From Jiella marina (GTDB taxonomy: Bacteria; Pseudomonadota; Alphaproteobacteria; Rhizobiales; Rhizobiaceae), in the NCBI RefSeq assembly GCF_024359545.1, contig NZ_JAKQZG010000004.1, forward strand, positions 186,001 through 250,000: 64,000 bases of DNA, written 5' to 3'. Position 1 is the stretch's first letter; each line of letters begins with the position of its first letter. A program made the translations under genes and the position numbers. Of this stretch, positions 1 to 64,000 are shown one piece after another. The notes under the pieces are model-generated. The model had not been told where the DNA came from, searched no databases, and saw nothing but the letters and a program-made list of their open reading frames with translations.

Positions 1-227
1 TCAAAACGACCTCCGCAGCGGGCCGGCGCAGCGCCGATCCGCCGGGGCGCATGACAGCGCCCCCTATTAACGACCACGATACCCATCCGCGAAAGCCAAA
101 TGGAACTTTCATTTTCTGATCAAGCGGCGCAGGAAAATTAAGCGGAGGCGGAATTCGGCGCGCCGAATAACCATTTATTCTGCAGGAAGCGGTCGCGGCC
201 GTGACCGAGGGAAGAGCGGAGGAAGCA

Positions 228-608
228 ATGGGCCTCTTGTCGGGACTGATGGGGCTGACGAGTGACGTGGACGTCGAGAGCGTGCGCGACGATCTGGAAC
301 CGATCCTCATCGAGAACGAGACGATCGTTCTCGCCTTCATGGTCGTGCGCGACATGCTGGTGTTCACCGATCTTCGGCTGATCCTCGTGGACAAGCAGGG
401 CATGACCGGGCGCAAGCGCACGATCCAGTCGATCCCCTACCGCGCCATCACCACCTTCTCGGTCGAGACGGCAGGCAGCTTCGACGCGGACTCGGAGATG
501 ACGATCTGGGTCAGCGGCCAGCCGCCGCTCAAACGCGAGCTGTCACGGCGCTCCAATATCGCGGGAATCCAGAAGTCCCTGGCAGAGGGGGTGCTGGGAC
601 GACGGTAG
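228..608 (+). CDS. PH domain-containing protein
   Basis: Encodes a 126-residue soluble protein. Nearly its whole length matches the small bacterial pleckstrin-homology family (PF08000-like). The strand-turn-strand segment FTDLRLILVDKQG around residue 45 and the following segment SIPYRAITTFSVETAG are typical of that fold, and a C-terminal helix closes the domain. An in-frame GTG at 201 would lengthen it, but the GGAGG at 218-222 sits 5 nt before the ATG at 228, so I chose that start. It is a single gene with no obvious operon partner. The family has no established biochemical role and no function is inferred. Confidence 0.85.
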   Translation: MGLLSGLMGLTSDVDVESVRDDLEPILIENETIVLAFMVVRDMLVFTDLRLILVDKQGMTGRKRTIQSIPYRAITTFSVETAGSFDADSEMTIWVSGQPPLKRELSRRSNIAGIQKSLAEGVLGRR

Positions 609-701
609 CGCGAAAGAGCGAAACCTTTCGTAAACCTTGCCCACGACCGAATAATTTTTCATTTCGATGGATCGATTTGCGGCGTCGCGAGTTAACGGGC
701 G

Positions 702-1217
702 ATGCCTACGATCACCGCCGAGATCCGATTTGCCGACCCGAAAGACGCGAGCGCGCTTGCCAGCGTGCACGAGTCGGCCTGGCGGGGCGCCTATTCCGGC
801 ATCATCCCCCATCGCTGTCTCAACGGCATGATCGAGCGCCGTCATTCGTCGTGGTGGACGCGCGCGGTGAACAGCGGGGCAGGGATCCTCGTTGTCGACT
901 ATGGCGGCGAGATCGTCGGCTACGCGACGATGGGGCGCAATCGCACCAACGCTTTGGCGGTCCGTGGCGAGATCTACGAGCTTTACCTCAAGCCTGCTTA
1001 TCAGGGCGTCGGTTTCGGCCGGCGCCTTTTCAATGCGTCGCAACGGCTCCTGAAGGAGCGGGGCTTTTCGAGCGTGGCCGTCTGGGCGCTGGTGGACAAC
1101 GCGATGGCTACCCAGTTCTACGAAGGCATGGGCGGTGTCGCGGTGGCCGACGGCGAAGAATGCTTCGACGGCAAGAAACTCCGCAAGGTCGCCTATGTCT
1201 GGCCGAAGGCCGAGTAG
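702..1217 (+). CDS. GNAT family N-acetyltransferase
   Basis: A 171-residue acetyltransferase of the GNAT fold, expected to transfer acetyl from acetyl-CoA to an amine. The N-terminal part (IRFADPKDASALASVHESAW) is the usual beta1-alpha1 start. The acetyl-CoA pyrophosphate-binding motif A is visible as QGVGFGRRLF around residues 104-113, and the segment NAMATQFYEGMGG near residue 135 is the conserved motif B region. The substrate cannot be read from sequence. It runs convergently with purD, with an 88-bp gap and no clear terminator. Confidence 0.85.
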   Translation: MPTITAEIRFADPKDASALASVHESAWRGAYSGIIPHRCLNGMIERRHSSWWTRAVNSGAGILVVDYGGEIVGYATMGRNRTNALAVRGEIYELYLKPAYQGVGFGRRLFNASQRLLKERGFSSVAVWALVDNAMATQFYEGMGGVAVADGEECFDGKKLRKVAYVWPKAE

Positions 1218-1305
1218 CGGCGCGCGATGTCGGCAAAGGGAGGCGATCTTTTTGATCCCGTAGCCGCCGCATTGCTCATGCAGTCCGCTCCGTCGGCGGC
1301 CGAAG

Positions 1306-2583
1306 TCATTCCTGCTCGACCATGATCGCCCGGTGGCCGATATCGGAGCGGAAGAAGCCCTGATCCCATTCCACGTCCGAGACGGCGTCATAGGCGCGCT
1401 TGGCGGCTTCCCGGACACTGTCGCCTGTGGCCGTGACGTTCAGAACCCGGCCGCCCGTGGCGAGAAGCTTCTCGCCGTCGAGGCTGGTTCCAGCGTGAAA
1501 GACACGCATGGTCTCGCTGGAGGCGGGCAGTCGGGCGATCTCGGTGCCCTTGCGATATGATCCGGGATAGCCGTCGGCGGCAATGACGACCGTCAGCGCG
1601 CGCCGCGCAGACCACTTCACCTCGACGTCGGAAATGTCGCCCCTCGCCGCGGCCAGGAAAGCCGGGAGGATGTCGCTGTCGAGGCGCATCATCAGAACCT
1701 GGCATTCCGGATCGCCGAAGCGGACATTGTATTCGATCAGCTTGGGGCCGGTTTCCGTCAGCATAAGACCGGCATAGAGGATGCCGCGGAAGGGCGAACC
1801 GATTTCGCGCATGCCTTCGAGCGTCGGGCGGATGATCTCGCGCATCGTGCGCTCCACCATGCGCTCGCTCATGCAAAGTGCCGGCGAATAGGCGCCCATG
1901 CCGCCGGTGTTCGGACCGCGGTCGCGGTCGAAGGCACGTTTATGGTCCTGGGCGGTGCCGAAGACGAGGGCGCGTTCGCCGTCGCAAAGGCAGAACAGGC
2001 TCGCTTCCTCGCCCTCCAGGAATTCCTCGATCACGATCTCGGCTCCCGGCCCGCCGAAATCACCCTCGAAACAGCGGTCGACGGCGGCGAGCGCCTCGGC
2101 CTTGGTGGTTGCTATCGTCACGCCCTTGCCGGCGGCGAGGCCATCCGCCTTGATCACCTGGGGCAGTCCGGTGTCCTCGAGATAGCTCTTCGCCGCCGCG
2201 GCATCGGTGAACCGCTTGTACCGCGCGGTCGGAATGTCGTGCCGCGTGCAGAGGTCCTTGGTGAAGCCCTTGGAGCCCTCCAGCCGCGCCGCTGCGGCCG
2301 TGGGGCCGAAGACGGGAACCTGAGCGTCCGTCAGCGCATCGGCGAGGCCGGCGACGAGCGGCGCTTCCGGACCGATGACCACCAGGCCGATGCCATGTGC
2401 GCGGCAGAAGTCGACGACCGCTTCGTTCGAGGCGGTGTCGAGCGCAACGATCTCGGAACATTCGGCTATGCCGGGGTTGCCCGGGGCAGCATAAAGGCGT
2501 CCGAGACTCCGTGACTGCGCGAGTTTCCATGCCAGGGCATGCTCGCGCCCGCCCGAGCCGATCAAAAGGACGTCGAGGCTCAT
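1306..2583 (-). CDS. purD: phosphoribosylamine--glycine ligase
   Basis: GAR synthetase of de novo purine synthesis, which joins glycine to 5-phosphoribosylamine using ATP. The 425-residue length is normal for the family. The N-terminal Rossmann-like segment GSGGREHALAWKLAQ (residues 8-22) is followed by the ATP-grasp domain from about 100 to 300. The GAYSP motif and the metal-binding segment IEYNVRFGDPECQ are visible, and a C-terminal domain completes the protein. The ATG at 2583 is preceded by GGAG at suitable spacing. It is divergent from the UbiA gene. In many Rhizobiales purD lies near xseA and ubiA; here xseA is 27 kb away. Confidence 0.97.
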   Translation of the reverse strand: MSLDVLLIGSGGREHALAWKLAQSRSLGRLYAAPGNPGIAECSEIVALDTASNEAVVDFCRAHGIGLVVIGPEAPLVAGLADALTDAQVPVFGPTAAAARLEGSKGFTKDLCTRHDIPTARYKRFTDAAAAKSYLEDTGLPQVIKADGLAAGKGVTIATTKAEALAAVDRCFEGDFGGPGAEIVIEEFLEGEEASLFCLCDGERALVFGTAQDHKRAFDRDRGPNTGGMGAYSPALCMSERMVERTMREIIRPTLEGMREIGSPFRGILYAGLMLTETGPKLIEYNVRFGDPECQVLMMRLDSDILPAFLAAARGDISDVEVKWSARRALTVVIAADGYPGSYRKGTEIARLPASSETMRVFHAGTSLDGEKLLATGGRVLNVTATGDSVREAAKRAYDAVSDVEWDQGFFRSDIGHRAIMVEQE

Positions 2584-2742
2584 ATGACGGGCTCCGTGGT
2601 CTTTCGTGATGACAGTCCGCAGGGATTAGTGTTGCAGGCGGTCCATGGTCAAGCACGAGCAGTGGCCGGAATGGGGCGGAAATCCGGTCGCGGGCGGACT
2701 TTTTTACTTGACTGCGGCCGTCTTGCATCCACTCTGTGGGCC

Positions 2743-3750
2743 ATGACGAATCTGAAGACCGGACTGGCTGAAGGCGCAGAGCGTGTTTCCGACGCGCCCG
2801 TCTACAATTGGGTCTATCGTCTCCTGCCCCGGGCGATCTGGCCATATGCGCAACTGGCCCGCTGGGATCGGCCGATCGGGTGGCAGCTTCTGCTCTGGCC
2901 GTGCTGGTGGTCGGCGGCGCTCGCGCCGCAGGCGATCGCGCCGAGCGCGGTGCACACCGGCCTTCCGAGCCTTTGGCATTTGACCCTGTTCTTCATCGGT
3001 GCGATCGCCATGCGCGGCGCCGGCTGCACCTATAACGATCTGGTGGATCAGGAGATCGACGACAAGGTGGCGCGAACCCGCTCGCGCCCGTTGCCTTCGG
3101 GCCGTGTCAGCCGGCTTCAAGCCAAGCTTTTCATGGTGGTGCAGGCGCTGGTCGGTTTCCTCGTGCTGATCCAGTTCAACATCTTCGCCGTCTTCCTCGG
3201 CATCGCCTCGCTGGCGACCGTCGCGGTCTATCCCTTCCTGAAGCGCTATACAGACTGGCCGCAGCTCGGCCTTGGCCTTGCCTTTTCCTGGGGCGCGCTC
3301 ATGGGGTGGGCCGCCCATTGGGGCGAACTGACGCTGGCTCCGGTCCTGCTCTATGCCGGCGCGATCCTCTGGACGATCGGTTACGACACGATCTACGCCC
3401 ATCAGGACAAGGAGGACGACGCCCTGGTCGGCGTTCGGTCCACTGCGCGCCTCTTCGGAAGCTGGACGCGACATGCGTTGACTGTGCTTTATCTCGGAGC
3501 GGTGGGCCTGTTTCTCGCGGCGTTCCTTCTGACTGGAACCTCTTCCGCCGGGGGACCGGCCTGGCCCGCCTATGCAGCGCTGGCGATCGGCGGGGTGCAG
3601 ATGATCTGGCAGATCGGCACGCTCGACATCGACGATGCCGATCAGTGCCTGGCGCTGTTCAAGTCGAACACCGTTTTCGGCTGGATCATCTTCTTCGGAC
3701 TGATTTTCTCGGCGCTCTGGTCGCTGTCCTTCCCGGTTCCGGCGTCCTGA
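2743..3750 (+). CDS. ubiA: 4-hydroxybenzoate polyprenyltransferase (UbiA family)
   Basis: Integral membrane prenyltransferase of 335 residues that attaches the polyprenyl tail to 4-hydroxybenzoate in ubiquinone synthesis. The two aspartate-rich diphosphate/Mg-binding motifs are present: NDLVDQEIDDKVARTRSRP around residue 105 and YDTIYAHQDKEDD around residue 215. Eight to nine hydrophobic segments are apparent. The open frame extends upstream to 2539, but that part overlaps purD and is not UbiA-like, so the ATG at 2743 (MTNLKTGL) is preferred. It is convergent with glk. Confidence 0.93.
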   Translation: MTNLKTGLAEGAERVSDAPVYNWVYRLLPRAIWPYAQLARWDRPIGWQLLLWPCWWSAALAPQAIAPSAVHTGLPSLWHLTLFFIGAIAMRGAGCTYNDLVDQEIDDKVARTRSRPLPSGRVSRLQAKLFMVVQALVGFLVLIQFNIFAVFLGIASLATVAVYPFLKRYTDWPQLGLGLAFSWGALMGWAAHWGELTLAPVLLYAGAILWTIGYDTIYAHQDKEDDALVGVRSTARLFGSWTRHALTVLYLGAVGLFLAAFLLTGTSSAGGPAWPAYAALAIGGVQMIWQIGTLDIDDADQCLALFKSNTVFGWIIFFGLIFSALWSLSFPVPAS

Positions 3751-3766
3751 CGTTTTCAAAGGGTGC

Positions 3767-3788
3767 GACCGGCTCGAAGTCGCCGGTC
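3767..3788. terminator. candidate bidirectional hairpin between ubiA and glk
   Basis: GACCGGC and GCCGGTC form a perfect 7-bp stem with an 8-nt loop in the 53-bp gap between two convergent stops. There is no T-tract, so this may be a weak terminator or only an mRNA 3'-end structure. Confidence 0.35.
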
Positions 3789-3803
3789 AGTCCCGTCGCT
3801 GGC

Positions 3804-4826
3804 TCAGGCGACCCAGCGGCGGCCGGTCGTCTCGAGGCCGAAGAAGCGTGGTGTCCGGGCGAAGGTTGCAAGCCCGACCAGTGCCGCGAGCGGTTCCGTC
3901 ACGACATAAAGCGGGATCTCCTTCATCAGCGCGCTGTGCGGCGCCTTGTCCTCGAACGCGCTGCGAACCTCTTCCTTCTTGATGACCGGAATCAGCCGTT
4001 GGAAGATGCCGCCGGCGATGAAGACACCGCCACGTGCCATGAAGATGAGAGCGATGTCACCGGCCATGCGCCCGAGATAGGTGGCGAAGAGATTGATGGC
4101 CTCCTCGGCTTCAGCGTCGCCCTTCTTGATCGCGGCATCGGTGACCGAGGCCGGCGTGGAATAGGCGGGCTCCACATTCTTCGTGGTGCAGATGGCGCGG
4201 TAGATGTTGACCAGGCCCCGGCCGCACAGGACCTGTTCCCCCGAAATCCGGCCCTCGATGGGGGTCAGATGCGGCCATATCTCCATATCCCGCGAGGTGC
4301 GGGGGCCAATGTCGATATGACCGCCTTCACCGGCGACCGGGATCCACATGTTGCGCGCCCTGACGAGGCCCGCCACGCCAAGGCCCGTGCCCGGCCCGAG
4401 CACGGCGCGGCTCGCGCCCTCTCGCACGATCCCGCCACCGATTTCGGTGCGGGACTCCTCCTTCAGCGCGGAAATTGCAAGGGCCTGAGCCTCGAAGTCG
4501 TTCATCACGACGATCTCGGAAATACCAAGCGTTTCGATCATCACCTTCGGCCGCACGACCCAGGGGCAGTTGGTGAGATCGATCTCGTCGCCGTCGATCG
4601 GCCCCGCGACGGCAAGAACCGCCGACTGCGGACGCAACGACGTCTTGTCGAGAACGCTCACCTGGATGGCTTCGTCGATATTCTCGAAATCCGCCGTCTG
4701 GACGATCGGAAAATGCTTCGGCTCGGCATAGGCGTCGACCAGAATGGCGAAACGCGCATTGGTGCCGCCAATGTCGCCGATGAGAATAGGGAAGTTTAAC
4801 GCATCGCCGCTGCGTCTCAGTGCCAT
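3804..4826 (-). CDS. glk: glucokinase
   Basis: ATP-dependent glucose kinase of the bacterial Glk family, 340 residues from the chosen ATG. The phosphate-1 motif [12 protein letters not shown] lies near residue 18, the catalytic aspartate is in VMNDFEAQA, and the glycine-rich [13 protein letters not shown] follows. The frame continues upstream to an ATG at 4874, which would give 356 residues. The shorter start ([15 protein letters not shown]) places the phosphate motif where rhizobial homologues have it, though neither start has a strong ribosome binding site. It feeds glucose into the Entner-Doudoroff or pentose phosphate routes. Confidence 0.94.
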
Positions 4827-4970
4827 GGCGCGCCCACTTTCAATCGATTTGCATGGAATGCTGACATAGGCCATCGCGATGACGATGGCAAAACAATCAG
4901 CCGAAACAGTCTTGTCTTCGACGCAAGGTGAGGAGGCCGAGTGCGTATCTGCGGCAGGGGGGTGATACGC

Positions 4971-5966
4971 TCAGCGTGCCGGGCGTGGCGTCGGCAGCGG
5001 CACGCGCGCCGGGGCAGGCGCGTAGGAATTGGCGAGGCCCCCGGTGCCGCCCGCCGAAATCGCTGCCATCGCCGCAGTCGGGTCGCCAGCCGGCGCGTTC
5101 AACACGACGCGGCACTGACCGGGCAGACCCGAAAGCATCAGCGGCGGCTTCGGCTTGGCCGGTTTCGCGGGCTTCGGTGCCGGCTTCAGCGCAACATTGA
5201 ACCACCATCCGAGTTCGGAGCAGCCATCGCCGCCGCCGACCGCTCTCTGGGGTTTGCAGTTTTCCGATCCCGGCTGGCAGAACAGCCGGACGTGAAAATG
5301 CTCGTGATGGCCATAATAGGGCCGCACCTTGGAGAGCCAGGCCCGGTCGCGGCCGGCGGTCTCGCAGAGCTTCTTCTTGATGCCGGGATGGACGAAGATG
5401 CGCTGCACCTGCGGCTCTTCGGCGGCGAGCTTGATCAGGTCGCGATAGTTCGAGGTCCAGATCCGGTCGTCGACGGTGAGCGCGCCCTTCTTCAGGACCG
5501 AGCGGAACGGGAAATCCTCGCGCTCTTTCGCGGTGAGGCGGTCCGCCGGCATTTCCTGAAGCCAGATGTCGGCATCGAGCCCCACCTGGTGCGAGCTGTG
5601 GCCGAAGGCCATCGGTCCGCCGCGCGCCTGGGAGATGTCGCCGACCAGGAGTCCGCGCCAGATCCCCGCGGACTTCGCTCGGGCGGCGAGGTGCTCCAGA
5701 AACGCCACGGTGACGGGATGTCCGTAGCGGCGGTCGCGCGACAGGCGCATCGCCTGCCAGGCCGGCCCGTCGGCCGGAAGCTGCGCTGCGCCGGCGAGGC
5801 AGCCTTTAGAATAGAAGCCGATGCTCTGCGGCTGGCCGGCCGCCGGCTCGTGCTTGGCGGAGAAGAGCTTCTTGGCGGCCGGTTCCGCACTCGCGGGTGC
5901 TGCCATCGCCATGAGGCCGGCGAGGCCAAGCGCAGCGAAAGTCCGAAGTGTCTTCATCGTCGTCAT
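4971..5966 (-). CDS. mepA: penicillin-insensitive murein endopeptidase (peptidase M74)
   Basis: Periplasmic zinc peptidase that cuts D-Ala-mDAP crosslinks in peptidoglycan. From the ATG at 5966 ([10 protein letters not shown]) it has 331 residues with a signal peptide ending near APASA. Zinc-ligand segments are visible as [14 protein letters not shown] around residue 135 and [12 protein letters not shown] around residue 240. A C-terminal extension rich in Pro, Lys and Ala follows the catalytic domain. The frame runs further upstream to 6146, but that part overlaps the hslV start and is not expected. It is divergent from hslV, with 178 bp between starts. Confidence 0.92.
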
Positions 5967-6144
5967 GGCGGATTCTTTCGCGCAGCCTGATGGTCGAACT
6001 GAGGCAAGCCTAAACCCCACGATTGTCGCCAGGCTTGCGGAGAGGCCCGCGACGCTTGGCAAGCCGCCGGCCAGCGCCCACATGGGTGCTGACCAGGCCG
6101 CCCGACCGTTTCGTTCTGCGGGCGGCGGCAGACAAGGAAGACCC

Positions 6145-6720
6145 ATGGATTTCGAAAAGCACGATCCGGCGACGATCTACGGCACGACCATCGTCACCGT
6201 CCGCAAGGGCGGCAAGGTGGTCATCGCCGGTGACGGACAGGTCTCGCTGGGCAACACCGTGATCAAGGGCAACGCCCGCAAGGTCCGTAGGCTCGGCAAG
6301 AACGGCCAGGTGATCGCGGGCTTCGCCGGTGCGACGGCTGACGCCTTCACGCTTCTGGAGCGGCTGGAAGGCAAGCTCGAACAATATCCCGACCAGCTCA
6401 TGCGGGCGGCGGTGGAACTCGCCAAGGACTGGCGCACCGACCGCTACCTGCGCCGGCTGGAAGCGATGATGATCGTCGCCGACCGCAACGTCACCCTGAC
6501 GCTGACCGGGACGGGCGACGTGCTGGAGCCCGAAGGCGGTCTGATGGCCATCGGTTCGGGCGGCAACTACGCGCTCGCCGCCGCCCGCGCACTCACCGAG
6601 ACCGAGATGGGGGCCGAGGACATCGCCCGCCGGGCGATGAAGATCGCGTCCGAGATCTGCATCTACACCAATGACAATCTGGTGGTCGAGCAACTGGACG
6701 AGGCGGAATCGGCAATGTGA
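6145..6720 (+). CDS. hslV: ATP-dependent protease proteolytic subunit HslV
   Basis: Peptidase subunit of the HslUV (ClpQY) protease, 191 residues. A short N-terminal propeptide precedes the catalytic Thr in [19 protein letters not shown], and the [11 protein letters not shown] segment near residue 140 is characteristic. The frame is open upstream to 5821, but homology begins at the ATG at 6145. The next gene downstream is on the opposite strand, so the usual partner hslU is not adjacent. It must lie outside this window if the protease is functional. Confidence 0.96.
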
Positions 6721-6790
6721 CAAGTCGGGGGAGGGCCGACCTATCGGCGCCGTCGCTCCTGCCCGCGCATCTCCCGCCGTCCCCGGAGAC

Positions 6791-7252
6791 TTAAGTGCGA
6801 TCCGGATTGGGCTGGAGTTCACGCCGGTTGTCGCGGCGCTCCTCGCCGTCGAGTTCCTTGACGATGTCGGCAAAGCCCTTGAACAGCTTCTGCATCTGCT
6901 CGATGGCAATGTCGGCGTCTTCGCCTCGCGGGCGGGCACGCCTGAGTTCGGCGACGGCCCTTTCCAAGGCTGCGACGCGCCGTTCGAGACGGCGCAAGCG
7001 TCGGTTCTCGCCTTGGGGCGCCGCAGCGGTCGCGGCGCCGCACCGAATTTCGTCACGCCGTACGCGGCAGGGCTCGATCCTGCCGGTGGCCGTGTCGAGC
7101 CGGGCGATCTGACCCTCCAAGCTCACGATCGCGAAGCGACCGGGCAGGGAATCGGCTTCTTCGGGCGTCGAAGAGGGCATCGTCTGGGCAGCGCCAAGTG
7201 TCGGCCAGGCGAGAAGGCCGGTCGCCGCAAGCGCCATGAGCGAGCGTTTCAT
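6791..7252 (-). CDS. hypothetical exported coiled-coil protein
   Basis: A 153-residue protein with a clear signal peptide (MKRSLMALAATGLLAWPTLG, cleavage near AAQ). A short middle part contains two cysteines (EPCRVRRDEIRCG). An Arg/Leu/Ala-rich stretch (residues about 85-110) is predicted to form a helix or coiled coil, and the tail is charged and acidic. The ATG at 7252 has AGGGAG in front, which fixes the start inside a longer open frame. I do not recognise the family. It is transcribed away from the DUF952/pyrD pair. Confidence 0.7.
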   Translation of the reverse strand: MKRSLMALAATGLLAWPTLGAAQTMPSSTPEEADSLPGRFAIVSLEGQIARLDTATGRIEPCRVRRDEIRCGAATAAAPQGENRRLRRLERRVAALERAVAELRRARPRGEDADIAIEQMQKLFKGFADIVKELDGEERRDNRRELQPNPDRT

Positions 7253-7398
7253 CGAGATCTCCCTTGTTGCTCGGTTTTGGTGGATACGGGCGCAAGCGCG
7301 CACCAACATCGTCTCAAGCTCTATCGACCGGCGGTGACGGCCTTGTGGCGCCGTCAATTCGATTGACCTTTCGCCATGAGTTTGGCACCGATCTTTCC

Positions 7399-7746
7399 AT
7401 GGACCAGACGATCTACAAAATTCTTCCCCGACAGATCTGGGACGAGGCGAAAGCGGCCGGCCGCTTCGATGGGGCTGGGGTCGATCTGAAGGATGGCTAC
7501 ATCCATTTTTCGACCAGTGCCCAGGTTCGCGAGACCGCAAAGCTGCATTTTGGCGGACAGCAGGATCTGGTGCTTGTCGCCGTGGATCCCGCGCCGCTTG
7601 GCGACGCCTTGAAGTATGAGCGCTCGCGCGGCGGCGCCCTGTTTCCGCATCTCTATGGGAGCCTGCCGATCGAGGCGGTCCTTTGGGAGCAGGATCTGCC
7701 GATCGGGCCGGACGGTCATCATCTCTTTCCCGGCGCCATGCGATGA
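7399..7746 (+). CDS. DUF952 domain-containing protein
   Basis: A 115-residue cytoplasmic protein of the DUF952 family. The conserved pattern IYKILPRQIWDEAKAAG, DGYIHFSTSAQVRETA and YGSLPIEAVLWEQDL covers the full length. It starts at the ATG at 7399 rather than upstream because family similarity begins at IYKI. It lies 30 bp before pyrD in the same direction. This pairing is familiar from many rhizobial genomes and suggests co-transcription. Its biochemical function is not established. Confidence 0.9.
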   Translation: MDQTIYKILPRQIWDEAKAAGRFDGAGVDLKDGYIHFSTSAQVRETAKLHFGGQQDLVLVAVDPAPLGDALKYERSRGGALFPHLYGSLPIEAVLWEQDLPIGPDGHHLFPGAMR

Positions 7747-7776
7747 GCCTGTCGTGAACGCTGACTGCGCTGTTCC

Positions 7777-8874
7777 ATGAGCTTGATCTACCGGCTGGGG
7801 CGACCGGCTCTGTTCCGCTTCGAGCCCGAGCGCGCCCATGCCTTGTCGATCGGGGCGCTCAAACGCGGCCTCGTGCGCAACATGGACATTCCCGTCGATG
7901 GGCGGCTGCACGTCAATGTGGCCGGCATCGCCTTTCCCAACCCGCTCGGCCTTGCCGCCGGTTACGACAAGAACGCCGAGGTGCCGGATGAGGCTCTCAG
8001 GCTTGGCTTCGGATTCGTCGAGGTCGGCACGCTGACCCCGCGACCCCAGGAGGGCAATCCTCGTCCGCGCCTGTTCCGCCTGCCGAAGGAAAAGGCGGTG
8101 ATCAACCGGATGGGCTTCAACAATGAAGGCCATGCCGACGCCGCCGAGCGTCTGGCTGCGCGGGTGAGAAAGCCCGGGATCGTCGGGGTGAATATCGGCG
8201 CGAACAAGGATTCAGCCGATCGCGTCGCCGACTATGTCGAGGGCGTCAATGTCTTCGAGAGCTTTGCGAGCTATCTGACCATCAACATCTCATCACCCAA
8301 CACGCCGGGGCTCAGAGCTTTCCAGTCGGGCAGCGAGCTCGACCGGTTGCTGAAGGCCGTGATCGCGGCGCGAAACGGCTATGCCGCCATGATGGGGACG
8401 CCGCGAAAACCGGTCTTCGTCAAGGTCGCGCCCGATCTGACCGAAGACCAGATCGAGGAGATCGCCGAGGCCGCCGCCAAGCGCAAGGTCGACGGCCTGA
8501 TCGTTTCCAACACGACGATCTCGCGCGACGGCATCGAAAGCCATCCACTGGCAAAGGAAGCCGGCGGCCTCTCCGGCCGGCCTCTGATGCGGCGCTCGAC
8601 CTGGGTTCTTGCGCGGTTTCGCCGGGCCGTCGGCCCCGACTTTCCGCTGATCGGCGTCGGCGGCGTCGAGGACGCCCGCACCGCAATCATCAAGATCGAG
8701 GCGGGCGCCGATCTGGTCCAGCTCTATTCGGGTCTCGTCTTCGACGGGCCGCATCTGCCGGTGCGCATTCTGAAGGGGATGCTCCGGGTTCTCGATATCG
8801 GCGATATCGACAGGATCTCCGATCTGCGCGACAGCCGCGTCGACGATATTCTGGCCGGACCCAAGCCGGACTGA
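7777..8874 (+). CDS. pyrD: quinone-dependent dihydroorotate dehydrogenase
   Basis: Class 2 DHODH that oxidises dihydroorotate to orotate with FMN and passes electrons to quinone at the inner membrane. The 365-residue protein has the N-terminal helical membrane-associating region (residues 1-40), AAGYDKNAEV, the catalytic-serine loop NISSPNTPGLRAFQ near residue 170, SNTTISRDG, and the C-terminal phosphate-binding GVGGVEDARTA. It sits immediately downstream of the DUF952 gene and is probably co-transcribed with it. Confidence 0.97.
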   Translation: MSLIYRLGRPALFRFEPERAHALSIGALKRGLVRNMDIPVDGRLHVNVAGIAFPNPLGLAAGYDKNAEVPDEALRLGFGFVEVGTLTPRPQEGNPRPRLFRLPKEKAVINRMGFNNEGHADAAERLAARVRKPGIVGVNIGANKDSADRVADYVEGVNVFESFASYLTINISSPNTPGLRAFQSGSELDRLLKAVIAARNGYAAMMGTPRKPVFVKVAPDLTEDQIEEIAEAAAKRKVDGLIVSNTTISRDGIESHPLAKEAGGLSGRPLMRRSTWVLARFRRAVGPDFPLIGVGGVEDARTAIIKIEAGADLVQLYSGLVFDGPHLPVRILKGMLRVLDIGDIDRISDLRDSRVDDILAGPKPD

Positions 8875-8888
8875 GCCGGCGAGGCCAT

Positions 8889-10256
8889 TCAGAACGACGC
8901 GTTCCGCCGCGCAGGCAGCGCCGCAAGCAGGGTGAAACCCCGCAGGCCAAGGAAGATCTGGAGCGCGATCCAAAGGCCGAGATTGTCGAAAGCCCCGGAC
9001 AGGCCGTAGGCGGCGGGGACGAAAATGACGAGCGACAGCACCATCATGTCCCGCATGGTGCGCGACCATGTGGCGCCGATGTAGATCCCGTCCATGATGA
9101 AGGCGAGCGCTCCGGCAACGGGCGTCATGGCGGCGAAGACGAGAAAGAGCTTTGCGGAACCCCGGACGTTTTCATCAGTGGTGAGAAAATCGACGAGCGC
9201 CGGTCCGAAGGCGAGGACCATTGCGCCGAGTCCCATTCCGATCGCGATACCCCAGAGGCTCGTCAGCCTCACGACCCGGTCGAAGGCCGGGCGGTATTTC
9301 GCACCGACCGCACGGCCGGCCAACTGCTCGCTGGCGGTCGCCATCCCGTCGAGGAAATAGGATCCGGTCATGAAGATGTTCATGAGGATGCCGTTGGCGG
9401 CCAGGACGACCGTCCCGAACCCGGCGCCCAGTCGCGTGAACAGTAAGAAGGCCGCAAGCAGGCAGATGGTGCGGATCATGATGTCGCGATTGACGTCGAG
9501 CATCTGGCGATAGGCAGCCCGGTCGAAGATTTCGGACCAGGAGGGCAGCTTGGCCCGATCGAAGCCGCGCGCGATGACGAAGAGGCCAGCGAAGCAGCCA
9601 AGAGCCTCGCCGCAGATGGTGCCGAGGGCCACGCCCGTGATGCCCCACTCGAGGACGAGGCCGAACAGGACGGACAGGGCGATATTCGTGCCATTGATGA
9701 CAATCTGAAGCCCGAGCGTGACGACGCTGCGCCCCTGTCCCAGAAGATTGCCGAGAATGACGTAGTTCGTTAGCGCGAAGGGGGCCGAGAACATCCGGAT
9801 GAAGACGTAGGTCGAGGCGGTTGCCACGACTTCCGGGTCCGGAGAGACGGCGAGAAGGCCGAGCCATCGCACCAGCGGCTCGGCGAGGATGAGGCCGAGA
9901 CCAATGCCGATCGACAGGACCGCCGCCCGCAGAAAGACCGTCTCGATCTCGCGAGGCTTGCCGGCGCCGAAGGCCTGGGCCGTCAAACCCGTGGTTCCCG
10001 CGCGCAGGAAATTGCACACCGCGAAGACGAAGTCGAAGATCAGTGCGCCGACGACGAGCCCCCCGAGTGCGGCGGCATCGCCGACGCGGCCGATCACGGC
10101 CGTGTCGGTCAGGCCGAGAAGCGGCGTCGTGGCGTAAGCGAGCGTCATGGGCAGCGTGATCGCCCAGATGGTACGATTGGTGACGGAAAAGGCGCGGACG
10201 CCAGGCCGCCGGGGGTCGATGGCGTCGCCGCCGGAAATCGGTTCGTCCGTTTGCAT
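8889..10256 (-). CDS. MATE family efflux transporter
   Basis: A 455-residue inner-membrane protein with about twelve hydrophobic segments arranged as two homologous halves, as in Na+- or H+-coupled MATE/DinF multidrug exporters. The N-terminal half starts with TIWAITLPMTLAYATTPLLGLTD-like sequence and includes DTAVIGRVGDAAALGGLV. The substrate cannot be deduced. It is convergent with pyrD (14-bp gap) and divergent from the deacetylase gene. The length and domain coverage are normal and no frame break is visible. Confidence 0.93.
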   Translation of the reverse strand: MQTDEPISGGDAIDPRRPGVRAFSVTNRTIWAITLPMTLAYATTPLLGLTDTAVIGRVGDAAALGGLVVGALIFDFVFAVCNFLRAGTTGLTAQAFGAGKPREIETVFLRAAVLSIGIGLGLILAEPLVRWLGLLAVSPDPEVVATASTYVFIRMFSAPFALTNYVILGNLLGQGRSVVTLGLQIVINGTNIALSVLFGLVLEWGITGVALGTICGEALGCFAGLFVIARGFDRAKLPSWSEIFDRAAYRQMLDVNRDIMIRTICLLAAFLLFTRLGAGFGTVVLAANGILMNIFMTGSYFLDGMATASEQLAGRAVGAKYRPAFDRVVRLTSLWGIAIGMGLGAMVLAFGPALVDFLTTDENVRGSAKLFLVFAAMTPVAGALAFIMDGIYIGATWSRTMRDMMVLSLVIFVPAAYGLSGAFDNLGLWIALQIFLGLRGFTLLAALPARRNASF

Positions 10257-10343
10257 GGGTTTCCGGTGGCATCTGGTCGACCCGCTTGCAAGCCAAATCG
10301 CCGCGCTGCGCTCGGTCGCGATCCGCGCTATCTCTCCGCCGCA

Positions 10344-11246
10344 ATGACCCTACCGATCATCCATCATCCGGCATTCGACGCGAATTTCGACGCGCATCAC
10401 CGGTTCCCCATGTCGAAATTTACCCGGCTCGCCCGGATCCTCGTTGAGGACGGCGTGGTTGGTGCCAGCGGCTTCCACATTCCGGCTCCGGCGCTGCCGG
10501 GTTGGCTGAGGCTCGCCCATGATGCGCGCTATGTCGATCAGGTGCTGTTCCAGGCGGTGCCGCCGGCGATGGAAAAGGCGATCGGCTTTCAGGTCGACGA
10601 GCGGGTCGCCATGCGCTCGCGTTGCGCCACCGGTGGGACGGTGCTCACCGCCCGGCTTGCCCTTGCCGAAGGGATTGCCTGCAACACGGCGGGTGGCAGC
10701 CACCACGCGCGGCGGGAAGGCGGGGCCGGGTTTTCGGTCTTCAACGACGTGGCCGTGGCGGCTTCGGTGCTGATTGCCGATGGCGATGTCGATCGGGTCC
10801 TGGTCGTCGACTGCGATGTCCATCAGGGGGACGGGACGGCGCGAATCTTCGCCGGCGAGCCGCGGGTCTTCACGCTATCGCTTCACGCGGAGCACAATTA
10901 TCCGGCCGAAAAGGCGGTGTCGGACATGGACGTCGGTCTGCCGGACCGGACGGATGATGGCGGCTATCACGCGGTTCTCAGTGACGCGCTGGAGGCCGCT
11001 TTCGACCGCTCGTCGCCCGATCTCGTCTTCTTCAACGCCGGGGTCGATCCCCACAGAGACGACCGTCTCGGTCGCCTGTCGCTGAGCGATTCCGGTCTGG
11101 CCGAGCGGGACCGACAGGTCTTCGGCTTCTTCCGAGAGCGCGACATCCCGGTCGCGGCGGTCATCGGTGGGGGATACTCCCGCGATATCGATGCCCTGGC
11201 GCGCAGACACAGCATCGTGCATCGCGTTGCGACCGAATTCGTCTAA
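10344..11246 (+). CDS. histone deacetylase-family (arginase/deacetylase fold) hydrolase
   Basis: A 300-residue zinc amidohydrolase related to HDACs and acetylpolyamine or acetoin-utilisation proteins. The His-His dyad segment GGSHHARREGGAGFSVFND, the zinc-ligand segment VVDCDVHQGDGTARIF and the second aspartate in FFNAGVDPHRDDRLG are present, and GGGYS lies near the C-terminus. These indicate an active deacetylase. The natural substrate (protein, polyamine or another acetylated small molecule) is unknown. The start at 10344 (MTLPIIHHP) aligns with family N-termini. Confidence 0.9.
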   Translation: MTLPIIHHPAFDANFDAHHRFPMSKFTRLARILVEDGVVGASGFHIPAPALPGWLRLAHDARYVDQVLFQAVPPAMEKAIGFQVDERVAMRSRCATGGTVLTARLALAEGIACNTAGGSHHARREGGAGFSVFNDVAVAASVLIADGDVDRVLVVDCDVHQGDGTARIFAGEPRVFTLSLHAEHNYPAEKAVSDMDVGLPDRTDDGGYHAVLSDALEAAFDRSSPDLVFFNAGVDPHRDDRLGRLSLSDSGLAERDRQVFGFFRERDIPVAAVIGGGYSRDIDALARRHSIVHRVATEFV

Positions 11247-11260
11247 AGGGCGGGGTGCGC

Positions 11261-11292
11261 AAAAAGAAGCCGACCCGCTTACGCGGACCGGC
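11261..11292 (-). terminator. rho-independent terminator of the 11338-11931 gene
   Basis: On the minus strand a 10-bp stem (GCCGGTCCGC / GCGGGTCGGC, two G-U pairs) with a GTAA tetraloop is followed by TTCTTTTT. It lies about 45 bp past the stop of the exported protein gene, with the T-tract oriented for minus-strand termination. Confidence 0.75.
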
Positions 11293-11337
11293 CCTGTCAA
11301 CGAGACGTCTAAAACATGGGACGTCTGGATCCTGTCC

Positions 11338-11931
11338 TTACTCCGGGGTCTGACCCGGAATGAGGCCGCCGGACGGCGTGCCCTGCTCTTCGGGGCTCGC
11401 GCCCGCCTGACCGGTTACCGCCGTCGACGAGTTCAGGGTGTTCTCGTCGCCGATCATCTGACCTCCGGCATTTTCCATCGCGGGATCGGCCATGGTGCTG
11501 GATGTTGTCATTCCTGCATCATTCATGGCCGGGACAGCGAAGGCGACGCCAACGACCTGACCGCCATCCATGACCGGCGTGTCCACATCGGTCATGCCTT
11601 CAGCGAAGTCATAGGTGCCGTTGCCGTTCGTCTCCTGGTGCAGCATGGCGAAGTAGTTTTCGCCCGCCACGAATGGCTGATCCACGGTGACGGCGACATT
11701 GGCGCTTTCGCCCGCCGGGACCATGGTGTGGCCGATCGACTGCGGCACCGCGGGCTCGCCGTCGACCATGCGATGGATGACGACATAGCCGTCGGCGTCT
11801 GCCATGACGGCTGGAAGCGTCACGGTGTCGCCCTGAATGGCCGCGCCACTGACATCGATCATCGATGCGCCGAAGGCGGCGGAACCGAGCGCAAAGGTGG
11901 CGGCGGTGGTCGTGAGAAGTAGGCGTTTCAT
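11338..11931 (-). CDS. exported protein with DUF7282-like domain
   Basis: A 197-residue secreted protein. A signal peptide (about residues 1-22, MKRLLLTTTAATFALGSAAF) is followed by a beta-rich domain of about 110 residues. The pattern MADADGYVVIHRMVDGEPAV, VPAGESANVAVTVDQPF and GTYDFAEGMTDVDTPV resembles DUF7282 domains known from archaeal surface proteins and bacterial exported proteins. The C-terminal 60 residues are low-complexity (Thr, Ser, Gly, Asn) and probably disordered. It is a monocistronic gene with its own terminator. No enzymatic function is apparent. The family name is from memory and needs a profile search. Confidence 0.75.
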   Translation of the reverse strand: MKRLLLTTTAATFALGSAAFGASMIDVSGAAIQGDTVTLPAVMADADGYVVIHRMVDGEPAVPQSIGHTMVPAGESANVAVTVDQPFVAGENYFAMLHQETNGNGTYDFAEGMTDVDTPVMDGGQVVGVAFAVPAMNDAGMTTSSTMADPAMENAGGQMIGDENTLNSSTAVTGQAGASPEEQGTPSGGLIPGQTPE

Positions 11932-12194
11932 GCGAAACCTCCTGTTTTTCCATTGGCAGCCGGCTCATCGGCTGGCTTCGGCGACACAACGGGAGGGGGA
12001 CCGCGGCGTTCCGGATTCGAACCAGCGATTGAAGTGACAAATGATTGATAAATTGAGAGAAATCTTTTTCGGCGCTCGATCGTACACGCGCGAAGTTTCT
12101 GAACTCGCAAGTCGTTCGGATGGCTGCGGTTGCCGAGGCGACCTCCCGCGCTTAGCTTGATGAGGATTGGCTGTTCGATCGATGGAGGTCGCCG

Positions 12195-13466
12195 GTGTGG
12201 ACGAAAATGGGCCGGCTTGTGCTCGTCCTTGGCGGAGCGATTGTCGGGACGGCATGGGGACTTGGGAAGTCCGGACGGCGTCCGGCCCTTGCGCCCGACG
12301 CGCCGGATGGTGAGACTGAAACCAAGGCTGCGTCTCCCATGCCCGCCCATGGGACCGGCGAAAGCGAGGCAGGCGATCGTGCGGCGGCTGGGTCGGCGAC
12401 GCCAAACACAGACGGGACCAGGACCATGAGTGCAAAGACCTCCGGCAAGGCGCCGGCGCCGGAATCGTTCGAGGAAGACCATCCCGTCGCCGTCCACAAG
12501 GAAACCAGCAAGCGGCTCGAAGCCGGCCGTTCGGCGCTGCCGCCGGAGGAGAATGGCGACGATCCGCTGGAGGCCAAGCACCGCGCCGGCGCCTTCGATC
12601 GCGATTTCAGGACGCTCGATTATTCGCATCTGTCCGACGACGAAGCTTCACGGCAACGCGAACGCTTGCGTCGAAAGCGCCAGCATTCGAGCTGGCAGCC
12701 GGCGAAAGCGGAAAGGAGGGGCGATCCCGCTCCGGTCCAGAATGCGCAATTCGCCAATTTCGGTGGCAGCGTCGTCTCGGCGGACGTGATCCGCGGGCGC
12801 AGCGACGAACGGGTTCCCGATCTCATGCCGACCCTGCCGGGAGAAGGCAACGGCGCATCCCAATCAGAGGCCGAGAAGGCCAAATCCGTTCATGCCGAGC
12901 GCCGCCGCAAGCTGGCATTCTCCAATCCGGATGGCCCGACGCCTCAGAAGGATCAACGTCGATTGCCGCCTGACCCGCTGGCCGAGAAACACAAGGCCGA
13001 AAAGTTCGACAAGGACTTTCGAACGGTGGACTACCGCCATTTGCGCAATACGAGCAACGCTGCAGCTTCAATGAGCGCCGAGCCGCGCGCTGGCATTGTC
13101 GAGCCTGCGGTATCCGATCCGGCCGGTGCCGGAGGCGAAGCCGCCTTCCGGACGAGCGGCGCGCAGGCTCCTTTGCACACCCTCACAGCCGGTGGCGATC
13201 CGGCAGATGGGCTCAAGCCGGGTGAGGCGACAGCGCCCGCCGGTCTGCCCGGCCCCCGCCAAGGCAATCCGGATGACCTCACCCGGATCGATGGCATCGG
13301 CCCAGCGATCGAGAAGCTGCTGTTCGAACGCGGACTCTATCATTTCGACCAGATCGCGGCTTTGCGTCCCGAAGAGGCGATCTGGATCGAACAGGAACTG
13401 GGCTTCCCCGGTCGTATCCGCGAGGAAGCCTGGATCGATCAGGCGCGCCGCCTCGTGGAAGGTTGA
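12195..13466 (+). CDS. membrane-anchored protein with duplicated motif and C-terminal helix-hairpin-helix domain
   Basis: A 423-residue protein starting at a GTG preceded by GGAGGT at 12184-12189. An N-terminal hydrophobic segment (residues 7-23) suggests a single anchor. The long middle is polar and charged, hence probably disordered, and carries two copies of a 24-residue motif (see the repeats at 12561 and 12972). The last 70 residues (TRIDGIGPAIEKLLFERGLY onward) match the HhH-type domain seen at the C-terminus of rhizobial NuoE and in small nuclease-like proteins. The function is unknown. The HhH may bind DNA or protein. Confidence 0.8.
   Translation: MWTKMGRLVLVLGGAIVGTAWGLGKSGRRPALAPDAPDGETETKAASPMPAHGTGESEAGDRAAAGSATPNTDGTRTMSAKTSGKAPAPESFEEDHPVAVHKETSKRLEAGRSALPPEENGDDPLEAKHRAGAFDRDFRTLDYSHLSDDEASRQRERLRRKRQHSSWQPAKAERRGDPAPVQNAQFANFGGSVVSADVIRGRSDERVPDLMPTLPGEGNGASQSEAEKAKSVHAERRRKLAFSNPDGPTPQKDQRRLPPDPLAEKHKAEKFDKDFRTVDYRHLRNTSNAAASMSAEPRAGIVEPAVSDPAGAGGEAAFRTSGAQAPLHTLTAGGDPADGLKPGEATAPAGLPGPRQGNPDDLTRIDGIGPAIEKLLFERGLYHFDQIAALRPEEAIWIEQELGFPGRIREEAWIDQARRLVEG
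12561..12632 (+). repeat. intragenic repeat copy 1 (24 codons)
   Basis: Encodes DPLEAKHRAGAFDRDFRTLD followed by YSHL. It shares 16 of 24 residues with the copy at 12972-13043; the invariant pattern is DPL..KH.A..FD.DFRT.DY.HL. Confidence 0.9.
12972..13043 (+). repeat. intragenic repeat copy 2 (24 codons)
   Basis: Encodes DPLAEKHKAEKFDKDFRTVD followed by YRHL, the second copy of the motif at 12561-12632. The 24-codon length with no insertion or deletion indicates a duplicated short functional motif. Confidence 0.9.
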
Positions 13467-13501
13467 GCCAGGTCCACCCGAAACGATGCAGCTGAAACCG
13501 G

Positions 13502-14512
13502 TCAGTCCTTGAAGAAGCGATAGTGCGTTTCCTGGCGGAAGGTCTCGCCGGGACGCAATACGGCTCGCGGAAAATCGGGATGGTTCGGGCTGTCCGGCCA
13601 GACTTGCGCCTCCAGGCAAAGGCCTGCGTGGGGGCCGTAACTGATACCGTCGAGCCCGGGATGCTGCCGTGCGACTCGCGCGCCGTCGTAGAACTGCAAT
13701 CCCGGCTCCGTGGTCAGGACCTGCATCCTGACGCCCGAGCGGGGCGCGGCAACTTCCGCCACCTGGCGAAGCGGCCCGCGATGGGCGGCAAGGCAGAAAT
13801 TGTGGTCGAAACCGCCCGGCGTCTCTCCGATCGTGCGTTCGGCCCGAAAGTCCAGCGGTGTATTTTCGACCGGCTCGATGTTCCCCGTCGGAATGAGTTC
13901 CTCGTCGACTGGAAGGTAGGAATCGGCCGCAATGGAAAGACGGTGATCGGCGATGGAGCTGCGGCCGCCATCTTCGAGGTTGAAATAGCTGTGATGGGCA
14001 AAATTGCAGACCGTCGGCGCGTCGGCGGTCGCTTCGATCAGGATCGCCAGCGTCCCTTCCGCCTTGAGCCTGTAGGTGCAGGATACATCGAGATTGCCGG
14101 GAAAACCCATTTCCCCGTCGGGCAAATGGAGTCCGAAACGGGCGAAATCCACACCGCTCTCCAACAAAGTCCAGATGCGTTTGCCGGTTCCTCGCGATCC
14201 GCCATGCAGGGTGTGGCGGCCGAGAAAGTTCGTTTCGGTCAGATGGGTTTCGCCGTCGAGTTCGAAACGCCCATTGGCGATGCGATTGGCAAAGCGGCCG
14301 GGAGTGGCGCCAAAATAAGGTGAGTGTTCAGGATAAAGAGCGGGATCCTCGAAGCCCAGCACCAGCGGAGCTTCGTGACCATCGAGCCTGAGATCCTGCA
14401 GCGCCGCACCGAAGGTCAGAAGCCGCGCCCTCAGGCCTCCGCCCGTGATCGTCACGCTTTCGATAGGGCCGGTCTCGCCCGCTCCGCCTTCATTGACCTG
14501 TTGTGGCGCCAT
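13502..14512 (-). CDS. galM: aldose 1-epimerase (mutarotase)
   Basis: A 336-residue galactose-mutarotase-like enzyme that interconverts alpha and beta anomers of glucose and related sugars. Recognisable segments are NRIANGRFELDGETH, LHGGSRGTGKRIW, the catalytic-His region CNFAHHSYFNLE near residue 175 and GGFDHNFCL. The catalytic Glu probably lies in GLCLEAQVWPDSPNHPDFP. It lies 125 bp downstream of the PQQ glucose-type dehydrogenase on the same strand. This suggests it supplies the beta-D-glucose anomer to that enzyme, although no signal peptide is evident, so it acts in the cytoplasm unless exported by another route. Confidence 0.93.
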   Translation of the reverse strand: MAPQQVNEGGAGETGPIESVTITGGGLRARLLTFGAALQDLRLDGHEAPLVLGFEDPALYPEHSPYFGATPGRFANRIANGRFELDGETHLTETNFLGRHTLHGGSRGTGKRIWTLLESGVDFARFGLHLPDGEMGFPGNLDVSCTYRLKAEGTLAILIEATADAPTVCNFAHHSYFNLEDGGRSSIADHRLSIAADSYLPVDEELIPTGNIEPVENTPLDFRAERTIGETPGGFDHNFCLAAHRGPLRQVAEVAAPRSGVRMQVLTTEPGLQFYDGARVARQHPGLDGISYGPHAGLCLEAQVWPDSPNHPDFPRAVLRPGETFRQETHYRFFKD

Positions 14513-14583
14513 GCTCTTGTTTTTTCCTTATCTTCCATGCGCGAGGGCGGCCTTTCCCTCAAGGTGCACTCGCAAGTCGCCCG

Positions 14584-14614
14584 CTGCGGCCGCGGGTTCG
14601 GGTCGCGGCCGCAG
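14584..14614 (-). other. intercistronic hairpin between PQQ dehydrogenase and galM
   Basis: CTGCGGCCGC and GCGGCCGCAG form a perfect 10-bp GC-rich stem with an 11-nt loop, 24 bp after the dehydrogenase stop. No T-tract follows on the minus strand, so it is more likely a stability or attenuation element than a full terminator. Confidence 0.45.
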
Positions 14615-14637
14615 AAGCCGGTGTCTTGCGACCGGTC

Positions 14638-16782
14638 TTAGTCGGGCAGGGCGTAGGTGACGATCTGGTCGGAGACCTTTGGCAGCAGGATCGTGTTTCC
14701 ACCCGCCACGAAGGTCACGTACTGCTTGCCCTTGTAGGTGTAGACCGCGGGCATGGAGACTGCCGGCGCGTCGACCAGCGCCTTCCACAGGACTTCACCC
14801 GAGCCGAGATCAAGCGCTCGGACACGGCTGTCCATGGAAGCTCCGATGAAAATCAGCCCGCTCTTGGTGACCACCGGCGCTCCGATCGTCACCGAACCCC
14901 AGGATTCCGGCATGTAGAAGCCGTATTTCTGGACCTGGCCAAACGGATTTTGCCACAGCCGCTCGCCGGTCTTCAGATCGTAGGCGGCGATGGTGCCATA
15001 GGGGCCGTTCCAGCAGGGCATGCCGGCCCAGTTGAGGAAGGTCTGCAGGCGGAACCCGTAAGGCACATCGCCCTGCGCGTAATAGCCGGAAGTCTCGCCC
15101 TCCTGGCTCTTCTGCTGAAACTCGTCGCGCGGGATCAGCGTGTAGATCTGCACGACGGAATTGGAGTTGACCACATAGACGCCGGTTTCCGGATCGACCG
15201 CGCCGCCGCCCCATTGCGAGCCGCCGGTCGTCGGCGGATAGGCGATGGTGCCTTCGAGGCTCGGCGGGGTGAAGCGGCCCTCCCAGCGATAGCTCTCCGC
15301 GCGCCGGGAGCACTCGCCGAAGCTGACGAGGTCGGCGAGCGGCGAGATGCCGGGCCAGTCTTCGCCGACCACCGGTTCCGGCTTGTCGACGAATGGCTGG
15401 GTCGGCGCGGCCTCTTCGCCCGGAATGTCGGAGGCAGGAACCGGGCGCTCCTCGATCGGATAGATCGGTTCGCCGGTCTCCCTGTTCAGCACGTAGATGA
15501 AACCCTGCTTGGAGATCTGGACAAGGGCAGGGACGGTCTCGCCATCCTTCTCGATATCCACCAGCGTGGGCGGGGCGACGGTGTCATAGTCCCAGATGTC
15601 GTGATGAATCAGTTGCCGGCTCCAGACGACCTGTCCGCTCTCGGTGTCCAGCGCGGTGACCGACGTCGCGAGCGGCAGTTCCTCCAGGCGGTTGCCGCCG
15701 TAATAGTTCGGGCTCGGCGAGGAGATCGGAATGTAGAGAAGCCCGCGTTCCGGGTCGATCGACATGGAGGCCCAGACATTGGCCGTGCCGGTGCGCTCGA
15801 TCACCTCGTTGGGCAGCGCGTGAAACATCCATTTCAATTCGCCGGTGCGCGCGTCGAGGGCGAAGACCGTGCCCGGAGGGGCCGCACTGTCGGTCCAGTC
15901 CTTGCCGGCCCAGCCGAGGAACAGCGTGTCCTGATAGACTGTCGGCGGCTGGAGCAGCGACAGCGGCCATTTGTCATTGACCGTGTTCCACTGGTTCACG
16001 TCCAGCATGCCGTCCTGACCGAACTCGGCGCAGGGCTCTCCGCTGTCGGCGTCGACCGCATAGAGCTTGGCGTCCATGGTGCCGACATAGACGATCTTCT
16101 GGCAGGCTTCGCCCTCCTGCGGCTCATCCGCCTGCCAGTAGGCGACGCCGCGATTCTTCATCGCCGGCTGGGTCAGCGCTTCCAGGCGCGCGTCGGGATC
16201 GAAGGTCCACTTCTCCTTGCCGGTATCGGGCTCGAGCGCGATGATCCGGTAGAAGGGCGTACCGAAATAGAGCGTGTCGTTGACGAAGAGGGGCGTGGCC
16301 GACCACACGGTCGTCGGAATGTCGCCGGAGCCGTCGGAGACATCGCCGGTGTGATACTCCCAGACCTTCTCGAGGTCTTTGACGTTGTCGGGCGTGATCT
16401 GGTCAGCCGAGGAATATTTCTGGGCTCTCAGGTCGCCATTGAACGTGGCCCAGCTGTCGGACGACTCCATCCAGGCGTCCGGCTGCTTGTCCGCGGTGGG
16501 CTCGACCGGGCCAGAGTCTGCCGAAGCTGCATCGGCGGGACGTTGGACGCTACCGCCGCCCTGGGTCTCCTCGGTGGTCAGCTCCGGTGTTGTCGCTTCG
16601 CCTCCATCTTCGGACTGTGTGGGCTGGACTTCGCCGCCGGAGGTGTTCTCGTCGGGCGCCCCGTATCGTGAAGGTGCGGGGGTTTCCCCGCCGTCCTGCT
16701 CCTGTGCGCGGGAATTGGCGGCGGCGCCGAGAAGAAGGGCGAGGGCGGCCGAGACGGCGAATGTCCTGGCGTGTGTCATCAT
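14638..16782 (-). CDS. PQQ-dependent glucose-type dehydrogenase, periplasmic (quinoprotein)
   Basis: A 714-residue quinoprotein of the membrane-bound glucose/quinate/shikimate dehydrogenase family, which oxidises sugars or polyols in the periplasm and passes electrons to ubiquinone. Classical members have five N-terminal membrane helices. This one instead has a signal peptide (about 25 residues) and a linker of about 90 residues rich in Gly, Glu, Thr and Ser, and then the eight-bladed PQQ propeller starting near SWATFNGDLRAQKYSSADQI. The segment IHHDIWDYDT corresponds to the catalytic Asp region, and WGGGAVDPETG and GAPVVTKSGLIFIGAS are typical blade motifs. A four-TM gene lies directly upstream and galM downstream. 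Confidence 0.9.
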   Translation of the reverse strand: MMTHARTFAVSAALALLLGAAANSRAQEQDGGETPAPSRYGAPDENTSGGEVQPTQSEDGGEATTPELTTEETQGGGSVQRPADAASADSGPVEPTADKQPDAWMESSDSWATFNGDLRAQKYSSADQITPDNVKDLEKVWEYHTGDVSDGSGDIPTTVWSATPLFVNDTLYFGTPFYRIIALEPDTGKEKWTFDPDARLEALTQPAMKNRGVAYWQADEPQEGEACQKIVYVGTMDAKLYAVDADSGEPCAEFGQDGMLDVNQWNTVNDKWPLSLLQPPTVYQDTLFLGWAGKDWTDSAAPPGTVFALDARTGELKWMFHALPNEVIERTGTANVWASMSIDPERGLLYIPISSPSPNYYGGNRLEELPLATSVTALDTESGQVVWSRQLIHHDIWDYDTVAPPTLVDIEKDGETVPALVQISKQGFIYVLNRETGEPIYPIEERPVPASDIPGEEAAPTQPFVDKPEPVVGEDWPGISPLADLVSFGECSRRAESYRWEGRFTPPSLEGTIAYPPTTGGSQWGGGAVDPETGVYVVNSNSVVQIYTLIPRDEFQQKSQEGETSGYYAQGDVPYGFRLQTFLNWAGMPCWNGPYGTIAAYDLKTGERLWQNPFGQVQKYGFYMPESWGSVTIGAPVVTKSGLIFIGASMDSRVRALDLGSGEVLWKALVDAPAVSMPAVYTYKGKQYVTFVAGGNTILLPKVSDQIVTYALPD

Positions 16783-16813
16783 GGAAGAAATCCCGAAGTG
16801 AGGTCCAGGCGGA

Positions 16814-17179
16814 TCAGTCGAGGGGCGCGGGATCCGCGACCACATGGATGAGCCAGCCGATCAGGGCGACGACCATGGCCGCGAGAAGCACATAGGCCAG
16901 CAGGAAATAGGCGGCGGCGCCGGTGCCGAGGATCCCGAGAAGGATGAGAAAGGCGAAGAGGCCCCGCTGCCAGCTCGGGACCGCGAGGTGCAGGGCGAGG
17001 ATGCCGCCGGCCAGACAGACCAGGAGGCTCGACACGAAGACCAGCCACGCACCGAAGGTGAAGGCGATGCCATTGCCCTCGTTCACCAGGTTGAAGGCGG
17101 CGATCAACGCGCCGATCAGGCTGCTGGCAACGATGAGCCAGGCCCCGTTGGCGGTTTTCGGCTCGGTGATTTCGGACAT
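16814..17179 (-). CDS. four-helix membrane protein, likely membrane partner of the PQQ dehydrogenase
   Basis: A 121-residue integral membrane protein with four hydrophobic segments (roughly residues 12-30, 40-62, 71-87 and 90-113) and short loops. It ends 31 bp before the PQQ dehydrogenase start on the same strand. Its size and topology resemble the detached N-terminal membrane domain of one-piece membrane glucose dehydrogenases. I infer that it anchors the exported catalytic subunit or hands its electrons to quinone. That role is inferred from position and topology, not from direct sequence identity. Confidence 0.75.
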   Translation of the reverse strand: MSEITEPKTANGAWLIVASSLIGALIAAFNLVNEGNGIAFTFGAWLVFVSSLLVCLAGGILALHLAVPSWQRGLFAFLILLGILGTGAAAYFLLAYVLLAAMVVALIGWLIHVVADPAPLD

Positions 17180-17338
17180 GGTCGCGCTTCCTCGTCGATC
17201 CGGTCGGCTTTCTCCGTCGGCTCCCGGGCGAGGAGAACGACGGGTGTCGTGACGTCGCAGCTAGAGCCGAAATCCCGTCCTGGGAGGGGCAAAGCGCCAA
17301 GTCCGCGAAGAAGCGTGACACGAAGGCCGCGAACCGCC

Positions 17339-19027
17339 TCAGCTTCGGGCGGTTTCGGCGAGGATCGAGCGGTTGAGAATGGCGACCGGCAGCATGCCGA
17401 CCAGCACGATCAGAAGCGCCGCGACGGCGCCTTCCTCGAAGGCCGAGCGCGAGGTCTGCTGGTAGACGAAGGTGGCGAGCGTCTCGAAGTCGAAGGGCCT
17501 GAGCAGGATCGTCGCCGAAAGCTCCTTCGTCGCGTCGACGAAGACGATGAGGAAGGCGGTGAGGAGGGCCGGCCGCATGAGCGGCAGAAGCACTTCGATC
17601 ATCGTCGCCCCCGGCGTGCGGCCAAGGGTGCGTGCGGCCATGTCGAGATGCGGCGAGACCTTGCCGAAGCCGCTTTCAAGCGAGCCGTGGCCCATCGCCA
17701 TGAAGCGCACGAAACAGGCATAGACGATGGCAAAGCCCGAGCCCGAGAGCAGCAGGCCGGTCGAAACGTTGAAGGTCGCACGCATATGGGCGTCGACCCA
17801 ATTGTCGAAGCCGGCGAGCGGAATGAGGATGCCGATGGCGAGCACCGTGCCGGGAACGGCGTAGCCCAGCACCGCAAAGCGCGTCAGCAGGATCAGGCGC
17901 CGAGAGCCGGTGAGCCGCACGCCATAGGCCAGGAAGAAGCTGGCGACGATGGTGACGAGACCGGTCGTGCCTGCGAGAACGACGGTATGCTCCAGGGCCC
18001 GCCAGAGCTGGGGATCGGCGAGCTGGTCCAGCCGCTCCACCGCGTAATCGGCCAGAACCGCGAAGGGGATGCCGAAGCCGAGCAGAATGGGCATCAGACA
18101 GGCGAGCCAGGCAAGCGCTGCCTTGCCGCCGCCAAGCCGCTCAGAACCGGGGACTGGCCGGTCGGCCCGGCCGAGCGTGAAACGCTGCCGGCGCCTTGCG
18201 AAACGCTCGACGGCGACGAGGAACACGATCACCACGAGCATCAACAGGGCGATCTGGGTCGCGCCGTAGAGGTCACCGCGATTGAGCCAGGTAGAATAGA
18301 CCGCGAAGGTCAGGGTGCGCACGCCGAGGAATTCCACCGCGCCGATGTCGTTCACTGCCTCCATCAGGGCGAGCGTCACGCCGATGGCAATGGCCGGACG
18401 CGCAAGTGGCAACAGGATGCGCAGGAAGATCGAGGCCTGCGAGGCGCCGAGCGTGCGGGCGACGTCGCCGGCCTTTCGGCCTTGCATCAGGAAGACCATC
18501 CGCACGGTCAGGAAGACGTACGGGTAAAGAACGGAAGACAGGATGAGGACCGCGCCCCAGAGCGAGCGTATGTCGGGAAACCAGTATTCCCGGCTGGTCT
18601 GGTAGCCGAATAATGCGCGGATCGTGCCCTGGACGGGACCTGCGAAATGCAGGAATTCGACGAAGCAATAGGCCGCGATATAGGTCGGCACGGCGAGTGG
18701 CAGCACCAGGGCCCAGGAGAAGACCCGGCGGCCCGGAAACTCGAAGGTTGCCACCAGCCAGGCCGTGACCACCCCCATCGAGCCGGCCGTGACGGCAATC
18801 CCGGCCATGAGGAGAAGCGTCGTCCAACTGGCCTCCGGCAAGATCGTGCCGGCGAGATGGGCCCAGTTCTCCGAAGTGCCGGAGAGCGCGAGCCAAACAA
18901 GCGCCATCAGCGGCATCGTCACCACCAGCCCGACGAAGACCGCCGCCGCGACGAAGGGCGTATCGGAGGAGCGGCGCAGCCGAATACGGGCAGGCAGCGG
19001 CACCTTTTCGGGATGCGTGGCGGACAT
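17339..19027 (-). CDS. fbpB: iron(III) ABC transporter permease (fused two-domain)
   Basis: A 562-residue inner-membrane protein with about twelve membrane segments in two homologous binding-protein-dependent permease halves, as in FbpB/SfuB/HitB ferric-iron importers. Each half carries an EAA-type loop: TLGASQASIFLRILLPLARP in the first and TLGRTPGATMIEVLLPLMRP in the second. The ATG at 19027 (MSATHPEKV) is preferred over the longer frame. It lies 192 bp downstream of the ferric-binding protein gene on the same strand. No ABC ATPase gene is near, so the third component must be elsewhere or shared. Confidence 0.92.
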   Translation of the reverse strand: MSATHPEKVPLPARIRLRRSSDTPFVAAAVFVGLVVTMPLMALVWLALSGTSENWAHLAGTILPEASWTTLLLMAGIAVTAGSMGVVTAWLVATFEFPGRRVFSWALVLPLAVPTYIAAYCFVEFLHFAGPVQGTIRALFGYQTSREYWFPDIRSLWGAVLILSSVLYPYVFLTVRMVFLMQGRKAGDVARTLGASQASIFLRILLPLARPAIAIGVTLALMEAVNDIGAVEFLGVRTLTFAVYSTWLNRGDLYGATQIALLMLVVIVFLVAVERFARRRQRFTLGRADRPVPGSERLGGGKAALAWLACLMPILLGFGIPFAVLADYAVERLDQLADPQLWRALEHTVVLAGTTGLVTIVASFFLAYGVRLTGSRRLILLTRFAVLGYAVPGTVLAIGILIPLAGFDNWVDAHMRATFNVSTGLLLSGSGFAIVYACFVRFMAMGHGSLESGFGKVSPHLDMAARTLGRTPGATMIEVLLPLMRPALLTAFLIVFVDATKELSATILLRPFDFETLATFVYQQTSRSAFEEGAVAALLIVLVGMLPVAILNRSILAETARS

Positions 19028-19219
19028 CAGGACGGTTTCTGGGCGAGGTCGGGAGGAGGCAAAGGGATGTCTGCAATCGCCGATCAAGTTATTCGGCAGC
19101 CGCAGACCCACCTCTGCCCTGCCGGGTGTCTCCCCCGCAAGGGGGGAGACTGGATTTGTGCGACGGCGGTCAAGCGCCTTCGACCTTATTGGCCGGATCG
19201 GAACGGTGTCCCGGTGTCC

Positions 19220-20275
19220 TCAGCTCTGGGGACCGTTGTCGTAGCCAATTTCGTCGACGATCCGCGAGGCTTCGGCGCGATGCCTGGCGATTTCGTCGAG
19301 CGAGATCGTGTCGGGCTTCAACTCACCGAAGGACTTCACGAGTTCCGACGTCTCGATGCCCGGCTCCACAGGATATTCGTAATTGAGCTCGGCATAGATC
19401 TTCTGCGCCTCGTCGCTCGACAGGAATTCCATCAGCTTGACGGCGTTGTCCTTGTGCGGTGCGTTCTTGGCCAGCGACACACCCGAAATGTTCACATGGG
19501 TGAGGCCATTGTCGAAGGTCGGCATGATCACCTTGATGGCGTCCGCCCATTCCTTCTGCTCCGGCTCCTTCTCGTTCGTCGCCATCTTGCCGACGTAGTA
19601 GGTGTTGCCGATGGCGATGTCGCACTCGCCGGCGAAGATCGCCTTGGCCTGATCGCGGTCGCCGCCCTCAGGCCGGCGGGCGAGATTGTCGCGCAGTCCC
19701 TCGACCCAGTCGCGCGCGGCATCCTCGCCATAGTGGGCGATGTAGGCGGCGATCAGCGCGATATTGTACTGGTGCTGGCCGGAGCGGGTGCAGAGGCGGC
19801 CCTTCCACTTCGGATCGGCGAGATCCTCATAGGAGATCTGGTCGACATCCACCCGGTCTTTTGACGCGTAAACCACCCGGCCCCTGGCGGTGAGGGCGAA
19901 CCACTCCTTCTCGCCGTCCCGGAAGTTCTCGGGAATATTCGCTTCCAGAGTGTCGTTTTCGACGGGCTGGACCACACCGGCCTGCTTGGCGGCGTCGAGC
20001 CGACCGATGTCGACCGTCATGATCAGATCGGCGGGCGAATTGGCACCCTCGGCTGCGATGCGTTCTTCCAGACCCTTGTCGATGAAGATCGTGGCGGTGG
20101 TAAGCCCCGTCTCCTCCGTGAAGGCGTCGAGCAGCGGCTGGATGAGCTCCGGCTGACGGGACGTGTAGATGTTCACATCCGCAGCGTTGGCGGCCGTGGT
20201 CGTTCCGGCGAGCGCCAGGGTCGACAGGGACGCTGCAAAACCGGCGGCGAGGTTCCTGGGCGAAAAGGGTCGCAT
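19220..20275 (-). CDS. fbpA: Fe(3+) ABC transporter substrate-binding protein
   Basis: Periplasmic ferric-iron binding protein (FbpA/FutA type), 351 residues with a signal peptide ending near ANA. The mature part begins DVNIYTSRQPELIQPLLDAF, diagnostic for the family, and the iron-ligand tyrosine pair is visible in AIGNTYYVGKMATNEKEPEQ. The ATG at 20275 is 6 nt from AAGGA, better spaced than the in-frame ATG at 20281. It is first in an operon with the permease. The upstream region contains a candidate Irr-type box and an 18-bp palindrome, which fits iron regulation. Confidence 0.94.
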   Translation of the reverse strand: MRPFSPRNLAAGFAASLSTLALAGTTTAANAADVNIYTSRQPELIQPLLDAFTEETGLTTATIFIDKGLEERIAAEGANSPADLIMTVDIGRLDAAKQAGVVQPVENDTLEANIPENFRDGEKEWFALTARGRVVYASKDRVDVDQISYEDLADPKWKGRLCTRSGQHQYNIALIAAYIAHYGEDAARDWVEGLRDNLARRPEGGDRDQAKAIFAGECDIAIGNTYYVGKMATNEKEPEQKEWADAIKVIMPTFDNGLTHVNISGVSLAKNAPHKDNAVKLMEFLSSDEAQKIYAELNYEYPVEPGIETSELVKSFGELKPDTISLDEIARHRAEASRIVDEIGYDNGPQS

Positions 20276-20314
20276 CCGCATTCCTTTCAAATCGGGTCTC
20301 AATGGCACCAGACA

Positions 20315-20332
20315 CCCTGACGATCGTCAGGG
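20315..20332. promoter_or_regulatory. 18-bp perfect palindrome upstream of fbpA
   Basis: CCCTGACGATCGTCAGGG is a perfect palindrome about 40 bp before the fbpA start. It could be an operator in the promoter or leader. The TGA/TCA halves are spaced by 6, not the 9 expected of a RirA iron-responsive box, so the regulator is unknown. Confidence 0.5.
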
Positions 20333-20388
20333 CGAAATGTCAGGGAGAAGCCCTTAGCACCGAAGAAATCATCAGTAAAATCAATAGG

Positions 20389-20403
20389 TTAGAAGTATTC
20401 TAA
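20389..20403. promoter_or_regulatory. candidate Irr/ICE-type operator
   Basis: TTAGAAGTATTCTAA is a perfect inverted repeat (6-bp arms, 3-nt spacer) about 115 bp upstream of fbpA in an AT-rich stretch. It closely resembles the iron-control element bound by Irr in Rhizobiales (TTTAGAA-N3-TTCTAAA type, recalled from the literature). Its location upstream of a ferric-iron importer supports that reading. Confidence 0.6.
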
Positions 20404-20588
20404 ATTGGAACGCTTCCAAGGTGGTCGAACGTCCAGCAGTTTCAGCTTGTTAGGGCCCACCCCGACCGATGCGCATCGAGAGATAACGCGACCGTTCACG
20501 TCAATTTTTACCGGCGGGGAATGCCGATCGGATTGGGGGAAGTTCCCATCGACATTGTGCGCTGCACGCCCAAAGCTGATGAAATGTG

Positions 20589-20608
20589 TTTCACGGTCAA
20601 TCGTGAAA
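20589..20608. promoter_or_regulatory. inverted repeat upstream of the methyltransferase
   Basis: TTTCACGGTCAATCGTGAAA has perfect 7-bp arms around a 6-nt spacer, about 127 bp before the methyltransferase start in an AT-rich region. It is a plausible operator of unknown regulator. The rest of the 20276-20734 gap holds no gene I can support, only a 12-bp palindrome at 20467-20478. Confidence 0.4.
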
Positions 20609-20734
20609 TCGTTTGAATATCATGGGCTAAGAAAAAAGTTTCAGCAAAAACAGCTGTCAAGCCTCGATATAGGGGTTTCTGCACATAACTCGTAAGGGCA
20701 CTTTCATTTTCAACGAGACAGGAGAGGACGAGCC

Positions 20735-21391
20735 TTGTCTGCATCGGACAACACCATTCATGCCTCGCACGAACTAGCCGGCGATTCCGAAAAACTCGAA
20801 AAGTACTATGCGGATTGGGCGGCGAAGTACGACGACGACGTTCGCAACGAGGAGTATGGTGGCCCAAGGGCCATCGCCAGCATCGCCCTGATGGTGGCCG
20901 ACAGCTTCCTCGGCAAGCCGGCCAAGTCCATCCGCGTCCTTGACGCGGGCTGCGGAACGGGACTGGCGGGCATCGAACTGAAGATGAAGGGTTTCGACGT
21001 CATCGACGGTTTCGACCTGTCGCAGGAAATGTGCGACATCGCCGAAAAGACCGAGGCCTATGCCGAACTCGCGGGCAATGTGGACCTCAACCGGGACGAC
21101 AAGCCGGTCTTCAACCGGACCTATGATCTGATCGTCTGCTGCGGCGTGTTCACGCTCGGCCATGTGGAGCCGGAAGCGCTGACCCGTCTGGCGGAATATC
21201 TCTCGGACGACGGTTACATGGTCGTCTCGACGCGCAACAGCTACCTCGAAGACACCGATTACGAGGATGTCGGCAAGCTGATCGAGAAGCAGGGCACGCT
21301 GCATCTCGTGACCAAGCTTCCGGACGCACGCTACATCGCCGAGGAAGACGCGCATTACTGGGTCTATGGCAAGGGCCGCAAGGCCTCCTGA
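20735..21391 (+). CDS. class I SAM-dependent methyltransferase
   Basis: A 218-residue methyltransferase starting at TTG (MSASDNTIHA), supported by GGAGAGG 7 nt upstream. SAM-binding motif I is VLDAGCGTGLAGIELKMKGF (residues about 67-86), followed by the acidic loop DGFDLSQEMCDIAE and motif II near YDLIVCCGVFTLGHV. The protein resembles small-molecule methyltransferases of the Williams-Beuren type. The substrate is unknown. It ends in a bidirectional terminator shared with the convergent kinase gene. Confidence 0.88.
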   Translation: MSASDNTIHASHELAGDSEKLEKYYADWAAKYDDDVRNEEYGGPRAIASIALMVADSFLGKPAKSIRVLDAGCGTGLAGIELKMKGFDVIDGFDLSQEMCDIAEKTEAYAELAGNVDLNRDDKPVFNRTYDLIVCCGVFTLGHVEPEALTRLAEYLSDDGYMVVSTRNSYLEDTDYEDVGKLIEKQGTLHLVTKLPDARYIAEEDAHYWVYGKGRKAS

Positions 21392-21447
21392 GCCGGCGGC
21401 GCCGTGTCGGTCGGACCGGTACGGTACACGCGGAATAGCTCCGTGAT

Positions 21448-21484
21448 GAAGAAATGGCCGCTCCGGAAGGGGCGGCCCTTTCTC
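21448..21484. terminator. intrinsic terminator between methyltransferase and kinase genes
   Basis: GGCCGCTCC / GGGGCGGCC (9 bp, one G-U pair) closes a GGAA loop at 21456-21477, followed by CTTTCT. An A-rich stretch on the other side could also serve the convergent gene. The plus-strand orientation fits the end of the methyltransferase gene. Confidence 0.65.
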
Positions 21485-21522
21485 CGTTCAGCTTGCGGAG
21501 TTTGTCCGTCTGCCGGGTTTCG

Positions 21523-24500
21523 TCAGTCTGCAAGCACTCGCGAAAGCGCGAAGCGGACCTCCACCAATGTTCCTTCCCCGGGCGTTGAACTGATCGAGAG
21601 CTCGGCCCGGTTGGCCTCCACCAGAGCCTTGGTGAGAGGCAGTCCGAGGCGGCCGCTTTCCGACGACGCTGTCCGATGATGGGGTGCGCCTCCGGGGGCG
21701 GAGTCCGCGCTACCGGGCGTATGAAGTACCGCTTCGATTTCCTCTTCCCGCATGCCGACGCCACTGTCGCGGAAGCGCAGGCTGACGCCGGAATTCGGAT
21801 CGAATTTCGTCGAAACGATCAATTGTCCGCCGGCCGGCGTCGAGCGGATCGAGTCGGCGATGAGGTTCGTTGCGATCTGACGAATCGTATCGCGGTCGCC
21901 CACGATGGGGGGAACCGACGAGGGGAGGTGAGTTCTCACGATCACGCGCTGGCGGTTGGCCTGTGGCGAGATCACCTGGACCACTTCGCTGACGATCTCC
22001 GACAGCGAAACCGCCTCGAAGGCCAGCTGCAACCGGCCCGATTCGACCCTGCCGAGATCGTGCAGGATCTTGACCAGATCGAGAACCTGGTATCCCGAAC
22101 GCTTGATGTCGCCGAGATATTCCAGGTAGCGCTCGTTGCCGAGGGGGCCGTGGGTTTCCGATGCAATGACATCGGCGAAGCCGATGATGGTTTCCACGGG
22201 ACTGCGAATGTCTTCCGTGACCTCGGAGAGGAACGTGCTCTTCTGCAGGCTTGATGCTTCGGCGTTCGCCCGCGCCCTTTCGAGCTGATCCTGATCCTCC
22301 TTCCAGCGGCGGATGTCGCGAATGACGGCGCACCAGCCTTCCCGCCCGGGCAGCCGCCCGATCGAGACCGACAATGTCAGGAAAGCGCCGCCCGCCCCGC
22401 GCCCGATGACCTCCCGGTCGACCAATGGTGCCCCGGCGACGGGCTCTGGCGCGTCGTCTTCTTCGGATGCGGATTTCAGCGCAGTCTTCAGCCCCTTCTG
22501 GCTCTCATGTGCAAAAAGGGAGAGGAAGGGACGACCATCCTCGTCGCCGGGTTCGATGCCGAAGAGCGAATGCGCTGTCCCGCTCATCGCGGCAATGGTG
22601 CCCTCGTCATCGAACAGAACGACCGCATCGGCGGCGAGATCGATGATCGCACTTTCGAGCTCGTCGGTCGCCGCCGGAAGCGTCTCCTCCGGCCCCGCAT
22701 CCGGCATCTGCGGACGCTCGGCAGCATCCAGCATGTCGGCGCAGAGGGCGCAAAGGCGAGGCGAGGCGAAGAAGGCGATCAGTAGATACGACGCACCGAC
22801 GGCGCTCTGGCGCTGCATGCGCGCGCGAACCGATACGATTCGGCCGTTGGCGCGCTCGATCCGCAGCAGTCCGCTTTCGTCGTCCTCGGCCCGATCCTGG
22901 ATCAGATGGTCGAGCCCGCCTGCGGCGACGAGCTTGTCCAACTCCTCATAGCCGGTCAGATCGAAGAATTCGCGGTTGCCGTAGATCAGCGCGTCGCCGG
23001 CCTGCACAAGGATGGGCATGGGAATCGCGCCATAGACACGATCCAGTTCGGCGATCAGACGGGCGCGCGCCTCGGGGGCGGAAGCCTCCTCGCTCGCATC
23101 TTCGGTTGCGGGTCCCACCTCACTCGTCGGCACGGGGAGCGGCGCACCTTTCTCCTCGACCTCTTCGCTCGACCGATCCGAAGCCGGTTCCGCGTCCGGG
23201 CCGTCGGAAAAGCGCTTCCACTCGATCTCGTCGATCCGCTCTGAGGCCGCTCGCACGGCCTCGACCAGGTCGTTCGGATCGCCGCCTCGCGCAAGCGTCT
23301 CGCCGATCGCCCGAAAGGCAGCTTCCTCGGTCTGGCTGAGGGCCGCATCGCGGGGACGACGACGTTCTTCGAGGTGGATCACCTTGCCGCCATCCGCCGA
23401 TACGTCGTCCTCCGCCGGCGGCGTTTCCGGCTCCGCGGGGCGGTCGGCCGGATCGCGTCGCCCGAAGCTCGGCGGGCGTGGTCGATCCGCGCTGATGGTC
23501 CGCATGAGCGAAGCGACATCCTCCGCCGATGCCTCGGAGCGGGTCTCGGCGACCAGGTCCGCCGCACTGAGTCGCTCGAACGCTTCCGGGAGATGGAGGC
23601 CGATCGCTTCGGCGTCCGCCATGGCGTCCGCCAGGCGCACGACGCCGAATCCGCGAAAACCGTCGAAGGAACGGTCCCGCGCATAGATCGGCAGGGCGGC
23701 GAGATCGACGGGCACTTTCTTGTCGCTGTTTTCCAGCGGCCAAAGAACGGTGCGGCCCGACCACGTGTCGCGCCGCGCGAGCAGTTTGCCGATAGCGCCA
23801 TCGGGATCGAGCCCATAGGCCCGCGCCACGTCCTCGAAGCTGCGGTCGATCACGTCGGCCGAGGCGGGCCCGACGGCATCGGCGAATTCGGGCGACAGCG
23901 AACGGAACCGCCCCTCGCTGTCGATCCGCCAGACGAAGCGAACCGGCTCGCGGTCCGTGGCGGGGATGAACGAGCCGACCGGCCCGTCCCAGGATGTCCG
24001 GCCTGCGTCGACCGAGCCGAAATCGTCCACAGTAACCTGTCTGACGGGCGACATCGCCGGCTCCTCAACAGTCGTCGGCTGAACGCCAGCCCCTCCGTCC
24101 TCAACAGGCTCGTCATCCGGCTCGCGGGCCTCCACCGAAGCGGTCTCTGCGGGCGTCGACGCCTGATCTTCGGGCTGCAGGAACTCCGCGCTCGGGGCAA
24201 TCGGCGGAGCGCCCCAGGCGGAATGGATCCGTGGTGCTGCCGAAGACGCGGGCACATCCTCGGAACCGGCCGCATCCTCGGGGCCGGTTTCCTGCGGGGT
24301 GTTGGCGAAATCCGGGGCAGGGAACTGATCGGGTTCCTCACCGGCGGGCGCGTCGTCCGTATCGCCCGAGTTGGCGGCGGACGCCTCCCGGATTTCCTCG
24401 TACGCATCGCCCTGTTCGGGAGGCGCCGCATCGGCGTGCGTATCGACACTCTGGGGCGATGGAGCATGCCACGTCGAACGCAGGGGCCTCCGCCGAGACG

Positions 24501-25269
24501 GGGCGAGTTCCGCAGCGGGGCTTACGTCTTCGGGCGTTTCCTGAGTGCTCTCGTCCACTGCGTCGGACTGCTGACCGTCTTCCGAGTGTTCGGGACCGAA
24601 TTCGGCTTGCGGCTCGTCTGCCGGCTCTGACGGTGCGAGGTGCGAACCGTCCGACCAGGCGAGGATACGGTTGTCGCCCACGCGGGCGAGCACGACCCGA
24701 AGGCCGTCATGGCCGGCGATCTCGGTGATGTCGCGATCTCCCTGGGCGAAGGTGGCGACCGCCTCGGCCGGGACCGGTGACCCGGCGGCGTCCGGCGCGA
24801 GAATCGCCTCGCCGTCCGGCTGGAAGAGGCCGAGCGTTCCGCCGCCGGCTTCGGCGAGAAGCGCTGCATCCTGCGTATCCGGGGCGCGGGCCGGTCTGGC
24901 CAGCGGCACGGTGAGGACGGCGAAGCTCTCCGCGTTCTCACCAAGGAGAGGAAAGCTCTCCCGTCGCAGTTCGGACGGCGTCGCGCCGGCGCCGAGCCCC
25001 TTCGCGGCGCGCAGGAGCAGCGTCGTTCGTCCGGTCCGCGAGAATACGCCCGCCGAACTCCGGACTTGGCGCAGGATCTCCTGGGGCGCGGCGTCCCCAT
25101 CCTGCAGGCCGGCGGTCAGGCCGAAGGAGCGGGCGGCGGCGCTGTTGGCCCAGACCAGTCGGGCCAGGTCGCCGGACAGAACAAGGATGGCGGTCGTCGC
25201 ATCATTTGCGGCGCGAATGCTCGGCTCGGCCATGATGGCGACCGCATCCGACGTCGTCAGTATCGCCAT
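21523..25269 (-). CDS. multi-PAS sensor kinase-like protein lacking the H-box histidine (PdhS/DivL-like)
   Basis: A 1248-residue cytoplasmic protein with no clear membrane segment. It has an N-terminal PAS-like region (about 10-110), a long acidic Pro/Glu/Ala-rich linker (about 210-420), further PAS-like regions near 445-560, 755-850 and 885-1000, and a C-terminal dimerisation and ATPase module (1010-1245). That module resembles the PdhS cell-cycle kinases (GPLGNERYLEYLGDIKRSGY, LPLTKALVEANRAELSISST). At the H-box, FLSEVTEDIRSPV replaces the usual FLA.(I/V)SHEIRTPL, so residue 1019 is Glu (GAA at 22213-22215). The N-box has NLIAD instead of NLxxN. This suggests a non-canonical kinase or pseudokinase acting by protein interaction, as DivL does. 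Confidence 0.85.
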   Translation of the reverse strand: MAILTTSDAVAIMAEPSIRAANDATTAILVLSGDLARLVWANSAAARSFGLTAGLQDGDAAPQEILRQVRSSAGVFSRTGRTTLLLRAAKGLGAGATPSELRRESFPLLGENAESFAVLTVPLARPARAPDTQDAALLAEAGGGTLGLFQPDGEAILAPDAAGSPVPAEAVATFAQGDRDITEIAGHDGLRVVLARVGDNRILAWSDGSHLAPSEPADEPQAEFGPEHSEDGQQSDAVDESTQETPEDVSPAAELAPSRRRPLRSTWHAPSPQSVDTHADAAPPEQGDAYEEIREASAANSGDTDDAPAGEEPDQFPAPDFANTPQETGPEDAAGSEDVPASSAAPRIHSAWGAPPIAPSAEFLQPEDQASTPAETASVEAREPDDEPVEDGGAGVQPTTVEEPAMSPVRQVTVDDFGSVDAGRTSWDGPVGSFIPATDREPVRFVWRIDSEGRFRSLSPEFADAVGPASADVIDRSFEDVARAYGLDPDGAIGKLLARRDTWSGRTVLWPLENSDKKVPVDLAALPIYARDRSFDGFRGFGVVRLADAMADAEAIGLHLPEAFERLSAADLVAETRSEASAEDVASLMRTISADRPRPPSFGRRDPADRPAEPETPPAEDDVSADGGKVIHLEERRRPRDAALSQTEEAAFRAIGETLARGGDPNDLVEAVRAASERIDEIEWKRFSDGPDAEPASDRSSEEVEEKGAPLPVPTSEVGPATEDASEEASAPEARARLIAELDRVYGAIPMPILVQAGDALIYGNREFFDLTGYEELDKLVAAGGLDHLIQDRAEDDESGLLRIERANGRIVSVRARMQRQSAVGASYLLIAFFASPRLCALCADMLDAAERPQMPDAGPEETLPAATDELESAIIDLAADAVVLFDDEGTIAAMSGTAHSLFGIEPGDEDGRPFLSLFAHESQKGLKTALKSASEEDDAPEPVAGAPLVDREVIGRGAGGAFLTLSVSIGRLPGREGWCAVIRDIRRWKEDQDQLERARANAEASSLQKSTFLSEVTEDIRSPVETIIGFADVIASETHGPLGNERYLEYLGDIKRSGYQVLDLVKILHDLGRVESGRLQLAFEAVSLSEIVSEVVQVISPQANRQRVIVRTHLPSSVPPIVGDRDTIRQIATNLIADSIRSTPAGGQLIVSTKFDPNSGVSLRFRDSGVGMREEEIEAVLHTPGSADSAPGGAPHHRTASSESGRLGLPLTKALVEANRAELSISSTPGEGTLVEVRFALSRVLAD

Positions 25270-25449
25270 GGATTACGCTTTCACTTTCGCCACATGCCCG
25301 CCGCGCATGGGCCCTTCATCGCGTGTTCGCTTAAGGGTTCATTCATAGTGTCGTGCGGGGTGCGAATAAAGAAGCGGGCCGCAAAGCGCCCGTTTGACTG
25401 AAGAAACGGTTAACGACTGAGCAATTGCAAAAAAATTGAGCCAATTATG

Positions 25450-25478
25450 TTGCGATGCAATATGGTTCTTGCTATGTG
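25450..25478 (+). promoter_or_regulatory. candidate phasin promoter with overlapping operator
   Basis: TTGCGA (25450-25455) and TATGTG (25473-25478) with 17-bp spacing form a plausible housekeeping promoter. The TTGC-GAT-GCAA inverted repeat at 25450-25460 overlaps the -35 element and resembles the TGC-N3-GCA pattern described for the PHA regulator PhaR. The position upstream of a phasin gene makes PhaR control likely, but this is an inference. Confidence 0.45.
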
Positions 25479-25553
25479 TAGGCGGATAGGAAAAGCGACG
25501 CGCTTGTCCATCCCATAAGAAATCGTCCCAACGAGAATCGAGGAGATAGCCAG

Positions 25554-26009
25554 ATGGCCGAAGCCAAGAGCGATCCGTTCGCCATGCCGAATGCACAGTC
25601 GATGCTGGGCATGGATCCGAGCCAGCTCAATGAGACGTTCCGTTCCATGACGCAGAAGTCGATGGAGCAGTCGAAGGAAGCTTACGGCCGGATGAAGTCC
25701 GCCTCCGACGAGGCGACCAAGGCGCTCGAGGCGACGATGGAAAACGCCCATCAGGGTTCGCTTCAGCTCTCCAAGAAGGCGATCGACGCGATGCGCACGA
25801 ATGCCGAGCTCGGCTTCCAGCATCTGGACGCGATGATGTCGGCGAAGTCCTTTGCGGAAGTCATCGAAATGCAGAGCGCCTATGTGCGCAAGCAGGTCGA
25901 GATGGCGACCGATCAGGCCAAGGAAATGCAGACGCTGACCCAGGCCGTGGCGCAGGACATGATGAAGCCGGGTCGCGAAGCCTTCCAGAAGGCCAGCAAG
26001 ACCAAGTAG
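25554..26009 (+). CDS. phasin family protein
   Basis: A 151-residue amphipathic, almost entirely helical protein of the alphaproteobacterial phasin (Phasin_2) family. These proteins coat polyhydroxyalkanoate granules and modulate granule number and size. Recognisable parts are QSKEAYGRMKSASDEATKAL, NAELGFQHLDAMMSAKSFAE and the C-terminal QTLTQAVAQDMMKP. The start has GAGGAGA a few bases upstream. An AT-rich promoter region with a candidate PhaR operator precedes it, and a hairpin follows the stop. Confidence 0.95.
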   Translation: MAEAKSDPFAMPNAQSMLGMDPSQLNETFRSMTQKSMEQSKEAYGRMKSASDEATKALEATMENAHQGSLQLSKKAIDAMRTNAELGFQHLDAMMSAKSFAEVIEMQSAYVRKQVEMATDQAKEMQTLTQAVAQDMMKPGREAFQKASKTK

Positions 26010-26019
26010 TCCCGCGGCA

Positions 26020-26045
26020 GGTTCCCTGGCATCGACCGGGGAATC
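26020..26045 (+). terminator. hairpin after the phasin gene
   Basis: GGTTCCCTGG / CCGGGGAATC form a 10-bp stem with two G-U pairs and a 6-nt loop, 11 bp after the stop. Only TCTC follows, so the terminator call is tentative. Confidence 0.45.
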
Positions 26046-26279
26046 TCTCGAACGGTTTGCGATGACGGGCCATGCGCGAGCATCGTCCGTCATTTCCGTA
26101 TGTTGGGAGAAGCGGCCGAGCGCGATGGGCGCCCGGCGCCGGCTTTTCTTGGTCTTTCCAGTCCTTCGGCAAACAGGTGCCATCCGTCCTGATCGCGATC
26201 CTGAAAACTGTCGGGATCATCGGGCTTGCATCGAAGGACGAAAATCACTATCCGGTCGGGTGATCGCGAGATCGGGCAT

Positions 26280-26356
26280 GCGGTTGTAGCTCAGCTGGTC
26301 AGAGCGTCGGATTGTGGCTCCGAAGGTCGGTGGTTCGAACCCACCCAACCGTACCA
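26280..26356 (+). tRNA. tRNA-His (GTG)
   Basis: A full cloverleaf of 77 nt with encoded CCA. It has acceptor GCGGTTG/CAACCGT, D-stem GCTC/GAGC, anticodon stem TCGGA/TCCGA with loop TTGTGGC (anticodon GTG), and T-stem GGTGG/CCACC with loop TTCGAAC. The base before position 1 is T, not G, so G-1 is not encoded. The first pair is G1-U72 and the discriminator is A73 instead of C73. This matches the divergent tRNA-His identity set known in alphaproteobacteria such as Caulobacter, which pairs with a divergent HisRS. The flanks (26010-26279 and 26357-26597) hold no supported gene. Confidence 0.97.
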
Positions 26357-26597
26357 TTTCTTTCTTTTGAAATTTTGGCGGCCGGTTCTGCTGGGCCAGC
26401 ATCATGTAGCGGGCGGCGACTTCCGGTTTTCAGACCTTGCCGTTTTTCCGATCCTGGCCCTTGACGCGGATGCGATCGTGCGAGGACAGCTGGCACCGCT
26501 GTTCACGAGGATACGCCAATGCTCGGTTGATCCGGGTTCGATGCACCCAACATCGAACTAAGCCCGCCCCTACGGCCTGACAGCCGTTCTCCGGGCT

Positions 26598-26987
26598 CTA
26601 TTCGTCGAATTTGTACTCGATCTCGCGGAATGACGCGTTGGGAAACACATAGAGGATTCGCAGCGGCGCATCGCCGGTGTTCAGGGTGACGTGCGATGCG
26701 TTGGAGGGAATATAGACCGTCGCACCGGCTCGCAGCGGATGGGGTTCCTGATTGATCTCGACCTTGCCGTCGCCCGAGACGACGAAATAGATCTCGATCG
26801 GGTCGTGATGGTGCATGGGAAGCTCGGCGCCCGGTTCGATCTCGAACAGCCCCATGCCGGGCGCCTCGCGCTCGGAGAAAATGCTGCCCCATTGCACCCC
26901 CGGGAACTCACCGCGAATGTGGTCCGACCACGCGTTCCACTGGATGTTCTCTTCCTGGATCGATCGACCGGATTCCTGCTGCGACAT
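26598..26987 (-). CDS. cupin domain-containing protein
   Basis: A 129-residue single-domain cupin. Motif 1 is visible as PMHHHDPIEIYFVVSGDGKV with three histidines and a glutamate as metal ligands (around residues 58-70). Motif 2 is GATVYIPSNASHVTLNTG. The start at 26987 is supported by GGAGG 6 nt upstream, which excludes the longer frame. Such small cupins act as metal-dependent dioxygenases, isomerases or sensors; nothing here identifies the substrate. It is monocistronic. Confidence 0.88.
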   Translation of the reverse strand: MSQQESGRSIQEENIQWNAWSDHIRGEFPGVQWGSIFSEREAPGMGLFEIEPGAELPMHHHDPIEIYFVVSGDGKVEINQEPHPLRAGATVYIPSNASHVTLNTGDAPLRILYVFPNASFREIEYKFDE

Positions 26988-27280
26988 GAATGCCTCCTTC
27001 GATGATCGGTGATGCACGAAAGCGGAGAGACGTGCGAGACGCCGGGACGGTTCCTTGCCGGTAGCCATCTCGCGAATGGGGCACTTCTTCCAGCGGGCTT
27101 TGATCGTGACGAGGACGGCGCAGATCATCCGGATCGGACGAAAACGTGGGACGCCCACATCGCAGACTCCTCCCTCACCATCTTCTGCGTTTCCGTGCCG
27201 CAGCTCTTCGTGAGGGCGAGAATGCTATGCTGGGATGTCGCAACTCTTCGGCGCGCCCGATGTCTTGGAGGAAGTCTACG

Positions 27281-27691
27281 ATGAGAAAACTGTTCACGGC
27301 AGCACTCGCACTCGCTCCGTTCTTCGCCGCGCCGGCCTTCTCACAGGAAACCAGCACTGTGACCTTCAGGCCGGGTGATTACGGCACCATGGTCAGCGGA
27401 CAGATCACAGGCGACGCCTATCGTGACTACGTTCTCGGCGCAAATGCCGGCCAGGAGTTGTTCGCCGAACTGACGGTCGCTGGGGGGAATGGAAGCGGGA
27501 CGGCCTATTTCAATATCCTGCCGCCCGGGAGCGCTGCCGAAGCGATCTTCAACGGCTCGATGACCGACGGAAAATCGACGCGACTCGAACTGCCCGAGAG
27601 CGGCGATTACACCATTCGCGTCTACCTGCTGGGCAATGACAAGGATGCGGGCAAGACCGTCGCCTACAACCTTGATTTGTCGATCCAATAG
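27281..27691 (+). CDS. exported PliG-like inhibitor of g-type lysozyme
   Basis: A 136-residue periplasmic protein with a signal peptide (MRKLFTAALALAPFFAAPAF, cleavage before QET) and a small beta-sandwich. The pattern VTFRPGDYGTMVSGQITG, YVLGANAGQELFAEL, LPESGDYTIRVYLL and YNLDLSI follows E. coli PliG closely in order and spacing (recalled from memory). PliG proteins protect peptidoglycan-containing cells against goose-type lysozymes of animal hosts or grazers. The ATG at 27281 is preceded by GGAGG. Some database entries for this family carry misleading names. Confidence 0.65.
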   Translation: MRKLFTAALALAPFFAAPAFSQETSTVTFRPGDYGTMVSGQITGDAYRDYVLGANAGQELFAELTVAGGNGSGTAYFNILPPGSAAEAIFNGSMTDGKSTRLELPESGDYTIRVYLLGNDKDAGKTVAYNLDLSIQ

Positions 27692-27951
27692 ACAACGATC
27701 GTCAATGCGCACAGTCCGGTGGCGCTTCGATAAAGGTTCGAAGGGTACGCAAGAAGTTGCTCGTCATTTTTGCATGAGAGCGGTGCCGCTCCACCGCAGG
27801 CCCAGAAGAGGCTTGCGCTGGCATATTGGTGGAGCGCTTCGTGTTGCAGGAGGGGGGCAACATCCCGCCCCACGCCCCACAGACCGCGCACGATTGCGAG
27901 AAGCTGCACATTCGCGACGTTGGGTGGGACAGCATGGCCGTCCGAAAGGGC

Positions 27952-28176
27952 TTACTGGGTGACCCTATCCGAGAGGTACGAGGCAGCCACGAGGGCTGAG
28001 AACAGGATCGTGGCAACCGCGAATCCGAGAGTGATGTAAAGAGGAAGCTTCACATCATTGGCATAGCTGACGTTCGGTTGCGACACCCAGTCGGAAGCAC
28101 CGGAGGATGCTTGCCGACGCTCCGCATAGCGGTTGCGATGTGCTGCCTCGAAGGCGCCGTTCTTTGCATCGATCAT
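27952..28176 (-). CDS. small single-TM hypothetical protein
   Basis: A 74-residue ORF with a polar N-terminal 45 residues and one hydrophobic segment (LYITLGFAVATILFSALVAA, residues about 46-65) near the C-terminus. GAGG with 6-nt spacing precedes the ATG, which argues for translation. I do not recognise a family. It lies alone in a gene-poor stretch between the PliG-like gene and the KGG protein gene. The 27692-27951 interval next to it shows no gene I can support. Confidence 0.5.
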   Translation of the reverse strand: MIDAKNGAFEAAHRNRYAERRQASSGASDWVSQPNVSYANDVKLPLYITLGFAVATILFSALVAASYLSDRVTQ

Positions 28177-28778
28177 ACCTCACCTCGCCCTTCTCTCGGT
28201 GGTCGTATCGACAGCGATTGAGGGATAAGGTTGAGGAGCCGGCTAAGTTCCTTTTGCAGGGTCATGTTTTTTTGATCGATGGCAATGGCGTGTCTCATGG
28301 GCTTTGTGTGATCTCACGCCAGCCGGATGAAATTTGCACTAACCTATTGAATCCAAATATTGTGTTTGCAGCAGATTCCGCGCGTGGCTTCGGCTGATGA
28401 TTTCCCAAAACTTTCGCGCGAACGCACCCCGGGTCTGAATTCTCGGGCCGGGTGGCATCGGAGGGGCGGGGCTGTTGGGCGAAGCGAGGTTTCCCGGTAA
28501 GCGCCGGTGCAGGATCGCCAGCGGGTCCATCGCTTTCGTCCGCCCAAGGATCTCAACCTCGCGGAGCGGCTTCCCTTCTAAGGCTTCCACTGACTTGAGC
28601 AATCGACCAAGCTTCAAGGATCAAGCCCATGGCCCCGCTCGTTCAGATCGCCATTGCCAAGCGTTTCCTCATCACCAACCTGCCAAAGCCCAAGCGCTGA
28701 GGGGTCGACCCGCAGCACCCAAGAAAAGCGTCGCCGTTCACTTCCGGCCCCGCCTTCAGGCCCGAGGGCGGGGTGGCC
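28177..28778. other. gene-poor interval, no supported coding sequence
   Basis: About 600 bp without a convincing gene on either strand. Base composition drifts between AT-rich (around 28230-28390) and very GC-rich parts. The short frames here lack recognisable families and good ribosome binding sites. A GC-rich hairpin closes the interval at 28748-28773. Confidence 0.5.
28748..28773 (-). terminator. hairpin after the KGG protein gene
   Basis: CCCCGCC / GGCGGGG make a perfect 7-bp stem with a 12-nt loop, 5 bp beyond the stop of the minus-strand gene. There is no T-tract, so its strength is uncertain. Confidence 0.4.
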
Positions 28779-29084
28779 TCACGAACTCTGGCTCGCCTTG
28801 CGTGTTTCGGCGGCCTTCTTGGCCGATGCCGAACGTTCGGAGGCGGGTCGTTTAGCCGAAGCCTCGCCGCCGATCTTGCCGCCCTTGCGGGAGGCTTCGT
28901 GGGTGTCGTCCTGACCGCGCCCCGAGCCGGATTTGTTGCCACCGCCTGATTCCTTGTTGACGGTCGCCCAGGCCCGGCGCTCCGCCTCCTCCTCGGACAC
29001 GCCGCGTTCCTCGTACCCCTCGGCGATATGCTCTGCCTTGCGTTCCTGCTTGTCGGTGTACTTGTCCTTGTCGCCGCGAGGCAT
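28779..29084 (-). CDS. KGG-motif small basic protein (plasmid-stabilisation-like)
   Basis: A 101-residue highly charged protein starting MPRGDKDKYTDKQERKAEHI. It contains ERGVSEEEAERRAWATVNKE, a Gly/Ser-rich linker and a KGG-type element (SRKGGKIGGEASAKRPASER). Proteins with this arrangement are common in Rhizobiales and are often named plasmid stabilisation protein, although a partition role has not been shown for chromosomal copies. The KGG element recalls stress-inducible small proteins such as E. coli YciG. It is probably intrinsically disordered and nucleic-acid associated. Confidence 0.8.
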   Translation of the reverse strand: MPRGDKDKYTDKQERKAEHIAEGYEERGVSEEEAERRAWATVNKESGGGNKSGSGRGQDDTHEASRKGGKIGGEASAKRPASERSASAKKAAETRKASQSS

Positions 29085-29172
29085 GGCTCCCTCCTTGAGA
29101 CTGGGACTTCCGCGATATTGGCAACAGAACCGCTACCGGAACCGGTGGTTCCAGCGTTGATGAAACAAGGTG

Positions 29173-30771
29173 TTAGCTGTCTCCGAAGAGGGAGCCCTGG
29201 TCATCTGCCGCGGCCTTTGCCCGGGCGGCCTTGCGGGGGCGTCTGGTCCGTGAACCAGCCGATGCCGCGCCGTCCGTGACGATCGCGCCACGCTTTTGCC
29301 GGCCCGCGAATTCCAGGCTGACGGCCATGCCGGCTTCGAGATCGGCCGCGCGCGTCAGCGGGTTGTCCTTCTCGTCGCGCACGATCGCATAGCCGCGGTC
29401 CAGCACGTTGAGGGGGCTCAGGCTGGAGGCGAGCCGCCAGGCATTGTCCAGCCGCTCGCGCCGGCGCGTCCGCTCCGCTTCCTCGCTGCGTGCCAGCCGC
29501 TCGCCCAGTTGCTGTAGCGACAGGCGCGCCGCCTCGCTGCGCGCCCGCAACATATGCGGCTTCAGATCGGCGGCCGCGCGGTCGAAACGCCGCCGCGCCT
29601 CGTCGAGCCTCAAACGCATGCCGTGATCGGCATGGACGGCGTGGTGGCGCAAGGTCGCTCGCTTATCGCGCAGCGACGCCTGCAACAGGCCCGGCGAGAG
29701 ACGCGCGGCCTTGGTGGCGAAGTCCTGGCGCTTTTCGCCGATCGCGAGCCTCAGATTGCCGGCGAGAGCGCTGGTCGCCTCGTCCAGCCGCCGGCGCGGC
29801 AGTTCCAGAAGCGTATCGATGCCCGGTAGCGCCCGGGCGAGCGCAAAGAGGCCCTTGCGTTCCTGGCCGAGCCGACGCGAGATCGCCCCCGAGAGCCGGG
29901 CATTGTGGCTCGCCAGATCGGCGGCCAGTTCCGCCCGCACCGGCACCGCGATTTCGGCCGCGCCGGTCGGTGTGGGCGCGCGCCGGTCCGCGGCATGGTC
30001 GATCAGCGTCCAGTCGGTCTCGTGGCCCACGGCCGAAATCAACGGGATCTGCGACGCGGCGGCCGCCCGTACGACCGCTTCGTCATTGAAACCCCACAGA
30101 TCTTCCAGGCTGCCGCCGCCGCGGGCGACGATGATGAGATCCGGTCGGGGCAGCTTGCTACTGGCTTCGATGGCGTTGAAGCCTTCGATCGCGCTGGCGA
30201 CCTCGGATCCGGAAGTCTCGCCCTGAACACGTACGGGCCAGACCACGAGGTGCACCGGGAAGCGATCGGCGATGCGATGGGCGATGTCGCGGATCACCGC
30301 ACCCGTCGGCGAGGTGACGATCCCGATCGTCTTCGGCAGGAAGGGCAGGGGGCGCTTGCGCTCGGCCGCGAACAGCCCCTCCGCTTCGAGCTTCAGCCGC
30401 CGCTCGTTCAGAAGCGCCATCAGCGCCCCGGCCCCGGCCGGCTCGATCGCCTCGATCACGACCTGGTATTTGGAGGAATTGGGATAGGTGGTGAGGCGGC
30501 CGGTGGCGATTACCTCGAGCCCTTCCTCCGGCTTGAAGGCGAGCTTCGAAAACGTCGTCCGCCAGACCACGGCGTCGATCCGCGCGCGCTCGTCCTTCAG
30601 GCAGAAATAGGCGTGGCCGGACGAATGTGGGCCGCGATAGCCCGAGACTTCGCCACGAATGCGCACATGGCCGAAGGCGTCTTCGACGGTACGTTTCAGG
30701 GCGCCGGAAATCTCCGAGACGGTGAACTCGGCGACATTGCTCGTGACGGGCGATTCGGATGGCGGGCTCAT
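29173..30771 (-). CDS. xseA: exodeoxyribonuclease VII large subunit
   Basis: Catalytic subunit of exonuclease VII, which degrades single-stranded DNA from both ends. The 532-residue protein has an N-terminal OB-fold ([20 protein letters not shown], residues about 32-51), the catalytic domain ([42 protein letters not shown]) and a long coiled-coil C-terminal half. A C-terminal tail rich in Ala, Arg and Lys exceeds the usual length slightly. I chose the ATG at 30771 (MSPPSE) over 30798, without a strong Shine-Dalgarno in either case. xseB is not adjacent. Confidence 0.95.
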
Positions 30772-31039
30772 GGAGCCGAGTCTGAACCATGGGCGCATGC
30801 GACAGCAAGGCTGTCACGGTCCACGGCCTGGCAATGGCGACCGATCAAGCCGAAGCGTTTTGACCCATTCGTGCGGATGCGCGTAACAATTGCCCCAGCG
30901 GAAACGAAGATCAGTGGGCGCATCAAGAATTCCGGACCACGCCGATGGGCCGCGCGGGAGCGAAGCATGGCAGGCGTCGGATGCCGCGCGGTCGCATCGT
31001 CGGTCCCCGGTTCGGAAGAACGATCGAAGGGAGACGATC

Positions 31040-31801
31040 ATGAAACGCGCCATGCTGATGCTGGCCGGTCTCGTTCTGGCGACGAGCGTCGCGGCCGGTT
31101 CCGCCGGGGCTCAGGGCATGTTGAGCGGGCTCGACATGACTTCCGAGCGGATGACCGAAGCCGAACTCACCCGAGAGGAGGTCGCGGGGATTCTGAGGCG
31201 CGCGACCGACGACGCGCCCGCCGATCTGTCCCGCAAGTCACTGAACGGGCTTGATCTGTCCGGTCTCGACTTTTCGAACGCAAGGCTCACGGCAGCCTAT
31301 CTCAACGGCACGAACTTCTCGGGCGCGAGGCTCGAAGGGGCGAAGCTCGATCAGTCCTGGGGGATGAAGGCGAACTTCGTTGGCGCCGATCTGTCGGGCG
31401 CGAGCCTGTTTCAGGCACAGTTGATGGATGCGGACTTCACCGGCGCCGATCTATCCGGCGCACGTCTCGCTGCCGACCTTTCGCGGGCGACGCTCGTGGA
31501 TGCAGATCTTTCCAGGGCCGATCTGTCGGCCGACATGCGTAACCAGTCCATGGGGCTCATGCGCGGCGTGTTGAACTCGGCCGATCTGTCGGGCGCCGAT
31601 CTTTCCGAGGCCAATCTGTCGCGCGCGGCGGCCGAATTCGCCGACTTCTCCGGCGCTTCGCTGGAGGGTGCGGACCTCACGCGGCTGGAGGCGGCGGGGG
31701 CACAATTCGGCGGCGCGACGGTGGAAGGGGCGAACTTCGCTGATGCGGATCTGCGCTCGGCGAAGCTCGATGGCATGGTGGGCAAGCCGAAGAACCTGTA
31801 G
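31040..31801 (+). CDS. exported pentapeptide-repeat protein
   Basis: A 253-residue protein with a signal peptide (MKRAMLMLAGLVLATSVAAG, cleavage near AGAQ). It has a short helical region and then about 180 residues of A(D/N)LSG-type pentapeptide repeats forming a right-handed quadrilateral beta-helix. The run is broken near residues 166-176 by MRNQSMGLMRG, suggesting two stacked helices or a loop. AGGGAG precedes the start. Cytoplasmic members of the family mimic DNA or act in resistance. The signal peptide points to a periplasmic structural or binding role instead, which is unknown. Confidence 0.88.
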   Translation: MKRAMLMLAGLVLATSVAAGSAGAQGMLSGLDMTSERMTEAELTREEVAGILRRATDDAPADLSRKSLNGLDLSGLDFSNARLTAAYLNGTNFSGARLEGAKLDQSWGMKANFVGADLSGASLFQAQLMDADFTGADLSGARLAADLSRATLVDADLSRADLSADMRNQSMGLMRGVLNSADLSGADLSEANLSRAAAEFADFSGASLEGADLTRLEAAGAQFGGATVEGANFADADLRSAKLDGMVGKPKNL

Positions 31802-31831
31802 CGGCCCCGGCCGGAGCCACCGCCGCCTTGA

Positions 31832-33817
31832 TCAGAACTCTTCCCATCCGGCGTCAGGATCGGCCTCGGCCTTGAGAGCGGTATTGCCGGAGACCGCAGC
31901 GCGTGTCGGCCGTGGGGCGGGCCTCGGCTTCGACGGAGTGCCGGTCGAAGGCGCGGTCGTCGTGGCGGACTTCGCAGCGCCATTGGCGAGCGTGAAGCGC
32001 GCGATGAGTTTCGACAGCTCGTTCGTTTCCGTCAGCAGATGCTGGGATGCCGCCGTCGATTCCTCGACCATGGCCGCATTCTGCTGCGTCATCTGATCCA
32101 TGTGGCCGATGGCGGTGTCGATCTGCGTCAGGCTCGCCGCCTGCTGGGCGGCGGAGCCGGAGATCTCGTGGACGGCGGTCGTGATCGAGCCGACATGGGC
32201 GACGATCGCCTTCAGAACGTCGCCGGCGCGGCCAACGAGTTCCACGCCCTCGTCGACCTGTGAGGTAGAGGTTGCGATCAGTTCCTTGATCTCCTTCGCG
32301 GCCTCCGCCGAACGCTGCGCCAGCGCCCGCACTTCCTGCGCCACCACGGCGAAACCCTTGCCGGCCTCGCCGGCGCGGGCGGCTTCGACACCGGCGTTCA
32401 GGGCCAGCAGGTTCGTCTGGAAGGCGATCTCGTCGATGACGCCGATGATCTGCGAAATCTGATGGGAGGAGTTCTGGATCTCGCTCATGGCTGAGATCGC
32501 TCCATCAACCACGGTCTCCGAGGCTTCGGCCTCGTGAGTGGCGGTGTCGACGATACCGCGGGCGCTGGTGGCACCGGCTGCCGCGCGCTTGACGGCCTCA
32601 GTCACGTCGCTGATCGCTGCTGCGGTCTGTTCGAGACTGGCCGCCTGCTGTTCCGTTCGGCGTGACAGGTCGTCGCTGGCCGTCGACATCTCACGGGCGC
32701 CGGTGCGGATGCTCTCGCCTGCGCCGGCGATCGTTGCCATCGTCTGGGCGAGGGTGGAGATCGCCGAATTGAAGTCGGTCCTGAGCTTCTCGTAGGATTC
32801 GGGGAAGCGGGCATCGATCCGGTGGGTCAGATTGCCTCGGGAAAGCTCGGAAAGCGCGGTTCCGATCTCGTCGACGACGAGCTTCTGCTCGCGGGCCGTC
32901 GCCGTCTGGAACGCGCTGTTGCGATCGCGCTCCGCGTCGGCCTCGTCGCGGCGGGCTTGTGCTTCGGCCTCCATCTGCTGCTTGTCGTCCGCTGCCCGCT
33001 TGAAGGTGCGGAACGCACGCGCGAGATCCCCCACCTCGTCGTTGCGGTCGACCTCCTCGAGGTCAACGACGCTATCGCCCCGGGCAAGACGGTTGAGTGC
33101 GCCGGTGACATGACCCAGCGGACGGAGCAGGCGCAGATTGATGAAAAACGCCAGCGCGATCCCCAGAACGAGCGTGACGAGCGTCACGATGACCACCATG
33201 GTGAGGGCGCGTGTCTCGCTCGAGGTGATCGCGGCCTCCTTGATGCCGTGCTCTCCATCAAGACGCGAGAGCAGAGCTTCGATGCTCTGTTGGGTGTCAC
33301 CCACGGCGGAACTGATCCGCTGGGCCGCTGCGTCGAATTCTCCCATGAGGCGATTGCCGGCCGCAGGTCCTTCGGCGACGTAGGCTTTGGCCATCCTTAT
33401 CCCGAGAGCGTAATAGGCCGGAAACGCCTCCCCCACGGCGTCGAGTGCGGCGACCGTCTCTGTGGAGTTCAAGGTCTCGGCGATCGCGCGTGCAGCCTGA
33501 AGGTTCTTCTCGAAAGATGCGGCATGTTCGGCGGCGACTTCGAAACCGTCGTCCAGACCGTCAAGGCCACGCGTGGCGGAAATGTCGGTCAGAAACTGCT
33601 GCACCTGGACGACGTCGAGCTGAACGGCCTTCTCCAGAGTGGCGAGATTGACGGTTTGCCGGGCGGTGTTGAAGTCCTTGTTCGATTCCTGATGGAGCGT
33701 CCAGAGATTCGACAGGAGGGTTGTGCTCACCCATGCCTGACCGCCCAGCACGACCGCTACCAGGAGGATGAGCGCACCTGTGACGAGGCTCTGCAGCCGA
33801 TTGGATCGTGTTTTCAC
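31832..33817 (-). CDS. methyl-accepting chemotaxis protein
   Basis: A 661-residue transducer starting at GTG with GGAGGA 6 nt upstream ([11 protein letters not shown]). It has TM1 (residues about 8-30), a periplasmic helical ligand domain to about 185, and TM2 near 195-220. A HAMP domain and a second HAMP-like segment lie at about 222-370, followed by the signalling domain from 400. The hairpin tip [20 protein letters not shown] is the conserved CheA/CheW contact. The C-terminus is Pro/Lys-rich and ends DAGWEEF, which may be the CheR/CheB tether. No che genes are nearby. The ligand is unknown. Confidence 0.93.
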
Positions 33818-34055
33818 GGAGTTCCTCCAGCGGGACAGTCTGTTTGGGCTTGGCCACGCCAAACCGCGCCGCGCACGCGGCCACGCCACCGGCTTCCCGG
33901 GCGCTGCGTTTGCTCTGGGAAAGCTGCCACGCAATGGTTAACGATCGGTTCGGATCGTAACCTTTCGTAAATCAAGCTTATGAGTGCAGCGGCGGCTGTG
34001 ACGCGGCGGGTCCGGGCGAGGGCGCGGCCGACTGGCCGGTCGCATGTCAGTTCGT

Positions 34056-35003
34056 CTATCCGCCGCTGGCGATGCGCACGCGCTGCGGCCGGACGAGCCG
34101 CGTTTCCGGCAGGTGGGAGGGTTTGGCAGCCTTCTCGTTCGGCGGGAGGTTCGCGAGACTGTCGCGGATATGGTCGACGAGCGCCGTCACGACGGCGCCG
34201 TCGGCATTGCGGGCGCGAATGATGCCGATTTCGTTGTCGCGCAGCTTCGGAAAGCCGTCATGCTCGCCGAGGACACGCATGCCGGGGCGGAGCGCGCATT
34301 CCGGCAACACGCCGACCGCCAGGCCCGACAGGATCGCCGAGGCAACGATCTGGGCCGACCAGGAGGAGAACAGGACCTTGTAGCGCCGCCCCGACTCGTC
34401 GAGGGCCTGCAGACCCTCTGCCCGCCAGGCGCAGTCGAGCCGCCCGAGAGCGAGTGGCAGCACTTCCTCGTTGTGGACGTCGTGGGCGGCCGAGGTCATG
34501 AAGTGCAGCGGCTCGCGCCGGACGATCTCCGGCATCACCGTTCCCACGGTGCAGTCGGCGACAAGGGCGACGTCGAGCCGCCCCTTGTCGATGTGATCGG
34601 CTAGATTGGATGACGGCTCGCAGGCGATCTGCAGTTCGACGAGCGGGTTCGAACGGGAAAACCGGGCGAGAATCTCGGGCAGGAAGCGCTCGGCGTAGTC
34701 GTCCGGCAGGCCGATCCGCACCTGACCCTGCATGGCGTCGTGGTCGAAGGCGGACAGGGTTTCCTGATTGAGGCTCAGCATGCGCCTGGCATAGGCGAGA
34801 AGCCGGGAGCCGCTGTCGGTGACCTGGATCGTCCGGCCGGTCCGCTCGAACAGGGAGACGCCGAGCCTCTCTTCCAACCGACGGATCTGCATAGAGACGG
34901 CAGACTGCGTCTTGAACACGTCTTCGGCCGCCTTGGTGAAGCTGCCCGTGTCGACGATTGCGACGAAGGTGCGCAGCTGTTCGAGATCGAGAGGATTGGC
35001 CAT
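34056..35003 (-). CDS. LysR family transcriptional regulator
   Basis: A 315-residue regulator. The winged helix-turn-helix is at residues 5-64 (FVAIVDTGSFTKAAEDVFKT, QSAVSMQIRRLEERLGVSLF), and the periplasmic-binding-type effector domain runs from about 90 to 290. It is divergent from the DUF1127 gene, with 184 bp between starts. LysR regulators usually control the divergent neighbour, so it may regulate that gene. The effector is not predictable. Confidence 0.93.
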   Translation of the reverse strand: MANPLDLEQLRTFVAIVDTGSFTKAAEDVFKTQSAVSMQIRRLEERLGVSLFERTGRTIQVTDSGSRLLAYARRMLSLNQETLSAFDHDAMQGQVRIGLPDDYAERFLPEILARFSRSNPLVELQIACEPSSNLADHIDKGRLDVALVADCTVGTVMPEIVRREPLHFMTSAAHDVHNEEVLPLALGRLDCAWRAEGLQALDESGRRYKVLFSSWSAQIVASAILSGLAVGVLPECALRPGMRVLGEHDGFPKLRDNEIGIIRARNADGAVVTALVDHIRDSLANLPPNEKAAKPSHLPETRLVRPQRVRIASGG

Positions 35004-35187
35004 GACGTCTATCCATCAGCGGAGGTGATGCCAGACATTAAAAACATTCGTTGGCGTGATCAATAGGGGCGTCATATGTTCGCAGCGTCAGGAACATTCG
35101 GGAGCCGCTTCCACCCCTCGCTTCGGCGAAGGGGAGAGCGCTCCCGCTTTTTCCGGACGTCAGATGGCTGTGAAAGGAGACAAGGCC

Positions 35188-35472
35188 ATGACGATCACTG
35201 CGAGACATTCGACCCCCACGGCGACCCGTTCCCCCGCGGCGCGCCTCATCGCCGGCATGCGCGTTTTCGCCTATGCCGCACGCGCGATCGTCAAGACCAT
35301 GATCAACCGGCGATACGTAAAGTCGCTTGCGGACATGCCGGACTATCTCCTGAAGGATATCGGCATTCGGCGCGACGACATCTGGACGGCACTCAACGCC
35401 GACTGGCGCGAGGACCCTACCTACAAGCTCGCCGTCACGGCTGCCCGGCGACGTCGGGACGAGCTCTGCTGA
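35188..35472 (+). CDS. DUF1127 domain-containing small protein
   Basis: A 94-residue basic protein whose middle carries the DUF1127 signature (SLADMPDYLLKDIGIRRDDI, residues about 50-69). The ATG at 35188 is preceded by AAGGAGA at 7 nt, which places the start well inside the open frame. Small DUF1127 proteins in alphaproteobacteria are linked to RNA turnover and to phosphate or stress adaptation. This one is longer than the 45-50 residue forms. It is divergent from a LysR gene and is followed by a strong terminator. Confidence 0.88.
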   Translation: MTITARHSTPTATRSPAARLIAGMRVFAYAARAIVKTMINRRYVKSLADMPDYLLKDIGIRRDDIWTALNADWREDPTYKLAVTAARRRRDELC

Positions 35473-35499
35473 CCGCCCAGTAAGGTCACCGACGATGAG

Positions 35500-35536
35500 A
35501 AAGGGGCGCATCCCGATGGGTGCGCTCCTTTTCCTT
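35500..35536. terminator. strong intrinsic terminator between DUF1127 and CNNM genes
   Basis: AAGGGGCGCATCC pairs with GGGTGCGCTCCTT (13 bp, two G-U) around a CGAT loop and is followed by TTCCTT on the plus strand. The A-rich left flank gives a T-tract for the convergent minus-strand gene as well, so it is probably bidirectional. Confidence 0.8.
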
Positions 35537-35548
35537 GTCGCCAGAGCC

Positions 35549-36874
35549 TCAGTCGACCGTATCCTCGTCGGCTTCTGTCTCCGGTTCGTCGCTCTTCAGC
35601 CGCGAGAAGATCAGCTTGTCGATGCGATGGCCGTCGAGATCCACGATCTCGATTTCGAACAGGCTCCATTGGAAGCGTTCGCCGGGATCGGGAATGTGAC
35701 CGAGTTGTTCGAGCGCGAAGCCGGCGACGGTCTCGTAGTCGCGCTCGGCGGGAAACTCGATCTCTTCGATCTGCCGGGGAAGTTGTTCGACCAGCAAGGC
35801 TCCGTCGACGAGCCAAGAGCCATCCTGGCGCCGGAGCACCTGGGGTTCGTCCTCGTAGCCTTCCGGCAGCGAGCCGGCGATCGCCGATAGAATGTCCTGC
35901 GGCGTGGCGATGCCTTCGAAGGAGCCGTACTCGTCCAGCACGATCGCCATGTGGATCTCGTGGGCGCGAAAGCGCTCCAGGAGTTTCAGAATGGGCATGC
36001 CTTCGTTGACGTAGAGCGGCTCGCGCATGATCTTGGAAAGCGCGACGCCGCCGTTCCGGTGTTCCTGTTCCAGAATGTCCTTGGTCTGCACGATGCCGAC
36101 GACGGCGTCCTCGTCCGTGTCGATCACCGGAAAGCGCGAATGCCCGGCGGCGATGATCTCCTCGATCGATTCCTCCGGCGGGTCGGTCGGATCCAGCCAG
36201 TCGACATCCGGGCGCGGCACCATGATCGAGCGGACGGTGCGGTCGGCGATGCTAATCACACCCTCCAGCATCTCACGCTCCTTCTGCTTGAAGACGCCGA
36301 GCTGGGTGCCCTCGGCGATCATCGCCTTGACGTCGTCCTCCGTCACGTTGTCGTTCTCGTTTTCCCGAAGGCCGAAGAGCTTGGTCACCGCCCGGGTCGA
36401 GATCTCCAGCAGAAACACGATGGGCGCGCCGAGCTTGGCAATGATCCGCATGATCGGCGCGACGAAGCAGGCAATTCCTTCGGGTCGCGACAGGGCGAAG
36501 CGCTTGGGGACGAGTTCGCCGATGACCAGCGAGAAATAGGTGATGACGATCACCACGAGAACGAAGGCGGCGTCCTCCGCAACGGCACCGACCACGGGCC
36601 AGTCGGCCATGACTTCGCTCAAGGGTTCGGAAAAGGCCGAACCGCCGAAAGCACCGGCGAAGATACCGACCAGCGTGATCCCGATCTGGACGCTGGACAG
36701 GAAGGTGGTTGGGTTTTCGGCGAGCCGGAGCGCCGCCTTTGCGCCCTTTCGGCGCTGCTTCGCCATCTGTTCGAGACGGCTCTTCTTGGCCGAGACGACT
36801 GCGAGCTCCGACATGGCGAAGAAGCCGTTGAGGAGAATGAGGGCGAAGACGATCGCGGCATTGATGATGAGCAA
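35549..36874 (-). CDS. CNNM/CorC-type hemolysin family membrane protein
   Basis: A 441-residue protein with the CNNM order: an N-terminal DUF21 membrane domain with three to four helices (residues about 1-190, including SELAVVSAKKSRLEQMAKQR), a tandem CBS pair (about 205-335, with MVPRPDVDWLDPTDPPEESI and HMAIVLDEYGSFEGIATPQD), and a C-terminal CorC_HlyC domain. Members take part in Mg2+/Co2+ efflux or homeostasis and were historically called hemolysins. The acidic C-terminal tail is unremarkable. Confidence 0.93.
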   Translation of the reverse strand: MLIINAAIVFALILLNGFFAMSELAVVSAKKSRLEQMAKQRRKGAKAALRLAENPTTFLSSVQIGITLVGIFAGAFGGSAFSEPLSEVMADWPVVGAVAEDAAFVLVVIVITYFSLVIGELVPKRFALSRPEGIACFVAPIMRIIAKLGAPIVFLLEISTRAVTKLFGLRENENDNVTEDDVKAMIAEGTQLGVFKQKEREMLEGVISIADRTVRSIMVPRPDVDWLDPTDPPEESIEEIIAAGHSRFPVIDTDEDAVVGIVQTKDILEQEHRNGGVALSKIMREPLYVNEGMPILKLLERFRAHEIHMAIVLDEYGSFEGIATPQDILSAIAGSLPEGYEDEPQVLRRQDGSWLVDGALLVEQLPRQIEEIEFPAERDYETVAGFALEQLGHIPDPGERFQWSLFEIEIVDLDGHRIDKLIFSRLKSDEPETEADEDTVD

Positions 36875-36962
36875 GAATGAGCCTCGGGGGTGAGGGAAGG
36901 GGTTTTGCTCAAGATAGGCGGTGCCGGTCGATCGGCGACAGCCCGGCGCCGAGTTGGCCGGC

Positions 36963-37931
36963 CTAGTCCTTGTCGTCCGCGCGCCGGCCTTCCAGCTTGC
37001 CGGGCGCGTTTGCGGCGGAATGCGCGAAGAGCGCCATCATGCGCCGGGCATATTCCTCTTGAAACGCCAGACCCGCCCGGGCCAGATCGTCGGCTTCGCT
37101 GGGACGATCCCGTGACTGGCCTGTGCGGTCTTCGGACTTGCCTGCGGCGCCATCCTCGCTGATTGAGCCCGCCGTGTCGCCGGTGAGACCGGCGGTAAAT
37201 TGGTGCATCATCGCTTCGAAGGGCGAGGTGAAGGCCACACCGTTTCCGCCGACAGCGCCGTCTCCTGAAGCGTTGGGCGAGCGGGCAGCCCCGTTGGCCT
37301 CCGGTGGCAGCCAGGGCACGCTTCCGTTGAGCGCCTCGGAAAACAGTTTCGCCAGATAGTCCGAGCCCGGAACCGGCTCCGCGCGGTCGGTAGCGCGCTG
37401 CGGCTCACCCGAGGGCCGCCCCATCGCCTCGATCGCGTTGGCGCTGCGGCGGAGCATCTCGGCCATTGCGCCGGCCGGATCGCCGTCGGCCAGTCCTTGT
37501 GACTGGTTGCGCGAGCGATTGGTGGCCATCATCTGCAGCATGTTCTCGATGGTCATTACCGAGAGCGAACGCATCATCATCGCGATCGTATCGGGTGCGA
37601 TGCCCGTGGCGACCGAGACCTGACGGGCGACGGACGCGACCATTTCCGGCGATCCGAACAATGCGTCGGTGAGGGCGCGCGCCTGCCGGCTGGCGGCCGG
37701 ATCCGGGGTGGCGCTGCTGGCGCCGCTTTCCATGAAGGGCTTGTAGTGCCGGGCGATGTCTTCCCAGACGCCGGGCATGAGCATGGCCCGCTGCAGGGCC
37801 AGCGCAAAGGCTGGCGCCAGGGCGACCGTGGTCTTGCGCATCTCCTTCTGGCTCAGCTTGAACGCATCGGCGAGCCGGTCCGCACCGAGCCCGGAGTCAC
37901 ATGCGGTGAGCCAGTCGAAAAAATCCGTCAT
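36963..37931 (-). CDS. DUF937-like protein
   Basis: A 322-residue cytoplasmic protein from the ATG at 37931 (MTDFFDWL). The segment GSPEMVASVARQVSVATGIA continuing into DTIAMMMRSLSVMTIENMLQ (residues about 88-135) resembles the helical DUF937 domain. The C-terminal half is low-complexity (Gly, Ser, Glu, Ala). A Phe/Met-rich helix near PFEAMMHQFTAGLTG and another at EYARRMMALFAHSA stand out. Function is unknown. The longer frame to 38018 has no better start signal. Confidence 0.7.
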   Translation of the reverse strand: MTDFFDWLTACDSGLGADRLADAFKLSQKEMRKTTVALAPAFALALQRAMLMPGVWEDIARHYKPFMESGASSATPDPAASRQARALTDALFGSPEMVASVARQVSVATGIAPDTIAMMMRSLSVMTIENMLQMMATNRSRNQSQGLADGDPAGAMAEMLRRSANAIEAMGRPSGEPQRATDRAEPVPGSDYLAKLFSEALNGSVPWLPPEANGAARSPNASGDGAVGGNGVAFTSPFEAMMHQFTAGLTGDTAGSISEDGAAGKSEDRTGQSRDRPSEADDLARAGLAFQEEYARRMMALFAHSAANAPGKLEGRRADDKD

Positions 37932-38263
37932 GCGTGGCCCTGTCGGCTGGGTGCCCGATCCCATCGAAGTTTGCGAAAGCCAAGTCTGGATAGTTGGCGC
38001 GATTTGCCCAGCTGCCAAGCAGGATTCTGCGAGTATTGCCGATTTTTTTGGCGAAGTTGATGGTGAGCTAGCCTGTCACGCGTTCCCCGTTCCTGAGAAG
38101 GAGCAGTGTCGTAAAGGACGAGCGCCGGCGGATCTTCACGATCCGGAAGTTCGCGGCTCCGGACCAGCGGCCGATTGGTCGATGTCAGCTCTTGTTGCGT
38201 GAGGGGCAGCGAAACGTCCTCGCTGCGCGGAGAAGAAGCATAGGAAATCGGAGCCGAGCATGA
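37932..38263. other. intergenic interval without supported gene
   Basis: About 330 bp between two minus-strand genes. It holds the promoter region of the DUF937-like gene and a short GGATC/GATCC hairpin near 38130-38150. No coding frame with a credible start or family was found. Confidence 0.4.
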
Positions 38264-39064
38264 TCAGTCATGGTGCGCGCTACCCAGAAGCGCCAGCGCA
38301 GCGTCTTCTTCCAAAACGACGTCGTTGACGGTCCAACCGGGGACCATACGCATGCGATCCAGGCCGGCGAAAGCGCTTGAAATCTTGTCGGCGTCCGCCG
38401 GATCGTCTTGCATGGCGGCCGCAAACTCCCGGCCAAACCCGCCAAAGCCCTCCGCTTCCAGCTCGCACAGGTGGATCTGGTTCCACTGCATCTTCAGTTC
38501 CGGGGCCTGGTGGAGGACAACGGCTGTCTCCATCGCCCTGAACGTCCCGAATTTGCCTGCCTGAACAAGCTTCGTGGCGGCGGGACCACAATATTCTCGC
38601 ATGATCTCACGGTATTCGCCGAGATGTGCCGGCTTTACATCAATGAATTCCAGCGACGCTTGCCGTTCGGGTCGGGCGGTCGAGCCCTGCCAGTCACGCG
38701 GCAGGACGAAGGACGCCGGGGTGGTCAGAAGAATCTCCGCGCGCAGCAGGCCGATACTCTGCGGTTGCTCCCCAATCACGAGATCACGGATGACTTCTGA
38801 AGGCACCATGCGGCGGAAATAGCTGAACTCGAGATGGCTCCATAGAGGCGCTTCGCAGGTGTTCTGGAAGACGCTGCCATGCCGATAGACTGCCCGCCCG
38901 AGGCAGGTCTCCTCGAAACGCGACCCGTCGATGGCGCTGGACTTCAGCGCCATTTCTGCTCCCGGGTCCGACGCCCTTATCGTCCGAGCGAGCACCACAA
39001 TGCGGTCATCAGCCTCGATCTGAGCCAGATTCGCGTCGTGAACGGCATCGCGCTTCTCGGCCAT
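38264..39064 (-). CDS. hypothetical protein, possibly dimeric alpha-beta barrel (NIPSNAP-like)
   Basis: A 266-residue soluble protein with no signal peptide or membrane segment. Two halves look loosely similar: the first has APLWSHLEFSYFRRMVPSEV, and the second has QASLEFIDVKPAHLGEYREI and MQWNQIHLCELEAEGFGGFG. The second half is reminiscent of NIPSNAP or EthD-type ferredoxin-like domains, which often function in small-molecule turnover. The resemblance is weak. Codon use and GC content are like the surroundings. No operon partner is evident. Confidence 0.6.
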   Translation of the reverse strand: MAEKRDAVHDANLAQIEADDRIVVLARTIRASDPGAEMALKSSAIDGSRFEETCLGRAVYRHGSVFQNTCEAPLWSHLEFSYFRRMVPSEVIRDLVIGEQPQSIGLLRAEILLTTPASFVLPRDWQGSTARPERQASLEFIDVKPAHLGEYREIMREYCGPAATKLVQAGKFGTFRAMETAVVLHQAPELKMQWNQIHLCELEAEGFGGFGREFAAAMQDDPADADKISSAFAGLDRMRMVPGWTVNDVVLEEDAALALLGSAHHD

Positions 39065-39210
39065 CGGATAACCTTCGAACGGGGTGCGGTCTGAGTGAGC
39101 CGTGCTCGAAACGGCCTTCGCCGCCAGCTTGGCCTATGACTACAAGGAGCCGGCTACGGCGCCAATCGACCTCGGCTGCGACGTGGCCTCTGATCGCCCC
39201 TGCACGCCTC

Positions 39211-39897
39211 TCAGAACGGGAGCGTTCTCATTCTACCTCTCGACCGATCGATCAGCAGTTTCGAAAGCGCGAACAGCCAGGCGACGCAGACGAAGCCGAC
39301 GGCGCGTTCGATCAGGCCGTCGATCGAAGTCGGCGAAAACCAGAAGATCGTGGCGCCGCCGACCCAGAGCACGGCGCAGACGATATTGAACCAGAACCAG
39401 CGGCGCTCGTATCGGTAGAAACCGTGCGCCGTGAGGAGAGCCGTCGCGGTGAACGCCAGGGCCATGGTGACGACAAGGGGGAAGTGGATGACCAGCCCGC
39501 CAGTGTCGTTGTCGCCGTATTCGTTATAGGCCCCAATGACGATGATCAGGAGCGCGACCAGCACCATCACCCAGGACCCGATGCTCCACGACAGATGACC
39601 GTAATGCAGCCGCCGCAAACCGATCGAGCCAGCCGCCATTCCAACTGCGAAGGCGTAGAGACCATAGTCCATGATCCAGGCCATGCGGCCTGCGGCCGTG
39701 TCGCTGATCGTGCCTTCGAGAAGGCCGACATTCGGCAGGGCGATCACGGCCGCGAAATTGGCGATCACGACGATGACGCAGCCGAGAATGCCGATGACCC
39801 CGCACCAGTAGAACAGTTTCGGATGGCTCGGGTCGTCATGCGCGGATTTCCCGTGCGAGGCCGTATCGCTGGCGCGTGAGGCAGGTTCGGGTTTCAT
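39211..39897 (-). CDS. DUF998 family membrane protein
   Basis: A 228-residue integral membrane protein with six apparent helices after a 27-residue polar N-terminus. It includes FYWCGVIGILGCVIVVIANF, the GLYAFAVGMAAGSIGLRRLH region and a final FVCVAWLFALSKLLIDRSRG. The topology and the positions of loops fit DUF998. Function is unknown. The 286-bp gap to the AraC gene behind it holds no gene I can support. Confidence 0.75.
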   Translation of the reverse strand: MKPEPASRASDTASHGKSAHDDPSHPKLFYWCGVIGILGCVIVVIANFAAVIALPNVGLLEGTISDTAAGRMAWIMDYGLYAFAVGMAAGSIGLRRLHYGHLSWSIGSWVMVLVALLIIVIGAYNEYGDNDTGGLVIHFPLVVTMALAFTATALLTAHGFYRYERRWFWFNIVCAVLWVGGATIFWFSPTSIDGLIERAVGFVCVAWLFALSKLLIDRSRGRMRTLPF

Positions 39898-40183
39898 GCC
39901 TTCGAGCTTTTCCCTCTTCTGGATTCGCGAGAACCGGTCGCGGACCTTGGATGCTCAAATTCGACCGCTCGTAGCGGCGAAGCTAGGGCTGCCCATCCGA
40001 TCTTCAGCCCCGCACCACGCACTGGAAACGGCTTCTTTGCTCACGGGGCTCTGAATTCCGAGCCTTGGCAGCCAGTCGGGCGACTGTGGGAAAACCCTCC
40101 GCCGCGCTGCAATCGTCGACGGAACCGCTCCTGAATACCCATTCCTTGCCATCGGATGCCTTGCAGACACCGCCCGCGCAGGC

Positions 40184-41191
40184 TCAGTGCGGCTTTCGCG
40201 TCGGCAATCTCTGTTGGGCTGCCCGGTATCGGGACGGTGTCATTCCCGCCCAGCGTTGAAAGGCGCGGGAAAAATGCGCGACGTCGCTGTATCCCAGTTG
40301 AAGCGCGATGTCGGTGATCTTCTGATCTGTCATGCCGAGCAGGTCTGTCGCCCGCGTTTTGAGAAGACCATCCAGAACGGTCGAGAAACTGCCGCCCTCT
40401 CGGTCGAGGGCGCGCTGCAGGGAGCGGCGGCTGACGTGCAGTTTGGAAGCCACCCAGTCGATCCTGGGTGGTCCTTCCAGCAGCGCGATCGCGCAAAACG
40501 CCGAGACCTCCTCACGGTAGCTGGTCGGCGGCGGCAGAGACGGCTCCGGTCTGACGTCAGACCCAGTCCCGCACGCTCTTGTCGCCGCAAGAAGGTCCAT
40601 ATCGAAGTCGATCGCCGACACTGCGGCGCCGGGCTGAACCGGCGCTTCGAAAATTCTCTCGAGCGCCGCGGCCTGTTCTGCCCCCCTGCAGGTCGACATG
40701 ATCAAAAGCGGCGACCACGAGCGTCCGGCATAGTGTCGCACGCCGTCGATGAGGTAGCTCACTCCCAGCAATTCGTTCTGGAACTTGCCGTCTCCTCCCG
40801 GATCGAGAAATTCGATCGACCAACGGGCGCGCGTCTCGAAGAACTCGAGGCGCAGTGCCGTCGCCGTCTGCAGGAAGCGGTTCAGCCCCCAATTGGACCG
40901 GTCAATGGCGCCTGCGAGGGTCGGGGCGCGGGAGACCCACGCGCCGAATGCGCTCAATCTCTCCATTCTGACAAGTCGGCCAAGGGCTGCCCCGACGAAC
41001 GGATCGCCAACCTCACGCCCGGCTTCGCTGAGGACCTTGAACTGTTCCTCGAGAGGCAAGGGCAGGTCGGGATTGTCGAGCAGGCCGATCGGCAGGTCGA
41101 CCCGAGCGAAAACGCGCTGGATGGATCCGTCCCTCTGATCGACGAAATCGAGGATCGGACCGAGTGCGCTGACCCGCGTATAGCCCTTCAT
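40184..41191 (-). CDS. AraC family transcriptional regulator
   Basis: A 335-residue regulator from the ATG at 41191, which has GGAGG 7 nt upstream. The N-terminal 200 residues match the arabinose-binding-domain-like region typical of OruR/ArgR-type AraC proteins (ILDFVDQRDGSIQRVFARVD). Two helix-turn-helix motifs lie at the C-terminus (VASKLHVSRRSLQRALDREG and ITDIALQLGYSDVAHFSRAF). It is divergent from the cupin gene at 41305, its probable target. Confidence 0.93.
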   Translation of the reverse strand: MKGYTRVSALGPILDFVDQRDGSIQRVFARVDLPIGLLDNPDLPLPLEEQFKVLSEAGREVGDPFVGAALGRLVRMERLSAFGAWVSRAPTLAGAIDRSNWGLNRFLQTATALRLEFFETRARWSIEFLDPGGDGKFQNELLGVSYLIDGVRHYAGRSWSPLLIMSTCRGAEQAAALERIFEAPVQPGAAVSAIDFDMDLLAATRACGTGSDVRPEPSLPPPTSYREEVSAFCAIALLEGPPRIDWVASKLHVSRRSLQRALDREGGSFSTVLDGLLKTRATDLLGMTDQKITDIALQLGYSDVAHFSRAFQRWAGMTPSRYRAAQQRLPTRKPH

Positions 41192-41304
41192 GCCGCCGCC
41201 TCCTTGCGCCAAGAATGGCACCAAATGGCAAGAACCGAAATGCGCAAAGTGCGATCAGTCAGGTTGGGCAGATCCATCAGGCCCGGCTCTTGAGGGAGGT
41301 ATCA

Positions 41305-41856
41305 ATGCAAGAGGAAACACTGACGCATGGGGAAGGACTGGCCAGGGTCGGCTCCGATCGAGCGGCGGCGATCGACGCGCACGCTGATGCAGCCACACCC
41401 GCTGCAGCCGGTTTTGATCAGTCCAACATCAAGTGGAACAGCCTCGAGGGGATCGATCACGTCTGGTATCACGTGCTGAAGGTCGACCCGGAAGCGAAGA
41501 TCGTCGATCTGATCCTGAAGTTCGCGGCGAATGAGCGGATCCTTCTGCATCGGCACCACGCGGACTACAGCACCTTCATCATCCAGGGCGAGCTGAGGCT
41601 CTATGATTCGGAAGGCGAACTCACCGAGATCCGCCCGACCGGCAGCTTCGTGGAAAAGCCGGCTGGCGGCCCACCGCATTCCGAAGGCGGCGGCGATGTG
41701 GATTGCATCGGCTGGTTCAGGAATCGCGGCACCGACGGGATGATCTACGAGATTCTCGGGCCTAATATGGAGACCCTCGCAACCTTGGGGCTGCACGACT
41801 TCAATGGGCTCTTGGAAGCTCAGGAACCGCCCGTGAAGCCGGTCACCTTCGAATAG
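41305..41856 (+). CDS. cupin-type protein under divergent AraC control
   Basis: A 183-residue protein with a single cupin domain around residues 55-165. The metal-ligand segment ERILLHRHHADYSTFIIQGE lies near residue 78 and is followed by FVEKPAGGPPHSEGGGD. It resembles the 2,4'-dihydroxyacetophenone dioxygenase/anti-sigma ChrR-like cupins. GGGAGGT precedes the ATG. The 113-bp divergent spacing from an AraC regulator suggests an inducible enzyme acting on a small aromatic or acyl compound, which is inference only. Confidence 0.85.
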   Translation: MQEETLTHGEGLARVGSDRAAAIDAHADAATPAAAGFDQSNIKWNSLEGIDHVWYHVLKVDPEAKIVDLILKFAANERILLHRHHADYSTFIIQGELRLYDSEGELTEIRPTGSFVEKPAGGPPHSEGGGDVDCIGWFRNRGTDGMIYEILGPNMETLATLGLHDFNGLLEAQEPPVKPVTFE

Positions 41857-41887
41857 GGTCCGTCGTCGAGGCCGCGCACCCGCGGCC

Positions 41888-43261
41888 TCAATAGCTCAGA
41901 TGCTTGAACACCCGCGGCATCGAGCGGTCCCACTGCTCCTCATAGAGCCGCACGAGCTCTTCGGCCGAGGTCGTGCCGCGGGCGGCGACCTCTTCAAGCG
42001 GGGCAAGGAAGAAGCTCTCGTCATTGCCCTCGTCGTTGATCCGGCCGCGATTGATGAGGCCTTTTCGGGCAAGCTTCAGGGTCTCGCGGGCGAGGTCGAG
42101 CACTTCGCCGTCGCGGAATTTGGCGCGGAAGCCCTCGCGCGGCACGGCGGCGCGCATGGACGACACTTCCTCGAAGGTCCAGTCGCGGGTCAGATCATCG
42201 ACGGCCGAGAGCGTCGCCTCGTCGTAGAGGAGGCCGACCCAATAGGCGGGCAGGGCGCAGATGCGTCGCCAGGGCCCGCCATCGGCGCCGCGCATCTCTA
42301 TGAAGCGCTTGAGCCTCACGTCCGGGAACAGCGTAGAAAGATGGTTGGTCCAGTCGCCCAGCTGCGGCTCGGGGTCCGAGATCTCGCCCTTCAGCGCGCC
42401 GTCCATGAACTGGCGGAAGGTGACGTGTGTCGCGTCGTGATAGCGCCCGTCGCGCGTGACGAAATACATCGGCACGTCGAGCGCCCATTCGGCATAATGG
42501 CGATAGGTGAAGTCCGGCTCGAAGACGAAGGGCAGAAGCCCCGAGCGCTGGTTGTCCACGTCGCTCCAGACGTCGGAGCGCCAGGAGACGAGTCCGTTCG
42601 GCTTTCCTTCGGTGAAGGGTGAATGAGCGAACAGCGCCGAGGCGACCGGCTGCAGCTTCATGCCGACCCGCATCTTGCGGCGCATGTCGTCTTCGGTGGC
42701 GAAGTCGAGATTGACCTGGATGGTCGCGGTACGGAACATCATGTCGAGGCCGCGCGTGCCGACCTTCGGCATGTAGCGGCGCATGATGTCGTAGCGCGAC
42801 TTCGGCATGATCGGGGTCTCGGCGAGCGTCCAGGTCGGCGAGGAGCCGATGCCGAGAAAGCCGATGCCGAGTTCCTTGGCCACCGACCGGACCTGCGCGA
42901 GATGCGCGTTCGACTCGCGGCAGGTCTCGTGGATCGTTTCCAGCGGCGCGCCGGAGAGCTCGAACTGGCCGCCCGGCTCCAGCGAGATTGCGCCCTGGCC
43001 GTCGGCGCCATAAAGGCCGATGATGCGACCGTCGTCGACGATCGCCTCCCAACCCGACAGCGCCTTCATCCCTTCCAGAATCGTCCGGATTCCGCGTTCG
43101 CCCTCATAAGGAACGGGCGAGAGGTCCTCGACGTAATAGCCGAATTTTTCGTGCTCGGTGCCGATGCGGAAGCGCTCGGGCGGCTTCTCGCCGCCTTTCA
43201 GATGATCGACCAGATCGTCCATCGAGGCGATCGGCGTCAGATCGGTCGTGTCGCGCGCCAT
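41888..43261 (-). CDS. gshA: glutamate--cysteine ligase
   Basis: First enzyme of glutathione synthesis, of the alphaproteobacterial/plant type, 457 residues. Visible family segments are FRIGTEHEKFGYY near residue 32, LEPGGQFELSGAPLETIHET around 95, MRRYMPKVGTRGLDMMFRTA and FIEMRGADGGPWRRICALPA. It lies 122 bp downstream of rsmE on the same strand, an arrangement recurrent in Rhizobiales, so the two are probably co-transcribed. No frame break is visible. Confidence 0.96.
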   Translation of the reverse strand: MARDTTDLTPIASMDDLVDHLKGGEKPPERFRIGTEHEKFGYYVEDLSPVPYEGERGIRTILEGMKALSGWEAIVDDGRIIGLYGADGQGAISLEPGGQFELSGAPLETIHETCRESNAHLAQVRSVAKELGIGFLGIGSSPTWTLAETPIMPKSRYDIMRRYMPKVGTRGLDMMFRTATIQVNLDFATEDDMRRKMRVGMKLQPVASALFAHSPFTEGKPNGLVSWRSDVWSDVDNQRSGLLPFVFEPDFTYRHYAEWALDVPMYFVTRDGRYHDATHVTFRQFMDGALKGEISDPEPQLGDWTNHLSTLFPDVRLKRFIEMRGADGGPWRRICALPAYWVGLLYDEATLSAVDDLTRDWTFEEVSSMRAAVPREGFRAKFRDGEVLDLARETLKLARKGLINRGRINDEGNDESFFLAPLEEVAARGTTSAEELVRLYEEQWDRSMPRVFKHLSY

Positions 43262-43383
43262 GCGTATCGTTCCATCTTGCCTGTGCGGGCCTTTTTTCGT
43301 CTACCGGGGACGAAGCTGTCGGGCGTCGTGCCCCGATTTGATGGCAAGTGCAAGCATCATTGCGGTGGACGGTGCGGCCACGG

Positions 43384-44136
43384 TTACGCGCTCTCGGGCC
43401 GCCAGTCGCCGTTCGCCGCCTGGAGAACGGCGAGCGCCGCGACCGCCGCGGTGTCGGCTCTGAGGATGCGCGGGCCGAGCGAGATCGCGGTGACGAAGGC
43501 TTCGCTGCGAAGTCGCTCGCGTTCCTCGGCCGAAAATCCCCCTTCGGGGCCGATCAGCAAGGCCATGGGCGAGGCGGGTAGGGCTCTCAACGTGTCGATC
43601 GGGCTCTGGGAATCCTCTCTTTCGTCGCAAAAGATCACTTGCCGGTCGCCGCGATAGGTTTCCAGCATGGTGTCGAACTTCATCGGCTCGCGGCATTCGG
43701 GGATTGTGAGGATGCCGCATTGCTCGGCCGCCTCGATGGCGTTCGAGCGCATGCGTTCCAGATTGAGCCGGCTTGCCTGGACGTGCTGGGTCATCACCGG
43801 CTGCAACACGCCGGCGCCCATCTCGACGGCCTTCTGCACCATGTAGTCGAGCCGTGCGTGCTTCAGCGGCGCGAAGAGATAGTGAAGCTGCGGCGCCGCC
43901 GTTTGCGGCCGGACCTGCGTTTGCGGCGTCAGTGCCCCCTTCTTCTTGGCCGGACGTTCGAGCCTTGTCTGCCATTCCCCGTCGCGGCCGTTGAAGGCGA
44001 GGACGCGCGCGCCCTCTGAAAGCCGCATGACGTTGAACAGATAGTTCGTCTGGGGCGGGGCAAGGGGAATCTGGCTGCCCGGCCGAAGGTCCTCGGGAAC
44101 GAACAGGCGCGGGCTCGAAAAGTCGTAGTCGGGCAT
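43384..44136 (-). CDS. rsmE: 16S rRNA (uracil(1498)-N(3))-methyltransferase
   Basis: A 250-residue SPOUT-class methyltransferase that modifies U1498 of 16S rRNA. The N-terminal PUA-like domain (RLFVEVPEDL-equivalent region, here RLFVPEDLRPGSQIPLAPPQ) is followed by the knotted domain with KHARLDYMVQKAVEMGAGVL and the SAM-binding GPEGGFSAEERERLRSEAFV and LGPRILRADTAAVAAL segments. It heads a probable operon with gshA and is divergent from the SDR gene. Confidence 0.96.
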   Translation of the reverse strand: MPDYDFSSPRLFVPEDLRPGSQIPLAPPQTNYLFNVMRLSEGARVLAFNGRDGEWQTRLERPAKKKGALTPQTQVRPQTAAPQLHYLFAPLKHARLDYMVQKAVEMGAGVLQPVMTQHVQASRLNLERMRSNAIEAAEQCGILTIPECREPMKFDTMLETYRGDRQVIFCDEREDSQSPIDTLRALPASPMALLIGPEGGFSAEERERLRSEAFVTAISLGPRILRADTAAVAALAVLQAANGDWRPESA

Positions 44137-44237
44137 CGGGGCAGTGTCTTCTTGTCGCGATCGTCGAGGGGCAACCTATGCCGAGCGCCGCCGTTGTCAG
44201 CGCAGAATCGACAATCCGTTTCAGAAGGGACCAATCC

Positions 44238-45035
44238 ATGGATTTGAAGATCAAGGATCGCGTGGCGCTGATTACCGGCGCCACCGACGGGATCGGGTTT
44301 GCCACGGCGAAGATCCTGGCAGAGGAGGGCTGCAAGCTGGTTCTCAGCGACCTTCGCATCGACGAACTCAAGGAGCAGGTGAAGGAGCTGCCCGCCGAGG
44401 TGATCTGCGTCGAGGCCGACGTCACCAAGCAGGCGGCGGTCGATGCGATGGCCAAGGCCGGACGCGACAAGTTCGGCTCGATCGACATTGTCATCCACAC
44501 CGCGGGTGTCACCGGTGCCAAGGGCGATCCGCTCGAGGTCAGCGACGAGGATTACGTCGAAGCCTGGGAAATCGACTTCATGTCCGCCGTGCGCCTCGCC
44601 CGGGCGACATTCCCCGGCATGCGCGAGAAGGGCTGGGGCCGCTTCGTCTGCATCACGTCGGAGAACACCGTCCAGCCCTACTGGGAGGAGGCGACCTACA
44701 ACACCGCCAAGGCGGCGCTGTCTGCCTTCGTCAAGAACCTCTCCTACAAGGAGGCCGAGTACGGCATTCTCTGCAACACCGTCGCGCCGGCATTTATCGA
44801 GACCGACATGACCGACGGCATGATGAGGCAGCGGGCCGAGAAGTTGGGCGTGTCCTTCGAAGAGGCGGTGAAGAGCTTCCTCGAGGAGGAGCGTCCCGGC
44901 ATCGTGCAGAAGCGCCGCGGTCAGCCCGACGAGGTCGCGGCGGCGATCGCGCTGATCGTGTCGGAGCGAGGCTCCTTCATCAACGGCTCGAACATGCGGG
45001 TCGATGGAGGGTCGGTCCAGGCCGTGCAGAACTGA
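44238..45035 (+). CDS. SDR family oxidoreductase
   Basis: A 265-residue short-chain dehydrogenase. It has the cofactor motif TGATDGIGFATA (residues 12-23), an Asp at the end of beta2 (VLSDLRIDE) suggesting NAD preference, the catalytic Ser in CITSENT and the YNTAK active-site pair. The C-terminus ends INGSNMRVDGGS. AGAAGGGA precedes the ATG at 44238. The substrate is unknown. It is followed 127 bp later by a GNAT gene in the same direction. Confidence 0.92.
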   Translation: MDLKIKDRVALITGATDGIGFATAKILAEEGCKLVLSDLRIDELKEQVKELPAEVICVEADVTKQAAVDAMAKAGRDKFGSIDIVIHTAGVTGAKGDPLEVSDEDYVEAWEIDFMSAVRLARATFPGMREKGWGRFVCITSENTVQPYWEEATYNTAKAALSAFVKNLSYKEAEYGILCNTVAPAFIETDMTDGMMRQRAEKLGVSFEEAVKSFLEEERPGIVQKRRGQPDEVAAAIALIVSERGSFINGSNMRVDGGSVQAVQN

Positions 45036-45162
45036 TCACTGTCCGGCCGGGCATCCGCGCCCGGTCGGCTGGCCGCCGGTAGCATCAGCGTGCTTGTCTT
45101 GCGGGGCAGAGCGGGCTACCGGTCGGCGACCTTTCGATCTGCATCTGCCCGCCCACACCGCC

Positions 45163-45621
45163 ATGCCCATTCTCGATATCCGTTCGGCCACCTGGGCCGA
45201 CCTGTCGGCCATCGTCGCGATGCTGGCTGACGACATGCGCGGTCAGGCGCGTGAGGATGCGAGCCTGCCTCTCGATCTCGCCTACGAAAAGGCATTCGAG
45301 GTCGTCTCTGCCGATCCGAACCAGCTTCTGGTGGTGGCCCTGATCAAGAGCGAGATTGTCGGCACGTTGCAGATCACCTTCATTCCCGGCCTCAGCTACA
45401 AGGGCGCCTGGATCGGCCAGATCGAGGCGGTCCGCATTGCGTCGAAGCTGCGCGGCCTCGGCCATGGCAGCGAATTGATCCGCTGGGCCGTTGACGCTTG
45501 CCGGGATCGGGGTTGCCATCTCGTGCAGCTCTCGTCGAACGCGGAGCGGGTCGACAGCCACCGCTTTTATTCGAAGCTGGGCTTTGCCCAATCGCATCTC
45601 GGCTTCAAACTGGCGCTTTGA
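45163..45621 (+). CDS. GNAT family N-acetyltransferase
   Basis: A 152-residue GNAT. The N-terminus (IRSATWADLSAIVAMLADD), the central strand pair GAWIGQIEAVRIASKLRGLG with the acetyl-CoA-binding loop RGLGHGSELI, and the C-terminal NAERVDSHRFYSKLGFAQSH are all typical. The acetyl acceptor is unknown. It overlaps no neighbour and is convergent with the XRE regulator gene. Confidence 0.88.
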   Translation: MPILDIRSATWADLSAIVAMLADDMRGQAREDASLPLDLAYEKAFEVVSADPNQLLVVALIKSEIVGTLQITFIPGLSYKGAWIGQIEAVRIASKLRGLGHGSELIRWAVDACRDRGCHLVQLSSNAERVDSHRFYSKLGFAQSHLGFKLAL

Positions 45622-45651
45622 GTTTAGGTCGTCTGCAATCCGCCGATAGCG

Positions 45652-46536
45652 TCAGTCTCCGATCAATCCCTCGATGAAGCGCGGCGTGTGCTTGGCTTCG
45701 AAATCGGCCTCGCGCACCAGCCCGTCGAAATGCCGGGTGAGTTCGAGGACCTGCCGGCGCTCGCGGAAGATCATGTAGAAGCGCCCCACATAGACCGTCG
45801 CCTGCAAGGGGCCGAACACGGTGAGCGGCGCCGAGAACACCTTCTTGCGGTCGAAGAGATAGAGCCGGAGCGAAGGGTAGAGTTCCTCGGTGAGCCGGGC
45901 GAGGCGCTCCAGCTGTGCGCGCCGCTCGCTCGCGGGAAGACCGCGCCAGTATCCTTCGCCGGCTGCAAAGGCTTCCAGCGTGTCGAGCGGTACGGCAATC
46001 TCGTAATCGGTGTCGGGCGCGCGCAGATAAGCGAGGCGGTCGCGCATGTCGGCGATCGCCTGATCGGTGGTGCGGCCGACGAAGTCGCCATATTCGAACC
46101 GCAGCACCGATTCCAGTTTCAGCATGTCGGGCAGGGTCGCCGGGACGTGGCGGATCTTGTAGCCGCGCGCTTCCTCGTGCCAGCGGAAGATCGAGGCGTC
46201 CGAAGGCGCGCGGGCGGCCTCCTGCAGTCGGATCGCCGCCTCCAGCATGTCGGCGCTGCGCTCGTGCCGGTCGGTCAGGCCGAGGAGCCAGTCGCAGGAG
46301 ACGCCGAGGGCGGCCGCGCATTCGGCCGCGAACTGGGCGTTGGGCAGCCGCCCATCATCTGTCGAAAACACCAGCGAGACCGTGGAACGATCGACCCCCG
46401 CCGCGCGGGCGAGAGCGCTTTTCGACATGTCGGCGGCCTGCATCGCCCGGGCAAGACGGTCGCGAAACAGGCGGGATCGATCGCGCTTATCCATCATATC
46501 GTGATAAAAATCATCATCTGATTTGAATGTCTGCAT
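45652..46536 (-). CDS. XRE-type helix-turn-helix transcriptional regulator
   Basis: A 294-residue protein. An N-terminal XRE helix-turn-helix domain (residues about 22-82, with MSKSALARAAGVDRSTVSLV) is followed by a C-terminal domain of about 200 residues that I do not recognise. It contains HEEARGYKIRHVPATLPDML and a segment rich in Arg and Tyr near residue 230. The first ATG is used here; MMDKRDR, 14 residues in, is an alternative. The size suggests an effector-sensing or oligomerisation domain attached to the HTH. Confidence 0.88.
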   Translation of the reverse strand: MQTFKSDDDFYHDMMDKRDRSRLFRDRLARAMQAADMSKSALARAAGVDRSTVSLVFSTDDGRLPNAQFAAECAAALGVSCDWLLGLTDRHERSADMLEAAIRLQEAARAPSDASIFRWHEEARGYKIRHVPATLPDMLKLESVLRFEYGDFVGRTTDQAIADMRDRLAYLRAPDTDYEIAVPLDTLEAFAAGEGYWRGLPASERRAQLERLARLTEELYPSLRLYLFDRKKVFSAPLTVFGPLQATVYVGRFYMIFRERRQVLELTRHFDGLVREADFEAKHTPRFIEGLIGD

Positions 46537-46711
46537 TTTCGGATTTTTTCAAGAGAATTTTGGGAATCGCCGCGGGTCGCTCTTCGGCGTAGAGCGGTCC
46601 TGCGATCGCCTGGCACCCGCCGGCAGCCCATCGCATTCCTTCTTTCTACGAGAGATCGGGCCGCGCCTCTTCTCGGCGCGAGCCCGGCGGCACATTCGGA
46701 GTCTCTTCCCC

Positions 46712-46963
46712 ATGGAATCGCGCGTCAGAAGTCTGGCCAAAGCTCTGTCCTGGCAGTCGCTCGGCCTCGTCAGCACCTCGCTTCTGGGCTACGCCTTCAC
46801 CGGCTCTTTCCTCTCAGGCGGCGGATTGGCCCTGGCGTCCTGTGGCCTCGGATTTCTCACCTACATGCTGCACGAGCGCATCTGGGCGGGCATTCGATGG
46901 GGCATCGATAGCCTGAGCGGCGAGCGGCTTGAGACCGGAAACGCGACACAGGCGTCCAACTGA
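46712..46963 (+). CDS. DUF2061 family membrane protein
   Basis: An 83-residue protein with two hydrophobic segments (residues about 13-32 and 36-53). The conserved pattern RSLAKALSWQSLGLVSTSLL followed by YMLHERIWAGIRWG matches DUF2061. The open frame extends upstream, but family similarity begins at the ATG at 46712. Function is unknown. It belongs to a small group of independently transcribed genes between the XRE gene and the universal stress protein gene. Confidence 0.85.
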   Translation: MESRVRSLAKALSWQSLGLVSTSLLGYAFTGSFLSGGGLALASCGLGFLTYMLHERIWAGIRWGIDSLSGERLETGNATQASN

Positions 46964-47123
46964 AACTCCCCATCGGCTACGCCGAGCCTGAAGGCGGCTG
47001 CGAGCGTGCCAGCGCACCCGGTGCATATTTTGGTTGCCATCTACGAAACTGATGATAGCGTAAGCAATATTGATGGGTCGGCTAACCTTCTCGGCGTCGA
47101 CCGGCGCGATCGACGGGTGAGCC

Positions 47124-47555
47124 ATGGCAAACGAGCTTTTCATCGTCGCTTACGATGGCGTGGATCGGGACGTCGTCGATTATGCGGCCGTTCGCGCCAA
47201 GGCCAGCGGTGCCAGCCTCCACATTGTCCACGTCCTTCACTGGTCTCCCTACAGCTTTCTGACGCCGCAGGAACTGGAAGAACGCAAGATGCGGCGCCGT
47301 GAAGAGCTTGAACGTGCCAGAAGCACATTGCTCGATCCGCTGGTCGCGGAGCTGAAGGGCGGCGGTCTTTCGGTGGATTGCGAGATCCGTTTCGGTTCGC
47401 CGACGGAACTGATCCTGGAGGTCGCGAAGACCCGCCAGGCCTCGCTGATCTTCGTCGGCAGATCGGGCAAGTCCAGCATCGAGAACAAGATCTTCGGCAG
47501 CGTCACGCTGGGCCTTGCCCAGGCAGCGCCCGTTCCGACCGTGATCGTGCCCTGA
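47124..47555 (+). CDS. universal stress protein (UspA family)
   Basis: A 143-residue single-domain Usp. The N-terminus LFIVAYDGVDRDVVDYAAV starts the alpha/beta fold. The C-terminal ATP-loop region ASLIFVGRSGKSSIENKIFG followed by SVTLGLAQAAPVPTVIVP carries a G-x2-G-x9-G(S/T)-like pattern, so nucleotide binding is possible. It is monocistronic and lies 72 bp before the symporter gene in the same direction. Confidence 0.93.
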   Translation: MANELFIVAYDGVDRDVVDYAAVRAKASGASLHIVHVLHWSPYSFLTPQELEERKMRRREELERARSTLLDPLVAELKGGGLSVDCEIRFGSPTELILEVAKTRQASLIFVGRSGKSSIENKIFGSVTLGLAQAAPVPTVIVP

Positions 47556-47627
47556 GCGGGGACCGCCACCCGGAATCTGAATTTTCCGATCCTGTTTTAT
47601 CAGAGTTTTCGTCCAGGGGACCCGTCC

Positions 47628-49229
47628 ATGCGATTTAGAGCAGCCTTCCTCCTCCCGGCCCTGATGACGACAGCCCACGCCCTGCCGGCCTGGGCACAGG
47701 AGGCGGAGGAAGGCGGCGGAGCCTCGATCGATCAGTGGATCGATTCCATCGTCGCGCCGGTGACGAGCCCCTTCGTCAACTTCATCTTCGCCTCGCTGCC
47801 GGGGACGAACCTGCCATGGATCGTGCTCTGGCTGATCACCGCGGCGGTGATCTTCACCTTCTATTTCGGCTTCGTTCAGTTCCGCATGGTGCCGCACGCG
47901 ATCCAGCTCGTGCGCGGCCACTACACCTCGCCTGATGCGGCGGGGGAGGTCACGCATTTTCAGGCCCTGGCGACGGCGGTTTCCGGCACGGTGGGGCTCG
48001 GAAACATTGCCGGCGTCGGCGTGGCGATCGCCGTGGGCGGACCGGGCGCGACCTTCTGGATGATCCTGTCCGGCCTCTTCGGCATGGCCTCCAAATTCAC
48101 CGAATGTACGCTTGGCGTGAAATATCGCGAGGAACACCCTGACGGGCGGGTCTCCGGCGGACCGATGCATTACCTTAAAAAAGGCATGGCCGAGATCGGC
48201 AAGCCGGGCCTCGGCAAGGGGCTGGCGATCGGCTTTGCGATCTGCTGCGTCCTCGCCTCCTGGGGCGGCGGCAACATGTTCCAGGCGAACCAGGCCCACG
48301 CCCAGCTCGTCGTCATCACCGGCGGCGAGGAGAGCTTTCTCAACGGCCGCGGCTGGATCACCGGCGTGATCATGGCAGCGATCGTGTTTCTCGTCATCAT
48401 CGGCGGCATCAAGTCGATCGCTCGGGTGACGGAAAAGCTCGTGCCCTTCATGGGCATCCTCTATCTTCTCGCGGCGCTGATCGTCATCATCGCCAATATC
48501 GACCATGTCGGGGCAGCCTTCGCTGAGATCTTCGAAGGCGCCTTCACCGGCCTCGGCGTCGCCGGCGGCTTGATCGGCGCACTGATCCAGGGGTTGAGAC
48601 GCGCGACCTTCTCCAACGAAGCCGGCATCGGCTCGGCCGCGATCGCGCACTCCGCCGTGCAGACCAAGCACCCCGTCACGGAAGGTTTCGTCTCCATGTT
48701 GGAGCCTTTCATCGACACGGTGGTCATCTGTACGGCGACGGCGCTCGTCATCACCATCTCCGGCGTCCTGCAGCAGGATCCGACGACCGGTCTCTATGTC
48801 TGGGACGAGGCGGCCGGACGCATTGCAACGGAAGGCGGTCTGACCGGCGTCGAACTGACCTCGGCAGCCTTCGGGTCGCGGATCAGCTGGTTTCCTTATG
48901 TCCTGGCGGTCGCCGTCGTCCTCTTCGCCTTCTCGACCATGATCTCCTGGTCCTATTACGGGCTGAAGGCGTGGCTTTTCCTCTTCGGCGACAACCCGTC
49001 GTCCGAACTCTTCTTCAAGCTTCTGTTCTGCTTCTTCGTGATCGTCGGTGCTGCGATCAGCCTGGGTTCGGTGCTCGACTTCTCCGACGCCTCGCTCTTT
49101 GCCATGGCGATCTTCAACATCATCGGCTGCTATTTCCTGATGCCGATCGTGAAGCGGGAGATGACGAGCTACGTGTCGAAGCTCAGAAGCGGCGCGATCC
49201 CGAAATATGTCGGCGAACAGCCGGCGTGA
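47628..49229 (+). CDS. AGCS family Na+:alanine/glycine symporter
   Basis: A 533-residue transporter with about eleven membrane segments. The signature FQALATAVSGTVGLGNIAGV (residues about 110-129) and the downstream RATFSNEAGIGSAAIAHSAV are hallmarks of AGCS amino-acid:cation symporters. An N-terminal signal-like segment (MRFRAAFLLPALMTTAHALP) precedes TM1, longer than in E. coli homologues. It imports small neutral amino acids with sodium; the exact substrate is not assignable. It is convergent with the phosphatase gene. Confidence 0.95.
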   Translation: MRFRAAFLLPALMTTAHALPAWAQEAEEGGGASIDQWIDSIVAPVTSPFVNFIFASLPGTNLPWIVLWLITAAVIFTFYFGFVQFRMVPHAIQLVRGHYTSPDAAGEVTHFQALATAVSGTVGLGNIAGVGVAIAVGGPGATFWMILSGLFGMASKFTECTLGVKYREEHPDGRVSGGPMHYLKKGMAEIGKPGLGKGLAIGFAICCVLASWGGGNMFQANQAHAQLVVITGGEESFLNGRGWITGVIMAAIVFLVIIGGIKSIARVTEKLVPFMGILYLLAALIVIIANIDHVGAAFAEIFEGAFTGLGVAGGLIGALIQGLRRATFSNEAGIGSAAIAHSAVQTKHPVTEGFVSMLEPFIDTVVICTATALVITISGVLQQDPTTGLYVWDEAAGRIATEGGLTGVELTSAAFGSRISWFPYVLAVAVVLFAFSTMISWSYYGLKAWLFLFGDNPSSELFFKLLFCFFVIVGAAISLGSVLDFSDASLFAMAIFNIIGCYFLMPIVKREMTSYVSKLRSGAIPKYVGEQPA

Positions 49230-49269
49230 CCGGGTGATGTCTCGAGACGTGCGTCTGTCCAGACCCGGT
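49229..49269. terminator. candidate hairpin between symporter and phosphatase genes
   Basis: ACCGGGT and ACCCGGT (7 bp, outer stem) enclose the self-complementary GTCTCGAGAC, giving a branched structure between two convergent stops. No T-tract is present, so termination is uncertain. Confidence 0.35.
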
Positions 49270-49298
49270 GAGAGCATCGGCGTTGTGAGATGCGCGGC

Positions 49299-49868
49299 TC
49301 AGGAGTCGTGATAGCCGAGCGACGGTTCCAGGCGCTCGAAGGTCGCGTCCATCGGGGCGGCGGGAAAGAAGGGCAGGCCGAAATGGCCGTAGACGATCGA
49401 GAGCTGTCCTTCCGCCGTCTCTTCATCCGCGTGGTGCCGATGGGCGAGATAGAGGGCGGCCGCGAGGCCTGATCGATCCGACCCGGACATGCAATGGATC
49501 AGGATCGGTGTCCTGGCTTCGTCCAGGGTTTCGAAATAGGAGGCGATCTCTTCGTCATCGAGTTCCTTGCTCGCCGACCACGAGAAATTGACGAGTTCGA
49601 TGCCGTTCGCCTCGGCAATAGCGCTTTCCGCCCGCCACCAATCACGGTCCGGATGCTCACCGCGCAGATTGATGATCGTCTTTATGCCCTCGCTCTTCAC
49701 GAGGGTTTCCAGCGATCCTGCGCTCAGGGTGCCCGATCGGTAGAGTTCCCCGGCCACCACCTGGTGGATGTTTCCTGTGAGGTGTTCCACCCCCAGATAG
49801 GCACCTCCGCAAACAACCAGCGCCGTTGCAGATAGCGCGATGTTCCGCAAGCCTCGCTTGAGCGTCAT
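49299..49868 (-). CDS. exported/membrane-anchored dual-specificity protein phosphatase
   Basis: A 189-residue phosphatase of the Cys-x5-Arg superfamily. The active-site loop HCMSGSDRSG (residues about 135-144) and the upstream general-acid region (WSASKELDDEE) are present, and KTIINLRGEHPDRDWW near residue 65 is the Siw14/DSP-type element. An N-terminal hydrophobic segment (residues about 10-27) means it is either anchored in the inner membrane or exported. The ATG at 49868 has AGGGAGA upstream. The substrate may be a phosphoprotein or inositol phosphate. Confidence 0.85.
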   Translation of the reverse strand: MTLKRGLRNIALSATALVVCGGAYLGVEHLTGNIHQVVAGELYRSGTLSAGSLETLVKSEGIKTIINLRGEHPDRDWWRAESAIAEANGIELVNFSWSASKELDDEEIASYFETLDEARTPILIHCMSGSDRSGLAAALYLAHRHHADEETAEGQLSIVYGHFGLPFFPAAPMDATFERLEPSLGYHDS

Positions 49869-50072
49869 CCGCGTCTCCCTTTGGCCAGGCAGAAGCGGCG
49901 GACGCGCCAATCTGTCAAGTGATGCTTTCGTCATGTATTGCGCCGGTGGTGACGCCTTTCTGCTTTCTTGGCGAGGCCCTGGAGCCTATATGGTCGGCCG
50001 TAATGCGCGATGTTGCCGCGACACGGGCGCGATCGCGATCGAAAACATGCGAAAGAGTCTTCAGGAGGCAGG

Positions 50073-50585
50073 ATGGCCCTCACATCGGTGGCCGAAACGG
50101 AAGCGCTGCTGCGCGAGCGAATGGTGCCGCTCGCCGATTATCGGGCGCATCTGGAGGGCGAACCCTTTCTTTCGCCCTGGCTCACCGTCGATCAGACCAT
50201 GATCGATCGTTTCGCGGTTGCGACACACGACCATCAATTCATCCATGTCGAGCCGGATCGCGCCAGGGCGGAAACGCCCTATGGCGGCACGATCGCTCAC
50301 GGCTTCCTGACGCTCTCGCTTCTCTCAACCCTCGCCTATGAAGCGATTCCAGGTGTCGAAGGAACCCGGATGGGCATGAATTACGGGTTCGACAAGGTCC
50401 GGTTCCTCAACCCGGTGAAGGCGGGCACGAGAGTACGCGGACGGTTCACGATGGTCGGGCTGACCGAGCGTGCCGTCAGCCTGCAGACCGCCTGGGACGT
50501 CGCAGTGGAAATCGAGCGCGCCGTCAAGCCCGCCCTCACGGCCCATTGGATCACGCTGACGGTGATGACGCCGCCAGACGTTTGA
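50073..50585 (+). CDS. MaoC family dehydratase
   Basis: A 170-residue hotdog-fold hydratase. The catalytic pair lies in FAVATHDHQFIHVEPDRA (Asp/His dyad, residues about 48-65), and GGTIAHGFLTLSLL follows. It probably hydrates an enoyl-CoA or acyl thioester. AGGAGG precedes the ATG at 50073, so the open frame upstream is ignored. It is monocistronic and convergent with the small lipoprotein gene (17-bp gap). Confidence 0.93.
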   Translation: MALTSVAETEALLRERMVPLADYRAHLEGEPFLSPWLTVDQTMIDRFAVATHDHQFIHVEPDRARAETPYGGTIAHGFLTLSLLSTLAYEAIPGVEGTRMGMNYGFDKVRFLNPVKAGTRVRGRFTMVGLTERAVSLQTAWDVAVEIERAVKPALTAHWITLTVMTPPDV

Positions 50586-50602
50586 TCGCGCGGAGGCCTC
50601 CG

Positions 50603-50854
50603 TCAGTCTTCCGGATCCACCGTGCCGGCGGGATCGTCTGTGGTCTCCGAGGCGGAGTCTCCGGCATCGAACGGTGACTGGGCGGAATTTTCGGGCAGAT
50701 CGTCCTGACCGGCCGTGGATGAGCCGGTGCCACCGGTCGGCCCGTCGCCGCTCCCGACCTCGTCACGCTCCACCTCGCCGTCGCAGGCCGCAAGGCCGAC
50801 CGGAGCGGTAAGGAGAAGGGTGGCAAACAGAGCGGCTGTCGTTTTGCTGGGCAT
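50603..50854 (-). CDS. small predicted lipoprotein
   Basis: An 83-residue protein from the ATG at 50854 (MPSKTTAAL). The signal peptide ends in the lipobox-like LAAC (residues about 21-24), so lipidation at that Cys is predicted. The mature part is short, acidic and Gly/Ser/Asp-rich, hence probably disordered. AGAGGAA lies upstream. No family is recognised. Confidence 0.6.
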   Translation of the reverse strand: MPSKTTAALFATLLLTAPVGLAACDGEVERDEVGSGDGPTGGTGSSTAGQDDLPENSAQSPFDAGDSASETTDDPAGTVDPED

Positions 50855-51278
50855 TTCATTTTCCTCTGATGATCGTGTCCTCTCGGGGCACATGGTCTGG
50901 AGGAATCCGCTCACGCACTCGGAGTTGCTCGCAAACTTCTCAGCCGCCTCGGCAAAATTGCCGCAGGCAAGGGGCGACCAGGTCGGGGACCATGACGGTG
51001 ACGTGGCGCGATCAGTGCGGTTGAGGTCAATCGTTCGGCAAATGGCGATTTTTTAGTCGAGTGATCAAAAAACAGTCATTTCGGACGCTTTTCTCGCAGT
51101 GACTGGCTTGCAGATTTCATCCCGCTAGCATGCCGCTGCGTCGGGTTTTCGCCTTTCCCTGCCGCATTGAGAGTGGAGCGAGCCTCGCGATCGGTCTCTG
51201 GAAGGGCGTCTTGGCACAGGCTTTGCTCCCGTTGGTTCGGGCCCGGGCAATCCGGGGTAAACCGACTGGAGAGACGAT
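50855..51278. other. intergenic region upstream of urtA
   Basis: About 420 bp without a gene. It contains the sigma-54 promoter at 51212-51227, an AT-rich patch near 51030-51090 and an inverted repeat TTGCC-GCA-GGCAA at 50958-50970. No clear NtrC palindrome was located by eye. Confidence 0.6.
51212..51227 (+). promoter_or_regulatory. sigma-54 promoter of urtABCDE
   Basis: TGGCACAGGCTTTGCT has the -24 GG and -12 GC elements exactly 10 nt apart and agrees with the TGGCAC-N5-TTGCT consensus at every conserved position. It lies 52 bp before the urtA start. The site implies control by RpoN with an enhancer-binding protein, most likely NtrC under nitrogen limitation. Confidence 0.85.
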
Positions 51279-52598
51279 ATGAAATCAGCCGTTACTTGGA
51301 TGCAGCGGACAGCCGCCGCGGCCGCGATGGTCGTGATGGGTGTCACGGGAGCGAGCGCGCAGGAGCCGAGTGGCGAACCGATCAAGGTCGGCATCCTTCA
51401 TTCCCTGTCCGGCACCATGGCGATCTCCGAGACGACGCTCAAGGACGCCATGCTGATGCTGATCGAGGAGCAGAACAAGAAGGGCGGCGTGCTTGGCCGG
51501 CCGCTCGAGCCGGTCGTCGTCGACCCGGCCTCCGACTGGCCGCTGTTTGCCGAAAAGGCCCGCGAGCTGATCAGCCAGGAAGAGGTCGCTGTGGTCTTCG
51601 GCTGCTGGACCTCGGTGTCGCGCAAGTCCGTGCTGCCGGTGTTCAAGGAGCTGAACTCGATCCTCTTCTACCCGGTCCAGTACGAAGGCGAGGAGTCCGA
51701 GCGCAACGTCTTCTACACCGGGGCCGCCCCGAACCAGCAGGCGATCCCCGCCGTCGACTATCTGATCGACGAAGGCGTGGAGCGCTGGGTGCTCGAAGGC
51801 ACCGACTACGTCTATCCGCGCACGACCAACAAGATCCTCGAGCAGTATCTCAAGGACAAGGGCGTCGCCGACGAGGACATCATCATCAACTACACGCCCT
51901 TCGGCTTCTCCGACTGGCAGACCGAAGTCTCCCGCATCAAGGAGTTCGGCTCCACCGGCAAGAAGACCGCCGTTGTCTCCACGATCAATGGTGACGCGAA
52001 CGTGCCGTTCTACAAGGAGCTCGGCAATCAGGGCATCGAGGCCACGGACATCCCGGTCGTCGCCTTCTCGGTCGGTGAGGAAGAGCTGGCCGGTATCGAC
52101 ACCGCGCCGTTGGTCGGTCATCTCGCGGCCTGGAACTACTTCATGTCCGTCGATACGCCGGAGAACGAGGACTTCATCGCCAAGTGGCACGAGTTCATCG
52201 GCAATGAGGACCGCGTCACCAACGATCCGATGGAAGCCCATTACATCGGCTTCAACATGTGGGTGAAGGCGGTCGAGGAGGCCGGCACCACCGATCCCGA
52301 CGAAGTCATCGCCGCGCTGCCGGGCACCGAGGTTCCGAACCTCACGGGCGGCACCTCCGTGATGCTTCCGAACCATCACATCACCAAGCCGGTCCTGATC
52401 GGCGAGATCAACGACGAGGGCCAGTTCGACGTGGTCTCCGAGACCGAGGATCTGGTGCCGGGCGACGCCTGGTCGGATTTCCTGCCGGAATCGGCGAAGC
52501 TCAAGGCCGACTGGGTCGAGCTGAAATGCGGCAATTACGACACAGAGGCCGAAAAGTGCCTGGGTGATACCGCCATGGCGGAAGAGGCCGCCAACTGA
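51279..52598 (+). CDS. urtA: urea ABC transporter substrate-binding protein
   Basis: Periplasmic urea-binding protein of the UrtABCDE high-affinity importer, 439 residues. The signal peptide ends near ASAQ, and the mature protein begins EPIKVGILHSLSGTMAISET, which is diagnostic for UrtA. Further family segments are DWPLFAEKARELISQEEVAV, VFGCWTSVSRKSVLPVFKE and HIGFNMW-like HYIGFNMWVKAVEEAG. It is the first gene of the operon and has a sigma-54 promoter 52 bp upstream. A strong hairpin follows the stop. Confidence 0.97.
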   Translation: MKSAVTWMQRTAAAAAMVVMGVTGASAQEPSGEPIKVGILHSLSGTMAISETTLKDAMLMLIEEQNKKGGVLGRPLEPVVVDPASDWPLFAEKARELISQEEVAVVFGCWTSVSRKSVLPVFKELNSILFYPVQYEGEESERNVFYTGAAPNQQAIPAVDYLIDEGVERWVLEGTDYVYPRTTNKILEQYLKDKGVADEDIIINYTPFGFSDWQTEVSRIKEFGSTGKKTAVVSTINGDANVPFYKELGNQGIEATDIPVVAFSVGEEELAGIDTAPLVGHLAAWNYFMSVDTPENEDFIAKWHEFIGNEDRVTNDPMEAHYIGFNMWVKAVEEAGTTDPDEVIAALPGTEVPNLTGGTSVMLPNHHITKPVLIGEINDEGQFDVVSETEDLVPGDAWSDFLPESAKLKADWVELKCGNYDTEAEKCLGDTAMAEEAAN

Positions 52599-52675
52599 AG
52601 AACTGCTGCGGGAAGCAGCCGGTAACACGCCTGCCTGCTCCTGCCGAACCTGACTATCCTGCCTCCCAAGCAGAG

Positions 52676-52707
52676 CCGGCGGGGCGGCCTTCGGGCCGCC
52701 CCGCCGG
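52676..52707 (+). terminator. perfect UUCG-loop hairpin between urtA and urtB
   Basis: CCGGCGGGGCGGCC and GGCCGCCCCGCCGG form a perfect 14-bp stem closed by a TTCG tetraloop, 78 bp after the urtA stop. No T-tract follows. It probably works as a partial terminator or RNA-stability barrier, keeping UrtA more abundant than the downstream membrane and ATPase subunits. Confidence 0.8.
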
Positions 52708-52763
52708 AGACGAGATAAGGCCGGAGCTTCGGCCTTTGCCGATACGTCCGAGATGAAAGCCAC

Positions 52764-54392
52764 ATGACCCCTTCGATACGCTGGCTTCTGGCCGCCCTGA
52801 CGTTTCTATTCAGCGCGATTTCGGTTGCGCCGGTTCATGCTCAGGAGAGCGATCCAGCCGCGACCATCCAGAAATTCGGCGGCAAGCAGAGCTACGACGA
52901 GACCGAAGCGGTCATTTCCGAACTTGCCGCGACAGGCGACGCGCGCGTGGCTCGGGCCCTTAGGGCGCTGCGTGAGGGCGATCTCTACTGGCGCGAAAGC
53001 GACGAGGCCGTCTTCATCGCCGAGCGCAACGGCGACAATTACGATCTTCTCGACCCTTTGACCGGAGAACCGGCCGGCAGTGAGCCCCGTGGCGACATGT
53101 CGAAGGTTCGCGTCAAGAATTCCATCCGCAACGCGGTGACTACGGCGCTCGGCAGCCTGACCCTGCGCGCGGAAAACCCGGCCCAGCGCATGCGGGCGGC
53201 CGAGACGCTGTTTTCCGAGGCCGATCCGGAAATGATCGAGCCGCTGGACGCGGCGATCGAGGCGGAATCCAATGCCGACGTCCTGATCCGCATGCAGGAG
53301 GCCCGCGCGGCCGCCGTGCTCGCCTCCGACCGTCCGGCGCCAGAAAAGGCGGAAGCGGCCCAGGTCCTCGCCAATCGCGGCGACCGCGAATCCCTGACGA
53401 TGCTGAACCGTTTCGCCAATTCCACCGAGGATCAGGCGGCCAGGACCGCGGCGATCGCGGCGATCGCGGCGATCGAGAACAACATCGCTTTCTGGAACCA
53501 GGCCCAGAACATCTGGTACGGCCTGTCGCTGGGCTCCGTCCTCCTTCTGGCCGCGATCGGCCTCGCCATCACCTTCGGCGTCATGGGCGTGATCAACATG
53601 GCCCATGGCGAAATGGTCATGCTCGGCGCCTACACGACCTTCGTGGTGCAGGAGTTCATCCGCACCAGCGCGCCCGGCCTGTTCGAATGGTCGCTGCTCA
53701 TCGCGCTGCCGCTCGCCTTCCTTGTGTCGGGGACGGTCGGCCTCGTCATGGAGCGCGGCCTGATCCGCTTTCTCTATGGGCGGCCCCTCGAAACACTGTT
53801 GGCGACCTTTGGCGTATCGCTGATCCTGCAGCAGGCGGTGCGCACGATCTTCGGGCCGAGCAATCGCGAGGTCGGCAATCCCGACTGGATGTCCGGCGCC
53901 TTCGATATCGGCCTGATGTCGGTCACGTGGAACCGGCTCTGGATCATCATCTTCGCGCTCGCGGTCTTCGCGGCGCTCCTCATCGTTCTCAACAAGACGC
54001 CGCTCGGCCTGCAGATGCGAGCCGTTACCCAGAACCGCTCGATGGCCTCGGCAATGGGCATCCGCACCCCCTGGGTCGACGCGATGACCTTCGCGCTCGG
54101 CTCGGGAATCGCCGGCATTGCAGGCGTGGCGCTGTCCCAGGTCGACAACGTCTCGCCCAATCTCGGGCAGGGCTACATCATCGACAGCTTCATGGTCGTC
54201 GTCTTCGGCGGAGTGGGCAATCTTTGGGGCACGCTGGTCGGCGCGATGTCGCTCGGCATCCTCAACAAGTTTCTCGAACCCTATGCCGGTGCGGTTCTCG
54301 GCAAGATCGTGGTCCTCGTCCTGATCATCCTGTTCATCCAGAAGCGCCCGCGCGGCCTCTTTGCCCAGAAGGGGAGGTTCGTCGACGCATGA
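52764..54392 (+). CDS. urtB: urea ABC transporter permease UrtB
   Basis: A 542-residue permease. The N-terminal part has a signal peptide and about 200 periplasmic residues with helical repeat character (residues 25-240), as is usual for UrtB. It is followed by eight to nine membrane segments of the LivH type, beginning with NIWYGLSLGSVLLLAAIGLA and including GVMGVINMAHGEMVMLGAYT. The C-terminal segment QKRPRGLFAQKGRFVDA matches family ends. It follows urtA by 165 bp. Confidence 0.97.
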   Translation: MTPSIRWLLAALTFLFSAISVAPVHAQESDPAATIQKFGGKQSYDETEAVISELAATGDARVARALRALREGDLYWRESDEAVFIAERNGDNYDLLDPLTGEPAGSEPRGDMSKVRVKNSIRNAVTTALGSLTLRAENPAQRMRAAETLFSEADPEMIEPLDAAIEAESNADVLIRMQEARAAAVLASDRPAPEKAEAAQVLANRGDRESLTMLNRFANSTEDQAARTAAIAAIAAIENNIAFWNQAQNIWYGLSLGSVLLLAAIGLAITFGVMGVINMAHGEMVMLGAYTTFVVQEFIRTSAPGLFEWSLLIALPLAFLVSGTVGLVMERGLIRFLYGRPLETLLATFGVSLILQQAVRTIFGPSNREVGNPDWMSGAFDIGLMSVTWNRLWIIIFALAVFAALLIVLNKTPLGLQMRAVTQNRSMASAMGIRTPWVDAMTFALGSGIAGIAGVALSQVDNVSPNLGQGYIIDSFMVVVFGGVGNLWGTLVGAMSLGILNKFLEPYAGAVLGKIVVLVLIILFIQKRPRGLFAQKGRFVDA

Positions 54393-54457
54393 GGACGGAT
54401 TTCCTGACAATCACTCATCCTCGAATGCCAATGGCCTCGGCCTGGAGGAATCTCTAA

Positions 54458-55621
54458 GTGCTCCTCGCTCGCTTCCTGGGCCCGCGCGTCTGGATCCTCA
54501 TTGCCGCTCTGCTGCTGGCCGCGGTCCTCGTGCCCATGGCCAATCTGTATTTGTCGCCGAGCCATCCGCTGCACGTGCCGTCCTACATGGTGCCGCTGCT
54601 CGGCAAATATGTCTGCTACGCGCTGCTGGCGCTCGCGCTGGACCTCGTGTGGGGCTATGTCGGCATTCTCTCGCTCGGCCATGGCGCATTCTTCGCGCTC
54701 GGCGGCTATGCGATGGGCATGTATCTGATGCGCCAGATCGGCGCGCGGGGCGTCTACGGCAATCCTGAACTGCCTGATTTCATGGTGTTCCTGAACTGGA
54801 AGGAACTGCCCTGGTACTGGTACGGCTTCGACCAGTTCTGGTTCGCCGCCATCATGGTCATGCTGGTGCCGGGCCTGCTCGGCTTCGTCTTCGGCTATTT
54901 CGCCTTCCGCTCGCGCGTCACCGGCGTCTATCTCTCGATCATTACCCAGGCGATGACCTATGCGCTGCTGCTCGCCTTCTTCCGGAACGACATGGGTTTC
55001 GGCGGCAACAACGGCCTGACCGACTTCAAGGACATTCTGGGCTTTCCGATCCAGGCGGATTCCACCCGCGCGGGGCTTTTCGCGGCAAGCTGCATCGCGC
55101 TGGCGATCGCTGTTCTCATCGTCGGCTGGATCACCCGCTCCAAGCTCGGCAAGCTGATGGTCGCCGTGCGCGACGCCGAGAGCCGCACCCGCTTCATTGG
55201 CTGGCGTCCGGAATATGTGAAGCTTTTCGCCTTCACGGTCTCGGCCGTCATGGCGGGGATCGCCGGCGCGCTCTACGTGCCGCAGGTCGGCATCATCAAT
55301 CCGGGCGAGTTCGCCCCCGTCAACTCCATCGAGATCGTCGTCTGGGCGGCGGTCGGCGGGCGCGGCACCTTGCTCGGCCCGGTCATCGGCGCGCTTCTCG
55401 TCAATTACGGCAAGACCTATTTCACCGCCGTCGCACCGGAATTCTGGCTGTTCTTCCTCGGCGGGCTGTTCGTCTTCGTGACCCTCCTCCTGCCGCGCGG
55501 GATCATCGGCACCATCGACTATGGCTGGGAAACGTGGCGCTCCCGGCGCCGGGCAAGCCGCGAAGAAAAGGGCGAATCCGACGATGGCGAGGGCCAGCCG
55601 CTCGCCAGCCCGGCGGAGTGA
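54458..55621 (+). CDS. urtC: urea ABC transporter permease UrtC
   Basis: A 387-residue LivM-type permease starting at GTG with GGAGGAA 7 nt upstream. About ten membrane segments are apparent. Family features are ALDLVWGYVGILSLGHGAFF, NDMGFGGNNGLTDFKDILGF, VRDAESRTRFIGWRPEYVKL and the C-terminal LPRGIIGTIDYGWETW. The tail (about 25 residues) is charged. It follows urtB by 65 bp in the same operon. Confidence 0.97.
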   Translation: MLLARFLGPRVWILIAALLLAAVLVPMANLYLSPSHPLHVPSYMVPLLGKYVCYALLALALDLVWGYVGILSLGHGAFFALGGYAMGMYLMRQIGARGVYGNPELPDFMVFLNWKELPWYWYGFDQFWFAAIMVMLVPGLLGFVFGYFAFRSRVTGVYLSIITQAMTYALLLAFFRNDMGFGGNNGLTDFKDILGFPIQADSTRAGLFAASCIALAIAVLIVGWITRSKLGKLMVAVRDAESRTRFIGWRPEYVKLFAFTVSAVMAGIAGALYVPQVGIINPGEFAPVNSIEIVVWAAVGGRGTLLGPVIGALLVNYGKTYFTAVAPEFWLFFLGGLFVFVTLLLPRGIIGTIDYGWETWRSRRRASREEKGESDDGEGQPLASPAE

Positions 55622-55626
55622 CGGCC

Positions 55627-56637
55627 ATGGCGGAGGCAGATGTGACCAACCGAAAGCCGCAGGACGAAGTCCAGGCGCTTTTCGAACCGCAGGGTGTGAG
55701 GGAAGAGCAGACGCCCCGGACCGACGCGGAAGGGCATGGCGAGCGCCGACCGGCCGCTGCGCCTGCGAGTCCCGAAAGCGCTCCGCCGCAAGCGGAAGCA
55801 GCGCTGGCCCCAATCGAAGAACCGGTCGTCTCGCCGCATCCCTATGCGACGAAGCTGCGGGAGCAGCGGCTCGCCAAGGAGGCGAGCGGGCATGCGCGGC
55901 GCGACACGCTCCTCTATCTCGACGGCGTCAACAAGAGTTTCGACGGCTTCAAGGCGATCAACAAACTCTCGCTCGTCGTCGCCAGGGGCGAGATGCGCGC
56001 GATCATCGGGCCGAACGGCGCCGGCAAGACCACGATGATGGACATCATCACCGGCAAGACCCGGCCGGATTCCGGCGAGGTCTTCTTCAATGGCGACGTG
56101 GATCTCACCCATCACGACGAGGCGGCCATCGCCTCCATGGGCATCGGCCGGAAGTTCCAGAAACCGACGGTCTTCGAAAGCCATACGGTGGAGGACAATA
56201 TCCGCCTGTCGCTCGCCGGACCGCGCTCCGTCCTGGAAGCGCTGTTCCACCGCAAGGATCAGGCCGAGCGCGACCGGATCGACGCGATCCTGGAGACGAC
56301 GCGGCTGACGGAAAAGCGCAAGCTCCTGGCGGCGAGCCTCAGCCACGGCCAGAAGCAATGGCTGGAGATCGGCATGCTGCTCGCCCAGGACCCGGAGCTT
56401 CTCCTGGTCGACGAGCCCGTCGCCGGCATGACCGATGCCGAGACGGAAGAGACCGCGCGGCTTCTGCGCGAGATCGCCCGGACCCGCTCCGTCGTCGTCG
56501 TCGAACACGACATGAGCTTCGTGCGCGAACTCGGCGTGAAGGTCACCTGCCTGCACGAAGGCTCCGTCCTCGCGGAAGGGCCGCTCGATCAGGTCTCCGC
56601 CGATCCGAAGGTGATCGAGGTGTATCTGGGGCGTTAG
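55627..56637 (+). CDS. urtD: urea ABC transporter ATP-binding protein UrtD, with N-terminal extension
   Basis: A 336-residue ATPase. Residues from about 94 (TLLYLDGVNKSFDGFKAINK) form a normal LivG-type ABC domain with Walker A GPNGAGKTT (128-136), the SHGQKQWLEIGMLLA signature and Walker B LLLVDEPVAGM. The first 90 residues are an extension rich in Ala, Pro, Glu and Gln that typical UrtD (about 250 residues) lacks and that is probably disordered. The ATG at 55627 lies 5 bp after the urtC stop. The extension could be real or an artefact of a later true start, but no good internal start with a Shine-Dalgarno was found. Confidence 0.93.
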   Translation: MAEADVTNRKPQDEVQALFEPQGVREEQTPRTDAEGHGERRPAAAPASPESAPPQAEAALAPIEEPVVSPHPYATKLREQRLAKEASGHARRDTLLYLDGVNKSFDGFKAINKLSLVVARGEMRAIIGPNGAGKTTMMDIITGKTRPDSGEVFFNGDVDLTHHDEAAIASMGIGRKFQKPTVFESHTVEDNIRLSLAGPRSVLEALFHRKDQAERDRIDAILETTRLTEKRKLLAASLSHGQKQWLEIGMLLAQDPELLLVDEPVAGMTDAETEETARLLREIARTRSVVVVEHDMSFVRELGVKVTCLHEGSVLAEGPLDQVSADPKVIEVYLGR

Positions 56638-56888
56638 GCTGCCCAGTCTGTCAAATTACTTGCCCAATTTTCATCGTAGAGATAGTAAGTGCCCCATGAC
56701 TCAAATATCTTTGGCTTTGAACCCGGTTTGGCTGATTGAATGTTAGATAATATGTTCCGCCACACGTTTTTTGATAGGTGTTGCTGGTCGTGCCAGAGTA
56801 GAAGTTCCCATTTTGTGATTTGGGTTCGGCCCGTTGACGCGAATTCCTCGGCGCGTGCTGTCATTAAGTCGATAAAACGCTTGTCCAT
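56634..56888 (-). CDS. AT-rich orphan gene inserted inside the urt operon, opposite strand
   Basis: An 84-residue protein (MDKRFIDLMTARAEEFASTG...). TTGGAGAAAGAA before the ATG gives a good ribosome binding site. It is read against the operon, fills the urtD-urtE gap, and its TAA stop overlaps the urtD TAG. The interval 56640-56950 is visibly AT-rich (well below the surrounding high GC) and uses AT-ending codons, which suggests recent transfer. It is rich in Trp (five), Asn and Lys. The central ITKWELLLWHDQQHLSKNVW looks helical. I do not recognise a family. The urtE Shine-Dalgarno lies right after it. Confidence 0.7.
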   Translation of the reverse strand: MDKRFIDLMTARAEEFASTGRTQITKWELLLWHDQQHLSKNVWRNILSNIQSAKPGSKPKIFESWGTYYLYDENWASNLTDWAA

Positions 56889-56951
56889 TTCTTTCTCCAA
56901 ATCCGATTTTTGTGCAAGAAATAGGGTGAAGAAAAAATATGGAGTGTCAAC

Positions 56952-57647
56952 GTGCTGACAGTCTCCAATGTCGATCTCTATTACGGTGCGGCGCAGGCGC
57001 TCCGGGACGTCTCGCTGGGGGCCGAGAAGGGCCAGATCACCTGCGTTCTCGGTCGCAACGGCGTGGGCAAGACCTCGCTCTTGCGGGCGATCGTCGGCCA
57101 GCAGCCGATCAAGCGCGGCGAGATCGTGCTTGACGGGCACGTGCTCGGGCGCGAGGCGCCCTACAATCGCGCCCGGCGTGGGATCGGCTTCGTGCCCCAG
57201 GGCCGCGAGATCTTTCCGCTCCTGACGGTCAAGGAAAACCTCCAGACCGGCTATGCGCCTCTGAAAGTGGCGGATCGCTCGATCCCCGATCATGTCTTCG
57301 AATTGTTTCCGGTCCTGAAGGACATGCTGTCGCGGCGCGGTGGCGACCTGTCGGGCGGCCAGCAGCAGCAATTGGCGATCGGCCGGGCACTGGTGACGCG
57401 CCCGCAACTCCTCGTCCTCGACGAGCCGACCGAAGGCATCCAGCCCTCGATCATCAAGGACATCGGCCGCGCGATCCGCTTCCTGAAGGATCAGTCCGGC
57501 CTCGCGATCCTGCTCGTCGAGCAATACCTCGATTTCTGTCGGGAACTCGCCGACAAGGTCTATGTCATGGACCGTGGCGAGATCGTCTTCGACGGCCCGG
57601 CCGAAGGGCTCGACGACCCGGCGGTGCGCAAGCACCTGACGGTCTGA
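56952..57647 (+). CDS. urtE: urea ABC transporter ATP-binding protein UrtE
   Basis: A 231-residue LivF-type ATPase starting at GTG with GGAG 7 nt upstream. Walker A is GRNGVGKTS (residues about 34-42), the signature is LSGGQQQQLAIGRALV and Walker B is LLVLDEPTEGI. The normal UrtE start MLTVSNVDLYYGAAQAL is intact, so the insertion before it did not disrupt the coding sequence. It is the last gene of the operon and is convergent with the FGGY kinase gene, with only 16 bp between stops. Confidence 0.97.
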   Translation: MLTVSNVDLYYGAAQALRDVSLGAEKGQITCVLGRNGVGKTSLLRAIVGQQPIKRGEIVLDGHVLGREAPYNRARRGIGFVPQGREIFPLLTVKENLQTGYAPLKVADRSIPDHVFELFPVLKDMLSRRGGDLSGGQQQQLAIGRALVTRPQLLVLDEPTEGIQPSIIKDIGRAIRFLKDQSGLAILLVEQYLDFCRELADKVYVMDRGEIVFDGPAEGLDDPAVRKHLTV

Positions 57648-57663
57648 TACCCGATCCGCTGTC

Positions 57664-58938
57664 TCAGCGCTTAAGGGCTCGCAGCGCAAGCCGGGCCGTC
57701 CCGACGGCGGCTTCCGTGGAAAGCGCGGGCAGGAAGGGCACGCCCAGCGCCTTTTCCCGAATGCGGGTGAAGGCCGGGTTGTTCGCGCCGCCACCGACCG
57801 AGCGGACGCTGGCGAGCGGCGGCGCGCCGATTTCCGACAGACGGCGATAGCCAAGCGCCTCGACGGCGGCGATGCCTTCGAGCAGCGCCTGGAGGAAACG
57901 CGCATCATCTTCGGGGCGCGGATCGAGCCGGGGTGGCAGCTCGGGATCGTTGATTGGAAAGCGCTCCCCGGGTTTCACGAGCGGATAATAGTCGAGCCCG
58001 GTCGGCGTGTCGGGATCGAGCTGCGGCGTCAGTGCTTCGATGGTCTTCGCATCGAAATGCGCGGCCAGCACGGCGCCGCCGGTGTTCGAGGCGCCGCCGG
58101 CGAGCCACATGTCGCCGATCCGGTGGCTGTAGATCCCGTATTGCGGCGCGTTGATCGGTCTGTCGGAGAGAAGCTTGAGGACCAGCGTCGAGCCAAGCGC
58201 CGTTACCGCGTCTCCGGGCCGATCCGCACCGGTAGCGAGGAAGGAAGCGCAGCCGTCCGTCGTGCCGCCGCAGAGCATCGCCTCGGCGGGCAGGCCGAAG
58301 CGCTGTTTGGCTTGGCCCCCCAGCGGACCGATGGCCGAGCCGGGAAGCACGACTGCGGGAAGTTCGTCGACGTCCATGCCGGCACCGGCGATCCACTCCG
58401 GCCAGGCTTCCGCGACCGGGTCATAACCGGTCTTCAACGCGTTGTTGGCGTCGCTGACCGCTGTGCCGCCTGTGATCATCGCGGCGATCCAGTCCGCCTG
58501 ATGCACGACGCGTGCGACGCCGGGCTGGCGGGCAATATGAACCGCCGGGGCGAGCGCTGAACTCGATCCCCGGGCCGGGCTGTCGGCAGGAGCGGCTTCA
58601 TCGACCGCGGCGATGATCGCAACGTCGGGGCAGGGCTCGTTGTAGAGGAGCGGCCGGGCCACCGGCCGACCATCCTCATCGAGGCCGAGCATGGTGCCAG
58701 ACGTCCCGTCGACCGCCAGTGTCCGAACCGACTCGAGGGAGATGGCCCCTGCGAGTTGATCGAGACAGCGGGAGACCGCCTGCCACCAGACGGTGGGCTC
58801 AGCCTTGTCGGCGGCTGCGCCGTAACGTTCGGCGAAGCTTGCGATCAGTTCACCGTCCGCGGCAAGCGCAGCAACGCGCGCGCCCGATGTGCCGACATCG
58901 ATGCCGATCGCGACGGCGGGTGCAGCGGATGGAGTCAT
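57664..58938 (-). CDS. FGGY-family carbohydrate kinase (second kinase of operon)
   Basis: A 424-residue sugar kinase. The N-terminal phosphate-binding segment AIGIDVGTSGARVAAL and LAVDGTSGTMLGLDEDGRPV are typical of FGGY kinases, as are the C-terminal GGTTDGCASF and SVGGGANNPAFTRIR. It is shorter than most xylulokinases (about 480-500). Its ATG overlaps the aldolase stop by 4 bp (ATGA), so translational coupling is expected. The substrate is unknown. It is the last gene of the operon. Confidence 0.9.
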   Translation of the reverse strand: MTPSAAPAVAIGIDVGTSGARVAALAADGELIASFAERYGAAADKAEPTVWWQAVSRCLDQLAGAISLESVRTLAVDGTSGTMLGLDEDGRPVARPLLYNEPCPDVAIIAAVDEAAPADSPARGSSSALAPAVHIARQPGVARVVHQADWIAAMITGGTAVSDANNALKTGYDPVAEAWPEWIAGAGMDVDELPAVVLPGSAIGPLGGQAKQRFGLPAEAMLCGGTTDGCASFLATGADRPGDAVTALGSTLVLKLLSDRPINAPQYGIYSHRIGDMWLAGGASNTGGAVLAAHFDAKTIEALTPQLDPDTPTGLDYYPLVKPGERFPINDPELPPRLDPRPEDDARFLQALLEGIAAVEALGYRRLSEIGAPPLASVRSVGGGANNPAFTRIREKALGVPFLPALSTEAAVGTARLALRALKR

Positions 58939-60026
58939 TGCGCGGCGGCCTTGCGGTCGAGCGACTGCCGGTAGCTTTCGGCCTCCCAATGGGTGAGGGC
59001 GTAGATCTCCTCGGCCGTCAGCGGTTTCAGCGGCGCATCGGCCGGTATGCGTGCGGCGACATCGGACAGGCAGCCGACCAGCGCCTCGCCGCTGGCGGTC
59101 AGCGTCTCGCGAACGAGGACGCCGAGCCCTTTGACCAGGAGCAAGGGCGGCAGGCTGTCGCATCCGGCATTGCTGCCAGCGAGGAAGCTTCGCATGGCGT
59201 CGTCCGTCGGCTCGATCGCGGCGACCTCCTCGCCGAGGAAGATCACATGGTCCGGATAAAGGGCGCCGGCCGTGGCGACGCGCAGCGAGGCCGAGTCGCG
59301 CGCGAGATGATGGACCGCCTTTGCGCCCGGCAGGCGATAACCCGTGCCTTCGGCAAGCCTTGCCAATGCCGCGATGTCAGCTTCTGCGCCGATGTCGCGG
59401 GGTTGGTGGGCGATGGCTGCGATAACTGCGTCCAATAGCGCGCTCGCATCCGAGACGCTGTTCCCGGCAACGATCAGCCCGTGATTTTCCAGAACGACGA
59501 TATCCGTCTGCTGTCCCGTGACCTTCTCGATTTCGTGGGCCAGCGGCACGCCAGGCCGGCAATAGGGGATATAGGCGAAACGCTCCGCCAGCCCGGCCTT
59601 GCCCAGCATCGCTCGCAGAACCGCCTCGCCCTCCCGGCGCACTGCCGCCGCGATCGTGTTGACACAATGGATATGCAGAACCACCGCCTGCGGAAACACG
59701 GCATGGACCGTGGTCTCGATCGACGGGCGCAAGCAGGTGGACGAGAGTTCGGTCGCGATGAAATCCGTGCCCTTTTCGGCGCGCGGATCGCCGGCGTGAA
59801 GCGCGTCCAGAAGCGGATCGATCCTCACGGGGACGAAGATGTCGCGCTGCTCGGCTTCCGCCAGCCAGGTGCCGGAGGCCTTTGTCCACATTATTCCGTC
59901 ATGCTTCAGGGACGTATTGCCGCCGGCGGCCTGGGTGCGGGTGGGATCGCGGCCGAGTTCGGCCGAAAGGCGCTTGAGTGCGTCAAACTTGCTGGCGAAG
60001 ACTCCGGCCTTGGCATCGTCCATCAT
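58935..60026 (-). CDS. class II aldolase/adducin family protein
   Basis: A 363-residue protein with a class II aldolase domain over roughly residues 1-230: the phosphate-binding AAGGNTSLK, the zinc-ligand region VVLHIHCVNTIAAAV and ENHGLIVAGNS. The C-terminal 130 residues exceed the usual aldolase length (about 215) and hold an extra alpha/beta region. It lies 21 bp after the GlpD-like gene. Likely activity is retro-aldol cleavage of a phosphorylated ketose or polyol-derived sugar. Confidence 0.88.
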   Translation of the reverse strand: MMDDAKAGVFASKFDALKRLSAELGRDPTRTQAAGGNTSLKHDGIMWTKASGTWLAEAEQRDIFVPVRIDPLLDALHAGDPRAEKGTDFIATELSSTCLRPSIETTVHAVFPQAVVLHIHCVNTIAAAVRREGEAVLRAMLGKAGLAERFAYIPYCRPGVPLAHEIEKVTGQQTDIVVLENHGLIVAGNSVSDASALLDAVIAAIAHQPRDIGAEADIAALARLAEGTGYRLPGAKAVHHLARDSASLRVATAGALYPDHVIFLGEEVAAIEPTDDAMRSFLAGSNAGCDSLPPLLLVKGLGVLVRETLTASGEALVGCLSDVAARIPADAPLKPLTAEEIYALTHWEAESYRQSLDRKAAAQ

Positions 60027-60047
60027 ACTTCTCCGTATGGCGTCCGG

Positions 60048-61562
60048 TCATTCGGCTGCAAGCGCGTGCCGCTCCGCCACGTAGCTTGCGACGTCCTGCT
60101 TCTGCTGCAGCGATAGCACCAGGCCGTGCTTGGTGCGCCGCTCCAGAATATCCTCGGCGGTTTCGGCCCATTCCGTCTCGATTAGGAAGTCGATTTCCCG
60201 CCCGTAGAGCTGCCCGCCGAAAAGGCGGCCAAGCCCGGCAACGCTTGTCGCCGATCCGATCAGGTCTTCGGTGCGTGTGCCGTAGAGGCGCGCGTAATGG
60301 CGAGACAGCGGCCGCGGCAGCCAGGGATGGCGCGCGCGCAGGCCGGCCTCGAAGCTCTCGAAGTCGGCGTCCGGCATGTCGCCGCCGGGAAGCGGCACCT
60401 CGTGGGTCCAGTCGCCGGTCATCTGCGGGAAGAAGGGCTGCAATTGCGCGAGACCGCGTTCTGCGAGTTCGCGATAGGTGGTGATCTTGCCCCCGAAGAC
60501 CGACATCAGGGGAAGCATGCCGTCGACGGCATCAATGTCGAAGACGTAGTCGCGGGTCACCGCCGATGGATTGTCGGCATCGTCTTCGAGCAGCGGGCGC
60601 ACGCCCGAGAAGGAATGGAGCACGTCGGCGCGGGTCAGCGGCACCTTGACGTAGCGGTTCACCGCGTCGAGCAGGTAGTCGATCTCCTTCTCCTCGATCG
60701 CGACGTCGCCGGCGTCTCCCTCATAGGCGATGTCGGTGGTCCCGATCAGCGCCTTGTCGCCCTGATAGGGGTTGACGAAGATCACCCGCTTGTCGGTGTT
60801 CTGGAAGAGATAGGCCTGGCTGCCTTCCCAGAATTTCGGCGTGACGATGTGGCTGCCCTTGACCAAGCGGATACGCCGGGCGGAGTTCGCCCGCGTCACG
60901 CTGGTGATCACCTTGTCGACCCAGGGGCCGGCCGCATTGACGATACCGCGAGCCTGGACCGTGAGCGTTTGCCCATCCGACCGCTTCAGTTCGGCCTGCC
61001 AGAGCCCGTCCTCGCGGCGGGCGGAGATCGCGCTGGTGCGGGTCAGCACCGTCGCGCCCCGCTCCGCGGCGTCCAGCGCGTTGAGGATAACCAGCCGGGC
61101 ATCGTCGACCCAGCAGTCGGAATATTCGAAACCCTTGGTGAAACGGTCCTTGATCGGGGCGCCTTCCGGAGCGGTTCTCAGATCGAGCCCACGGGTCGGC
61201 GGCAGCCGCTTGCGACCGCCCAGATGGTCGTAGAGGAAGAGCCCGAGCCGCACCAGCCACGCCGGGCGCTGCTCCGGCGAATGGGGCAGCACGAAGCGCA
61301 TCGGCCAGATGATGTGAGGCGCGGCCTTCAAAAGCACTTCACGCTCGGACAGCGCCTCGCGCACCAGCCGGAATTCGTAATATTCGAGATAGCGCAGGCC
61401 GCCATGGACGAGCTTGCCCGAGCGCGAACTCGTGCCTTCGGCGAGATCGTCCTTCTCGCACAGGACGACGGAAAGGCCGCGGCCCACCGCATCGCGCGCG
61501 ATGCCGGCGCCGTTGACGCCGCCGCCGATGACGAGGAGATCGACCGTTCCGAGATCGCGCAT
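60048..61562 (-). CDS. glpD: GlpD-like FAD-dependent glycerol-3-phosphate (polyol-phosphate) dehydrogenase
   Basis: A 504-residue flavoprotein. The FAD-binding motif LLVIGGGVNGAGIARDAVGR is at the N-terminus, RSGKLVHGGLRYLEYYEFRL follows, and the C-terminal domain carries YGTRTEDLIGSATSVAGLGR. The ATG at 61562 is 8 nt from GAGG, while the GTG at 61568 is too close. GlpD oxidises glycerol-3-phosphate and reduces quinone. In erythritol operons a GlpD-like enzyme (EryB) oxidises erythritol-phosphate, and the neighbouring kinase here makes that an alternative. Confidence 0.9.
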   Translation of the reverse strand: MRDLGTVDLLVIGGGVNGAGIARDAVGRGLSVVLCEKDDLAEGTSSRSGKLVHGGLRYLEYYEFRLVREALSEREVLLKAAPHIIWPMRFVLPHSPEQRPAWLVRLGLFLYDHLGGRKRLPPTRGLDLRTAPEGAPIKDRFTKGFEYSDCWVDDARLVILNALDAAERGATVLTRTSAISARREDGLWQAELKRSDGQTLTVQARGIVNAAGPWVDKVITSVTRANSARRIRLVKGSHIVTPKFWEGSQAYLFQNTDKRVIFVNPYQGDKALIGTTDIAYEGDAGDVAIEEKEIDYLLDAVNRYVKVPLTRADVLHSFSGVRPLLEDDADNPSAVTRDYVFDIDAVDGMLPLMSVFGGKITTYRELAERGLAQLQPFFPQMTGDWTHEVPLPGGDMPDADFESFEAGLRARHPWLPRPLSRHYARLYGTRTEDLIGSATSVAGLGRLFGGQLYGREIDFLIETEWAETAEDILERRTKHGLVLSLQQKQDVASYVAERHALAAE

Positions 61563-61581
61563 CGTCACAACCTCGATCGGC

Positions 61582-62619
61582 TCAACACGGGTTCACGGGC
61601 GGCTCGCCCGCAAGAAAGCGGCGCACTTCCTCGGCCGCCTGCTCGGCGGCGTAGGAGACGGTCTTCACCGAAGCGCCGGCGATGTGCGGGGTCAGCGTGA
61701 CGTTCGGCAGCTTCAGGAGCGGCCAGTCCGGCGGCACCGGCTCGACGGCGAAGGTCTCGAGCATCGCCCCGCGGAGGCGGCCGGACTGGAGCGTTTCCGT
61801 CAGCGCGTCATAGTCGACGAGCGGTCCGCGTGCCGTGTTGACCAGGGTCGCGTCCGGCTTCATCCGGGCAAAGGTCTCGGCGTTCATGATCTTCGTCGTC
61901 TCTTCGGTCACCCTGCAGTGGAGCGTGACGACGTCGGACTCGTCCAGCAGCTTCTCCAGATTCACGTGCTCGACGCTCGCATCCGCGTCCTCGCGAGAGA
62001 GCTGGACATAGGGATCGGCGACCAGGATGCGGCACCCGAAGGCGCGCAGCAGTCGCACGACGCGGGTGCCGATCGCGCCATAGCCGACCACGCCGACGGT
62101 CATTTCAGATAGTTCCCGCCCCGTCCGGTCGGCCCGGTAGAGGTCGCCGCGCCAGGTATCGGCCCTCAGCGAGTCATGGCCGCGGGTGATGTTGCGGGTC
62201 TCGGCGATGATCGCGCCGAGCGTGAATTCCGCGACGGCCGAGGCGTTGCGTCCGGGCGTGTTCACCACCCGCACGCCAGCGTCGCGGGCGGCCGCCATGT
62301 CGATATTGACCGGTCCGCCGCGGGAGACGGCGACGAATTTCAGCTTCGGCAGTCGCTCGAACATCGCGCGCGACAGCGGGGCGAGATGGGTGACCAGCAG
62401 TTCAGCGTCGCCGATCATCTCGACCGTCGCGTCAGCCGAGCCCTGATATTCCTTCAGCCCGTCCATTCCGGCTACCGCATAGCCGTGCTCCATCGGCTCG
62501 TCCGGCCAGGGGAGGGTGTGCAGAATCATCTCCGGTGGGGCGGGGCAGGCCGCCTCGACCGCTTGCCGGAACATTTCCGGCAGCATGAAATGGTCGCCGA
62601 TGATCGAAAGCGAGGTCAT
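61582..62619 (-). CDS. D-isomer-specific 2-hydroxyacid dehydrogenase (SerA-like)
   Basis: A 345-residue NAD-dependent dehydrogenase. The catalytic domain surrounds a Rossmann segment TVGVVGYGAIGTRVVRLL, followed by the Arg in LVNTARGPLVDYD, the Glu near LETFAVEPVPPDWP and the His in LTPHIAGASVKTV. The ATG overlaps the kinase stop by 4 bp (ATGA). It resembles 3-phosphoglycerate dehydrogenases but without ACT domains. The substrate is probably an acid derived from the pathway of this operon. Confidence 0.92.
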   Translation of the reverse strand: MTSLSIIGDHFMLPEMFRQAVEAACPAPPEMILHTLPWPDEPMEHGYAVAGMDGLKEYQGSADATVEMIGDAELLVTHLAPLSRAMFERLPKLKFVAVSRGGPVNIDMAAARDAGVRVVNTPGRNASAVAEFTLGAIIAETRNITRGHDSLRADTWRGDLYRADRTGRELSEMTVGVVGYGAIGTRVVRLLRAFGCRILVADPYVQLSREDADASVEHVNLEKLLDESDVVTLHCRVTEETTKIMNAETFARMKPDATLVNTARGPLVDYDALTETLQSGRLRGAMLETFAVEPVPPDWPLLKLPNVTLTPHIAGASVKTVSYAAEQAAEEVRRFLAGEPPVNPC

Positions 62620-64000
62620 CCTGTCTGCATTCCGCGTTTGATGGTCGAAAGCCTCTTCCAGGCGGTAGGCAGCGCCTTGCGAAGGTCGCGATAAAGCTCG
62701 AAGGCCGCATCGTAATGGGGTGCGAGCTCGCTGTCCGGCGGCGTCGGATCGGACAGGCGGGGCGTGACCCAGGCTTCGGCCGCCGCCTCGATGTCCGGGT
62801 GATGGCCCTGCTGGACGAGGGCGATCATCACCGCGCCGGCCGCACCCGCTTCGGCGATATCCACGGTGCGCACCGGCCGGTCGAGGACGCTCGCCAGGAT
62901 CGACCGCATCGCCTTTGACCGCGCGGCACCACCCGTCAGGCGGATCTCGGACGGCAAGGCCCCGGTCGCCGAATAGCAATCACGCGCGGCGAAGGCGAGG
63001 CCTTCCAGCACGCTGCGCATCATGTCGGCAAAGCCGGCGTTGGCATGGAGACCGGTGAAGTTTGCCCGTGCGTTGGGGTCCATGAAGGGCCCGCGTTCGC
63101 CGGCCTCGGAGATGTAAGGGTGATAGAGCGCCGAGAGCGGCATACCTTCCAGTACGCGATCGTCGAGGCCCGTGACGAGGTCCTGCCGCCCGCGCTCGAC
63201 GCCTTCATAGCGCAGGATACCGGCGGCAAGATCGAGCATCCAATCGATGTTCAAGGTCGCGGCCATGTTCGACTGCATCTGCGCGACGGCCCGTTCGGAC
63301 GGCAGGAGCATGACATAGCCGCTGCCGTCCTCGTTCAGCACGACGTCGTCGCTCGAACGGACATGCCGCATATGCATGCCGGTCGAGCCGAGTACCGAGC
63401 AGCCCGCCGCCCCCTCGCGCGAGATCAGCCCGCCGCCGACGGCGGTGCAGACCACGTCGACATATCCGAGGATCACGGGTGTCCCGGCAAGCAGGCCAGT
63501 CGCCTGGGCCGCCGCCTCGCTCAGCGGATGGCTCTCCTTGCGGCCGTCGACGATCGGCGGCATGAGATGGCGCTGGTCCGTGAGGCCGAACCCTTCGATG
63601 ACGTCTTCGGCGTAGTCCCGGCTGCGGAAGTCGCCGAAGGTGAAGGTCGCTTCGGTCGGGTCGGTTGCGCGCGTGCCGGTGAGCTTGAAATAGAGCCAGT
63701 CCTTGCAGTGACACGCGGTGGCAGCGCGCTCCAGCCATTCCGGCGTGTTCTGCCGCATATGCAGGAGATGGACGCTCTGTTGGCAGGCATTCACGCCGGT
63801 CCCGGTGCGCTCATATTGCTGCCGATAGCCCTCGCGCTTCAGCATTGCGGAGGCCAATTCGCCGGCGCGGGCATCGAGCCAGAGCCAGGCGGGCGTCACG
63901 GGCTCGCCCTCCCGGTCGAACAGCCACGTGCCGTCGCCCTGGGCGGTGACCGCGACCGCCGCGACGCTCGCGGCCCCGCCCGGCAGTTTGCCGACAAGCT
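62616..64000 (-). CDS. EryA-like FGGY carbohydrate kinase, 5' end cut by window edge
   Basis: The C-terminal 462 codons visible here match EryA-type erythritol kinases in order and wording: LFDREGEPVTPAWLWLDARA, CHCKDWLYFKLTGTRATDP, EATFTFGDFRSRDYAEDVI, LGYVDVVCTAVGGGL, IGSTGMHM-like VLGSTGMHMRHV, NMAATLNIDWMLDLAAG, YHPYISEAGERGPFMDPNAR and SEIRLTGGAARSKAMRSILA. The frame stays open to 64000, so the start lies outside the window. It is the first visible gene of the operon. Substrate by homology: a tetritol or related short polyol. Confidence 0.88.
   Translation of the reverse strand, partial: LVGKLPGGAASVAAVAVTAQGDGTWLFDREGEPVTPAWLWLDARAGELASAMLKREGYRQQYERTGTGVNACQQSVHLLHMRQNTPEWLERAATACHCKDWLYFKLTGTRATDPTEATFTFGDFRSRDYAEDVIEGFGLTDQRHLMPPIVDGRKESHPLSEAAAQATGLLAGTPVILGYVDVVCTAVGGGLISREGAAGCSVLGSTGMHMRHVRSSDDVVLNEDGSGYVMLLPSERAVAQMQSNMAATLNIDWMLDLAAGILRYEGVERGRQDLVTGLDDRVLEGMPLSALYHPYISEAGERGPFMDPNARANFTGLHANAGFADMMRSVLEGLAFAARDCYSATGALPSEIRLTGGAARSKAMRSILASVLDRPVRTVDIAEAGAAGAVMIALVQQGHHPDIEAAAEAWVTPRLSDPTPPDSELAPHYDAAFELYRDLRKALPTAWKRLSTIKRGMQTG

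Follow-up and report, generated by a model that had tools for sequence, protein, structure and literature searches.

Within the 64,000-nt stretch of Jiella marina DNA analysed here (hereafter the window) lies a urea transport operon, whose products UrtA, UrtB, UrtC, UrtD and UrtE all score above the NCBIfam cut-offs (378.8 bits against 304.1 for UrtD and 338.4 against 285.8 for UrtE). The genes urtD (55627–56637, plus strand, stop codon TAG at 56635–56637) and urtE (56952–57647, plus strand, GTG start) are separated by a spacer of 314 bp (56638–56951) with 43.6% GC compared with 64.2% for the whole window, and the AT-rich island that fills the whole junction extends from 56634 to 56951. On the minus strand it holds a gene of 84 codons plus TAA (56634–56888; protein P0001), with a GC content of 0.455 against 0.642 for the window. 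The Shine-Dalgarno sequence GGAG of this gene (56895–56898) can be read directly 6 nt 5′ of its ATG, and its stop codon, TTA on the plus strand at 56634–56636, overlaps the stop of urtD. The Shine-Dalgarno sequence of urtE, likewise GGAG (56941–56944, plus strand), is situated within the island, 7 nt 5′ of the GTG and again directly readable. The original prediction had described clearly AT-rich junction DNA, an 84-residue minus-strand ORF with a good ribosome-binding site, an overlap of its stop with that of urtD and a urtE Shine-Dalgarno sequence directly following, all of which is borne out by the sequence; the five tryptophans that it had counted in the protein are in fact six.

The lowest GC content among 6,370 segments of 300 bp in the window falls in this island. 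GC values below 50% over 300 bp recur in the window only at 20321–20881, which is flanked by ORFs that we read as an ABC-transporter substrate-binding protein and a methyltransferase. The island occurs once in its own genome, the sole other match being 23 bp long (E 0.4), and was rejected as a REP- or MITE-like repeat on account of this single copy. No second gene was found in it, the other ORFs overlapping the P0001 gene and having no support, and neither a consensus sigma-70 promoter nor a terminator was found for P0001. Dinucleotide shuffling of the island produced a chance ORF of at least 84 aa in 122 of 3,000 cases, and ORF length by itself is weak evidence for a gene; the ORF counts as a gene because of its homology, not its length. 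Across the edge between the island and urtE, upstream of the 84-aa gene, lies the inverted repeat TGTCA-N6-TGACA (56945–56960), a possible, if weak, candidate operator. It has one site in the window and none in 100 shuffles, a rarity that is overstated because the repeat was spotted after the fact.

When the urtD–urtE junction was compared in related genomes, as had been proposed, the gene was absent from all nine congeners examined, and among 61 related genomes searched with the P0001 protein the own genome was the only match. Both results support the earlier view that a housekeeping operon has received a foreign, AT-rich gene. UrtE loci were found in all ten genomes of the genus, the own genome included, and the nine congeners yield ten junctions, G003 giving two loci with an identical junction. 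The congener spacers measure 70–797 bp at 62–69% GC, and ten junctions from other genera (38 genomes searched, 18 of them without a match at the limit used) measure 4–44 bp in six cases and about 220–315 bp in four, all lengths being measured between the urtD and urtE matches, the former ending three residues too soon in L009, L012 and L050 and the latter beginning one residue late in L053. The 'usual short junction' of the original prediction therefore fails within the genus. Inverted repeats of several kinds with arms of at least 18 nt are present in eight of the nine distinct congener spacers, the exception being the spacer of 70 bp. A part of the G007 spacer, used as a query, gave 42–139 matches in eight of the nine congeners, 2 in G002 and 15 in the own genome, counts that may be low, as part of the first-look candidates was left unscored. 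From these spacers and repeats it follows that the junction often carries extra DNA in this genus, and the site seems to take up insertions repeatedly. Among the genus members examined, no AT-rich DNA other than the window gene was seen at this site. A conserved operon is thus found to have a junction whose content varies by species.

The edges of the flanking genes differ as well. In all nine congeners urtD ends in CGA TGA and urtE starts with ATG, compared with CGT TAG and GTG in the window, and from this difference the island appears to provide the urtD stop codon, the urtE Shine-Dalgarno sequence and the first base of the urtE start codon. In G007, the congener nearest by UrtE, a palindromic repeat occurs twice in the 797-bp spacer (L003 704–1500), and the stretch separating the copies contains part of a second urtE start (MLTVSNVNFYYGAAQALRDV...); repeat and urtE start look as though they were duplicated as a unit. 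The type of palindromic repeat found at the urtD–urtE junction (CGTCATTCTCGGGCC..., CCTCATCCTGAGG..., CGTCATCCCGG...) differs between species of the genus (L003–L012).

The P0001 protein has no match in Pfam, PHROGs, NCBIfam, PADLOC or the PDB sequences, so the statement that it matches nothing was correct as far as these libraries are concerned; it was wrong in that remote relatives exist. Six of them were reached by chained searches, originating from plasmid records of Komagataeibacter, Escherichia/Enterobacter, Allochromatium and Cupriavidus and from two proteobacterial genomes. The entry point was a single weak row (E 0.05) of a tblastn search with P0001 against plasmids, which led to P0002 on pGXY060 of Komagataeibacter. 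With P0002 we found P0003 on Enterobacter and Escherichia plasmids (E 2e-3) and P0004 on Allochromatium pALVIN01 (E 1e-3). P0005 then turned up with a profile of these four proteins (E 4.7e-11; a single genome out of 385 in the class), and P0006 with a profile lacking P0001 (E 3.5e-13; a single genome out of 350 in the class to which G1100 belongs, by our reading the Gammaproteobacteria). A search with P0006 recovered P0002 (E 3e-4) and added a further relative, encoded on the Cupriavidus sp. P-10 replicon pMTS1, which is 1.6 Mb in size (E 2e-5); this seventh member is in none of the profiles.

No further convincing member was present in 394 genomes of the family, 398 of the phylum and 347 of the order, samples that overlap. 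Several rows were dismissed as noise, lying in frames of 282–889 aa or crossing a stop: five in the 394 family genomes (E 0.0025–0.009), two in the 385 class genomes (E 0.002 and 0.004), one in the 398 phylum genomes (E 0.0025, once more in G159) and two in the 350 genomes of the class of G1100 (E 9e-4 and 0.007). The P0003 gene occurs in 2 of 5,426 complete E. coli genomes, plasmid-borne both times; the plasmid linkage of the family is partly due to our having searched a plasmid collection. Members are 82–102 aa long, and six of the seven genes lie below the GC content of their surroundings, the Cupriavidus gene, at 0.575 in 0.587, not being AT-rich.

That P0001 itself is related to these proteins was examined with profiles from which it had been left out. 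An HMM built from P0002–P0006 gave P0001 38.0 bits (E 1.5e-9), compared with 12.2 for the best of 20,000 shuffles, and when it was run on the 867 stop-to-stop frames in the window with a minimum length of 40 aa, the P0001 frame came first with 34.1 bits, the next reaching 1.8. As controls, P0002 was additionally left out, having been found through P0001 (34.1 bits against 14.6 for shuffles), and then also P0005, whose discovery profile had included P0001 (37.4 against 14.6). The HMM alignment spans residues 1–51 of P0001, and it is the N-terminal core that is conserved in the family; beyond residue 51 the likeness consists of two short strands around a turn, seen by eye with P0001 added to the profile. 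As judged by these comparisons, P0001 is a member of a rare protein family absent from the libraries searched. Orphan genes commonly go unexplained; the remote relatives turn this one into a member of a small, uncatalogued and partly plasmid-borne family.

Searches with the other members pointed to no described family either. No Pfam family exceeded its cut-off for any of the seven, the sub-cut-off rows being PhoR for P0002 (E 0.083), DUF6986 for P0004 (E 0.041) and Pox_D5 (PF03288) for the Cupriavidus member (18.4 bits against a cut-off of 21.4, E 0.003); the other six lack a Pox_D5 match. The NCBIfam and PADLOC scans covered P0001–P0005, and PADLOC returned no match for these five. P0001, P0003 and P0004 drew no PHROG row, and P0002, P0005 and P0006 reached no better than E 0.11–0.45; phage records searched with P0001, P0002, P0003, P0005 and P0006 reached at best E 0.8 (a terminase) and 0.6 (an endolysin). 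IMG/VR yielded no confirmed relative, its sole row (L037, 14 residues) falling in an unrelated 132-aa ORF. A family profile search of solved structures was not significant (best E 0.37), and the titles and abstract openings of the literature found do not treat the family. Phage morons sit among phage genes and have their own promoter and terminator. P0001 is placed between urtD and urtE, has no match to a phage family and shows neither a consensus promoter nor a terminator, and the term 'moron-type' used at first, if meant in the phage sense, is not supported.

The relatives reside in varied surroundings, and no partner gene is common to the loci examined. P0002 is encoded on the 4.3-kb MobQ plasmid pGXY060, with a ParE toxin gene upstream of it, and P0003 on 11–14-kb plasmids with a recombinase, to which the ET650 plasmid adds a VapE-domain gene. 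P0004 has hypothetical genes as neighbours, and a VapC pair is situated some 2.2 kb from it. P0005 is divergent from dapF (Pfam DAP_epimerase). P0006 has lexA (Pfam LexA_DNA_bind) on one side and, on the other, a gene that matches SulA and that we read as imuA, and is codirectional with both; it is accompanied by a 132-aa ORF and by a codirectional, cysteine-rich 119-aa ORF (L043 1049–1408) that overlaps the end of the P0006 gene and has no Pfam match. In L057 783–4172 the gene of the Cupriavidus member is preceded by a 648-aa ORF, for which kinase and helix-hairpin-helix models gave sub-cut-off matches, and overlaps by 4 nt the next ORF, of 296 aa and without a Pfam match; these pMTS1 genes all run in one direction and possibly form an operon, which would hint at function. 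For two of the relatives, at L022 3995–4279 and L024 4001–4270, the annotated CDS begins after the homologous start codon, and therefore both appear to be annotated too short.

A single-sequence structure model of P0001, of low confidence (mean pLDDT 62.7, pTM 0.45), contains helices at residues 3–19, 26–36 and 40–51, short strands at 23–24 and 69–70 and a doubtful, low-confidence helix at 75–83. At this confidence, its three helices and short strands come in the order expected for a winged helix (H1-S1-H2-H3-S2-S3). Residues 24–51 probably constitute a helix-turn-helix, and the relatives suggest a beta hairpin near residues 58–72 that is absent from the model. Model and hairpin-like tail of the relatives taken together give a winged-helix order, with which the sub-cut-off Pox_D5 match of the Cupriavidus member would agree, Pox_D5 being a winged helix of primase-helicases. 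Foldseek with the P0001 model returned nothing significant, the best row being the repressor Rex (E 5.3). The product is predicted to be, probably, a compact winged-helix DNA-binding protein. That it acts as a small DNA-binding regulator, with its own promoter as the probable target, is a prediction that we hold at about even odds.

The foremost rival to a functional acquired gene is a silent, decaying passenger: foreign DNA that happened to recombine into a junction tolerant of it, with an ORF that is still intact but has no function in its host. The presence of the gene in one species only among the genomes searched, the missing recognisable promoter and the unrelated repeats that fill the same place in most congeners would all fit such a passenger, but the 84 codons are intact and preceded by a good Shine-Dalgarno sequence, and the N-terminal core of the family is conserved; we regard this explanation as somewhat unlikely. 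The neighbourhoods of two relatives, just downstream of a ParE gene in Komagataeibacter and near a VapC pair in Allochromatium, raise the thought of a plasmid stability module of the toxin-antitoxin type, from which the window gene would be an orphan or a partner left stranded on the chromosome. The window gene has no partner, however, and the lack of a common neighbour among the loci, together with the empty PADLOC result for five members, makes such an origin improbable.

It is also conceivable that the ORF is a by-product and that the island acts as RNA, either as a putative antisense RNA to urtD, which the original prediction had raised, or as a putative regulatory leader of urtE. The stops converge and overlap and no terminator was found before urtD, which would allow such an RNA, but Rfam is empty up to E 1, neither strand folds better than its shuffles do (z 0.51 and 0.80) and the ORF has protein homologues, so that we rate this role as decidedly improbable. 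An integron-type gene cassette at a secondary site was considered because of the GTTAGGC at the island edge. Integron core sites have the consensus GTTRRRY and are cut after the G, and an attC site follows the cassette ORF. The left edge (56633–56639) fits this consensus, and a single AT-rich ORF of cassette size lies next to it; given the stop codon, though, we estimate that such a match arises by chance about once in 16 cases. Only weak inverted repeats and by eye no attC-like pair of core sites are seen, the island folds no better than shuffles, and none of ten matches to the integron integrase family TIGR02249 in the own genome exceeds the cut-off. A cassette origin is accordingly the most far-fetched of these alternatives.

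We thus favour a horizontally acquired winged-helix DNA-binding gene at a tolerant junction, a reading that, taken as a whole, might equally well turn out right or wrong; horizontal acquisition of the gene as such is very likely. A small AT-rich gene would have been gained horizontally and have come to occupy the urtD–urtE junction by an insertion that left it facing against the operon, with urtD and urtE both still readable. The gene belongs to the rare, uncatalogued family described above, whose proteins of 82–102 aa are encoded on proteobacterial plasmids or next to housekeeping genes, and may itself have come from a plasmid. The protein would fold as helix 1, short strand, helix 2, turn, helix 3 and hairpin wing and may regulate its own promoter or other DNA, and the gene would persist because the junction tolerates insertions, most congeners having palindromic repeats there. 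A bolder extension is an undescribed winged-helix family that moves, with neither a transposase nor a recognisable recombination site, between plasmids and permissive housekeeping junctions throughout the Proteobacteria (urtD–urtE, beside dapF, lexA–imuA), P0001 using the conserved urt operon as its host and regulating itself from the opposite strand; we consider this extension unlikely.

Among known systems, the winged-helix repressors of the DeoR/Rex type have a similar helix order, and the RRDL motif in the third helix, a feature of these repressors, has a counterpart in the third helix of the Allochromatium relative P0004. In contrast to them, P0001 has no sensor domain, and no significant sequence or structure match links the two. 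Compared with the Pox_D5 domain of helicase-primases, the family proteins are small and stand-alone, and one of the seven matches it, below the cut-off. Within the family, the hypothetical protein WP_148268695.1 of Komagataeibacter medellinensis (pGXY060) is identical to P0001 in 19 of 62 residues, ungapped from the start methionine, and its gene is likewise AT-rich in a GC-rich replicon, although the protein has 102 aa and is encoded on a plasmid beside a ParE toxin gene instead of in a chromosomal operon. The hypothetical protein encoded on the small Escherichia/Enterobacter plasmids pL73-3, ET650 unnamed4 and Enterobacter P4, whose gene differs from that of P0001 in being plasmid-borne and in having other neighbours (recombinase and VapE-domain genes), resembles P0001 in the N-terminal core KRF...G...I..WELxxW...VW.
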